This document shows, in pieces, positions 1 to 64,000 of a stretch of 64,000 nucleotides of DNA. The stretch is from positions 10,746,899 through 10,810,898 of the forward strand of contig OZ007517.1 of NCBI GenBank assembly GCA_963931865.1, written 5' to 3'. Position 1 is the first letter of the stretch; each line of letters begins with the position of its first letter. The notes under the pieces are model-generated. The model did no database searches, was not told the origin of the DNA, and worked only from the letters and a program-made list of their open reading frames with translations. This DNA comes from Axinella damicornis (lineage: Eukaryota; Porifera; Demospongiae; Axinellida; Axinellidae). The position numbers and the translations under genes are program-made.

Positions 1-191
1 AAATATCCCGCTATACGGTATTCAATGCTGGATGCATCCCTGAGTTGAAAAGGCTGATGACGATCAATTGCCTTACATTTAGCAATGAAGTATAGTGAAT
101 TGATTCTTAACTCCAAGAAAAATGCCCGCATAGTCACTAACTCTAGTACCATTATATCAATTGCAGGTTGTGTCCCACTACGATTACTTAC

Positions 192-977
192 CAATTTTTA
201 GTGAGACATGTAGTGCATGATCATCCAGTGTAGAAAACCTTGACACAGAAGATGCTGCGGCAAGTAAGCCATTGCATCTGATTGATCGGTGTATGAGGTT
301 GTAATATAGCCGGGGCTCAGTTTCAGCAACAGCAACCAGAGAATCTTCATTGTTTTGATCTTCATCATGTTGATATATGCAGACACCAACAATATCACCC
401 ACCGTGACGTTGAATTGCTCTGACGGTTGTAGAGTAAGTGTCTCACAGGACTCTGGAAAACTGGAAGACAAGTCACTTCCTCTGATTGAAATATGCTCTC
501 GTCTGATGCGTTGATACCATCTGATGCCAAATGCCTCTGTCTCCCTATACACTCCAATATCAGCTGCATAAAACCGGTTATTTCGCACTGATGCAGGAGG
601 GTAGTAGCAGAAGCGCCAGGCTGTAGCAGTGCCATTGCAGGCTACACGGGATGAGATGTCCAGGAACAAGCCAGTTTCAGTTGTTCCACTGGAACCCTGG
701 GGTGGGGTGTTGCTTGGAGCACTGCATGAAGCACCAGTGATTGTTGGGAAACTTGAGATGACCACTGAAAATAGATTGAGTTATAGCATCTTTGAAGAAC
801 ACTGGTACTCTTTTCTTATGGCAATTGTAGTAGCTAGTTTAAAAAAGAACATGCCTTGCTTGACCTAAATTGCATTTTGTTTTTGGTTTTAGTTAGCTAA
901 AATACAGACACACACACACACAGACATACACACATTTTACCTGTCAGTGTCAGCACTAGAAAGAAGTATGTCTTCAT
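192..977 (-). CDS. RTK type-M ectodomain, partial (gene A, runs off the left edge)
   Basis: The 5' part of a minus-strand receptor gene paralogous to the intact gene at 15725-20640. Exon 1 (977..941) encodes a hydrophobic signal peptide (MKTYFFLVLTLT). Exon 2 (764..192) encodes the same Cys-containing ectodomain (motifs [31 protein letters not shown]). The junction is phase 1, and exon 2 ends at a clean GT donor in phase 1. Bases 1-60 look like a degraded start of the stalk/membrane exon (the segment reading DASSIE). No membrane segment or kinase is in view. It could be a functional gene continuing to the left, or a fragment like gene B. The ectodomain function is unknown. Confidence 0.6.
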
Positions 978-1243
978 TGGCGGCAGTATGCAGCTGAACA
1001 CCTTCCCTGCAGAAACCATCAACACTCATTAAACAAACCGTGCAGAGGATAGCAGCCCCACACATGTGTAGGTATACTGCTGAATATATGCCAGTAGGTG
1101 GTTAGGGAGTAGTCTACATACTCAGAACTCTTGACTTGCAGCAATTACTACATTGCATTGCAAACTATTGTGAATTTGAGCCTTAACTGCTTATGTGATA
1201 ATTGCATTTTTCCCCCTATCTTATAGGCAAGAAAAAGAAAAAG

Positions 1244-1520
1244 CTCACACATACCACCATATCGTACAAAACAACACCAAACGCAGAGATTCCTACAGTT
1301 ATTGTCAGCCTGCATGCTAACCGCATGCTATGTGCAGGTCCAACTAGAGCATACGTATTTGGAAATGAGTATCCAACAACGACATTGAAAGAATTGTGTG
1401 AACGGTTAGCAAATTTGTGCCTTAGCTTCTCAGTAGTAGTGAGGAATTGTGCAGTATCTCAGCAAGTTCCAAGTGCTGGTAGAATTTGTAATGAAATCTG
1501 AGGGTCTTTGATACTAAGCA
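1244..1520 (+). repeat. Duplicated 5' flank of DSL-RTK genes (four copies)
   Basis: A diverged block precedes each plus-strand RTK copy: here and at about 3560-3800, 6540-6840 and 11340-11580. It contains a shared run around TTATTGTCAGC followed by an inverted GCATGC...GCATGC pair, and a shared GTGAGGAATTGTG. Short open frames in it are not conserved between copies, so I read it as duplicated promoter or upstream DNA rather than coding sequence. Confidence 0.55.
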
Positions 1521-1602
1521 ATAGTTAGTATGCATATAGCAGGAACTGTATATCAATAGCAGATACTTTGGGTGTAGGTCATCTAATGGTCCTTCATTTA
1601 TG

Positions 1603-2116
1603 ATGTGTGGAAGAAACCATGCTGTCTTTTCTGCTGCTCTGTGGATTCTGTCTCTGTAATCGACTACTCTAGCTTGTTGCATGAGATATTCTCATAATCA
1701 GGTGGTTCACAAATCAGATATATGATACAGCTTTAGCTGAGAATGTGGATGCACTATTCAATATTATGTAGGTATGTGTAGCTAGCTACCATTACAGTAT
1801 GGCACATGCAGAATTATTAGACTGCCATTCATGATTTCAGGTCTGTGTCAGCGGTGACTACACACTTGAAATACTGATCATTTCTTACTCCAACCTTGGG
1901 AATCAGGCAACTGTGTTCAATGGTGACTGCTGCGACACTGTACAAGATTGTGTTAATGTGTGTGAAAACCAATTCCACGTCACGGCACAACAACCTGGTC
2001 GCCAAATAGGCAGTGCTGTGATTCCCACCAATACGGGCTACCATGACGATGAAGTCATTAATCTTCGTGTCAACATTGAGTCAGCAGGTCAATGGATGGG
2101 ATCTATTGTGCAGTAA
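1603..2116 (+). pseudogene. DSL-RTK fragment (copy 0a): signal and MNNL exons only
   Basis: First two exons of a plus-strand DSL-RTK. Exon 1 (1603-1656) matches the signal exon [18 protein letters not shown] with one change, but the GT donor has lost a base (CTCTG|TAAT), so correct splicing is unlikely. Exon 2 (1841-2095) keeps the MNNL-like module (SYSN, NGDCCD, CENQFH, GSAVIP) open, but the expected donor after GQW is absent and the frame stops at 2116. No DSL, membrane or kinase exon follows before 3900. Confidence 0.75.
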
Positions 2117-2995
2117 TTTGACTGTTTGACGCACTATACTCCAGCTGTTGATCGCTTCGAACCACACACATCTTGACCCAATAGCTAATGTACGGAAGAA
2201 TGCATAATGCATGACCCCCCCCCCAACATCTTACCCGTCGCAGGTTTGACTACATATATGGCAAGTGTCACCCTTTGTAACCCTTCCTAAACAAAAACAT
2301 GAGGGGTTCCCACTTTGCCAATGAGTCCCCATTGTACGTGGGAAATGGTCTCCAAATTTATGACACCCGTTACATCTTGTGGTTGTATCCAGGCACCCTG
2401 ATCCCCACTCTTGTCCCAATTTCTGGGATATCTGCACATCTCTTCTTGAGTTTGATCATAGGCTGATTATGTGCTGGAGGCAGATTTTGAGAATGCTGAA
2501 GTTGTCAAAGAATTATAGGACGACATTCTCAACATAGCCATTCATGAAACGATTTGATTGCTGCATTCTCGCCAACTTCAACCCTGAATCCACCTGCTCC
2601 TTCCACTATTCATGTCCCTGTTCTAAATGTTCAACTGTTCTCAGGACAGTATTCACCTCACTATAGCAACTATTGACTACTACTAACGTCATATGCCAGT
2701 TACCACAAACTTCCACCTGACAAGACCACCACCAATCTGAAGGTGTCCTTCTCGCTCAGCACTAATACCCATGTCACAATCTCATAAACCCATATGATAT
2801 TATGTTTACTAGTGTTCTTTGTCCAATCTTTGTAAAGTCGTCCCTTAACCTAACGAATAAGTATGTGTATGTATTAAGTTTAAGGCAGCTAAGAATCTTT
2901 TAGCTGACCTACAGCAGTTCTCATTCTCAGCTAACTTTCAGTCTCTTTTGTGTACCACTCTCACCACCGTCACAACATGCACTCTGCTGTAAAGC

Positions 2996-2997
<2 letters not shown>
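2117..2997. other. Gap between RTK fragments, no gene seen
   Basis: About 880 bp after the truncated copy 0a. A C-run lies at about 2215-2224. I see no exon homologous to the neighbouring RTKs and no other recognisable gene. Confidence 0.5.

Positions 2998-3030
<33 letters not shown>
2998..3030. repeat. (TAA)n microsatellite
   Basis: About ten TAA units just upstream of the 24-bp minisatellite. Confidence 0.9.
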
Positions 3031-3033
<3 letters not shown>

Positions 3034-3103
3034 TCCTGGCTACATGGTTTGTGAAAGTTACAGAATCTTGTATTTTCAAGGTCTGATTATTAAATTAATT
3101 AGT

Positions 3104-3531
3104 CTTCACTTCCTGATTATTAATAGTCTTCACTTCCTGATTATTAATAGTCTTCACTTCCTGATTATTAATAGTCTTCACTTCCTGATTATTAATAGTC
3201 TTCACTTCCTGATTATTAATAGTCTTCACTTCCTGATTATTAATAGTCTTCACTTCCTGATTATTAATAGTCTTCACTTCCTGATTATTAATAGTCTTCA
3301 CTTCCTGATTATTAATAGTCTTCACTTCCTGATTATTAATAGTCTTCACTTCCTGATTATTAATAGTCTTCACTTCCTGATTATTAATAGTCTTCACTTC
3401 CTGATTATTAATAGTCTTCACTTCCTGATTATTAATAGTCTTCACTTCCTGATTATTAATAGTCTTCACTTCCTGATTATTAATAGTCTTCACTTCCTGA
3501 TTATTAATAGTCTTCACTTCCTGATTATTTC
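3104..3531. repeat. 24-bp minisatellite, about 18 copies
   Basis: Near-identical tandem copies of TCTTCACTTCCTGATTATTA plus ATAG. The 24-bp period is a multiple of three, so long open frames exist on both strands (SLHFLIIN and VKTINNQE units). These are artefacts of the period. Confidence 0.95.
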
Positions 3532-3903
3532 ATGTGTACTACATTGGTCGGGCAGGCTGCATTTCAGAAAGGAATATTCAGTTGACAAATTAATGCAAAT
3601 TACATTCTACAGTTATTGTCAGCCAGCATGCTAATTGCATGATATGACATTGTGCACATGAAGCAAGATCATTTGGAAATGTCTTGTGTGAAATTTAGCA
3701 AATCAGTGCCTTACCTTCTTAGTGAGAATTGTGCCACTTATCTATATATGGCGGTAGAATTGTGTCATAAATGTGAATGCCTTTGACACTAAGCAAAGTC
3801 TCTAGCTGCCAGTTTGCAGGTGCCTGTACTTGGCAGGCACTATTATAGTACATTTTAGCTGATACTTTAGCTGTAGATCATCTAACATTCCTTGGTTTAT
3901 AAG

Positions 3904-4472
3904 ATGTGTGGAAGAAACCATGCTGTCTTTGCTGCTGCTCTGTGGATTCTGTCTCTGGTATGTCATAATCCTCTATACTAGGTTGTTGAGATATTGTGGT
4001 TCACAAATTATATTAGGGCTGTGATAGTTGTAGAACGTGCATGCACAATGTAATAAGTGTCTGTAGTTATATAAACATCGTATACATGCTGCAAGCTGTA
4101 ATAACCTGCCATTCATAACATCAGGTCGGTGTCAGGGGTGACTATACACACTTGATATGCGTATCTTTTCGTACTCCAACCCTGGGAATCAAGCATGCAG
4201 TTACGAGGAATGGTAGCTGCTGTGATAATGACTGTGAAGAAGTTGATGAGTGCGACAACCAACTCCACTTCAGTCTCCGACCATCACCTACCTGTGATGT
4301 CCACACAGGCAGTGCCGTAGTTCCCAGCAACAACACTTTCTATCATTCCCTGAATGATTAGAATTAGTGGTATATTTACACTAGTGAAGAAGGTTCAATC
4401 GAAGAACCTACAGAGGTAACAATGGTTATGCTACAATTACACTCCGTTTCGACGTGGATTGTGCTGAAGTAA
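3904..4472 (+). pseudogene. DSL-RTK fragment (copy 0b), frameshifted and truncated
   Basis: Exon 1 (3904-3957) is an intact signal exon with a good GT donor. Exon 2 (from 4125) is MNNL-like, but a 2-bp insertion near 4147 (GACTATACACAC against GACTACACAC in the intact gene) shifts the frame, and its 3' end is lost near 4356. A scrap of the DSL exon (about 4386-4472) matches 7726-7815 of the intact gene. It stops abruptly just after the VDCA codons, where homology switches to the minus-strand gene B juxtamembrane exon. This is a dead copy with a rearrangement breakpoint. Confidence 0.8.
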
Positions 4473-6298
4473 CTGTCGTATTCTTGCTTGCTGGTGACTT
4501 CACTATCAAATCCATAGTGTGCAGTGTGCAGTAATGCCCTGGGCATTGAACTGGGATTCCGCGTAGTAGGGTAGATTGTCAATGCTAGCAACAACAGGAT
4601 TACTCAGCACGTGTGTAGTGGCATTCAATTTCTGAGTGTGTATAGGTTCCTCATATGCACTGAACCTGACAACGTGGTCTGCATGTGGGAGAAGGGTTAA
4701 CTTAAACTTTGTGCGTGGAAAGTGGTGAATGAAGCTCCATCTTCACTGCTCACCCTGACGTCCGTCTCTAGCAGAGGTACTGATCTGGTACTTGGAACTA
4801 TTCCACTTCTTTTGAATGCAGACACACAGACCGATCATGACCATAAGGATCACCAGTGTTGCTACTGCTAGCCCCAGTGCCATGCCTGTAATTTGACCAA
4901 TGCCTATGTTGTTTTCCGAATCCATACTGTCGACATAATGTATTGTCTGTGTGCTTATCGGAAGGGGAGGCTCAATGCTGGATGTATCTCTGGCTGACGA
5001 TGTTGGTCCTGCACATTACAAGGAAGTATAGTAAAAATTAAAGCAGATGTTTTATCATGCGGTACCTCAAATACACTATTGATAGGTACACGGTATACTT
5101 ACTCTGCATGGGTGTCCCGTGAACCTGCATAGATTTGCCGGGTACTCCAGGGAGGAGACTCGTAGCAGGGAGGGCGGATGACATGGGAGGAATGTTATCC
5201 ATGACTGCAGATTGCGATGAACTTGAGACAGAGCTAACACTGCTCACTGAAGTTGGAGTTACCGATCCTGAATTGAAGATGAGTGGAACCAAGCAAATGC
5301 CCGCGTATTCACAAGCATATAGTTATCATATTCACATGATTGCCTGTGCTTTAAATAACTGCATGATGACAAGCACCTTGCATTAACAATGAAGTGATTC
5401 TTTACTCGATCCAATAATAATATTGCAGAACATCCTCACAGCCACAAAATTCTATATCAGCTGCAGGTTGTGTCCCGCTATGATTACTTACCAATTTCTA
5501 GTGAGACATTTAGGGCATGATCACCCATTGTAGTAAACCTTGACACAGAAGATGTACCGGCAAGAAAACCGCTGCATCTGATTGGTAGGTGTATAAGACT
5601 GTAATGCAACCCAGGCTCAGTTTCAGCAACGACAATCAGAGAATCTTCTCCATTGTTTTGATCCTCATCGTCCGCACCACGTTCATATATACAGACACCA
5701 ACAATATCACCCACCATGACATTGAATTGCTCCGACAGTTCTAAAGTACGGGTATCACAGGACTCGGAAAAACTGGAGGACAAGTCACTTCCTCTCTTTG
5801 AAATATGCTCTCGCCGGATGCGTTGATACAATCTGATGCCAAATACCACTGTCTCCCTATACAATCCAATATCAGCTGCATACAACCGGTTGCTCTGCAC
5901 TGATGTAGGAGGGTAGTAGCAGAAGCGCCAGGCTGTAGCAGTGCCATTGCAGGCTACACGGGATGAGATGTCCAAAAACAGACCAGTTTCAATTGTTCCA
6001 CTGCAACCCTGGGGTGGGGTGTTGCTTGGAGCACTGCATGAAGCACCAGTGATCTTTGGGAAATTTGAGATGACCACTGAAAATAGATTGAATGCTATTG
6101 GTTATAGCATCTTTGAAGAACACTGGTACTCTTTTCTTATGTGATGATGGTAATTACCTTGCTTGACCTATTTTGGTTTTAGTTAGGTAAAATACAGACA
6201 CACACACAGACATACTAGCATACACATATTTTACCTGTCAGTGTCAGCACCAGAAAGAAGTATGCCTTCTTTGGTGGGCCAGGTAGTGCGTTGAACAT
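4473..6298 (-). pseudogene. RTK type-M, kinase-less truncated copy (gene B)
   Basis: Paralog of the gene at 15725-20640. Exons on the minus strand: signal 6298..6235 (start at MFNALPG, because the ATG used in gene A is changed here); ectodomain 6076..5492; stalk 5267..5139, which ends at a GC rather than GT donor (CCCG|GCAAAT); stalk and membrane 5008..4754 (membrane segment [20 protein letters not shown]); juxtamembrane from 4678. The juxtamembrane exon carries a 7-bp duplication (GTGTGCA twice on the plus strand, about 4518-4531) that breaks the frame relative to gene C, and homology ends at about 4473 where a DSL-exon scrap begins. No kinase exon exists. It might still be expressed as a membrane-anchored decoy, but the lesions favour a pseudogene. 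Confidence 0.75.
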
Positions 6299-6938
6299 CT
6301 TGCGAATCCCCTGCAGAAACCATCAAACAAACTGTGCAGAGTATAAGCAGCCCCAGGTATACGTAGCTATATTCTGCTGATATGCACCAGTTGAGGAATA
6401 GTCTATTTACTGTACACTTGCAGCATTTTTGACTTGCAGTAATTACTACATTGCATTGCAAACTATCACGAATTTGAGCCTTAACTGCTTACGTGATAAT
6501 TGCATTTTTTCCTATCTTATAGGTGAAACAAGAACAATTTAAAAAGATCACACACATCGTCATATCGTACAAAACAACACCAAACCCAGAGATTCCTACA
6601 GTTATTGTCAGCCAGCATGCTAACCGCATGCTATGTGCAGGTCCAGCTAGAGCATACGTATTTGGAAATGAGTTTCCAACAGCGACATTGAACAAATTGT
6701 GCGAACTGTTAGCAAGTTTGTGTCTTAGCTTCACAGTAGCAGTGAGGAATTGCGCACTTTATATCAGCAACTTCTAGCTAAATGCTGGTAGAATTTGCAA
6801 TGAAACTTAATCTGAGGGCCTTTGATTCTAAGCAATGTGTCTAGTTGGTGTTGGTATAATTATAGCAGGAACTGTAGTTATACTATATCAATTGCTGATA
6901 CCTTTAGCTATAGGTCATCTAATGGTCCTTGATTTACG

Positions 6939-7540
6939 ATGTGTGGAAGAAACCATGCTGTATTTGCTGCTGCTCTGTGGATTCTGTCTCTGGTATGTCA
7001 TAATCCTCTACACTAGCTACTTGAGATATTGTGAATTCATGACCAGGCGGATCACAAATCATGTTTGGACTGTGTTTAGTTGTTGCTATCTGAGAACATG
7101 CATACACAATGTCAATGCATGACGTGCTATAGCTATTATAGTCTACATCCATAACAAGCTGCTGCCGTTCATGATTTCAGGTCTGTGTCAGGAGTGACTA
7201 CACACTTGATATGCACATCTATTCGTACTCCAACCGTGAGAATCAAGCAGTTGCGAGGAATGGTAGTTGCTGCGATGATGACTGTGATGAGTGTGAAAAC
7301 CAACTCCACTTCAGTCTCCGACCATCACCTACCAGTGGTTTCCACACAGGCAGTGCCGTGATTCCCAGCAACGATACTTTCTATCATGACAATCAGTTCA
7401 GAAATCTTGATGTCATCATTGAGTCACGGGGTCCATGGCTGGTAGGTTGTACATTGAAACTGGTATTAATTACACTTTTGGAGTACTTTATCCGTGCTTC
7501 TTCATGCAGATCAATTTGGCTATGACCAATAAGTTTGGAT

Positions 7541-7573
<33 letters not shown>

Positions 7574-10500
7574 TTGCATGCTCCACTCCACCGTGCAGCT
7601 ATGACTGCACATCTGCTACCTCTATAGGGTGAAGTGCAGATTGACATTCAGGTCATTGACGTTGATGACTCCAGTCCTGGGGACCTGGTGGACACCTTCA
7701 CCATTAATGTTAATGCCAACATGCAAGGTCGAAGAAGGCGCGATCGAATAACCTACAGCAGTGACAATGGTTATGCTAGAATTAGATTCCGTTTCACCGT
7801 GGATTGTGCTGAGAACTATTACACACAAGACTGTAACACGTTTTGCATGGCACAAGACAATGAAATGGGGCACTACACCTGTGACGGGCAAGGAAACAGA
7901 GTTTGCCTGGAAGGCTTCAGTGGCAGTAACTGTGGTGCAGGTGAGCCACGTCCACACTAGTGTGCTTGTAGCTAACTAGATGAGTATAGCCAATTTTGAT
8001 GTCATGCTTGCATGCTACTCTCCTACTTCTGTTAAGATTTCTCAAGCCAACTTCAATTGGAAGCTACTTCAACACATCTAATCAGCCCGACTACACAATT
8101 CCCTGATAGCACATTTACATCAATGGCCACTGCGAGCATCTCTAGGCCTCCAGACAGTCGGTTAATTGTTGACCTTCCCACCCACCTGGTCCTTCCAACA
8201 CCATCAAGTGCTGACCACCTGGTCCTACCAACACTATCAAAAGCTGACCTAACCAGCCACCTGATCCGACCAATGCCATCAAATGCTGCATTCAGTAGTC
8301 CCAATCCCATTGTTTGGGGCGTGGGCACTGGAGTTGGAGGAGCTGTCATTTCACTGATTGTGTGTACAGGAGTGCTTTCTTTTGTGGTGCGTAGAAAGTG
8401 GTTTAAATGTACACGCCACAAAGAAGACATTAATGACAGTGTTCCTGCAAGTAAGTGGAAGTTACTCAAACCTAATTATGACGTGCAGGTGCACGTGTAT
8501 GATCTAGGTCCACCTTGTATCTCGCACAGATGGCTCAGTAGTGATGACAAGATTTGCAGGTGAAATGTACACCAACCAGTTTAGTCTAGTCCAGTCTAAC
8601 CAGTTTGATGAATACACTGCCACGGTTAGCCTCCTGCCCAAACAGGCTGTTCTCTAATGTGCACCAACCAGTTGATGAATACACTGCCACGGTTAGCCTC
8701 CTGCCCAAACAGGCTGTTCTCTAAATAAGGGTCTTGATGATGACAATCATATCCTTGCAGAAGGTGAAGCCATACAGAGATCCAGCTTCAACAGAGGATG
8801 ATCTTTGCATTCAATTGAAAGAAAACAATCTGCAATTTATTCCCAGGGAAATGATAGAGTAAGTTAGAAGATGTAATGTCTCTAGCAAGTCTAGGCTTAT
8901 CATAGCTATGTGAACCACTGATGTCAAACTCTATAGGGTCATACATCCACTGGGTGAAGGCCACTTTGGAGTTGTGGACCGGGGCATCTGGAACGATTCA
9001 AACGGGATGATCTCTGAGGTTGCACTGAAGTCTGTGAAACCAGGTCCTTCCCAGGAGGAAAGGGTCAAACTGCTGCAGGAGGCGGTCATCATGGCTCAAT
9101 TCAAACACCCCAATGTCCTCAAATCCTACGGAGTGGTGGCACAACCTGACTTGGTAATATCTGCATGAGGAATGGATACTAAGCTTGAGCATGAGTCAGC
9201 CCCCACAGTGATAGGAAACGCTGGCTGCATAAGTATGTAGCTAAATTTGTCACATCACCAATTGTCCGGTTAAAGCCTTTAGCCTCTGTTTGCAACTGTA
9301 ATTATTGTGGCATGTAAAGTTGACACTGTAAATAATTATAGCTGGAGGCCAGCCCCTAGGAATGGTCATGTAAAGCCTGTAACCTGCTTTAGATCCCCCC
9401 CCCCCCAACACCACCACCAACCATTTAACTACAAGCTGCTGCATGGCTAAGCTCAGCTATTGTTAACATTGTTACACAGGTGATACTGGTGCTAGAAACC
9501 TGTCATGGTGGTGACCTCAAGAAATATCTGAAATCAAACTACGAGTAAGAGTATAATGGCTCATTTATCATGATTGCCGAAACACTGTTTATTTCATGCT
9601 CGAACCAACCCTCCGCAGTTCTAGCTCTTTGGACAATGACACACCGAACCAGCTGCTCAACTTCTCAAGGGACGTTGCCATGGGAATGCATTACCTATCA
9701 TGCATGGGGTTCATCCACCGAGATTTAGCTGCAAAGAACATCTTGGTTACTGCTGGGAAGACTTGCAAGGTAGAGCTTCTATGCATGTGAGTCACTTTGA
9801 ACATTTTGTAATTTACCATAATTATTCACAGATTGCTGATTTTGGTATGTCTCGGGATCTAATGAAGTTCGATGGCACCTACTACATATCAACAAGTGTC
9901 CTGGTGCCTGTGAAGTGGACAGCCCCAGAAGCCATTACTGACAGGAAGTATTCCACTGCCAGTGATGTTTGGAGCTATGGCTGCCTGCTGTACGAGATCT
10001 GGAGCCTGGGGCGGGATCCTTATGAGAACATACCCACTTCTGATGTAAGCCACAAAACTATCCATGTATGCTGCAAAAATTCATTGTTACTGTCTGGGCT
10101 ATACAGGTTCTGGGAAGGATACAGTCTGGCTATCGAGATCCTCCTCCACCTGGATGCCATGGAACAATCTACCAGCTGATGACAGAATGCTGGTCAGTCC
10201 TGCCATTAATTGGTCCGTATTTGAACTCATGCACAGGAAGAAATTCATTTGTGGGACAATACTTTATACATGCAGGCAGCTGGATCGCCACTCTCGACCA
10301 TCTTTCAAGGATGTCATGACTGTGTTACTTCAGAACAAAAGCCTGACCCAACCCCCCAAAATCCCACCAAAGCCACAGGAGGGTGGAGATGTAATCTACA
10401 ACACCTCAGATATGATACGAATTCTGTCACAGGAGGATGGAATTGTGTACTACAATAGCTCAGTGATGATACGTACACCAGCACATGAGTCACAGGAGGG

Positions 10501-10591
10501 TGGAGATGTGTACTACAGCCGTCTGGAAATGGTGCACACACCAGCAGATTACTACAACACGAGCTCATACTCTAAGTTGAATCACTCTTAA
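6939..10591 (+). CDS. Receptor tyrosine kinase with MNNL and DSL (Notch-ligand-like) ectodomain, copy 1
   Basis: Eleven exons, 741 aa: 6939-6992, 7181-7441, 7628-7940, 8037-8488, 8761-8858, 8937-9153, 9480-9544, 9619-9769, 9832-10044, 10107-10192, 10276-10591; all phases close. Order: signal peptide [22 protein letters not shown]-like module about residues 19-105 (SYSN, GSCCDDDC, CENQ); DSL domain about 165-207 with six cysteines ([27 protein letters not shown]); Pro/Ser/Thr stalk; one membrane segment about 304-330 with a basic stop (RRKWFK); tyrosine kinase from about 395 with GEGHFG loop, Lys in [26 protein letters not shown] and RHSRPSF. The tail has repeated Tyr motifs (DVIYNTS, DVYYSRLE, YYNTSSYSKL). 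There are no EGF repeats between DSL and membrane, unlike Delta/Serrate. By family knowledge DSL domains bind Notch; whether this one does is unknown. All catalytic motifs are present, so it is probably an active kinase. Confidence 0.9.
7532..7570. repeat. Poly(G) tract in an intron
   Basis: An uninterrupted run of about 39 G within intron 2 of the DSL-RTK. Length is uncertain because such runs are hard to sequence. Confidence 0.9.
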
Positions 10592-10784
10592 TGGGTGATA
10601 TGCAGTTCAGTTAGTATATTTGTCTATGTTTTGAGACGTTACCCACTGATTGACATTAGAATTGATCCACTAGAACAGTTGTACTATACAAAATATAGTT
10701 GTGCCTCTGCATATTGTACAGTTTGAGTGTACACAAATATATAAAATGTTGTTTGTATTTTCAAGAAACCCTGTCTATTCCTCT

Positions 10785-10890
10785 AATATCGCTGCAGCTA
10801 TACGGAGCCCTTGTCCTCGTCTGTTGTGAAGTATTTCCACTGTAAATCCCTGTACATCCTCTCAAGGGAGCTCGAGCTCCCATGGCAGTA
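10785..10890 (-). pseudogene. Remnant of the 3'-terminal exon of a type-M RTK
   Basis: The minus strand closely matches the terminal exon of the gene at 15725-20640 (compare 15715-15815). It still encodes the end of that protein (DLQWKYFT, then a C-terminal GSV-like end and a TAG stop), and homology is lost after about 100 bp. It lies just 3' of DSL-RTK copy 1, the same convergent arrangement as copy 2 with gene C. This is the trace of a deleted minus-strand partner. Confidence 0.75.
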
Positions 10891-11651
10891 TTACCGATAA
10901 TAGCTTATACAGATCCACTGAGATAACACACCCTAGCTAGCTGAGTCAACTTTATTATGACCCCCCCCCCCCCCCCCCCCCGCATATATAAGATGTACAC
11001 ACTGTCAGTCGTTCCATTATCGTTCTAGTCCTTCAATGAAGCTGCTGTCCAGCTGCATTTAATCTACTGCGAAGTAGTGTTTGTCACATGCCGGCGAGCT
11101 AGTTCCTGCACAACTGCGAACCAAGAACATTAGCTGTCTGTGAGCCAAGAATGTTGCATTTTTGTGAAAGTTGCAACTTCTCTTGAAGTTTACGTGTGTC
11201 AACACTTATTCATGATCGTATACATAATGACCTCAATCATGTGTATAATAATTATTATAGCTGTACTAGCTGTTGGTTTGGTCAGGCCAGCTACATATTT
11301 TGGGTGGGAGGGGAAGATTCAGTGTGTGTGCAAAACATTCCTTCAGTCATTTTCAGCTAGCATGCCAATTGCATGCTATGTACAAGTATGGCTGAAGTAT
11401 TCAGCGGGTATGTATTGCAACAATTAACCAGTATAAATGAAACAACAGCGACATTGTGCAAAACGTTAGCAAATTTGAGCCTTTGTATTTTACACTTCTT
11501 GATAGTAGTGAGGAATTGTGTCACTTATCAGCATCTTCCACTTGCAAAGATTAAGCCTTTGATACCATAAGCAAAAGCGTCAAAGTTGGCTGAGTATGCA
11601 TGTAGCTCTTCAGCAAGCACTGTTATAGCTAACTTTAAACTGAAGTTTAAG
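10891..11651. other. Intergenic region upstream of DSL-RTK copy 2
   Basis: Contains a poly(C) run (about 10962-10981) and a copy of the duplicated DSL-RTK 5' flank (about 11340-11580). No exon seen. Confidence 0.6.
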
Positions 11652-14600
11652 ATGTGTGGAAGGAACCATGCTGTCTTTGCTGCTGCTCTGTGGATTCTGT
11701 CTCTGGTATGTTATAATCCTCTACACTAGCTACTTGAGATATTGTGAATTCATGACCAGTCGGCTCACAAAATCAGACAGAGCCCTGGACTACACCTTTA
11801 GTGATGTTGTCTGAGAGTGTGCATGCACAAGGTAGCTACAACAGTGTGTAGCTATATATTGCAGTAAAGTTCACTTCTATGATTTCAGGTCTGTGTCAAG
11901 GGTGACTATACACTTGAAATCCTCATCAATTCTTACTCCAACCCTGGGAATCGGGCAGTTAGGTGGAATGGTGGCTGCTGCGATGATGTCGAGTGTGAAG
12001 ACTCGGGGTGTGAGAACCAATTCCACTTCACGGCCCAATCACTATCTAACGGTGCAGCCCAAATAGGCAGTGCTGTTATCCCCAGCACCCATACTGGATA
12101 TCGTGACAATGCCGTTGATGATCTTTATGTCAGCATTCAGTCCAGCGGACAGTGGCCCGTAAGATGCACTTTAAGTTTTAAGTAGACTAGTGGCCTCAAA
12201 CATATTTGAGGAAATTGTTTAACTGTTTTTTCAAGTTTGGCTACCACTGCACGTCCTCACTCTTGTACAGGGTGGAGCACAGATTGACATTCAGGTCATC
12301 GATATCGACTTTTCCAGTCCTGATGACCTGGTGGATACCTTCGCCATTAATGCCATCCTGCCAGGTCAAAATGGGTATACTACTGCTACAACCTATAACA
12401 GTGAAAATGGTTATGCTACCATTAGACTCCAGTTCCGGGTGGTGTGTGCTGCGAACTATTACACACAAGACTGTGACACGTTTTGCATGGCACAAGACAA
12501 TGAAATGGGGCACTACACCTGTGACGGGCAAGGAAACAGAGTTTGTCTGGAAGGCTTCAATGGCAGTAACTGCAATGAAGGTGAGCCACTTGCATGCATG
12601 CATTGTGCCAGTATAGTGCCTTTGATATCATACTTGCTACTCTTGCTTCTGCTAAGCTGTCTCAAGCCAACTTCAATTGGAAGCTACTTCAGCACATCTA
12701 ATCAGCCCGACTACACAGCTTCCTGACAGTACATTTACACCGATGATCACTGCAAGCACCTCAATGCCTCCAGAAAGCCAGTTAACTGTTGACCTTTCCC
12801 GTCACCTTGTCCTGGTCATACCAACACATTCAGCTGACCTTTCCAGCCACCTGGTACCAGCACCATCAAATGCTGACCTTTCCAGCCACCTGGTACCAGC
12901 ACCATCAAATGCTGACTATTCCAGCCACCTGGTACCAGCACCATCAAATGCTGACTATTCCAGCCACCTGGTTCTACCAACACAAACATTCAGTGGTCCC
13001 AGTTCCAAACCTACATCCAGCACACCAAATCTGGACAATATTTCTAGTATTAGTACTATTGTTTGGGGCGCGGGTGCTGGAGTTGGAGGATCTGTCATTC
13101 TACTGTCTTTGTGCACAGGAGTGCTTTCTTGTGTGTTGTGTAGAAAGTGGTGCAAATGTACACGCCACAGAGCGGACATCAAAGTTAATCATGAAGGTAG
13201 GAGGAAGATATTATCCAAACTGGAGGTGCAGGTATATGATCTACCAGTTTGTGTCCCACACAGATAATTCAGTTGTGATGACAAGATTTACAGGCATGAG
13301 TACCAACCAGGTCTACACATCTGCATCTACTGATTATGTGGTATACGCCATTATTATCAATTTACTGAGCTATCAATTCAATGCCATGGTTATATTACCT
13401 TCAAGAGCACAACATGATGACATCGTTGTCATTGTGTCGTCCGCCACGCTGCAATGATGATGTCACCATGCGCTCTTGTTACTTTCTATACCAGGCCATT
13501 CTCTATTTAAAGGATAAGTATCGGTCTTGATGATCACAGTTCTTGTCCCTACAGCGGATGAAGACATACAGAGATCCAGCTTCAACGGAGGATGATCTTT
13601 ACATTCAATTGAAAGAAAACAAACTACAATTTATCCCCAGGGAAATGATTGAGTATGTTAACCAGTCGCAGATGTAATATTGAGTAGCTAGTTCTAACAG
13701 GAGTAACTACATGTATAGGCTTATTGTATGTGGATGGATGTCAAATTCTATAGGGTCAGATTGCCACTGGGTAAAGGCCACTTTGGAGTTGTGGACCGGG
13801 GCATCTGGAATGATCCAAGTGGGATGATCTTTGAGGTTGCACTGAAGTCTGTGAAACCAGGTGCTTCCCAGGAGGAAAGGGTCAAACTGCTGCAGGAGGC
13901 GGCCATCATGGCTCAGTTCAAGCACCCCAATGTCCTCCAATCCTACGGAGTGGTAGCACAACCTGACTTGGTAAAAACATGACTAAGCCTGAGCATGGGC
14001 AGTCCCACAGTAATTGGAAGTGTTGGCCCGGTAATTGGAAGTGTTGGCCCGGTAATTGGAAGTGTTGGCCCCGGTAGTCATGCACAATCATAGAGCTACT
14101 TGTCGATGTGCAAATCATGCTTTGGGATTCTTTGCCCAACCATTTACAAGACGTTTGTTGCACAATACTTACTCAACCTACAATATACTTGCACTGCGGC
14201 AGCTGTTAATGAAAATGAGTAGATGATCAACTACATTCTCTCAACCAAGCAATCAGTAGTAGTAGTCAGTGTATTCTGACCGGCTAAGCTATTTATGGCT
14301 ATTGTTGTTATGCAGGTGATACTTGTGCTTGAAATCTGTCATAGTGGTGACCTCAAGAAATATCTGAAATCAACCTATGAGTAAGCTCAGATAGCACTAT
14401 AGTAACGGCTCATATATCATGCATGATTGCCGAAACACTACTGTTTATTTCATGCTTGGACTAAACCCTCCACAGTTCTAGTTCCTCCTTGGACAATGAC
14501 CTACCGAACCAGCTGCTCAACTTCTCAAGGGACGTTGCCATGGGAATGTGTTACCTATCATGCATGGGCTTCATTCACCGAGATTTAGCTGCAAGGAACA

Positions 14601-15479
14601 TCTTGGTTACTGCTGGGAAGACTTGCAAGGTAGAGCTTCTTTGCAAATGTACACTTTGAACCTTCTTTAATAATTATTTATCATAATTCACAGATTGGTG
14701 ATTTTGGTATGTCTCGGGATCTAATGAAGTTCGATGGCACCTACTACATATCAACAAGTGTCCTGGTGCCTGTGAAGTGGACAGCCCCCGAAGCCATTAC
14801 TGACAGGAAGTATTCCACTGCCAGTGATGTCTGGAGCTATGGCTGCCTGCTGTATGAGATCTGGAGCCTGGGGCGGGATCCGTATGAGAACATACCCACT
14901 TCTGATGTAAGCCACAAATCTATCCATGTATGTTGCAACAATTCATTGTTCACTTTCTGCCTACAGGTTCTGGGAATGATACAGTCTGGCTATCGAGATA
15001 CTCCTCCACCTGGATGCCAAGGAAGAATCTACCAACTGATGACAGAATGCTGGTCAGTCCTGCCATGATAGTATTTATTTGAACTCATGTACAAGTAGAA
15101 ATTCATTTTTGGGACAATACTTTGTACATGCAGGCAGCTGGATCGCCACTCTCGACCGTCTTTCAGAGATGTCGTATCTGTGATACTTCAGAAAGACTCC
15201 CAGACCCAACTCCCCCCCACCCAACCCCCCCGAATCCCGCAAAAGCCACAAAAGAGAAGAAATATGTATGACAGTGCCTCAAAGATGATACATCCACTAG
15301 CACCGGCGCCACAAGATGGTGGCGATGTGTACTACAGTACACCAGAGGTGATGTGTACTTCAGCAAATGAGTCACAAGCGGGTGAAGATGTCTACTACAG
15401 CATCCCGGAGACGATACGCACACCAACAGATTACTACAACACAAGCACGTACTCAAAATTGAACAGATCTTGGTGGTGA
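11652..15479 (+). CDS. Receptor tyrosine kinase with MNNL and DSL ectodomain, copy 2
   Basis: Tandem paralog of 6939-10591 with identical exon order and phases. Exons 11652-11705, 11889-12158, 12271-12580, 12657-13231, 13555-13652, 13754-13970, 14316-14380, 14476-14629, 14694-14906, 14967-15052, 15134-15479; 795 aa. The MNNL-like part reads [18 protein letters not shown] and ENQFH; the DSL domain ([29 protein letters not shown]) is complete. The stalk is longer than in copy 1 because a 13-residue unit ([13 protein letters not shown]) is tandemly repeated about four times. One membrane segment precedes RKWCKC. The kinase has [29 protein letters not shown] and WTAPEA. The C-terminal tail keeps repeated DVYYS and [10 protein letters not shown] sites. 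It converges with gene C on the opposite strand. Confidence 0.9.
14005..14075. repeat. 21-bp tandem repeat, about 3 copies, intronic
   Basis: Tandem GTAATTGGAAGTGTTGGCCC units within the intron between the first two kinase exons of DSL-RTK copy 2. Confidence 0.85.
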
Positions 15480-15724
15480 CAGTTCACATTAATCAGAATT
15501 ATTAGCTTTGGACATTGAGACCCTACCCACTAATTAACACTATAAGATTGATCCACATCTGCAGATGTATTGTGCAAAGGTAGCATTGCCAAGTTTTATG
15601 CTCGAATGTACAGATTCAGTGAATTAATGTAGAAAATGTTTTATTGCAAGAAATCAAATTCATGTCAAGTCCTCATACATCACTAATAATATCTAGTCCA
15701 GCTGTATCACTAAAGTTGCTGCAG

Positions 15725-18700
15725 TTATACTGAGCCCTTGTCCTGGTCTGGTGTGAAGTATTTCCACTGTAGATCCTTGTACATCCTCTCTCCGGCACTC
15801 ACGGGAGCTCCCAGTACCCCTGCTAGCTGGTGGGTGGTCAGATCTTTGTCAGGTATTGCCAACACTATGGACTCTGGCTCCATCAGTTGCAGCAGTACAT
15901 CCTTGAAGCCAGGACGCAAGGAGGAGTGTGGATGCCTGCATGGGGTCGATAGCTTGCTATTGAACTGTTCCCTTAATGTTCTCTTAACATGTACAGAAGA
16001 TTGATGCATCAGTTGAGCAAACTCACCAGCATTGTACCGTGAGTTCATATATCACCCTGGGACAGCCAGGTGGAGGGGGGAGGCGGTAGCCAGTGTCTAA
16101 CTTTTCAAGAGCCTTTGTATTAAGAATGGAAACATGATAATCACATTTCAGGTCAGCTGTGGTGAATTTTTTTCAGTACCTCTGAATTGGAACAATCATC
16201 ATATGGCATTTTCCCCAGGCTCCAGATCTCATACAGCAGGCAGCCATAGCTCCAGACGTCACTGGCAGTGGAGTACTTGCGGTAATGAACTGCCTCTGGT
16301 GCTGTCCATTTCACTGGAATCTTGCCACCTTGAGACAGATAGAAATTCTCATTTGCCAGATCACGAGACATGCCAAAGTCAGCAATCTGTGAACAACAAC
16401 GAAAGTGTGGATTAGCATCAAATTAGCATTTGCCGTTTGAAGCATGTTGCTAACTTGCTAACCTTCAAGATATTCTCATCTACAACAAGAATGTTACGAG
16501 CAGCCAAGTCACGATGAATGAAGCCCTTGCAGGCCAGGTACTGCATTCCAAAGGCAACTTGCTGTGAGAAGGTGATTAGAATCTTGCTTGTTTCTGCTGC
16601 CACAAGGTTCCCTGGACTGGGTGTTGTGTATTTGGCTCTATGAAGACAAAATAAGAACTACGTATAGTTCTACACCAAACTTACGCAGGATTCATTGCTG
16701 CCAGGTAATGCACGAGATCACCTTTCATCCCCAATTCCATCACAATCATCACCTGCCATAGAAGAGGTTCCATTGTTAACACTAATAGTGACCAGCACAG
16801 CTCGCTGAACACATTGTGTAGCACAATCCCGCACCGTATCTTCTCTGGCCACTACTCCAAACAGCTGGATGACATTAGGGTGGAGAAACTGTCCCATGAT
16901 GGCCGCCTCCTGGAGTAATTTGACCCGGTTTGCCTTTACTGCCCCAGCAGCCAGCCTCTTCACAGCCACATTCACGATTCCATGTGGACCATTCCACACA
17001 CCTTTCCCAACCTTACCAAACTGGCCTGACCCAAGATGACCGGTGATACTGGAAGAGGAGATCGAACGTTATTATAGCTCCGTCCAATGGTGAGAATTGC
17101 ACATCCAGACAACGACCACAACATACATGATCTCTTTCCTAGGGATCCTGTTCAGTTTCTGCTTCTCAAACTGGTCATAGAGTCCTTCCTCATTCTTTGC
17201 AGGTGCAATATATCCATCACCACATTCCTGATGTCCCTTTGCAGCCTGTGAAAGAGAATGCATGCATGGGCATTGTACCAATAAAGCACTATAGATGTAT
17301 ATACCTACCTGTTCCAGGGTTTTGTAGTAGTGTTCACAAAGCATAGAGTACTGTCCAAACGTAATTAAATTCTGCAGAAAACATATACAGGGTTACACAC
17401 ATTTGACTACTAAACTATTGTGATGGATATTTTGCACAAACGTTCTATCCACCTTGTGTTGGCCATTGCACATGGGATGGACAGTTCTGTCGTACTCTTG
17501 CTTGCTGGTGATTTCACTATCAAATTCATAGTGTGCAGTAATGCCCTGAGCATTGAACTGTGATTCTGCGTAGTAAGGTAGATTGCTAGCAGCAACAGGA
17601 TTACTCAGCACGTGTGCAGTGGCACTCCATTTCTGAGTGCGTATAGGTTCCTCATATGCACTAGGATGGACCCTGACAAGGTGGTCTGTGGGAGAACAGT
17701 TACTGCATGGATGAACTCTCATCTTTACTGCTCATGCACCCTTTCCAATACAGTCAGCTGACCTTCAGAGTTGCTGATCTGGTATTTGGAACTCGGATTC
17801 TTTTGAATGCAGACACACAGACCGATCAAGACCACAAGGATCACCAGTGTTGCTACTGCTAGCCCTAGTGCCATGCCTATGATTTGACCAATGGCAATCT
17901 TCTCTTCTGTATTTCCAAGGTTTTGTACGGTCTGTGTGTTTGTCGGAAGAGGAGGATCAATGCTGGATGTATCTGTGAGTTCACCTGACAATGTTCGTCC
18001 TGCATGTAACAAGGAAGTATTATTAGCCTAAGTACATAGCTCAAATATATGGAGCTATTAGGTAAATGCAATGCAGGGATTAGGCTGGTAGCAGAGAGGG
18101 TGGATGACGTGTGGGGGTCATTTCTATTGCAAGATCGCTGCTAATTGCAAGATTGATGACGTGACAAACTTGAACAGAGATATGGCTGCTCTGTGGAGTT
18201 GGGGTCAACAATCCCACGCACATTCTAAGTGACTGCATAAAAAGCTTGTGTCCTGTTGTGATTACCAAAATCATCAGAGGTATACTGCTGCAGCCATCGC
18301 TATATTCCTGCAGTTTGAACTAGTGCCCAGAATGCATTTACAAATGCCGAACACACTTAGCTAAGTGTCAACGTATTGTATAGTGTGTGCTCTAAGAGAA
18401 ACTCATTGCTGGAAGTCATGGAGCTGTCACATTAACAATGCAGGTTATACTATCCTGTCCCGTGAACGTGCATAGTTTTACCGGGTACTCCAGGGATCAG
18501 ACTGGTAGCAGGGAGGGTGGATGACATCGGAGTCATGCGTATTGGAGGCATGCCATCCATGGCCGATGAACTTGAGACAGAGCTACTCACTGCAGTTGGG
18601 GTCAACGACCATGAATGAAAATGCCAATGAAACTATAAGAAACTGATGTGATTACCAAGGGAGTAAAATGACCAGAGCCATAATTATGTTACTACTTCAG

Positions 18701-20640
18701 CCATAAGTTGACAAAATAAGCTGAATACACTTAAGCTAAGTGTTTCGGCATCATCATTGTATAATGTGTGTGTTCAAAGGGAAAGCTCAATGCTGAATGC
18801 GCGTCTGCTGTTGATGATGTCACTAGCTACCATACTGTGCAGCACCCGGAAGGTGCTATCACGTACCAGGTACTCCAGGCACTGGGCTGGCACCACGGAT
18901 GGATGAGGTGGGGGTCATGAACATTGCAGGCAGGTTATCCACGTCAGAAGATTGTGATGAACTTGAAACAGAGGTACCGGTCGCGCTACTCACTGAGCAG
19001 TGTTTGAGGATGAATGAAATCATAGTATGATTGTAAATGCCAGTGCATTGTAGCCACAAACACACATTTAACTATGTGTCTTGCTGCAATTACCAGACCA
19101 AATATCCAAGCTATAATGTATGCTATAATACTGGAGTTGTTGCTATGCCTACAGATTGAATATTACAATGTATAGTTAAGTGTGCTTGGGAAGAGACAGG
19201 ATTCATGTGTTAGTTTGCCTTGCATCTATATCAAGGAAGTAATTCATAATTTTACCGGGTACTCCAGGGGTTAGGCTGGAAAGAGGCCTGGCAGCCAGGG
19301 TGGGTGATGTGGAAGTCATGGGTATTGGAGGCAGGTTATACCTGGCAAGTGACGAACTTGGAACAGAGGTCGTGACCGTCGTGCTACTCACTGAGCCGTG
19401 TTTGAGGATGAGGGAAATCATATATAAATTCCATTCAGTAGCTATATTATAGTAGTCACAGACCAAAGTAATAAGTATCACCAAGCCTAACAGCTAGAAT
19501 AGTACAGTATGTGTGCTCAGGAAGAGATAACCGAATGCTGGATGTGTCTGTTAGCTATAGTCAGCTGATGATAGTTAAGTATAGTTTTACCGGGTACACC
19601 AGGGGTTAGGCTGGTTGCAGGGAGGGTACCGGTAGCAGAGAGGGTTGAGGAGGACGTCATGGTAGCAGAGAGGGTGGATGAGGAGGACATCATGTGAATT
19701 AAATTTTGTCCATTTATGTTATTCTCGGCAACAGGTTTTGGAGCGGTCACTGTAGTTGAAGGAAAATGGTATAAATGCCTACATCGTCACAGAGCTCTAT
19801 AGCTGGTAGCATTATATCAGCTGCAGGTTGTGTCCTGCTATGATTACCTACCAATTTGTAGCGAAGCATTTAGCACATGATCACCCATTGTAGAAAAGCT
19901 TGACACAGAAGGTACACCGGCAAGATAGCTGCTGCATCTGATTGGTTGGTGTATAAGACTGTAATGCAACCCAGGCTCGGTTTCAGCAACGACAATCAGA
20001 GAATCTTCTCCACTGTTTCTAGTCTCATCATCGTCATCACCATTACCGCCACCATCATATATACAGACGCCAACAATATCATCCACCATAACATTGAATT
20101 GCTCAGACCGTTGTAGAGGAAGAGTTTCACAGGACTCGGAAAAACTGGAGGACAAGTCACGTCCTCTCTTTGAAATATGCTCTCGTCTGATGCGTTGATA
20201 CCATCTGATGCCAAATGCCTCTGTCTCCCTATACAATCCAATATCAGCTGCATACAACCGGCTATTCCGCACTGATGTAGGAGGGTAGTAGCAGAAGCGC
20301 CAGGCTGTAGCAGTGCCACTGCAGGCTACACGGGATGAGATGTCCAGGAACAAGCCAGTTTCAGTTGTTCCACTGCAACCCTGGGGTGGGGTGTTGCTTG
20401 GAGCACTGCATGAAGCACCAGTGATCTTTGGGAAACTTGAGATGACCACTGAATAGATTGAATACGACAGGTTTAAGCAAGAACACTCCGGATACTTGTG
20501 TGATAATAGAATGCAGGTGAATTCAATATTAGTTCAGTTTTTAGTTTTAGTCTTCTGCATTTTAGTTTAGCTGAACACACACACACACATAGCCTACCTG
20601 CCAGTGTCAGCACTAGAAAGTATGCCCTCATTGCTAACAT
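15725..20640 (-). CDS. Receptor tyrosine kinase, type M (gene C, intact)
   Basis: About 926 aa; minus-strand exons 20640..20598, 20448..19852, 19749..19591, 19390..19256, 18992..18867, 18589..18482, 17999..17763, 17685..17453, 17371..17309, 17245..17127, 17048..16835, 16752..16685, 16637..16463, 16386..16180, 16112..16027, 15935..15725; phases close. Signal peptide [14 protein letters not shown] (another in-frame ATG lies upstream); ectodomain of about 200 aa with [32 protein letters not shown] and VGVCIY; stalk from four symmetric Ser/Thr-rich exons ending in PGVPG; membrane segment [20 protein letters not shown]; long juxtamembrane region; kinase with [44 protein letters not shown] and a final LRPGFKDVL helix. 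The kinase resembles that of the neighbouring DSL-RTKs, so the two ectodomains were probably swapped onto one kinase lineage. The ligand is unknown. Confidence 0.88.
18080..18200 (-). pseudogene. Degenerate fifth stalk exon of gene C
   Basis: Resembles the four functional stalk exons (TCATCCACCCTC, GCTACCAGCCTAATCCCTG on the minus strand), but the GTACCCG|GT donor is lost and the phase-1 acceptor is unclear. An abandoned duplicate. Confidence 0.55.
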
Positions 20641-20854
20641 CGCGCTGAACTTCCCAGTGCAGAAACTATCAATGCTCGTTATATAATGTGCCTTGCTGAG
20701 CACAGAAATCGTTACCATACGCGTAGCTGCTAAAGAGAGCTAATTGAAAACCCGTAGATTCTAAATTCTCTGCATATTGCAGCAGATTTTCACCTATAAA
20801 ACTACCTCCGAACTAATCCGTGTACTGCTCCGTATACTACTACAAAGCTCGACC
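20641..20854. promoter_or_regulatory. Short divergent promoter region, gene C / ASNSD1
   Basis: Only 214 bp separate the start codons of the minus-strand RTK (20640) and the plus-strand ASNSD1 (20855), so promoters or 5' UTRs must share it. I see no clear TATA element. A role as a bidirectional promoter is inferred from spacing alone. Confidence 0.45.
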
Positions 20855-23800
20855 ATGTGTGGAATATTTGCTTGCCTGCAAAGAGGGCGAGAAGAGTACC
20901 GTTTGAAGGTATACTCACTTACTCCTGTGAAGTAGTTATATGTTCAACAGATGTCGTTATCGTACAATCAGGATGTGATTCTTAAAAGATTGAAGCGCAG
21001 AGGACCAGACAGCACAAGGGAATGCTCTGTCAAGGTGGGGTGTCTTCAACTTCACTTACTGGGGACACTGCTGTGCATGAGAGGCGACCCCACCCCACAG
21101 CCGTTAGTGAACGATGATGGCGACCACCTCATGTGGAATGGAAATGTATTTGGAGGGTGCATGAAGGTTCGTTTCGTAGGCCAGATTCTGTGCTATCCAC
21201 AGGAGAGGGAGTCTGCTCAAACTGTAGTCCATATTATATTGGCCCAGCAGGAAGTAGTGCAATGGTTATAGTTAGTAAAATATCCAGCTACTTCAATATC
21301 CACGTCTGGTGTACATAACCTGGTGTTGTGCAGCAAATGGTAGCGAGTGTTAGCCTCATTCCCAGGCTCCTCCCCAGCCTGGGAACGAGGCTAGCGAGTG
21401 ACACAAAGGTGCACAATATGTAGGGAATGAAACTACTGTGTGTAGGTTGAGAGAACTACTGTGTTACAAATATACGTGCAGGTTCAAATTGTTATGAGGT
21501 TAAGAATATTATGCATCCATATAAAATAATACAATGTTATGATATGCAAGGGAGAAATGTTTGAGGTTTTGTAAAATAGAAAGTGTATTCCAAACTGATG
21601 CTCTGGTTGGTAGCAACTTGGTGCTTGGTGCTTAAGACATTAATTTTTTTAACTAGCAGTTCACTTCCTGATGAATGCAGCCCTGTGATTGGTCAACATC
21701 TTCTGGTATCTTGCCTGGATGCTGAGTGTGAACTGTATCACCTCACTATCAGATTGAAGCTGAAGAGAATGACACGGTGAAGGTGCTGGAGGCTCTGAGC
21801 GGGGACAAAGACCCCAGTGCACTACTCTCGGCCCTCAGCAACATTCATGGTCCATGGGCGTTTGTGTTTTGGCAGGTACCTATCCTTATAAGGACTTCAC
21901 AGTGCATGACAATCTTTGGAAGGTATCTATATGGTTGGTTGGTATGCACTAAAACTCCTGTGCGGACATTTTGAAAGTATGATGGAAAATGCTATCAGTG
22001 CTACTTTACAATGCCGTAGAGGCTCATTGCTACGTCTGGCTGTTAGCTAGGAAGTTGTTGGAGCATTAGACACGGTACATAAATGGTTATAACAGAATGT
22101 TTCGCCTAGGAGGCCTTCTCTAGCTGCAACGCACCACAAACTGTTCAGAAGCCTCGATTGCACGGCCTGCGCTATCGAGAGTATTTGGTTCTGTACAGTG
22201 TGTGGTGTGTTGCAGCTGAAGAAGCCGAAACGTCTGTCCCGTAGCTGTTTATGTATGGTAATGCTGCAACAACGTTCCTAGTGAACGTGCTACTTTACCT
22301 TTTCCTGCATGGCAGAGCTCCACTGGTTCTCTCTGGTTTGGTCGGGATGTTTTCGGGAGGAGAAGTCTCCTGTGGCACCTTCCTACTGCAGAGGATGACA
22401 CCATCATGCTCTCATCTGTCGGTCACTGCGGCCCCGGGAATATGCCTTTGGTATGACATACATTCTCTATAGCAAACGGCTGATTGGGGTGCTCTCTATA
22501 GCAAACGGCTGATTTGGGGTGTTATTACAACATGATAGTATGTTCAAGATACTGATTTGCTTGTTACCAACCTCAGGCCAAATGTTGTGTGACACATACA
22601 ATTATTGAACGTTAATACAGTGCACATGTTCATTAACATAGTTGTAGCTCTAAATTAGTATTTGATTTGATTCAGCTCTGAATTGTGATCTATAGAATCT
22701 GCTATCATATGTTTGATAGGGCTATTGGCTGGAGGTTCCTGCTTCTGGAGTTTACCAGTTGAAATGCTTAGAAGGTGGTTTTGACTCAGGTAAATGGCAC
22801 ACAAATCCGAGACTAAATAGACAGACATAGTTCAAACCCTCTCTTAGGTCAACATGTGTCACGTGTCCATTTACAGTTTCTAGTCTGTACAAGATTGTAG
22901 ATTGTCTTAATTTCACTTTCTGCAGCTGAGGTGGTCTGCTATCCCTGGATGGAAGAAGGTGGGACACCTTCCTGGTATATCTATATCATGCTATGTATGC
23001 TGCTCGTGACCCTACAAAACAGAGTATACAATTGCAAATCCTGTGGTTGGAATGCCATGCCAATCTTGCTTTCTTTCACAGATGTCTGTTTTCAAGGTGA
23101 AACTGGAATCATCGATCAGTTGTCATCTCTGGAGTCCTGCCTGAAGTTCAGTGTAGTCAAAGAGAGACGCCTGCAGGTGCCATTTCCATGTCTCAACAAG
23201 CAGCTTCCTCTGCCATCTTGTGCAGACAGGTGTGAACTCAGTGCAGTCCCATCTGTAACTCTGGATGGCAGACCTGAGCATGGCAGGTGTGATGATAGAG
23301 CTGTCCAATGCTCTGATGGAGGCACAGTCGAAGCACTCCAGGACCCATCTGCACGCGTTGTTCATAGCTCAGAATGTCAAGGGACTGCCTCTATGCATGA
23401 GAGAGGCAGTCAATGTTCTGTACCTGTATCTAGTGAAAAGAATGCAGTTCCTGTTGCCACCTCTCCGGTTGCCACGACAACTGCTCAGGAAACTGACTGG
23501 CACACACTGGCCCGGCACTTGCTGACTGTCCTCCAGCAAGCCATCCACTCCAGGGTTGTAAGGGCACCCAGGATAAGACACGACCCTACTCCTAGCCAAG
23601 CTACAATGAGTGACTTGTCAGTTGCAGGAGCGGCTATTAGCACTGTAGTGCAAGGTAGGGCCAGAGTCGCCATTCTGTTCTCCGGTGGTGTGGACTCAGT
23701 CGTGATGGCAGCATTGACTGACAGGTTGGTACAGGAGCTTATGAGCACCGTGAAGCGGCTTCTGGTTGGTATATATTCTGGGAGTATACATGACCATCTC

Positions 23801-25687
23801 TGCTGTTTCCATACCTATACACAGATGCCTTCCTCCATCAGAAGATATCGACCTGATCAACGTGGCCTTTGAACAGAAGGGAAAAGCAGAGGAAGCAAGG
23901 TGGACAGTCAGTGTCAATATGGTCTCTGCAAAATTGTTAGGATTGTGTGTACTTTTTGACAGATTTCAGGTCCCAGATAGAGTGTCGGCCATTCAGAGTC
24001 TCGGTGAGCTGAACCCTCAGAGGCAGTGGAACTTGGTCCTGGTGAGTTACGTAGTACCCACATTGTGACATGTAGCTGTATATCTCTTTGCTAACGTCCT
24101 CCATGACAGGTGAATGTCACTCTTGAAGAAGTGAACGCCATGAGGTGTGGATAGTTGTATGAACAGTCTCATTCCCAGCCCCTCGATCGTGGTAGGGTCT
24201 GGTTCAGACCCTCGATCGTGGTAGGGTCTGGTTCAGACCCTCGATCGTGGTAGGGTCTCATTCCCAGACCCTCGATCGTGGTAGGGTCTGGTTCAGACCC
24301 TCGATCGTGGTAGGGTCTGGTTCAGACCCTCGATCGTGGTAGGGTCTCATTCCCAGACCCTCGATCGTGGTAGGGTCTGGTTCAGACCCTCGATCGTGGT
24401 AGGGTCTGGTTCAGACACTAGCACTTGCTTTTATGGAATACGTGTGCTACTGCAGGAGGGAGCATGTTTCTCATCTGATCTACCCGCTGTGTACTGTGCT
24501 GGATGACAGCATTGGCTGTGCCCTGTGGTTTGGTGCCAGGGGGTGTGGCCTCCTGTACCATGGCGATACACCTGCTGCAGTCCAATACCAGAGCAGAGCG
24601 CGGGTGAGTGTCTAGAGTGTCTGGTATCATCCCAGCACAAGAAGGAAGTCATCAAAATATTGAGGTGGGAACAAAGTGGGGATGGCCAAGGTAGAGATGG
24701 TTTGGGAATGAGGTAGGAATGGCCTGGACCAGTGGTGGGGATGACCTGGGAAAAAGGTCGGGAGGCCTGAGATGAGGTGGGGATGACCTGGGAACAAGAT
24801 AGAGAGAGATAGTCTGGGATGGCCTGGAATGTGGTGGAGGCAAGGTTGGGATGGTGGAGGTAGGGATGACCTGGAAATGTGCTGATGATGGACTTGAGCC
24901 TTGCAAACCATGGATCTGTTTTGTCTCTGTGTAGACTCTGTTTGTGGGTATTGGCGCTGATGAGCAGCTGGCAGGCTACTCCCGACATCGGACCAAGTTC
25001 AGGTAAGTAGGTCTTCAGTCTCTGCTCGTGATAATTGGAGCTAACAATTGAGTGCTGTGTGATTGTCGTTCATCAGGTCCGCAGGTTGGAGAGGGCTGAT
25101 CGAGGAGGTAGAGATGGACATCAAGAGACTTGGTAGGAGAAACCTCGGCAGGGATGACAGGTACAAGATGGACCAACAGCACTGGACTGCTTGCTACCTA
25201 AACAGAAACATTAATGCAATAGACCTGCAGCTGAGCTTCAGTGTGATCCGCCTCCATCTTGTTTGCTCTGTGGTAAGAATACCAGTAATGGATTTCTGTT
25301 GGTGACGTATTTTCCTGTGTACTGTAGATGCATAGCAGACCATGAGAGGGAAGGAGAATTCCCTTTTCTGGATGAGGAGGTGGTGGGCTTTCTTCAGCAG
25401 CTGCCCATCTGGAGCAAGGTGATGGACCTATCAGCATTGAGAGTATGGTAGCAGGTCCAAGCCAGTGCAGCTACATCCCTTTCTTGTTCCTCTTGCAGGC
25501 TGACCTCAGCTTGCCGAGGGGACAAGGTGAGAAGAGGCTTCTGAGGGAGGCCGCGGTTCTCCTGGGTTGCCGTGGTGCTGCATCGTTACCCAAGAGGGCC
25601 ATCCAGTTTGGTTCCCGTATGGCACAACTGTCGGGATCCTCCAACAGTCGAGAGCATGGGTCTGACGTCTGCAAGAGACTAGTCTAG
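20855..25687 (+). CDS. ASNSD1: Asparagine synthetase domain-containing protein 1
   Basis: Fifteen exons, about 680 aa: 20855-20908, 20951-21166, 21753-21875, 22316-22450, 22720-22789, 22926-22958, 23082-23724, 23825-23899, 23963-24041, 24110-24144, 24456-24603, 24935-25002, 25077-25160, 25328-25418, 25499-25687; phases close. It begins MCGIF, the catalytic Cys2 of class II glutamine amidotransferases, then [22 protein letters not shown] and EAEENDT blocks typical of ASNSD1. The C-terminal half is asparagine-synthetase-like with the PP-loop SGGVDS (about residue 411), [27 protein letters not shown] and [11 protein letters not shown]. Family members are conserved in animals; the enzymatic activity is not well established. 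A poorly conserved linker (exon 7, about residues 215-400) makes it slightly long. The exon 6/7 border is the least certain one. Confidence 0.9.
21351..21393. mobile_element. Foldback element, TAGCCTC...GAGGCTA hairpin
   Basis: Palindromic hairpin (TAGCCTCATTCCCAGGCT ... AGCCTGGGAACGAGGCTA) in ASNSD1 intron 2, member of the dispersed family described at 36599 and 55168. Flanking GCGAGTG repeats on both sides suggest a target-site duplication. Confidence 0.7.
24173..24416. repeat. 29-bp minisatellite in an ASNSD1 intron
   Basis: About eight copies of a unit containing CTCGATCGTGGTAGGGTCTG followed by GTTCAGACC, with variants reading TCATTCCCAGACC. The variant joins resemble the foldback element end (CTCATTCCCAG), so the array may have grown from one. 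Confidence 0.85.
24640..24900. repeat. Imperfect purine-rich tandem repeat in an ASNSD1 intron
   Basis: Degenerate repeats of a GATGACCTGGGAACAAGGT-like unit. Minus-strand open frames here (Pro/Ser-rich) are repeat artefacts. Confidence 0.7.
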
Positions 25688-26228
25688 CTGCTAGACCCTC
25701 CTCTCCTCCCCGGAAATGAAGAGACTGGCTCTTCCTAGCAGCTGAGAAAGGACTATATTATTACTTGTACTGAAGTCATGAGATCATTCTGGAATTATGA
25801 GTATCTTGCCGTTTTGTGTAGCTGTGTTTTCTTACAGCAGGTACTGATGAAGCTCAGGGGACCAGAATGGAGTCAGACCATATGAAAATAAAACAGCTGG
25901 GTCATGATTTTTGTACCTGGGGACATTTGGTCCATTTTGGATTGAATGTTGATCCCCCCCCCCGTGTCCCTCTCTGCACTGAGTGATTCTGACATGATAT
26001 TGCTGTGAAAAATCAACACAGGCCTTATTTGATATCGGCAACTGACAGGCCCAGAGTCTAGACTATCCTGAGAATTGTAGTTCAATTTCCCGAGTAGTAC
26101 GTGGGGTAGTTGAGTACTAGAAAAGGTCATCGGTGTTTGACTGTTTGGAATGGAACTGCATGGGGTCGTTCCCAGGTCAGATCAGCATTAGCTAGGGTAG
26201 CCCCGCCCCTCTCAAAGCACATGCAACG
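25688..26228. other. Intergenic, ASNSD1 to methyltransferase
   Basis: No exon seen. A short CATGCAACG stretch immediately before the next gene's ATG is shared with the second methyltransferase copy at about 34932. Confidence 0.5.
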
Positions 26229-26959
26229 ATGAGTGAAGAGTACGAGGACTACAGTGCTACTTCAAAAGACTATGACAGAGGTAGGCGGTAGTAGGTGAGA
26301 CAGATTATACAGGTAGAGCAATACTTCTGGCAGGTAGCACTGCTGATGGTTCTCCTCTGCAGCACGGCAGGTAGTTGGGCTGGAAGTGATCCTCGGTGCA
26401 CTGACTGTGAACACCAAGAGACAGTTGAGAGAGCTGCACATCCTGGATGTTGGTACATACTAGCTGTAGCGATCCATGCTCAATATTCTTGGGGATATAG
26501 CACAACCTCTGCACTGATCTAGTGTCCAGGCACTGAATACTTCTACACGCAGGCTGTGGTACTGGCAACTATCTTGTTGCCCTGAGCGGCTACGTTGGCC
26601 AGGTAACAGGGGTGGAGTACAATGGAGGCATGTTGGAGCAAGCCAGGGCCAAGACCAGTGCTCTGCAGAATGTGACGGTGCAACAGGGAGACGCCACTAA
26701 CCTGCCAATCCCAGGGCAGCAGATGGACGGAATTGTCTGTAACCAGGTGATCCACTCTGCTGCAATAGATGGAGTTGTGAAGTTTGAGTCAATTGCAAGA
26801 GTGTCTTGTAGAACCATTCATTGGCTCCTCTCTGGACAGTATGTACTCTCCACCCACACGGCAGCCTATCACAATCACAATCACTATGCTCCTTACGTAT
26901 TTCATCCCCACACCTCACCCTCCTTCTCAACATGCCTCTCCACATGCATCCACAAACAC

Positions 26960-27003
<44 letters not shown>

Positions 27004-28868
27004 ATGCACCCACCCGGCCTCCTACTCAGGTTTTGCACCACATCCAGTTGCCCGGCACTGAGGAGTATGGTGGTGTGAAGAAGTTTGTGCAGGAGGCGTA
27101 CCGTGTGCTGAAACCAGGGGGTGTGTTGGTGGTGAATACCTGCACAGAACAGCAGGTTATGGAGACTTACTGGTTCAAACACGTCATACCGGCAGCTATT
27201 GCAAGGCTGAGCAAAAAGTGAGTGTTTGTGACCTGGTACCCCTCCCCCCATGTCTGTGTAACTGGAGGGGGTGGGGTCCCAAGTGAACACGACTCTCCTG
27301 TCCCCTTTCCCCTCCTCTGCCAGCATGGAACTGGAGGGGGTGGGGTCCCAAGTGAACACGCCTCTCTTGTCCCCTTTCCCCTCCTCTGCCAGCATGCACC
27401 TGGAGGGGGTGAGGTCCCAAGTGAACACACCTCTCTTGTCTCAGGTACCCCCCTCTCCCCCTCCTCTGTCAATGTCTGGAGGGGGCTGGATTCCATGTGA
27501 AAAGCACGTTCAGCCTCACAAGAGAGTCCTTCATGAAGGAGGACATGCTACTGAATGTGCAGGGACCCTTTGACCCACTGTGGAGGAACACGAACAGGTA
27601 ATGGTCATCATTCAAGTCGTCTGGTTAACCATGGTCCAGCATACCAAGTTTCATATCTGCATGGATACGTGATGTGTTTCTGGAGTAGGAATTATGCCAG
27701 CTAGGTACTGTGGTAGATATCTTGGGCTAGGAAGGAGATATGAAGCTGGGATTTGCACCATTGTGATCAGCATGAAAAGACCCTTGAACTGATATCCTTT
27801 TTCCTCAGTCACATTTTTTGCCGAAAATTGCACTCGACCAAAGGCTATAATCCATGGTTTTTCATGGTTTTGGGTCAATATTCAACCTACAGCAAAATTG
27901 ACATCATTGGAATGCTCCATTCATGCTGATCACAATGGAGCAAATCCCAGCTTCATATCTCATTCCTAGCCCAAGATACCTAGCAGCTCAAACTAATTTG
28001 CACCACTGTGATCAGCATGAAGGAACATTTTGCTGTACGTTGACCCAACAATGTGACCAAAGGACATAACTTTTTTTATGCCGGCCACAATGGCACAATC
28101 CCCAGCTTCATATCTAGGCCTTGACAAATTATGCTAGCATAAGGTACTCAAGAGCATAAGAGAATAATTATGCTGGAATAAATATTCAGACCTTTGAGAA
28201 TAATAGGCTACACTTGCCTAATACTTATTATTGATGCTGTACTAAACTGCTTGCTCCAGCTGTTGCATTGACAACCACATATTCACAGGCGCTAGGCATG
28301 CAGGCCTCTATCGTGAAGCCACGCCCTCACACTAAATGTTAGCATGTTAGAGTATTATGTTTCTGTATCTGTTATGATGCAGTACAAAGAACACTGAGTG
28401 GATAGCATGAAGAATAATAGGACAACTTTCAAGCTTCATAGCCCTTATGCTTTTTTCTCTCTATTCTCAGCATGTATGCCTATTATGAATCATATCTCAT
28501 TCACATACCTGTGATATGTTCCCTTCCAAGTCTATTCCCAATACCATGGCAATTTTAATTTGGTTCATTGGCAGAAATATCAGTCACCCTATAGAACAAG
28601 ACTGCTTTTCCAGCCAATATCAAGTAGAGAATGGTTCCAAACAAGTGCCAATTTTGGTGCAAAACATACCTTTTCCTACAGTACATGGTCGCTTGCTACT
28701 CCCGAGGAGCTGGAGGCAGGGTTGAAGAAATGGCGGACGCTCGTGGAGGAGGGGAAGGCGGAGCAGTGCATTGCGGAGTGCGAGCAGCAGAGAGGGAGAT
28801 TGGGACAGAGCACATCCGTGGTGGCAGTGAAGCCAGGGGGAGGGGCCAAAACTGACCAATCATGTTAG
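26229..28868 (+). CDS. Class I SAM-dependent methyltransferase, copy 1
   Basis: Six exons, 287 aa: 26229-26280, 26363-26452, 26553-26746, 27030-27217, 27445-27597, 28682-28868; phases close. Seven-strand Rossmann methyltransferase of the Methyltransf_11/UbiE-like type: motif [14 protein letters not shown] (about residues 43-55), an acidic residue after strand 2 (VTGVEYN), motif II region QQGDATNLP, then GIVCNQVLHH and [15 protein letters not shown]. The C-terminal part ([27 protein letters not shown]) has no domain I can name. The substrate is unknown. The gene was duplicated with its flanks as 34943-38788. A poly(C) tract lies just before exon 4. Confidence 0.85.
26959..27003. repeat. Poly(C) tract upstream of a 3' splice site
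   Basis: About 44 consecutive C ending roughly 26 bp before the CTACTCAG acceptor of methyltransferase exon 4. The corresponding intron in copy 2 has a shorter run at 35599-35624. Confidence 0.9.
27660..28130. mobile_element. Dispersed inverted-repeat element (GCACCATTGTGATCAGCATGAA family)
   Basis: Contains AAGCTGGGATTTGCACCATT and its reverse complement AATGG-GCAAATCCCAGCTT in inverted orientation around a core with CCATGGTTTTTCATG. Other copies: 36160-36520 (same intron of the duplicated gene, so inserted before that duplication), 46050-46420 and 51560-52280. Non-coding, MITE-like. Confidence 0.7.
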
Positions 28869-29047
28869 TTAGCACTGATTGTAGTGGGTGTGGTTATACA
28901 ATGGACTCTTTTCAGCATTGGAATAAGTAATGTTGAAAATGTGTGTGCGCGTGTAATCCAGTTGATAAATGAAAGATGATGGCTACTGTAAGATGAGCAG
29001 ATAAAATGGACCAGAGTAAGTGAAGGAACTAGAGCTCTGGCATGGAG

Positions 29048-29210
29048 TTATTCGGTGGTGTTGGGGAAGGACGAGTTCAGTCCCTCTTTGCTCCTGGCCG
29101 CCATCGGCTGTTGACTGGAGCTGTCCAGGAAAGTTTCAAACGTTGGTTCGGAGAATGTTGTCGTATCAGTCTGGTGATCGTCACTGAAGGGCCGGGTATC
29201 AACGACTCGG
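29048..29210 (-). CDS. Terminal exon of an unidentified minus-strand gene, copy 1
   Basis: A 163-bp exon (acceptor TCGGCAG at 29211-29217, phase 2) encoding 53 aa, starting RVVDTRPFSDDHQTD and ending SSFPNTTE before a TAA stop. The paralogous block at 38951-39113 differs at four positions, all synonymous in this frame but not in the overlapping plus-strand frame, which supports real coding. No upstream exon was found nearby. The peptide is Ser/Thr-rich with no recognised domain. Confidence 0.5.
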
Positions 29211-29249
29211 CTGCCGAAGATTTTTTCATAGCGAGATAAACTGGTCAAC

Positions 29250-30094
29250 CAACCCAGTAGTAGTGACGGACTTCATGTCCCCCCCCATACGGGCGTGAAC
29301 TAGCACAGGAATAAGCACCTGTCGATGTGGCACCATTGATTGTGCATCTGTCAAAGTTTTGGCCTGCTTTGTGAGGTCACGTGCACTTCAGTGATGATTT
29401 CGAAGTGGTCGCATAATGGATTCTGCATGATAGGATGCAGACAGCTTTAACTCCAATGGAGAATACTGCTGTACCAAGTCAATTTTTAGGCAAACAAAAC
29501 TGACCAGACAGGCAGGCATATGGTCATACATAGTGCCACTATCCTGTGTCTATTCTGTTTTAAGTATTACACTAAGTTAATTTTATTACACTCCTGGTAT
29601 AGGAAAAATTAATTGTGCCGCGTAATCTTCTAATCTAAATAAATAATCAAACCTCACAGCACGCAGGAAAGGTCTACAGAGATTCTGACTACACCGTCGT
29701 GATCGCTATGATGCAGTGACACAACCACCCAATAATTGTGCTGAAACCCACAGTGGTGGTGGAGATACAAGCGCTTTTGTCCTGCCGTCGGCCGCCATTG
29801 CTCGATCGCTCTCCTCGACGTTGGTAGCCAGTGCAGCCTTACGAAGGCCCCACAAGGATTCTGACCACACAGCCGTGATCGCTGCGTTCGCTGATGCTTA
29901 CATGCCGAGCTGGCGAAGTTGTGAGCACTGTAATAAGTTCTTGTCTTCGCCATTTAAAACTTTATGCATAAGGCATAGGATACATAATAGCATTATGCTA
30001 AATAGAAATGTACCCTGTTAATATAATAGCTAAGTATAACAATCTAACCAAGGAAAAGTAGTGCATATATAGGTAATTAAACAACAACAACGAA
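29250..30094. other. Duplicated flank and unassigned DNA
   Basis: About 29250-29560 is homologous to 39240-39850, the flank duplicated with the methyltransferase. It holds a single unit of the sequence that became a 39-bp minisatellite in the other copy. About 29640-30094 shows open frames but nothing recognisable. Confidence 0.5.
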
Positions 30095-30853
30095 CTAATT
30101 ACAAATGTATATATTACATAAATATACTCTAACGGATGTCTTAAATGAGTTCAAGGAAGGTGCCGTCACTACCTCCTCAGGGAGACAGTTCCAGGTATGG
30201 ACAGAGTCTGGTATAAAGGAAATCCTGAACGATGTTGTTCGACAAAAGGGCTGTTGTAACGGTACGGACCTTGAGGAGTGAGAATGATTAGTGTTGGCGA
30301 CCACAATACCAGGAGGGAAATAGCACATGTTATTTATAACAGGTGGCACAGTTTCAAGTGGAGACGTCGATTTTCAAGTGAGGGTATATTACCTCAATTC
30401 AATAGCTCCGAGTAGCCATAATCCCACTGTTTAGAGCATACACGTAGTGCGAACTTTTGAACACTTTCTAAAGAATTGATGTCTCTCAAAAGGTGCGGGT
30501 CCCAAACAGGTGCAGCATACTCCGTATGCGGGCGAACTAGTGATAAATACAGTTGAAGCAAAGTGGTAACTTACTATCTGAGTAATGATAATATCACAGC
30601 CCTATGAGTTTGCGTGCCTTACTGCATAATATATTATGTTTGCACATGATTAGACCAGGATAGCCTATTAGGTCGGATGACAACAGAACACCCAGATATT
30701 TGAAGGTGGGGACTGTCTCAAGTACTGCTCCATTTAAGCACAAGGGTAGACTTGGTGTGATATGATTTCTCTTCCTCGTGTAATATTCCGCTCGGCTACT
30801 GCGCAGCTCAGGACAAGTGACTCAATGGCGGATGGCAGAATAATTGCCTGACA

Positions 30854-31319
30854 CAGGGGCGGATACAGGATTTATGAAAGGGGGGGGCACCGTATATGAA
30901 ACGCTGCCGGAGGCAGTGCATAGAGGCGCGTAGCGCCGATCAGTCCGCGCGAAGCGCGGAAAAATTTTTCGCCTTCATTTTTCACTTCTCAGGATGGGCT
31001 CTCGTGGCACCTTCGCGCTTTGCACTGCAAGTTCCAGATGTACGAGGATTGCAGGTCCCATGCCCAGGGCCGCCATGAGCTTCTTCCTTGCTTATTTCGC
31101 TCACGAACGTAATACGTACGTACACGGAGGGGTATACTGGATGGTGGTCTCGTTCCCAAGCCGTTCGGTTTCAGGCAACGCACGATATTGCGAGCTGAGG
31201 AGGCCATGGCGCCAGGCCAGGAGTTGCAACGTAGCGGCAGCTAGCTATATAAAAAATTTTTTTCTCTAGCCAGGGGGGGGGCACCGGCCCCCCTGGCCCC
31301 CCCCCTGGATCCGCCACTG
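30854..31319. mobile_element. MITE with CAGNGGCGGATCCAGG ends (hAT/P-like)
   Basis: 466-bp non-coding element: left end CAGGGGCGGATACAGG, right end CCCTGGATCCGCCACTG (reverse complement begins CAGTGGCGGATCCAGG), with G/C runs inside both termini. TGACA abuts both ends, a possible short target duplication (hAT elements usually make 8 bp). It interrupts the LINE relic. Confidence 0.7.
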
Positions 31320-32223
31320 TGACAATCTTGTGTACAAAGATCAAGGCTTTTATAGCTGAGTATATAGAATCAGGGCGCCAGATAAAGATAACTCAGGTGC
31401 ATGTTACAAGACAATAGCTATAAATTATCATTGTTCAGTTTGCACAATGTCATGTTCAGCGTCAGGTCGCTACACTCGTATCGGCCCATTCACTAATTGC
31501 GTCAATGTCATGTTGAAGTGCAGAATAGTCCTCACTAGTGTGGATGGGGCGATACAACAAGATGTTGTCTGCATACAACACAAGTTTGCTTCCTTCAGAG
31601 AGGGTCACTTTAACAATATCAATTAGGAAAAGAAGAGGAAATCGAAAAACACCTCACCAACATCAGTTGCGCTTTCTAGGTGTTGAAACCATTCGTGTGT
31701 GACATGCAAGAGTGCTGATACAGTCGATTTCCCCTTCTGGAACCCCCACTGGCAGTTTGCGAGTGCTGCGTAGATCGAAATGTGTTTGCTAATGAGGGAA
31801 TAGACATGACGTTCGATAACTTTGCTTAGAATGGATATTGGCCTAAACTCAGAAGTACAATTGGCTCTTTGCTTTTTAGGAATAGGAACGACTGAGGCCG
31901 TTTTCCAGCTTGACGGAGGTCTACCACAAGTTATGATTAAACAGGTTGGTTATCGAGGGCGCAATTGCATTCGCAGTAGATTTCACAGATAGCTATGCCA
32001 TCCGGCCAATTTGCTTTAGATACATCCAGTGACTGTGCATCTTACAAACCTCCTCTTCTGTGCACAAGTTGTCAGGTGAGCAAACGTGATTACTGTCAAG
32101 TGCGGTGGTATTGAGTGGCTGTGAGGATGTATTGTAGCAGCTAGAAAAGAATTCATTCAGAGCATTATATTTATAATTAGCTTTTTGTTCATCTGTAAGG
32201 CATGGGGTCCCATTATGCAGAAG

Positions 32224-32227
<4 letters not shown>

Positions 32228-32259
<32 letters not shown>

Positions 32260-32455
32260 CTTTAGGAACATTTCCCCAGATGGGCAGGATTGGCAGAAAG
32301 CAATTTAATGCTTATTTGAAGCCTCTCCTGGGAAGGGAAACCAGAAAGCCTGGAGAAAAACCCTTCCTAGGCGCAACTGGTGGGACTCGAACCTGTGGCC
32401 TCTCACACCACAGTCAAGTGCTTTAACCACTAGGCCACACAGTCACCCAGTCAAA
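32228..32455 (-). mobile_element. tRNA-derived SINE in LINE relic
   Basis: On the minus strand: A-box-like TGGCCTAGTGGTTAAAGCA, B-box-like GGTTCGAGTCC, a unique body, then a long poly(A) tail (poly-T at 32228-32269 on the plus strand). It is flanked by another poly-A run at 32454-32475. The tRNA part lacks a proper fold beyond the head, so it is a SINE and not a tRNA gene. Confidence 0.8.
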
Positions 32456-33134
32456 AAAAAAAAAAAAAAAAAAAAAACTTTGCTCAGAATGGATATTGGC
32501 CTAAACTCAGAAGTACAATTGGCTCTTTGCTTTTTAGGAATAGGAACGACTAGGGAACCACTAGGGAAGCAGGGTTAGGGAAGCACGGTGTATTAACAGA
32601 TGTTTCCCGTTTACCAACAGCCTTTACAGACTTCCAAAATTGCTTTGGGTTGGAAGAGTTGATGCTACTAAAATATCGCCTTTTAGCCTGTCGAAGTTTG
32701 GATGACACTTTGTTCCGGATATGCCTATACCGCGCTGTTAAGGTAGGAAGCACGGCATCGGCGAAATCGCGCAATTTTGCTCATGAATAATTAATGAGAG
32801 ACGTCACTCGCATATATACGGTTATTTAGAGTTATTCATCTGTTTACGTTTTCCCATGGCGGCAACCGGAATAAACAAGGGGGGCTTCTCTCTTTGATGC
32901 GGCTAGCGGCCCTTTCAAGTTTCAAATCGGTACTCTGATGTGGCCGTGCGGTACCTTGAAGATTTGTTTGAACACTCTAAGTAAAGAGCTATTCTGGCTT
33001 ATTGAATGTAGCGGTGGGCTATCTGAGTGTGAATAGCTAGGTGGAGTGAGCAGGAATGTTTGTGGGTCTGCTGAAGTGGCCGAAGAACAGCCTGGAAAGT
33101 GAACAGCCTCCGACAGCTCCCTGGCCAAGGTACT

Positions 33135-33686
33135 CTAGAGAGTTGACCTTTCGGCATTACAGGCCCCGCCCATTTTCGTGTTAGGGCGAATTTGGCTGGT
33201 TTGGTAGCTGGACTGGGCTGGTGAGAGGGAGTAGATGTGTGGCCAAAACTCTCTAACCGAGAGGTGAACGTGGAAAAGCATCCCTAGTTTTGCAAGGGGT
33301 AGGTTGACCTTTTGGCAACTGGCCTTGGCTTGAGTCGGTTTTAGTTGGTGTGCGTGGAATTTTTTTTGAAAGCCTAGGGTAGCCAAACCTCTGTTTTTGA
33401 GGGTGGCAGTGAGTTTTGGGCTGTAGCCTGCAAGTGAGGAGAGCAGGTGGTAAATCCATCCGTAGTTTTGGGGCCTGTTTTGTGTGTGTATTGATGATGG
33501 GGTCAGAGTGTGGGTGGGGCCTTGGAGAGGGTCCAAATTTTCAGTTTCGTAGAGGGCCTTAAAATTGAGTTTTAGGGCATTTTCAAGCAGAGGGAGCAGT
33601 TTGATGCAAAGTATTGCTGAAACTTGTGTACGCTTTGATGCTGCCCATTTATCCATCAACTTGGTTTCGGAGATCGCGGTACCCAT
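33135..33686 (-). other. 183-codon open frame, unrecognised, inside LINE relic
   Basis: Intronless open frame starting MGTAISETKLMDKW, with no domain I recognise. It sits where the LINE linker should join the RT region, so it is probably part of another inserted element or a chance frame. Confidence 0.25.
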
Positions 33687-34072
33687 GTTTACTACCTTAA
33701 GGTTGGGCAGTTGGAGTTTTTAGCTCTCTTATGAGCAGCATTTCTCCTTCTTATGGACTGTATTATTGACTTCAGTTGTTTAGCCAAGGTCGGTTACGGC
33801 GTTTCGGTGGAAGAACCTTTTTAGGAATACATTGTTCCATGATGGATAAGAACATGTTCTGCCATTGCATACAGTGTTGGTCAATGTCTGCACAGTAAAG
33901 TTGCCTCTATTTCTGAGATCAATCTATTGGCTTTTGAAAAATCCGCATGAGCATGTCGCCAGTCCGTCTGTTAGTACGTGTATATTACCGGGGGTAGATT
34001 TCAAACTGACATTGAGGTTAGCCCATTGTGATCAGAGTTAACGTTGGCAAGTGGAGGGATGGTAGCCTCGTA

Positions 34073-34124
34073 CCCAGGCCCTCACGCGGAACGCGTTTCG
34101 CGTGTGGGCCTGGGAACGAGGCTA
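34073..34124. mobile_element. Foldback hairpin with exact 9-bp target duplication
   Basis: TAGCCTCGTACCCAGGCC ... GGCCTGGGAACGAGGCTA, 52 bp, flanked on both sides by GAGGGATGG. Confidence 0.85.
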
Positions 34125-34213
34125 GAGGGATGGTTACTGTCTGGGCAGGTGATGATGGTATAAGGGCCAAATCAATAAGTGAAGTAAGGTTTCGTAGTTT
34201 ATTATCTATGGTA

Positions 34214-34434
34214 AGTCCGGGTAATTTCGGTCACCGGGTATTTCCGGTCACTTAGGCAGATACGCGCAAAGGGCGCAAGGTCTCGATTTTGCCGACAGAT
34301 ATGTTATAGCTGAGTGTTGCCTCTATCTGCACAGCTGAGCTCCATAGTTTTGGCTGAAAACGTAGCTCTTAGAATAGAGAAGCCCTTCTCTACTAAGTGA
34401 TCGGAAATAAACCGTGACGGAAATTACCCCGACT
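34214..34434. mobile_element. TA-flanked MITE, AGTC(C/G)GGGTAATTTC ends
   Basis: Inverted termini AGTCCGGGTAATTTC and GAAATTACCCCGACT, each abutting TA. About 221 bp, non-coding. The termini resemble those of the element at 53788-54353. Confidence 0.7.
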
Positions 34435-34942
34435 TACCTTAGCGATTGGCGCGGCTGAGCGTCTTTGCCACTATGGACCCTCCAAAAAACGGAAATTCAA
34501 ACCTTTCGAAAGGAAATTCGAACAGAACAGAAATTCGAACAGAACAGAAATTCGAACGCTGATCGCATGTGGCTAATTTTGGCGGATATGGCGAGACTAC
34601 CTAACTTGCGTGACCAGTGAGTTGCAACGCGGCTAGGCTACCAGGAGTGCGGTTGCCACTCGAAAAAAAAATAAATAAATAAAAAGGCTAGACAGCGGCG
34701 GTTAGTAATCTTGCGTAATCAGGTAGTACAGTGTGGCCACAAGTCGTAATCGTCGCTCGAACTGTGGCTCGCTTCTTCGAAACTTCCGCTTGCCCACAAT
34801 GTACTAGTTACGTAAGTTTACTAGCGTAGTACAAGGTGAACTCCAGGATCAGGAAGCGCTACCTCAGCCTTGATTGCGTAAAGGAATCGCCCTCCCTTCC
34901 GTGCGTGTCTGGCCCCGCGAGACTATCTCAGCACATGCAACG
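34435..34942. other. Unassigned DNA upstream of methyltransferase copy 2
   Basis: Includes short direct repeats of GAAATTCGAACAGAACA near 34500-34555. The last part shares the CACATGCAACGATGAGTGAAG start context with copy 1. Confidence 0.45.
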
Positions 34943-37900
34943 ATGAGTGAAGATTACGAGGACTACAGTACCACTTCAAAAGACTATGACAGAGGTAGGC
35001 GTAGGGTGAGACAGCTAGATTATGCAACACTTCTGCATAATACCGATGGTTTCTCCTCTGCAGCACGGCAGATAGTTGGGCTCGAAGTGATCCTCGGCGC
35101 ACTGACTGTGAACACCAAGAGACAGTTGAGAGAGCTGCACATCCTGGATGTTGGTACGACACGTACTAGCTATAGCAATCCATGGTTGGGGATATAGCAC
35201 AGCCGGCTCTACACAGATCTATGCACTGACTATATTTCTGCATGCAGGCTGTGGTACTGGCAACTATCTTGTTGCCCTGAGCAACTACGTTGGCCAGGTA
35301 ACAGGGGTTGATTACAATGGAGGGATGCTGGAGCAAGCCAGGACCAAGACAAGCACTCTGCAGAATGTGACGGTGCAACAGGGAGACGCCACCAACCTGC
35401 CATTCCCAGGGCAGCAGATGGACGGGATTGTCTGTAACCAGGTGATGTATGCTGCTGCAGTAGATATGTTTGTGTCTGGAGTCTGTCTTGCAGAACCATT
35501 CATCAGGTCCTCTCTGGACAGTGTGTACACTCCACCCACGCAACATCCTATCACAATCACTATGCTCCTCTTGTACCCCACCCCCCACACACACTCACCC
35601 CCCCCCCCCCCCCCCCCCCCCCCCTTGCACGCACGCACCCGGCCTCCTACTCAGGTTTTGCACCACATCCAGTTGCCCGGCTCTGAGGGGTATGGTGGTG
35701 TGAAGAAGTTTGTGCAGGAGGCGTACCGTGTGCTGAAACCAGGGGGTGTGTTGGTGGTGAATACCTGCACAGAAGAGCAGCTTATGGGGACTGTGTTCAA
35801 ACACATCATCCCAGCAGCTGTTGCAAGGGTGAGCAAAAAGTGAGTGTTTGTTGCCTGGTACCAACCCCTTCCCTCATCTCCTCTGTCTGCGTAACTGGAG
35901 GGGGTGTGAACACACATCTCTTGTTCCAGGTACCCCCCTCTCCCCCTCCTCTGTCAGTTTCTGGAGGGGGCTGGATTCCATGTGAAAAACATGTTCAGCC
36001 TCACAAGAGAGTCCCTCGTGAAAGAGTATGTGCTACTGAATGTGCAGGGACCCTTTGATCCGCTGTTCAGGAACACAGACAGGTATTGGTCATCATTCAA
36101 ATTGTCTGGTTAACCATGGTCCAGCATACCAAGCTATCTCATTGAAATGCATGGATGCAACCTATCTTTCTTTGGATACGAGTTATGCCAGCTAAGTACT
36201 ATGCTCGGTATCTTGGGCTAGGAAGGAGATATGAAGCTGGGATTTGTACCATTGTGATCAGCATGAAGTGAACCTTCAACTGATATCCTAGAAATTATTT
36301 TTAATGTTCACATATTTGCCGAAAATCGCACTTGACCAAAGGCTATAATCCATGGTTTTTCATGATTTTGGGTCAAAATTCAAAATAGACATCATTGGAA
36401 TGCTCCATTCATGCTGATCACAATGGTGCAAATCCCAGCTTCATGTCCCAAGATACCCAGCAGCTCGAACTATTGTGATCAGCATGAAGAAGAATGTCAA
36501 TGATGTCCATTTTGCTGTAGGTTGAATTTTAAGCCAAATTCATGATTCAGTCTCGGTACCAGACACCCTACCCAAAGGTGGGGGGGGGTCTGCATACTAG
36601 CCTCGTACCCAGGCCCGAACGCGGCCGAACGCGGAAGAGGGCCTGGTGACACATGGCAAAATTCCTGTATGTGCTCAGTCAGCATAATTGCGTAATCGAT
36701 TACATTCCTTACTTGGATGCATTCGAAACCACATGGAAGGTAGCTGTTGGTGATGGCTAAGTAGCAAGTCCTTGCCATGGAGCGACCAGAGGTGAGTCTT
36801 GAAGGCTAGAACAGCGGTTTAATCAAACGGCTACACTTTTCACAGAGTGAAGAATGTAATTACTACGCAGTAATTGGCAATGGACAAACGTGATTCGCCT
36901 ACCCAAAATCAAGACTGCTGAGCTCAGCACATACGGGAATTTTGCCAAGTGTCACCAGGCCTTCTTCCGCGTTCCACGTGAGGGCCTGGGTACGAGGCTA
37001 GTTGCATACATAGCAATTTTGGTGGCATGAATCTGATTAGTTGATTGCTATGTAATTGTGTTGTGGTACAGCAGTTTGCAAGTTGGTTGTCACTGTTCTC
37101 AGCGGTCAATCCAGCGGTAGGGCTTCTAAGTGGCAAACTTGACCACAGAACAGACTGCTAGTATTGCCTTGAACTGTGAGTCTGTGACAACCAATGACAC
37201 TATCCCCAATGCTTCAATAGCTGGATGTCCGTCCCATGCAGTAGTGTTTTCAGAGTACACACACTACATACACAGCTATTGAAGCATTGGGGATAGTGTC
37301 ATTGGTGGAACCAGTACAGTCAGGTGTGGATGATATTGCCAAACAGTGTTTCCCATGATGTTCAATGGTCTTGGCCAGTTGAAGGACAATTATACTGTCA
37401 AGCTGAGAGAGGATGCCAAGCCATTTGCCCTCACCGCTCCCAGACGAGTTGCCCTGCCACTTCTGCCGAAGGTGAAAGCGGAACTACAGAGGATGGAGGA
37501 CCTCGGAGTGATCTCAAAAGTAGAGATTGGTGTGTGGGCATGGTCCTTACGAGACTCATGATCAGTGAAGCAGGTCTCACACTCAACAGGGAGAAGTGCG
37601 AGTTGAACTGAACTAGCATCAAGTTCCTCGGACAGTTGGTGGATGAACCAGTGTCAAAGCAGACCCAGACAAGATCGTAGCCATTCAACGCATGAAGCTG
37701 CCAACAAACGTCACGGAACTCCATTGTTTTCTGGGAATGATCAACCAGCTGAGCAAATTCTCCCCCAAGCTGGCAGATTGCACGAAGCCCCTCAGAGATC
37801 TCCTTAGCAAAAAGATCCACTGGGTGTGGGGAGAGGAGCAAGACAGGGCCTTCAGGGAGAGCAAGGTAAGCCTGAGCGGTGAGGAAGTTCTTGCCAGGTT

Positions 37901-38788
37901 TGATGCAACACTGGAGACAGTTGTGTCAGCAGATGCCTCATCTCATGGACGTGGGACAGTCATCCTTCAGGTGGTGAGATGCAGCCAAGTGCCTGAATTT
38001 CCCGAGCACAGACCCCAACAGAACAACGCTATGCCCAAATTGAGGAGGCGTTAGGGGCGACATGGGCATGTGAGCGATTCCAGGACTATCTGATTGGGCA
38101 GCGATTCCACATTGAAACAGACCACAAACCACTCGTGCCTCTTCTCTCCACACCAAGAACCTGCCATCAGGATCCAACGATTCCGCTTGCGTCTGATGAG
38201 ATTCTGCTACTCTATCTCACACATCCCAGGGTAAGACTTGGTCATAGTAGATGCTCTCCCAAGAGCACCAGTTTCCTTGCCGACACCAAAGGAAGAGGAA
38301 TTCCAGCAAGAGGTGGGTGCTTTCCTGGACCAAGGGCGCATAACCTGCCAACCACTGAGAAATGACTACAACTCTTTTGTCGATGGCTATCTGAGGTCTA
38401 CAATATCTCACTCACATACCTAGTGTATATGTATTCCCAGTACCAATTGGTTCATTGGTCCATCTTTGGCAGAAATGGTACGTCAGTCACCCTATAGAAC
38501 AGGAGTGCTGTTTCTACCAATTTTGGCTTGATTGGCATATCAAAAATGATCAGTAGAACAAAATGTGCCAATTTTGGTGCAAAACATACCTTTTCCTACA
38601 GTACATGGTCACTTGCTACTCCTGAGGAGCTGGAGGCGGGGTTGAAGAACTGGCGGACACTCGTGGAGGAGGGGAAGGCGGAGCAGTGTGTTGCCAAGTG
38701 TGAGGAGCAGAGAGGGAGATTGGGACAGACCACATCCGTGGTGGCAGTGAAGCCAGGGGGAGGGGCCAAAACTGACCAATCATGTTAG
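34943..38788 (+). CDS. Class I SAM-dependent methyltransferase, copy 2
   Basis: Tandem duplicate of 26229-28868 with the same six exons and phases: 34943-34994, 35064-35153, 35248-35441, 35655-35839, 35930-36082, 38602-38788; 286 aa. Motif I ([10 protein letters not shown]), [12 protein letters not shown] and [11 protein letters not shown] are all intact. Differences from copy 1 are mostly conservative, and one codon is missing in exon 4 (MGTVFKH against METYWFKH). The last intron has grown to about 2.5 kb by insertion of a foldback MITE and a Ty3/gypsy relic. Both copies look functional. Confidence 0.82.
36160..36520. mobile_element. Dispersed inverted-repeat element, copy in duplicated intron
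   Basis: Same family as 27660-28130 and in the equivalent intron, so the insertion is older than the gene duplication. Confidence 0.65.
36599..37001. mobile_element. Full-length foldback MITE with about 85-bp inverted repeats
   Basis: Begins TAGCCTCGTACCCAGGCC and ends GGCCTGGGTACGAGGCTA. The inverted repeats extend about 85 bp (GGCCTGGTGACAC, TGGCAAAATTCC) around a unique AT-richer core. The flanks CTGCATAC and TTGCATAC are a near-perfect target duplication. This appears to be the parent form of the short hairpins scattered through the window. Confidence 0.8.
37191..37306. repeat. Inverted repeat, about 33-bp arms
   Basis: CAATGACACTATCCCCAATG ... CATTGGGGATAGTGTCATTG, near-perfect arms around a roughly 50-bp loop, immediately left of the Ty3/gypsy relic. 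Confidence 0.8.
37328..38240 (+). mobile_element. Ty3/gypsy-type pol relic
   Basis: RT N-terminal block ([25 protein letters not shown]), then an internal deletion removing the RT catalytic core (no YxDD), then the RT C-terminal/thumb region ([22 protein letters not shown]), and RNase H-like segments ([17 protein letters not shown]) in different frames with stops. No LTRs found in the intron. Dead fragment. Confidence 0.8.
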
Positions 38789-38950
38789 TGATGTACGATT
38801 GTAGTAGGTGTGGTTATACGATGCAGGATTGGGAATAAGTGATTTTGAAAATGTGTGTGTGTGCGTGTAAATCCAGTTGATAAAGATTGATGGTGGCTAT
38901 TGTAAGATGATATAACAGAACAGAGAAAGTGAAGAAGCTATGGCATGGAG

Positions 38951-39113
38951 TTATTCGGTGGTGTTGGGGAAGGACGAGTTCAGCCCCTCCTTGCTCCTGG
39001 CCGCCATCGGCTGTTGACTGGAGCTGTCCAGGAAAGTTTCAAACGTTGGCTCGGAGAATGTTGTCGTATCAGTCTGGTGATCATCACTGAAGGGCCGGGT
39101 ATCAACGACTCGG
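38951..39113 (-). CDS. Terminal exon of an unidentified minus-strand gene, copy 2
   Basis: Same 53-aa exon as 29048-29210, same length, acceptor and TAA stop, with four synonymous differences. Its 5' exons were not found; to the right lies repeat DNA. Confidence 0.5.
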
Positions 39114-39257
39114 CTGCCGAAGGGTAGGCTGAAGACCTGACTGCCCATTGGCTGGACGCAGTTCTCCTGCTTGGCCGGGCTGTAGCACCCACGTTGCCTG
39201 CGGAGCAATGCTTGCAGTGATCACTCTTTCATGGCAAGATAAACTGATCAACCAACT

Positions 39258-39619
39258 CACAGGAATAAGCACATATCCCCATACGGTGTGTACTAGCACA
39301 GGAATAAGCTCATGTCCCCGTACAGTGTGTACTAGCACAGGAATAAGCTCATGTCCCCATACGGTGTGTACTAGCACAGGAATAAGCTCATGTCCCCATA
39401 CGGTGTGTACTAGCACAGGAATAAGCTCATGTCCCCATACGGTGTGTACTAGCACAGGAATAAGCTCATGTCCCCATACGGTGTGTACTAGCACAGGAAT
39501 AAGCTCACGTCCCCATACGGTGTGTACTAGCACAGGAATAAGCTCATGTCCCCATACGGTGTGTACTAGCACAGGAATAAGTTCATGTCCCCATACGGTG
39601 TGTACTAGCACAGGAATAA
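39258..39619. repeat. 39-bp minisatellite, about 9 copies
   Basis: Unit contains GCACAGGAATAAGCTCATGT and CCCCATACGGTGTGTACTA. A single unit is present at the homologous site in the first duplicate (about 29277-29320). Open frames through it are periodic artefacts. Confidence 0.95.
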
Positions 39620-39859
39620 GCGCCTGTCAATGTGGCACCATTCACTTGGTACCTGTCAAATGTTTGGCCTGCTTTGTGACGTCACTTTGGTGATGATTTC
39701 GGAGTGGTCTCATAATGGATTCTAGTACGATGCAGGCAGCTCCAATTCCAATGGAGAATACTACCATACCATGCAAAGTAAATCCTTAGGCATCTTTTAA
39801 CAAAAGAAACTGACCAGGCAGGCAGGCATATGGTCGTACGTGGCGCCACTAACGTGTGT

Positions 39860-41914
39860 TTAACCCTTTAAGCCCCATTGACGTCTATAGGCGTCATTTT
39901 GACCCTATGCACTCATAGGGCTTCTCGTCAGTCCAAAAAGAGACCAAAAAGTCTTCAGAGGGCCTAGGGACAATTTTGAGGAACGAACCCCAAAATTTGG
40001 TCAGATTTCGGCGCGCCCTCCCCACTAAACGAAAGGCAGGGGGGTTTCGAAAGGGGGGGCGGGGGCCCCCCCTTCGACTGTCGTGGGCGTTTTTTGATTT
40101 TAATGAGATTCATTGGCCCGAGGATTTTGGACTCTAATGATATTCATAGACCCCACCCAGGGCCTCAAGAAAACCTGCAAATTGGTGGTGTAAGGTGTGC
40201 CATCAGTCAGATCTGGCCCAAGTTTAGGGAAATGCTGGGCGAAAATCCGGCTGACATACACATTTGACCTCCGATTGCTGGCCTTGTGGGGGGTCATGAA
40301 TATCATTAACGGTATTGCCAGAGGGGTCTCTCCATGTGTGCGGGCCCCACCAAGTTTGGCCGCTGAGGAGCGAATGCTGTGGGAGAGGAGTACCTACGAA
40401 AGTGGTGTGCTCTGAATGCATGAAAATGTGTTGTCTTGGTGGGAAGAATTCGGTGGTTAAAGGGTTAATATGTGCATGGAGGATCAATGAATCTCATTAA
40501 AAATCGGCAAACCATCCCAAACTGGCACACAGTGCAAGTCTAGGCCGTTTTGAGGGCCCATTCTCACCAACTATGAATCTCATTAACCCTTTAAGCCCCA
40601 TTGACGTCTATAGGCGTCATTTTGACCCTATGCACTCATAGGGCTTCTCGTCAGTCCAAAAAGAGACCAAAAAGTCTTCAGAGGGCCTAGGGACAATTTT
40701 GAGGAACGAACCCCAAAATTTGGTCAGATTTCGGCGCGCCCTCCCCACTAAACGAAAGGCAGGGGGGTTTCGAAAGGGGGGGCGGGGGCCCCCCCTTCGA
40801 CTGTCGTGGGCGTTTTTTGATTTTAATGAGATTCATTGGCCCGAGGATTTTGGACTCTAATGATATTCATAGACCCCACCCAGGGCCTCAAGAAAACCTG
40901 CAAATTGGTGGTGTAAGGTGTGCCATCAGTCAGATCTGGCCCAAGTTTAGGGAAATGCTGGGCGAAAATCCGGCTGACATACACATTTGACCTCCGATTG
41001 CTGGCCTTGTGGGGGGTCATGAATATCATTAACGGTATTGCCAGAGGGGTCTCTCCATGTGTGCGGGCCCCACCAAGTTTGGCCGCTGAGGAGCGAATGC
41101 TGTGGGAGAGGAGTACCTACGAAAGTGGTGTGCTCTGAATGCATGAAAATGTGTTGTCTTGGTGGGAAGAATTCGGTGGTTAAAGGGTTAATATGTGCAT
41201 GGAGGATCAATGAATCTCATTAAAAATCGGCAAACCATCCCAAACTGGCACACAGTGCAAGTCTAGGCCGTTTTGAGGGCCCATTCTCACCAACTATGAA
41301 TCTCATTAACCCTTTAAGCCCCATTGACGTCTATAGGCGTCATTTTGACCCTATGCACTCATAGGGCTTCTCGTCAGTCCAAAAAGAGACCAAAAAGTCT
41401 TCAGAGGGCCTAGGGACAATTTTGAGGAACGAACCCCAAAATTTGGTCAGATTTCGGCGCGCCCTCCCCACTAAACGAAAGGCAGGGGGGTTTCGAAAGG
41501 GGGGGCGGGGGCCCCCCCTTCGACTGTCGTGGGCGTTTTTTGATTTTAATGAGATTCATTGGCCCGAGGATTTTGGACTCTAATGATATTCATAGACCCC
41601 ACCCAGGGCCTCAAGAAAACCTGCAAATTGGTGGTGTAAGGTGTGCCATCAGTCAGATCTGGCCCAAGTTTAGGGAAATGCTGGGCGAAAATCCGGCTGA
41701 CATACACATTTGACCTCCGATTGCTGGCCTTGTGGGGGGTCATGAATATCATTAACGGTATTGCCAGAGGGGTCTCTCCATGTGTGCGGGCCCCACCAAG
41801 TTTGGCCGCTGAGGAGCGAATGCTGTGGGAGAGGAGTACCTACGAAAGTGGTGTGCTCTGAATGCATGAAAATGTGTTGTCTTGGTGGGAAGAATTCGGT
41901 GGTTAAAGGGTTAA
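39860..41914. mobile_element. Three tandem copies of a TTAA-flanked (piggyBac-like) element
   Basis: Three apparently identical 601-bp elements (39864-40464, 40587-41187, 41310-41910), each flanked by TTAA and beginning CCCTTTAAGCCCC and ending TTAAAGGG, separated by identical 122-bp spacers; period 723 bp. No transposase. TTAA targets with CCC ends fit piggyBac-type non-autonomous elements. The tandem form must come from later duplication. A partial diverged copy lies at 56000-56232. Confidence 0.75.
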
Positions 41915-41970
41915 GGTAGTACTACACTATGAGAAACTTATTCTCCAAATCATTCCATACGGGTGCAACC

Positions 41971-42313
41971 GGGTTGACGCATGCAAATTAAGCACATATG
42001 GGCAGTCTGGGTTGACGCATGCAGAGCACGTATGGGCAGTCCGGGTTGATGCATGCAGAGCACACATGGGCAGTCCGGGTTGACGCATGCAGAGCACGTA
42101 TGGGCAGTCCGGGTTGACGCATGCAGAGCACGTATGGGCAGTCTGGGTTGACGCATGCAGAGCACGTATGGGCAGTCTGGGTTGATGCATGCAGAGCACG
42201 TATGGGCAGTCTGGGTTGATGCATGCAGAGCACGTATGGGCAGTCCGGGTTGACGCATGCAGAGCACGTATGGGCAGTCCGGGTTGACGCATGCAGAGCA
42301 CGTATGGGCAGTA
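41971..42313. repeat. 34-bp minisatellite, about 10 copies
   Basis: Unit GGTTGACGCATGCAGAGCAC then GTATGGGCAGTCCG. The period is not a multiple of three, yet all three minus-strand frames are open. Confidence 0.95.
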
Positions 42314-42443
42314 TCGGTGGTAGGTAAAGTGCAGAGCTAGAACTCATTGGATTAAAAGAGATTCATAACCTTCTTGCATCGATTGGAGAATATAACACCC
42401 TAGTGTAGTCTACCCTAATGTGTAGTGAAGACTCTATGGAGCA

Positions 42444-42525
42444 GACAAGGTGGCCGAGTGGTTAAGGCGATGGACTGCTAATCCATTGTGCTCTGCACGC
42501 GTGGGTTCGAATCCCATCCTTGTCG
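42444..42525 (+). tRNA. tRNA-Ser (anticodon GCT)
   Basis: 82-nt class II tRNA. Acceptor stem GACAAGG/CCTTGTC, D-arm with A box TGGCCGAGTGG, anticodon GCT at 42477-42479 in loop CTGCTAA, long variable arm typical of serine tRNAs, T arm with B box GGTTCGAATCC, and a downstream T-run for Pol III termination. No intron. Reads AGC/AGU codons. Confidence 0.95.
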
Positions 42526-42622
42526 AGACTTTTAGTACTTTTTTTTCCTACACAATTATGGACCTAGCTACTTGATTGTCACTGTCTGATTGGTCAAATC
42601 ATGCATGGTCTACTGCGGCTGA

Positions 42623-45600
42623 TCACCTGTGTTTCTTCCATGACCACAACGCCACTATCACCGTTACCGTGGCAATGATGACAATCAGCAGGATGGCTAG
42701 TGGGATCAGTATAATCAGTAGCAGTGTGGGTGTGCCCCTTGTCCCGTCACCAACGCCCCCCCTGGGAGGGTGTGAGGGTGTGACTGTGATGTTGGGAGGG
42801 GGTGTGGTGACACCTTGGACCAGTTGCCACTCACTCCACGGGCCAGGCTCATACACTGGGGGGGCCCGCTGGGTTTGATACAAAATATGAATTCTGACCT
42901 GTGTGTGTGTGTGCGTACATGTGCATACGTGTGCATGCGTGTGTGTGTGTGTGTCAACATGTCGTCAAGACAACTGAACCGTAATGGGACAACAATGTTT
43001 ATTCATTCCTGTACCCATTGTAATGGCATGAACCATTTCCCACTGCCTCCCACCTCCACAGCAGTGGAGGGTATTGACAGTTGCGACTCCAGAAGACCTC
43101 CACCGGAGGACGAAACAGCCAGTTAACAAACCACAAAACAACAACTTCTCACGAGCTGTTGACTTGTGGAATGTAGCTTGCTGATTGGTGGGATACGGTT
43201 GTGTGGTGCGTGTTCTAACTTCATGTGGAACTGCTACACAATTTGGCTAGTTTGACCAATCAAATTAACTATCTGGTTGCAAGCATGTTGATGATGACTC
43301 ACTTCATAGGAGGCGGCATTGCTGAGCCCCTGCACAGCTAGCTGTCGTTCCTCCATGGCCACAAACACTGTGGTGTCGTTGCTCTGATCTGTGGTCCTGT
43401 GGGGAGGGTGGGAGGAGGGAGGAGGGGAGGGGGAGGGTGGGAGGGGAGGGTGGGAGGGGAGGGGAGGAGGGAGGAGGTAAGGGGAGGAGGTGAGGGGAGG
43501 AGGTGAGGGTGGGAGGAGGGGAGGGTGAGGGTGGGAGGAGGGAAGGGAGGAGGTGAGGGTGGGAGGAGGGGAGGGGAGGAAGTAAGGGTGGGAGTGGGAG
43601 GAGGGGAGGATGAAGAGAAGGGAAGGGTGGGAAGAGAGGAGGAGAGGATAACAAGAGGGGCATACATTCTCTGCTCATCATTTCCATGTGTGCATGCCTG
43701 TACCTGTACTGGATCTCGTAGCCTCTGATGACTGTACCGACCGGGGCTGTGTGGGGTGGTGGGGCTGGCCAGGTGAGGACTAGAATGGAGTTGTCTGACG
43801 TTCGCTCTACTGTGATGTTGGAGAGAGGTATTGGGGAGGGAGGGGCTGTGTGTGTGTGTGTGTGTGGGGGGGGGGGGGGGGCATAAGACTAGTGTAGTCG
43901 TGTGCAATGGTGTGTGTGTGTGTGTGGGTGGTGGGTGTGTGGGTGGTAACCGTACCAAATGTGGTCACGGTTGCATTTGCTAGTGGCAGCTCTCCACGTC
44001 CCTCCATAGAGCTGGCCACCACGGCCACGCTGTACTGCACACCGGGGTCCAGCCCAGTGATCACATAGTGTGTCCAATAGACAGGGAACGGACCAAACGA
44101 CTCCGCCCCACGGAGAGATGGGTCAACCAGGAGCACCTGGTACTGCAACAGTAGAGGGTGTGTGTTGGGGTCACCAGGTGCAGTCCACTCCACGTAGATG
44201 CTGGTATTGGTATCAGACTCAGCCCAGAATGAGACGGGTCCTGGCACCCGGCCAGTGTCTGGTGTGTGCGGGCGGAAGGAGCCATTCATAGCTTGTCCTG
44301 CACAATGGTATAGTGTGTCTAGCACTTTGGAACCCAACACAGAGTTTGCACTATACTGCTCCATCAGGCTCTAACAAGTGCCAATGGTTTTGTCATCCTA
44401 ATTTGCTGTTGGCAGAAGTGCAAACCACATACTGTTAATTCCATGATATGTCTGCCTGAGTACTTAGCCTCGTTCCCAGGCCTGCGTGCCGCTTTTAATT
44501 CGGTTGCACGAAAAGCTGGGCAGGGCCAATATCCTGCGAGCGCATCAAGCCGTACCCCTGCAAGCCTTCAAAACTGGGGAGCACGGCAACAGCCTAGCAA
44601 CGAGAACTATACTAGAGTTACTGCACTTAATTAATATATGAAACTCAGCTATTCCTAATTGCACTGTTTTGCAACCTATTTCAATGTTCAGATGAGGCAG
44701 TAGTATACCTGTACCACACAGGGCCACTCCTCTGGTAGCGGTTCCGTACGGATTGGTCACACGACACTGGTAGATCCCGGACCTCTGGAAGTTGGTCAGC
44801 TGCAGAGTTGACTGGTTGCTGCTAGTGGTGTGGACACCTGTGGTGGTAACCCTGCCGTCCACAGTCCACGTCACCGTGCCGGGAACGGGGACCCCACTGA
44901 ACTGGCACTGCAGCGTGAGGTCGGAGCCAAGCGGAACGGACTGGAGACTGTCATCCGAACGTACTCCACTGAAGACAGTGGATAACCCTCCAACTTGAGC
45001 TTCAGCTGTGAGTTGGTGTACAGGTGAGAAAAGTTAGCAGTTGAAACATTCAAATTTCAAAGGTGACCTTTTTCCCAGACTTCCACCCACCCAGGACTAG
45101 TGCTGAAGTGGTTAGTGGTAGCTATATATTCCCAGAGTCCTAACTGGCAATTACACAGTGGTGACCTACAGTGGACCGTGAGGGTGGCTTCTCTTGTTCG
45201 AATGGAGCTTCGAGTCACCTCATCATAAATTTGGCAGGCGTAGTAGCTGGACTGGTCGCCGAACGACACACTCTCAATTCGGAAGACAGGAAACCCGGAG
45301 TCGCTTGGGTAATTGAACCAATGTAGCGCCCCCAGCCCAATGTTGCTGTCATTGAGGAACGTTGTCATGGAATTCCTCCCTGAGGGTAGCCCAACGCACT
45401 CGAGGCTGTAGGGGTCACCTCTGAGGACAGTCATATCACCTGGTGGCAGCAGGATCTCAGGCACTGGTGACCTTCCCTGGGCGTTATCTGAGGAGGAGGA
45501 AATTAAATGATCACAAGTGGCTTACTCAATAATTTGTACAATGAACACTCCAATGGACTGAAGCAGTCCCGTCGTGTCACTCACGTTGAGGGGGCATGGT

Positions 45601-48600
45601 GACATTGAGGGTAGCCTGTGTGCTAGTGCTGCTGCCTGCAGCGTTGGTGGCTGTGCAGTGGTAAAGACCTGTGTCTAGTTCCAGCACATCTCGAATGAAC
45701 AATGTTCCCGTCACATCCGACAAGTAAAACCTTGTCCCACTAGTGTTCAGAGCAGTAGAGTCTTTGAACCAGGTGATCTGTGGTCTTGGTAACGTCCCCT
45801 CTGTGCCGCACCTGAAGAACGCCACCTGTCCTTCTGGGATCTCAAGGTGTTCCGGCATTGCCACAAAGCTTGCAACAACTGCAACGCATATAAGAGTGAA
45901 AGAGAAGTTTTGATTGGTCAGTTCTTATGGATCCTATACCATGTGCAGGTCTATGGTACAGGTATTAGTTAAACATTGGCAGGAATGTTGGGCATATCAC
46001 AACAGACCTAATGGCATTTCTGGTCCGGTCGTCCGATCCTCTTAATACCAAATCTTATGCTAGGTATCTTGGGATAGGAATGAAATACGAAGCTGGGATT
46101 TGCACCATTGTGATCAGCATCAAAAGTACCTTCAAATGATGTACTAAAAACACATTTTAATATTGGTCAAATTTGTGACAAAAATCGCACTCGACCAAAG
46201 GCTATATATAATCCATGGTTTTTCATGATTTGGGGTCAAAATTCAACCAACAGCAAAATGGACACCATTTTAAAGCTCCATTCATACTGATCACAATGGT
46301 GCAAATCCCAGCTTCATATCTCATTCCTAACCCAAGATACCTAGCATAGTAATTAGCTCTCAAACGTTTGGCCTAATTCGCACCATTACGATCAGCATGA
46401 AGGAATGTGATTGGTGACTCAGAGTCCTTACGTAATATTATGTACAAATGCTTTTGTGATTGAAGTGTTGGGCCAGTATATCACAACAGTCCATAGCAAC
46501 TAATGGCCAAGGACTTTTGCACTTTTGGTCCAGGCAACGGTGTGATCCTGTGAACACTGAATCTTAGCCAAAAAGGGTGAAACATAGCATGAGGCAACTA
46601 AATTGTGCAGTGCAGTCTTCTTCTTCTTTTGCCTCCACTCATGGGAGAGTCAGTTGCCCGTACACAGGCTTATGGGTCAGAAGTCACGTGGTGTTTGTAA
46701 GTTGGTACATCCGTCACACCTTAATTCCATATGGCATGCAGGCTGTACCACGAGGTCTGTAGGCGGCCGTGGTGTGAACTTTCTGCTGGTACTACGTACA
46801 ATGTTTATGGAGATCAGCTTTAGTTCCTCACGTTCAGTTCCGTGGATAGGAAGTGTTTTACAGACAGAAGTCCGTGACAATTTGCATGTGGTCATCAATC
46901 AGCCATGTTTGTTTGCTTGTAGTACGTGTGCATACAAACTACAACGATGTGAAATACAACACAACAGTGAGACGAAACGATTGCACGTTGTACTTTGTTT
47001 TTAGCTGACCTTTGAGAATATGAGAGGAACTAGCTATAAGCTAGCTATGAGCATTTAGAAATCCCTCACACTGCATGCTGATTAATGGCATTGGCCAAGT
47101 CTACTGAGGAGGGTTGTACGCCGTTCCATTACCTGCACGCTGAATCTCCCAGCCTGCCAGTATTGTTGTTCCACTCGGGTTCTCCACCACCAACTCATAC
47201 CGCCCAGAATGGACACTCGAATTGAACTGCTGAATGGTGAGAGCGGCCCGGGTGAAACTGCCATCAGCTGTTGTCCTGATTCCATTCCGAGGAAGGATTT
47301 GCACTCCATTGCGTCTCCATTCCACGCCACTGATCCCCACTCCACGGAACTGAGCTCTCAGGTTGACAGACTCAGACTGAGCAGCATACACCTCTCCCTG
47401 CGAGGACCCCACCAGCACCGCCACTGCACAGGGAAAGAGTGACTCAGCACTTATGAAAGAGCCACCAAATTAATGAGTAGGTGATGGAGATGTACCCTCC
47501 AAGTTAATTCAATTATGGGACATCCCAGTGGGAACCTTACCTGAGTAAGTGTAGGAGCAGATGAAGGGATAGCCCTCGGTACAGGGTGCATTGAAGAACC
47601 TGCCCTCTTGCACTCCAATGCAGGTGTTGGCACCACCAGCAGTGGCTCCACCTGCAAAGTTCGTGCCGTCCTGCAGGACGTCAGGAGCAGCCTGCCCGGC
47701 CATATCAACTGCCCCACCTGTGCTAGCATATCTGTAGCCAATCCACAGTTTCCTACTGTCATTCAAACCCTCCAAGTAACGGCCCAGCATGAGCATTTGC
47801 GTGGAGTTATCAACCGTGATTAAGAAACCACTTTTGTTCTGGCAGTGTGCATCTGAAGAGTCAAAGTCCAGTTCATTAGTTGCTATTCTGAAGCATGTTG
47901 AGCACGAGTAGGGGAAGTGGCCCTGGGGGCAGCTGAGAGCGGACGCAAGCCCTGTGAACGGTCCAGTGAGATACACAGTAACCATGACAGGTAAACAGCA
48001 ACATACTGTTACATGCTTGTGAACTGTTTATGTGAATTCTCTGCATGCCGAGTGGTCTCCCTTTAGGGTTCACTAGGAACTCAATTGCTCGTATATGAGT
48101 GGTATCCGAGTGTTGATGATTCCAAACCACTATACTAAACTTGAGGTTAGCAGACCAGTGAACCATTGCAGTGCCTCGCATATTCATACACTGCTGCAGC
48201 TGCATATGCCAATGTGCTACATACCTGTTGAACTGTGTGCTAGTATGTCTACCATCTTTATGGATGATATACATGTAATAATTATTATCACATACATGTT
48301 CTGCATATTCCACCTATATACACAAACCACTATACGTTAATATAATTTGCACTGCATGCATGCAGCATACATGATATATTTATATTGCTGCACCCATAGA
48401 TTAATATTCTATGCTGCCATGCTGCCATAGATCGTTGCACTCTTTGATGAGAATCAAGGTGTGCAAGTCGCACCTGCATGAAAACTTCATGCATGAATTC
48501 AGGAGTGCCTATATGGCCGGCGACTAACACTATAGCCGGGGGCCTACACATTAATCATGGAGCGGACAGCTTTACCCTACTACTGCAGCTCACCGCTTAT

Positions 48601-48651
48601 CACAAGCACGCCCAGCGCTATCCGCAAAGGGTCTTCACTCCGCAGCGACAT
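42623..48651 (-). CDS. Membrane protein with C-type lectin, four Ig and two FN3 domains
   Basis: Ten exons, about 830 aa; minus strand 48651..48594, 47951..47541, 47423..47133, 45878..45585, 45463..45170, 45005..44715, 44297..43956, 43845..43704, 43396..43303, 42898..42623; phases close. Signal peptide MSLRSEDPLRIALGVLVIS; C-type lectin-like domain (CPQGHFPYSC, LWIGYRY, CIGVQEGRF, PFICSY); four Ig domains, one exon each (ITWFKDS with YHCTATN; YYACQIYD; VTWTVDG with YQCRVTN; EWRRNG with YELVVEN and no clear Cys pair in the first); two FN3 domains (VEWTAPGDPNTHPLLL; LVLTWPAPPP); membrane segment LLLIILIPLAILLIVIIATV and a very short basic tail WSWKKHR before TGA. Most exons are phase 1-1, which favours shuffling. 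Likely a cell-adhesion or recognition receptor. The tail might continue via a GT at the stop, but only tRNA and repeats lie beyond. Confidence 0.82.
43398..43655. repeat. Purine-rich imperfect tandem repeat in intron
   Basis: GGGAGGAGGGGAGGGTGAGG-type units. The complementary Pro/Ser/Leu open frames are artefacts. Confidence 0.85.
46050..46420. mobile_element. Dispersed inverted-repeat element in lectin/Ig gene intron
   Basis: Shares GGGATTTGCACCATTGTGAT, CCATGGTTTTTCATGATT and the inverted AAATCCCAGCTTCATATCTC with the copies at 27660 and 51560. Confidence 0.7.
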
Positions 48652-49004
48652 CACTGCATGGACAAGAATTATCATGACGGACACCAAAACATTGCTACGG
48701 CTGCTTGCGCTGACATGCACAGGCAGAAAATCTGCACCAAACCTACCATATACACGCCGAGGATGGGAATCCTACACAGTACAGACAATGTAGAAGTTCG
48801 TGGGAATAATAGCGATCGTGACGACCGTAAGCGCTAAGCTCGCACATTCCTTTCCGCGTAAACTGTTCGCACTTTTAAATTTACGCCACGTACATGGGCG
48901 GGGCTACAAACATCCCAGAATCGCATAATATCATACTGATCTGCAGAAAATACATACACCGGCTACAATAAATACAACAGACGTACACATGGTGTACATA
49001 TTGT

Positions 49005-49274
49005 ATGATGCGTGAACAGAGAGAGCACTGGCGCTACTGGTGGGTGCAGTTGGATTTGCTGCTGATCTTTCTAAGTCTACTTCTCTTTCTGGTTTTCTGG
49101 TTTAGTCTGTTCGGGCCTAATCCATCCACACTCTTCGACATCGGAAACAACACTGCAGGGAGGGAAACAGAGGGAGCTCAAACACTCAGGGAAATACTTT
49201 CACCTCCAGTTCTGATTGCTTATGACATGCAAACTGTTCGCAAAGTTGCAAACTACAAGAGGCAGGAATATTAG
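49005..49274 (+). CDS. Small single-pass membrane protein candidate, 89 aa
   Basis: Intronless open frame with tandem ATGs, starting MMREQREHWRYWW, a strong hydrophobic segment (LLLIFLSLLLFLVFWFSLF, about residues 18-37) and a soluble C-terminus ending YKRQEY. It lies between the 3' end of STK11 and the 5' end of the lectin/Ig gene, both on the other strand. No homolog is recognised and no promoter or polyA signal is clear, so it could be chance. Confidence 0.3.
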   Translation: MMREQREHWRYWWVQLDLLLIFLSLLLFLVFWFSLFGPNPSTLFDIGNNTAGRETEGAQTLREILSPPVLIAYDMQTVRKVANYKRQEY

Positions 49275-49347
49275 TGGTCGAGTATGAGAGCTAAGATTAT
49301 AAGGTACAGTAACCTTCTCATGGGTACAGCACTCTGAGGCCCACCTC

Positions 49348-57513
<8,166 letters not shown>

Positions 57514-58665
57514 TATAGCACAATGACCTGTTGGGATGGGTGAAAATTTTGAGAATGAGCTGGCACTCGACAATTAATCTGTGATGCGATAGTTATAAAG
57601 CGAGTACCTATATATGGACGCACGCGCACTACACATGAAGAATCTAGGACGTTGAGATGTGGCAACCAGCGTTAGGGTCACGGTAGAGTTGGGTAGACGG
57701 TCTCAGATCTGTGGGTCTAAGTGCCAGTAATTGGTGACTGTTTGAGCTAGGAGGTGAGATGGTGCGACAGTACTACAGTAACACTCTAGCGTTCAACGCA
57801 CCTTCTCTCAGACCGGTGTCGCGATGATGCGGCGATCTGTGTGCGTCCACAAACCGTTTCAGTTGTATAGGTCTAGGTAATACACACACATGAAAGGTTG
57901 CGAGGTCAACCAAGTGCCATCAGATGTCACATGACTTCCGCAACTTAATTTGCTACGCAAGAGCTGCATGCATGCGCTATGCAAGCATGGAACTTTGAGA
58001 AGATAGCTGCGTGCATTGCAAGGAGTGATTCCGAAGGCTTAAGGTGCGTTATATCTGGAAGACTAGTGCATCCGCAATGTTGTAATGGCTGCATCTTCCT
58101 GCATACATAAACTTGATAAAGCAAGGATAAAATATAGTTCTTGCAATTTCAGACACTTAATTGTTAGCAGCTAGGTCGCTGCGACGCGTACGTACGTGGA
58201 GACTGACTATTTTCTCCCTACTGACCGCAGCCTCACCGACGCAGCTCTCACTCGAGTAGGTGACCCAACTGCAAAACTGGTGGGTATGAAATTCTAATTA
58301 GGCCTCTACCTCAAAACTCTAGCCTCATTCCCAGATCGTTCCAACCTCCAGTCTTTGATTGCTTGCAGTATGCAAATATGAAGCTAGGGGGACGCCTGGG
58401 AGAGCTGGTCACGTGTGTGTGCTGTGATCGCATGGTACACACACGGGGGGCCGTGCTGGACCATTTTAATTCACGTAGACCCCTTCCCTGGCGTTGTGAA
58501 CTACCTAGCCTGATGTCACTGCATGTGACGATCTCCTAGATTTGCACTCTGCGAACACCTCCTCCCTCCGTATTTGCATACTGCAGACGATCAGGTGGAG
58601 ATGGCCTGGGAATGAGGTTAAAATTCTGATTACAAGTTGTTGGGTGCTCATTATTTAGAGTCAAG
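57514..58665. promoter_or_regulatory. Divergent intergenic region, STK11 / sorting nexin
   Basis: Contains the 5' UTR and promoter regions of both genes. An acceptor-like CCCAACAG about 15 bp before the STK11 ATG suggests an upstream non-coding exon. A foldback element (58320-58620, ends TAGCCTCATTCCCAG and CCTGGGAATGAGGTTA) lies just before the sorting nexin start. Confidence 0.45.
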
Positions 58666-59399
58666 ATGATGGAGGAAGAGGATGGAGATGCTGTTGGTGA
58701 TGATGCCACTGCAGTGCCCAGCAAGGAGCTGGGGACCGATGCTGACCCGGCCCCTCCAAGCCAGGACCAGGAGCACCGACTGGAATTCTTTGAGCAGAGG
58801 TTTGAGCCCTCTCCTGATCCGGATTCTCAGAGTGGGGAGAGAGCGGGGGGAGAGAGTAACTCACACTCGCATACCTACACCACCATCTCACCTTCGGACA
58901 GCCCAGGTATTGGAGAGTAATAGTGTAGTGAAACTTGTGAAGATGGAGGAATACTCATCCCACCAGGGAAGCCAGATGTGACTGGTTCCGCTGGAGAAGA
59001 CAGCAGCACAGAGATCCCCAAGTCCAAGCTCCTGCTAGACCCTCGTGAGGAGAACAAGCGCCTTGATTTGGAGTGTGCAATATCTGCCCCGGGACGGCGG
59101 AGGAACGTGATTGCCGTGGAGGAGCCCAACCATTCCGACCTCCAAGTGTCCATCACGGACCGTGAGAAGCACGGGACCAGGACTGACTCCCACATCACTT
59201 ACAAGATATGCACTGACGTGAGTTGTGTCCTGGCCGACTAGACTGAGGTTGGGACATATGAGTTACAGAGACTTACTATCATTGTTCCCCCCTCCCCCCT
59301 CCCCCCTACTCCCTCCCTCTCCCTCCCCCCTCCCCCAACTCTGCTTTCTTATTGCTTGCAAGGTGTTGTTAGTCTGACTGCCAAGCACATATTCCATTT

Positions 59400-59437
<38 letters not shown>

Positions 59438-60031
59438 AGTCCATGCGACCAAGCCACCTCTTTGAGCGTACCCACTATGAGGTGTGGAGGAGATATCGTG
59501 ACTTCGAGTGGCTCAGGGAGCAGATGGAGAGGACCTACCAAACGCTCATCGTCCCGGTGAGTGTCATCATCGGCTTTGTATCCAGACAATGCATGTGATG
59601 TTGTTTGTAGATGGATATCTCTACTGTGCGTGTCCACCACAATGGCTATCAATACACCTACTGCCATGGGTGGTACAGCACAAAACACTGATCTTTGGGA
59701 TTAAGTTCATTACTGGCCTTTGAACTGTGACCTTTGACCCTTGTAGCCCCTTCCTGGGAAGCAGCTGGCCCGCTACCTGGATCACATGAGTGAAGCATTT
59801 CTGAAGGAGCGCCAGAAGGCTTTGGAGAAGTTTCTCGTGAGACTGGCCATTCACCCCTACTTCTCCTTCAATCAGGACCTCAAGATCTTCCTGACCGCAG
59901 AGGAGGAGGTGGGGTTACTCCAGTGGGGTGTGGTTTAGAGCAGTGGGGGTCATGGGGTGCGGGTGTGCAGTTACCATGTGTAGGAACTCCCTCTTGTATA
60001 TATTTGTGTGTGTGGGTATGTGTGGTGTGTG

Positions 60032-60119
<88 letters not shown>

Positions 60120-60578
60120 TGTGTGCATGCAATGTCATGTATATGGGCCAATAGCCGAGTGGACGTTGTTACTGCGGTCTCACTAGTGGCAGCTGCCCAG
60201 CTCATCCTGGGAACTCTCCCTTCTCTCTCATGTGCAGGACTTTGAGGCTCGCTTGAGTGAGACCGTGACCACAGGGGGCACCAAGCTACTGGGGATGGTA
60301 TCGTCGTCGGTGAAGCACGCCACAACCTCCTGGATGCTCAGAGACGCAGACCCTGAGTTTGTGAAGGGGCAAAGTACTTCACGGATCTTGGGGAGAAGCT
60401 GGGTGTTATGGAGAGGGTCGGGAACCGGCTGCACGCAGAGCGGGAGGAGCTGTCGGAAATCTCTGGAGGATTTTTCTACGGCAGTGTTCCAGTGGTCGAT
60501 GCTGGAGCCTCAGATGACCCAACCCCTCCAGAGGCTGGGCAAGTGTGTGGAGAACTGCAACACAGCACTCCGATCTTG
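58666..60578 (+). CDS. PX-BAR sorting nexin, SNX7/SNX30-like, 3' end missing in gap
   Basis: Exons 58666-58906, 58967-59217, 59440-59556, 59747-59908, 60238-60578 (donor TCTTG|GTAAGC). Acidic N-terminus (MMEEEDGDAV), then a PX domain (LQVSITDREKHG, ITYKICTD, YEVWRRYRDFEWLREQM, VPPLPGKQ, FLVRLAIHPYFSFNQDLKIFLT) and the start of a BAR domain (VKHATTSWMLRDADPEFVKG). In exon 5 the BAR frame shifts: a base seems missing at about 60366 (the frame then reads YFTDLGEKLGVMERVGNRL) and one extra near 60465-60475 restores it (LQRLGKCVENCNTALRSW). PX-BAR nexins bind PI3P on endosomes and sort cargo; SNX7/30 also act in autophagy. The assignment to the SNX7/30 group is by overall pattern. The rest of the BAR domain is not in this strand before the 200-N gap. 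Confidence 0.8.
60030..60112. repeat. (GT)n microsatellite
   Basis: About 40 GT units in the sorting nexin intron before exon 5. Confidence 0.95.
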
Positions 60579-60671
60579 GTAAGCCAGAGGACTTGGCTCC
60601 CTTGTAGGCTGGGAGCAATATGATCTCTGGTAGGCTGGGAGCGCTCAGATCTCTGGTAGGCTGGGAGCGCT

Positions 60672-60871
60672 NNNNNNNNNNNNNNNNNNNNNNNNNNNNN
60701 NNNNNNNNNNNNNNNNNNNNNNNNNNNNNNNNNNNNNNNNNNNNNNNNNNNNNNNNNNNNNNNNNNNNNNNNNNNNNNNNNNNNNNNNNNNNNNNNNNNN
60801 NNNNNNNNNNNNNNNNNNNNNNNNNNNNNNNNNNNNNNNNNNNNNNNNNNNNNNNNNNNNNNNNNNNNNNN
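60672..60871. other. Assembly gap, 200 N
   Basis: Exactly 200 N, a scaffold-join placeholder of unknown true size. Order and orientation across it are not guaranteed. Confidence 0.99.
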
Positions 60872-61480
60872 TTAGGAAGGGGAGGAGGGAGGGGGGAAGG
60901 TTAGGAAGGAGGAGGGAGGAAGGTTAGAAGGGGAGGAGGAGGGGGGTGAAGGTTAGGAAGGAGGAGGGAGGGAGAAGGTTAGGAAGGGAGAGGGGGAAGG
61001 TTAGAAGGAGGAGGGAGGGGGGGAAGGTAGGAAGGAGGAGGGAGGAAGGTTAGGAAGGGGAGGAGGGAGGGGGAGTGGTTAGGAAGGAGGAGGGAGGGGG
61101 GAAGGTTAGGAAGGAGGAGGGAGGGGAAGGTTAGGAAGGGGAGGAGGGAGGGGGAAGGTTAGAAGGAGGAGGGAGGGGGGGAAGGTTAGGAAGGAGGAGG
61201 GAGGGAGGTTAGGAAGGGAGGAGGGAGGGGGGAAGGTTAGGAAGGAGGAGGGAGGGGGGAAGGTTAGGAGGGAGGAGGGAGGGAAGGTTAGGAAGGGGAG
61301 GAGGGAGGGGGGAAGGTTAGGAAGGAGGAGGGAGGGAAGGTTAGGAAGGGGAGGAGGGAGGGGGGAAGGTTAGGAAGGAGGAGGGAGGGGGGAAGGTTAG
61401 AAGGAGGAGGGAGGAAGGTTAGGAAGGGGAGGAGGGAGGGGGGGGGAAGGTTAGGAAGGGGAGGAGGGAGCGGGGAGTTA
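60872..61480. repeat. Purine-rich tandem repeat beside the gap
   Basis: About 600 bp of AGGTTAGGAAGGAGGAGGGA-like units, all purine on the plus strand apart from the TT. This probably caused the assembly break. Confidence 0.95.
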
Positions 61481-61497
61481 CACACACACACACACAC

Positions 61498-62237
61498 CTC
61501 AATCAGTTTGTTTCCCACTTGGAGGTTGAACGTGGTGTTGCAGTTGGTGGCAAACTTCATATCCTGCAAACAAGGAGTACTATAGCATGTCACAGTATAC
61601 TACAGTACACCTCAGTATACTACTAACATATTGCTCCTCAGTATATCGTTACCTGGTTCACAGAGGCCCTAAAGAGGTCGATGAGAGGAAGACACTCCTC
61701 CTGGCCCTGCAACTCCTGCAGTGCCATCTGGGTCGTCTTACCCAGGCGAACCATTTGCTGCTGGTACTTGGCCTCTGTGTGTGGTGTGTGTTGTGTGTGG
61801 GGGGGGGGTGGGGGGGGGGGGGGGGAGAAGAGTCACAGGAGGTCCACCTTGCCTAGCTTCATCTAGAACTTGGGACTAACAGTTACTGTGTGCACTACAA
61901 TTGGCTCTATTTGCAATGAGAAGGACAGTCTGTTAGAGTGAACGCTCCTATACATATTGGTAGCGACTGGAGCTGGCTAGGGCAGTGTGTGGGGTGTGTG
62001 CGGGTGTGGGGTGTGTGGGGTGTGTGGGTGTGTGGGGTGTGTGGGTGTGTGTGGGTGTGTGGGTGTGTGGGGGTGTGGGGTGTGTGGGGGTGTTGGGGTG
62101 TGTGGGTGTGCGGGGGTGGTGTGGGGGGTGTGGAAGATGGAACTGATTGGGGACAATGACATGGCCTCACCAATTTGCGCTCTCTTGTTCAGATAAGTGG
62201 TGATCTCTCTGTGGTACTTGGTCCGGACCTTGATGTA
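61498..62237 (-). CDS. Three exons of an unidentified minus-strand gene
   Basis: Exons 62237..62171, 61774..61653, 61563..61498 with consistent phases (0-1, 1-0, 0-0) and good GT-AG sites. They encode a charged, probably helical stretch: YIKVRTKYHREITTYLNKRA, then AKYQQQMVRLGKTTQMALQE, then MKFATNCNTTFNLQVGNKLI. The first part loosely resembles the start of the last BAR helix of sorting nexins (pattern Y..L..R.QI.A.Y), so it could be the missing part of the adjacent nexin if the contig is inverted. That is speculative, and another coiled-coil protein is equally possible. Confidence 0.5.
61985..62130. repeat. GTGTGGG-rich tandem repeat
   Basis: Imperfect GTGTGTGGGGT units in the intron between the first two of the three minus-strand exons. 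Confidence 0.85.
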
Positions 62238-62244
62238 CTGTGAG

Positions 62245-62390
62245 TGCGGAGGGGGGAGGGGGAGGGAGGGAAGGAGGGGAAGAGGGAGGGGAGGAGGGGA
62301 GGAGTGTGGAGGGGGGAGGGAGAGGGGGAAAGAGGGAGAGGGGAGGAGGGGAAGGGGGAGGAGAGGGGGAGGAGGGGGAGGGGGTGGCAG
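62245..62390. repeat. Purine-rich (GGGGAGGAGG) repeat
   Basis: Low-complexity G/A tract adjoining the right-most minus-strand exon. Confidence 0.85.
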
Positions 62391-63499
62391 TCAGTACTAG
62401 AGTAACATATCCTCCAAAGTGTAGGCCTAAACTGGCGGAATCTTGATGCTACATTAGGCACAGTGTAACAAGCCCATTGTGCAGTCAATAGCTCTCCAAC
62501 ACAAACAACCACCGCCCCGTCTCCCCTCACTGGGCACAAATGGCCGGCCACAAACCCTCCACACACGAATCAGTGTCCCAGTGCTGGATCAGAGTGCATA
62601 CCTGTGGGTGCAGTGGTGTGGCCCTCCACACTACAGCGGCACCCCTCCACACTACAGTGGCACCCCTCCACACTACAGTGGTACACATCCACACGCAGCG
62701 GTACACACACACCTTGTGTGTACACACATCACTATTGTGTGCAGCCACCATAGAGACCTCTTCTACTAATGAACCGTTAACCAGAACTGTTAACACCGTG
62801 AGATGTAGCTACACAGAATTGATGTCTGCAGTAGTGTGAATTGTTGCAGTTTCCTGCAGAACTGAATCAGTACAGATTTGATTCTCCAGAAATTAATCAA
62901 GAGGGTGTTCTTCCTCTGACAGCTGCCTCATCACATCGGAGGGTTTCAACCAAGGGACATCCTGGAAAGATGTACTGCTCTCCTTGGCATCTAGCTCACC
63001 AAGGAGGGTTCCATGAGTGTCTGGGTTAGATCAGTGTTTCGGTTTGGCTCCCACCCCCCCCCCCCCCCACCCCCCCCCCCCCCCCCCCCCCCCCCCTCCT
63101 GTCAGGTTTGGGGGAGACACTGGTTAGCTCTCTGCGATGTACACCTAGCCCTGCCAAGGAGGTCCAGTGAGGGGCTCGGTATATGCATAATGACCTCCCT
63201 GGCACCTAGCTGCAGGCAAGGAGGGTCCCACGAACATGGACACAGTGATCTGTCATCCTTGTCTGTTGCAAGTACTAGTTAATTAACCACAACTGTTCCC
63301 GAGGATGACCTTTCATAGATATCGGTAATTCATGGCTGAAATTGTGTAGCTATGTGTAGGGGGTCGTTGTTGGTTATCCTGCCTGCCACACCCCCTACTG
63401 CTGTGCCACACCCACACATTCACTGCATAGCTGGGGGGCATTTGTCAGCTGCTGCCATGAATGTCATTCACACTCTCACATACCATGATTATATGCACG
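62391..63499. other. No gene seen; poly(C) tract 63053-63096
   Basis: About 1.1 kb with short tandem CCCCTCCACACTACAGTGGCA units (about 62620-62690), an interrupted run of about 40 C at 63053-63096, and repeated GGAGGGT(C/T)CCA...TGGCA(C/T)CTAGCT segments at 62985-63010 and 63205-63235. No supported exon. Confidence 0.5.
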
Positions 63500-63511
63500 A
63501 TGGGGCTCACT

Positions 63512-63920
63512 ACTGATGGGGGCTCACTGTAGCACTTATTGATGGGGGCACTTATTGATGGGGCTCACTATTGATGGGGGCTCACTGTAGCACTTATTGA
63601 TGGGGGCACTTATTGATGGGGGCTCACTGTAGCACTTATTGATGGGGGCTCACTGTAGCACTTATTGATGGGGCTCACTATTGATGGGGGCTCACTGTAG
63701 CACTTATTGATGGGGGCACTTATTGATGGGGGCTCACTGTAGCACTTATTGATGGGGGCACTTATTGATGGGGGCTCACTGTAGCACTTATTGATGGGGG
63801 CACTTATTGATGGGGGCTCACTGTAGCACTTATTGATGGGGGCACTTATTGATGGGGGCTCACTGTAGCACTTAATGATGGGGGCACTTATTGATGGGGG
63901 CTCACTGTAGCACTTAATGA
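63512..63920. repeat. Minisatellite, TTGATGGGGGCTCACTGTAGCACTTA units
   Basis: Alternating TTGATGGGGGCTCACTGTAG and CACTTATTGATGGGGG blocks in irregular higher-order order over about 400 bp. Confidence 0.95.
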
Positions 63921-63946
63921 TTTTCCATGGTCAGTTAGAATGATAG

Positions 63947-64000
63947 TAATTCCCAGGCCCTCAATCACAGCCTCGTTCCCAGGCCCTCTCATTGGTCAAT
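63947..64000. mobile_element. Foldback element terminus at window edge
   Basis: AATTCCCAGGCCCTCAATCA and CAGCCTCGTTCCCAGGCCCT match the foldback family terminus; the element runs off the window. Confidence 0.6.

What the first reader, a model, noticed from the sequence alone, without database searches (positions are those of the whole stretch)
6939..10591. Notch-ligand-type ectodomain (MNNL plus DSL) fused to a receptor tyrosine kinase
The sequence shows, in one 11-exon model with closed phases, a signal peptide, an MNNL-like module with the paired-Cys GSCCDD motif, a canonical six-cysteine DSL domain, one membrane pass and a kinase with all catalytic motifs. Known Notch ligands pair MNNL and DSL with EGF repeats and lack a kinase; known RTK families do not carry DSL. 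If the DSL domain binds a Notch-type receptor, this would turn a Notch ligand into a direct phosphotyrosine signaller. To my knowledge this architecture is undescribed, but I cannot search.
Basis: partly seen in the sequence, partly recalled or inferred. Interest (0 to 1): 0.92.

Follow-up and report, generated by a model that had tools for sequence, protein, structure and literature searches.

The report
Delta-headed receptor tyrosine kinase family
A sponge-like genome carries a small gene family whose outer part is built like the head of a Notch ligand (Delta) and whose inner part is a tyrosine kinase, a combination not found in the papers and protein database searched here.

Summary
Pfam finds DSL (E 4e-14) and a tyrosine kinase (E 2e-83). 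MNNL is not found by Pfam in this copy; it rests on a paralogue and on a profile match to this genome's own Deltas. Four genes on one chromosome share architecture, exon count and phases. The head exons have the intron phases of this genome's Deltas and group nearest a Delta that has EGF-like exons, with modest support. A fifth kinase copy has another head, and its match to a neighbour starts inside an intron: exon shuffling in an RTK array. MNNL evolves fast (dN/dS 0.58-1.02), the kinase slowly (0.25-0.49). Notch binding is undecided: no EGF repeats, and two key DSL positions are changed. Most likely it is a contact-sensing RTK with a captured Delta head and unknown partner. No such protein appeared in the papers or protein searches made; other sponge genomes could not be searched as DNA, and no transcript was seen.

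The parts
6939..6992 (+). G2 exon 1: start codon and signal-like hydrophobic stretch ([18 protein letters not shown])
   Evidence: phase 0 out, GT donor; near-identical exon 1 in three other genes
7181..7441 (+). G2 exon 2: N-terminal half of MNNL/C2-like domain (NGSCCDD motif)
7628..7940 (+). G2 exon 3: second half of C2-like domain plus whole DSL domain
   Evidence: Pfam DSL E 4.2e-14; PDB matches Jagged-2, Serrate, Jagged-1; phase 0 in, 1 out as in Deltas
8037..8450 (+). G2 exon 4: Ser/Thr/Pro-rich stalk without cysteines, then the membrane pass and a basic stretch
   Evidence: phases 1/1; hydropathy; repeat units in stalk
8530..8624 (+). G2 exon 5: juxtamembrane (3' end least certain)
   Evidence: closes the phase from 1 to 0; SVV-MTRF shared by the four genes, D with one extra M
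8761..8858 (+). G2 exon 6: juxtamembrane
   Evidence: phases 0/2
8937..9153 (+). G2 exon 7: kinase N-lobe (glycine loop, VALK)
   Evidence: Pfam PK_Tyr_Ser-Thr; phases 2/0
9480..9544 (+). G2 exon 8: kinase hinge region
   Evidence: phases 0/2
9619..9769 (+). G2 exon 9: kinase catalytic loop HRDLAAKN
   Evidence: phases 2/0
9832..10044 (+). G2 exon 10: DFG, activation loop with YY, APE
   Evidence: phases 0/0; 96-100% identical in five genes, this one included
10107..10192 (+). G2 exon 11: kinase C-lobe
   Evidence: phases 0/2
10276..10591 (+). G2 exon 12: end of kinase and tail with VYYN/VYYS motifs, stop codon included
   Evidence: motif counts
11652..15479 (+). G3: second complete DSL-RTK gene, 12 exons (11652-11705, 11889-12158, 12271-12580, 12657-13196, 13264-13340, 13555-13652, 13754-13970, 14316-14380, 14476-14629, 14694-14906, 14967-15052, 15134-15479), 809 aa
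   Evidence: sites read, exon 5 start corrected; DSL Pfam E 1.7e-14
1603..2107 (+). DSL-RTK fragment: exons 1-2; no exon 3 matched beside it
   Evidence: sequence
3904..4468 (+). DSL-RTK fragment: exons 1, 2 and part of 3, stop codon inside the exon 2 match

Best explanation
This is a small family of single-pass receptor tyrosine kinases whose ligand-binding head was captured from a Delta gene. Shown by sequence: Delta-type exons 1-3 (signal-like start, MNNL/C2, C2+DSL) join in frame, through a phase-1 intron, to a stalk and membrane exon and then to the kinase exons of a tandem RTK array; four genes keep the arrangement. Inferred: the head meets a protein partner on a neighbouring cell or matrix, clusters the receptor, and the kinase phosphorylates tyrosines of its own tail, such as the VYYN/VYYS motifs, on which SH2 adaptors could dock. 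The fast-changing MNNL part beside a near-constant DSL and kinase suggests that partner choice is what diversifies. The partner is unknown and need not be Notch.
For: One 760-aa frame from 12 exons, 11 of 11 introns GT-AG. DSL E 4.2e-14 and kinase E 1.8e-83 in that frame. Three other genes with the same 12 exons and phases (G3 exon 5 start fixed). MNNL homology. In own-genome Deltas: phase-0 acceptor before the DSL exon in 9 of 9, phase-1 donor-like site 7-43 bases after the last DSL cysteine in 9 of 9 (7 bases, as in the RTKs, in 4), phase-0 donor after the MNNL exon in 5 of 5, acceptor before it in 4 of 5. Tree: the four heads form one clade (98/97) next to the C12 Delta (80/87), which has EGF-like exons and a TM-like stretch (by eye). 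24 close kinases on two contigs, 4 of them with DSL. Copy X: kinase exon 10 at 97%, other head; its DNA match to gene A begins about 180 bases before exon 6, inside intron 5, and its head is 77% identical to one elsewhere in the cluster. dN/dS 0.25-0.49 in the kinase.
Against: No transcript was available; splicing is conceptual. Exon 5's 3' end is uncertain. No ligand, expression or activity data. MNNL is not recognised by Pfam in this copy, and its dN/dS of 0.58-1.02 also fits weak constraint. Low DSL dS (0.04-0.24) points to gene conversion, so DSL conservation is not all selection. In the C12 Delta the phase-1 donor lies 28, not 7, bases after the DSL. L022 and L023 match MNNL to DSL in one piece, so not every Delta has these introns. 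Gene D lost most of its tail to an in-frame stop. Tail YxN counts are A 6, G2 2, G3 1, D 1, so docking is a weak idea outside A.
Confidence: 0.62

Rival explanations
1. The head still binds Notch. The receptor on one cell meets Notch on the next, so that contact both activates Notch and switches on the kinase in the ligand cell, as in two-way Eph/ephrin signalling.
For: DSL is the Notch-contact module and is intact, with best PDB matches Jagged-2, Serrate and Jagged-1. The genome has EGF-bearing Deltas and a locus with EGF-like, two LNR, TM-like and ankyrin-like stretches (only LNR by profile, the rest by pattern and eye).
Against: No EGF repeats follow DSL. At the JAG1 R203/F207 positions (numbers recalled, letters) the RTKs have Q and M, 4 of 4; of 9 Deltas 6 keep R at the first and none has F at the second. 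An EGF-less Delta exists in Amphimedon and DSL contact residues are not conserved in Amphimedon Deltas (PMC3482393, passages), so these points are not decisive.
Confidence: 0.22
2. The receptor serves recognition of self/non-self or of microbes; the DSL is mainly structural and the diversifying C2 part is the binding face.
For: Tandem array, head swapping, stalk repeats of varying copy number, fast MNNL evolution.
Against: Only four intact-head genes; dN/dS does not clearly exceed 1; no polymorphism data.
Confidence: 0.2
3. The two halves are separate transcripts; a Delta-like gene simply lies upstream of a kinase gene.
Against: Exon 4 carries the frame from the DSL exon straight into the membrane pass; phases close through 12 exons in four genes; gene X has the same kind of kinase exons after another head.
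Confidence: 0.05
4. The locus is decaying and the copies are kept alike only by conversion.
For: Two fragments in the window and a stop in D's tail; introns are alike between copies.
Against: G2, G3 and A are fully open; kinase dN/dS 0.25-0.49.
Confidence: 0.05

Closest known systems
Delta/Serrate/Jagged Notch ligands (including Amphimedon AmqDelta4, which lacks EGF repeats; PMC3482393, passages)
   Same: signal-like start, MNNL/C2-like region, six-cysteine DSL, one membrane pass; intron phases shared with this genome's own Deltas
   Different: no EGF repeats; two MNNL cysteines missing that five of five compared Deltas keep; a tyrosine kinase in place of a kinase-free tail
Receptor tyrosine kinases; nearest solved kinases Eph receptors, then FAK; among the 120 listed database relatives the top ones are sponge kinases, about 50% identical
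   Same: membrane topology, kinase motifs
   Different: Delta-type MNNL-DSL head; none of the 120 listed relatives bears PF01414, some bear sushi or EGF-like domains
DSL-only repeat proteins of cnidarians (PMC2770060, passages)
   Same: DSL used outside the standard Delta layout
   Different: no kinase; one to eleven DSL repeats
Venus kinase receptors (search listings and abstract starts only)
   Same: a module of another receptor class joined to an RTK kinase in invertebrates
   Different: Venus flytrap module, not DSL

Membership tests
DSL domain (PF01414) | profile match above curated cut-off, six cysteines | tested here: met
   53 bits against 24.2; cysteines 165, 174, 178, 190, 198, 207 of the model
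MNNL domain (PF07657) | profile match above curated cut-off | tested here: inconclusive
   no hit in G2 and G3; D 16.3 bits, below; A 26.1 bits, above 22.5, with the region alone but 20.4 with the DSL included; homologous to own Deltas' MNNL
Delta/Jagged Notch ligands | EGF repeats after DSL | tested here: not met
   no EGF in the Pfam scan at E<=0.1; stalk aa 210-298 has no cysteine (sequence)
Delta/Jagged Notch ligands | binds Notch EGF repeats | not testable with these tools
   only contact residues compared: R203/F207 positions are Q and M
Receptor tyrosine kinases | tyrosine kinase domain with catalytic motifs | tested here: met
   PF07714 E 1.8e-83; GEGHFG, VALK, HRDLAAKN, DFG, APE in the sequence
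Receptor tyrosine kinases | single membrane pass between head and kinase | tested here: met
   one hydrophobic stretch over threshold in 4 of 4 genes, between DSL and kinase
Receptor tyrosine kinases | signal peptide | tested here: inconclusive
   hydrophobic N-terminus by eye; no predictor run, below the threshold
Eph receptors | ephrin-binding ectodomain, fibronectin repeats, SAM domain | tested here: not met
   none in the Pfam scan of the whole protein

The most novel reading that the evidence does not exclude
A true kinase-bearing Notch ligand: Notch contact activates the kinase in the ligand-bearing cell, so that one cell pair sends a cleavage signal one way and a phosphotyrosine signal the other way.
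Probability: 0.2. Interest if true: 0.93.

Novelty: new variant of a known kind. Interest (0 to 1): 0.72.

Why it matters
It joins the binding head of one major animal cell-contact pathway to the output end of another, by exon shuffling. A Delta close to the likely donor and a sister kinase with a different head are still present in the same genome. It gives a testable case of how new receptors arise in early animals, and a natural test of whether a DSL head without EGF repeats can bind Notch and drive a kinase.

Tried and rejected
Gene models with phase or site errors were corrected. The third protein search (profile of four proteins) was swamped: only the 7,994 candidates sharing most words were scored, and the sponge kinases do not appear among its 38 hits, so it says nothing about absence. 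AlphaFold of exon 3 alone gave mean pLDDT 51 and was not used; no fold search was made. A profile of the MNNL region of the four found no related PDB chain (one unrelated hit at E 1.7); the query with DSL did. An attempt to build gene X exon by exon failed on an anchor and was not pursued; X is described from open frames and DNA matches. Kinase linkage of other DSL hits: of 31, 4 are in the RTKs; 26 of the other 27 lay in fetched stretches, and tblastn with G2 at E<=0.01 found no same-strand kinase in those stretches; one (C2:12831318) was not fetched. A weak opposite-strand kinase match lies in L018. Genome searches score only the best candidates, so counts are lower bounds (150 of 271 scored). 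The two-transcript and decay readings were weighed and judged least likely. Papers: ten searches ran (six with DSL among the terms; one search found nothing); passages seen in PMC3482393, PMC2770060, PMC8662651, PMC6040629, PMC4739763; everything else as listings and abstract starts. No DSL-kinase protein was mentioned in what was seen.

Full report
What is there. Window 6939-10591 holds twelve exons on the + strand that splice, with 11 of 11 introns GT-AG and all phases closed, into one 760-aa protein. Pfam finds DSL at aa 165-208 (53 bits, E 4.2e-14) and PK_Tyr_Ser-Thr at aa 412-672 (E 1.8e-83), and no EGF, at E<=0.1. The sequence shows a hydrophobic start, a cysteine-free Ser/Thr/Pro stalk, one membrane pass and the kinase motifs GEGHFG, VALK, HRDLAAKN, DFG and APE. 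The PDB comparison gives Jagged-2, Serrate and Jagged-1 for the head (E 6e-13 to 1e-12). For the kinase, Eph receptors lead, then FAK; an EGFR chain ranks first only because it holds two kinase copies.

Family. The window lies in an unnamed 226-Mb genome; the named top relatives of the kinase are sponge proteins, so I take it for a sponge. Three more genes have the same design: G3 at 11652-15479, A in locus L010 (9-13 kb upstream of the window) and D in L009 (about 0.55 Mb away, other strand), whose tail is cut by a stop. They are 73, 76 and 81% identical to G2 (D taken to its stop). Two fragments lie at 1603-2107 and 3904-4468. The exon 10 search finds 24 kinases that match over nearly the whole exon at 63-100% identity, 17 on this contig and 7 on C1; the next by E-value is at 46%, and only shorter partial matches score higher identity (150 of 271 candidates scored). 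Five are at 96-100%, and four of these five carry DSL. The fifth, X, has another ectodomain in which Pfam finds nothing at E<=10. The DNA match of X to gene A begins about 180 bases before exon 6, within intron 5, and its ectodomain is 77% identical to one at L032 in the same cluster. I read this as head swapping by recombination in an intron.

Origin of the head. In the own-genome Deltas that I could read, an acceptor in phase 0 precedes the DSL exon in 9 of 9; a phase-1 donor-like site follows the last DSL cysteine in 9 of 9, by 7 bases in 4 (as in the RTKs) and by 25-43 in 5; a phase-0 donor follows the MNNL exon in 5 of 5, and an acceptor stands at the MNNL exon start in 4 of 5. These are site matches, not proven splices. 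MNNL exons of L013, L014, L015, L016b and L021 were not read cleanly, and L022 and L023 match from MNNL to DSL in one piece, so not all Deltas have these introns. The DSL-exon tree of 16 rows puts the four RTK heads in one clade (98/97) beside the C12 Delta (80/87); some rows have long branches, so the placing is tentative. That C12 gene has EGF-like exons and a TM-like stretch by eye, and no kinase match in its stretch.

Selection. Pairwise dN/dS over six pairs is 0.25-0.49 in the kinase, 0.58-1.02 in MNNL/C2, 0.27-1.39 in the stalk, and 0.08-0.66 in DSL, where changes are few and dS is low. Low DSL dS and alike introns suggest gene conversion.

How it may work. Shown: the open frame, the domains and the repeated architecture. 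From family knowledge: such a layout is a receptor kinase that signals after clustering. Inferred: the head meets a partner by contact, and tail tyrosines dock SH2 proteins. YxN motifs in the tail number A 6, G2 2, G3 1, D 1, and VYYN/VYYS motifs A 6, G2 2, G3 2, D 0, so this is convincing only for A. Notch as partner is possible, as the genome has a Notch-like locus, but EGFs are missing and both JAG1 contact positions (numbers recalled) differ.

Known or not. The head, searched against 5.8 billion proteins, hit two Delta-type proteins, one of them unnamed (176 candidates). The kinase region hit 1,421; of the 120 listed none bears PF01414 in its precomputed domains. A third search was uninformative. 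Ten paper searches found no such protein. Other sponge genomes were not searchable as DNA here, the protein search needs shared five-residue words, and subscription papers and preprints are not in the library, so it may exist elsewhere unremarked.

Noticed in passing
window 193-747, 5493-6059, 19853-20431 (- strand): Three copies of an ectodomain type (one scanned: no Pfam match at E<=10); the copy at 5493-6059 has a TM-like stretch at 4743-5015 but no kinase was matched after it, so it may be truncated.
   Followed up: partly
window 15893-17035 (- strand) and L011 2510-3518 (- strand): More distant RTK kinases of the same cluster, on the opposite strand and interleaved with the DSL-RTKs.
   Followed up: partly
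L010 6897-7454 to L011 about 1271: Gene X: DSL-RTK-type kinase with a different head; its match to gene A starts inside an intron.
   Followed up: partly
G000 C2:12779817-12780764 and C6:681602-682195: Runs of DSL hits in single open frames (6 hits in a 393-aa frame; 4 partly overlapping hits in a 312-aa frame), like the DSL-only proteins reported in cnidarians.
   Followed up: no
L021 (C12 Delta), reverse strand: Delta-like gene nearest to the RTK heads; an open frame after its TM-like stretch shows repeated YVNE motifs.
   Followed up: partly
window 8182-8249, 12833-12972 and L010 2915-3538: Stalk of the DSL-RTKs is built of short repeats with different copy numbers between genes: 33-bp and 39-bp arrays in the window, more units in gene A.
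   Followed up: partly
window 3094-3529 and 52414-53439: Minisatellites: 24 bp x 18 copies and 15 bp x 69 copies.
   Followed up: no
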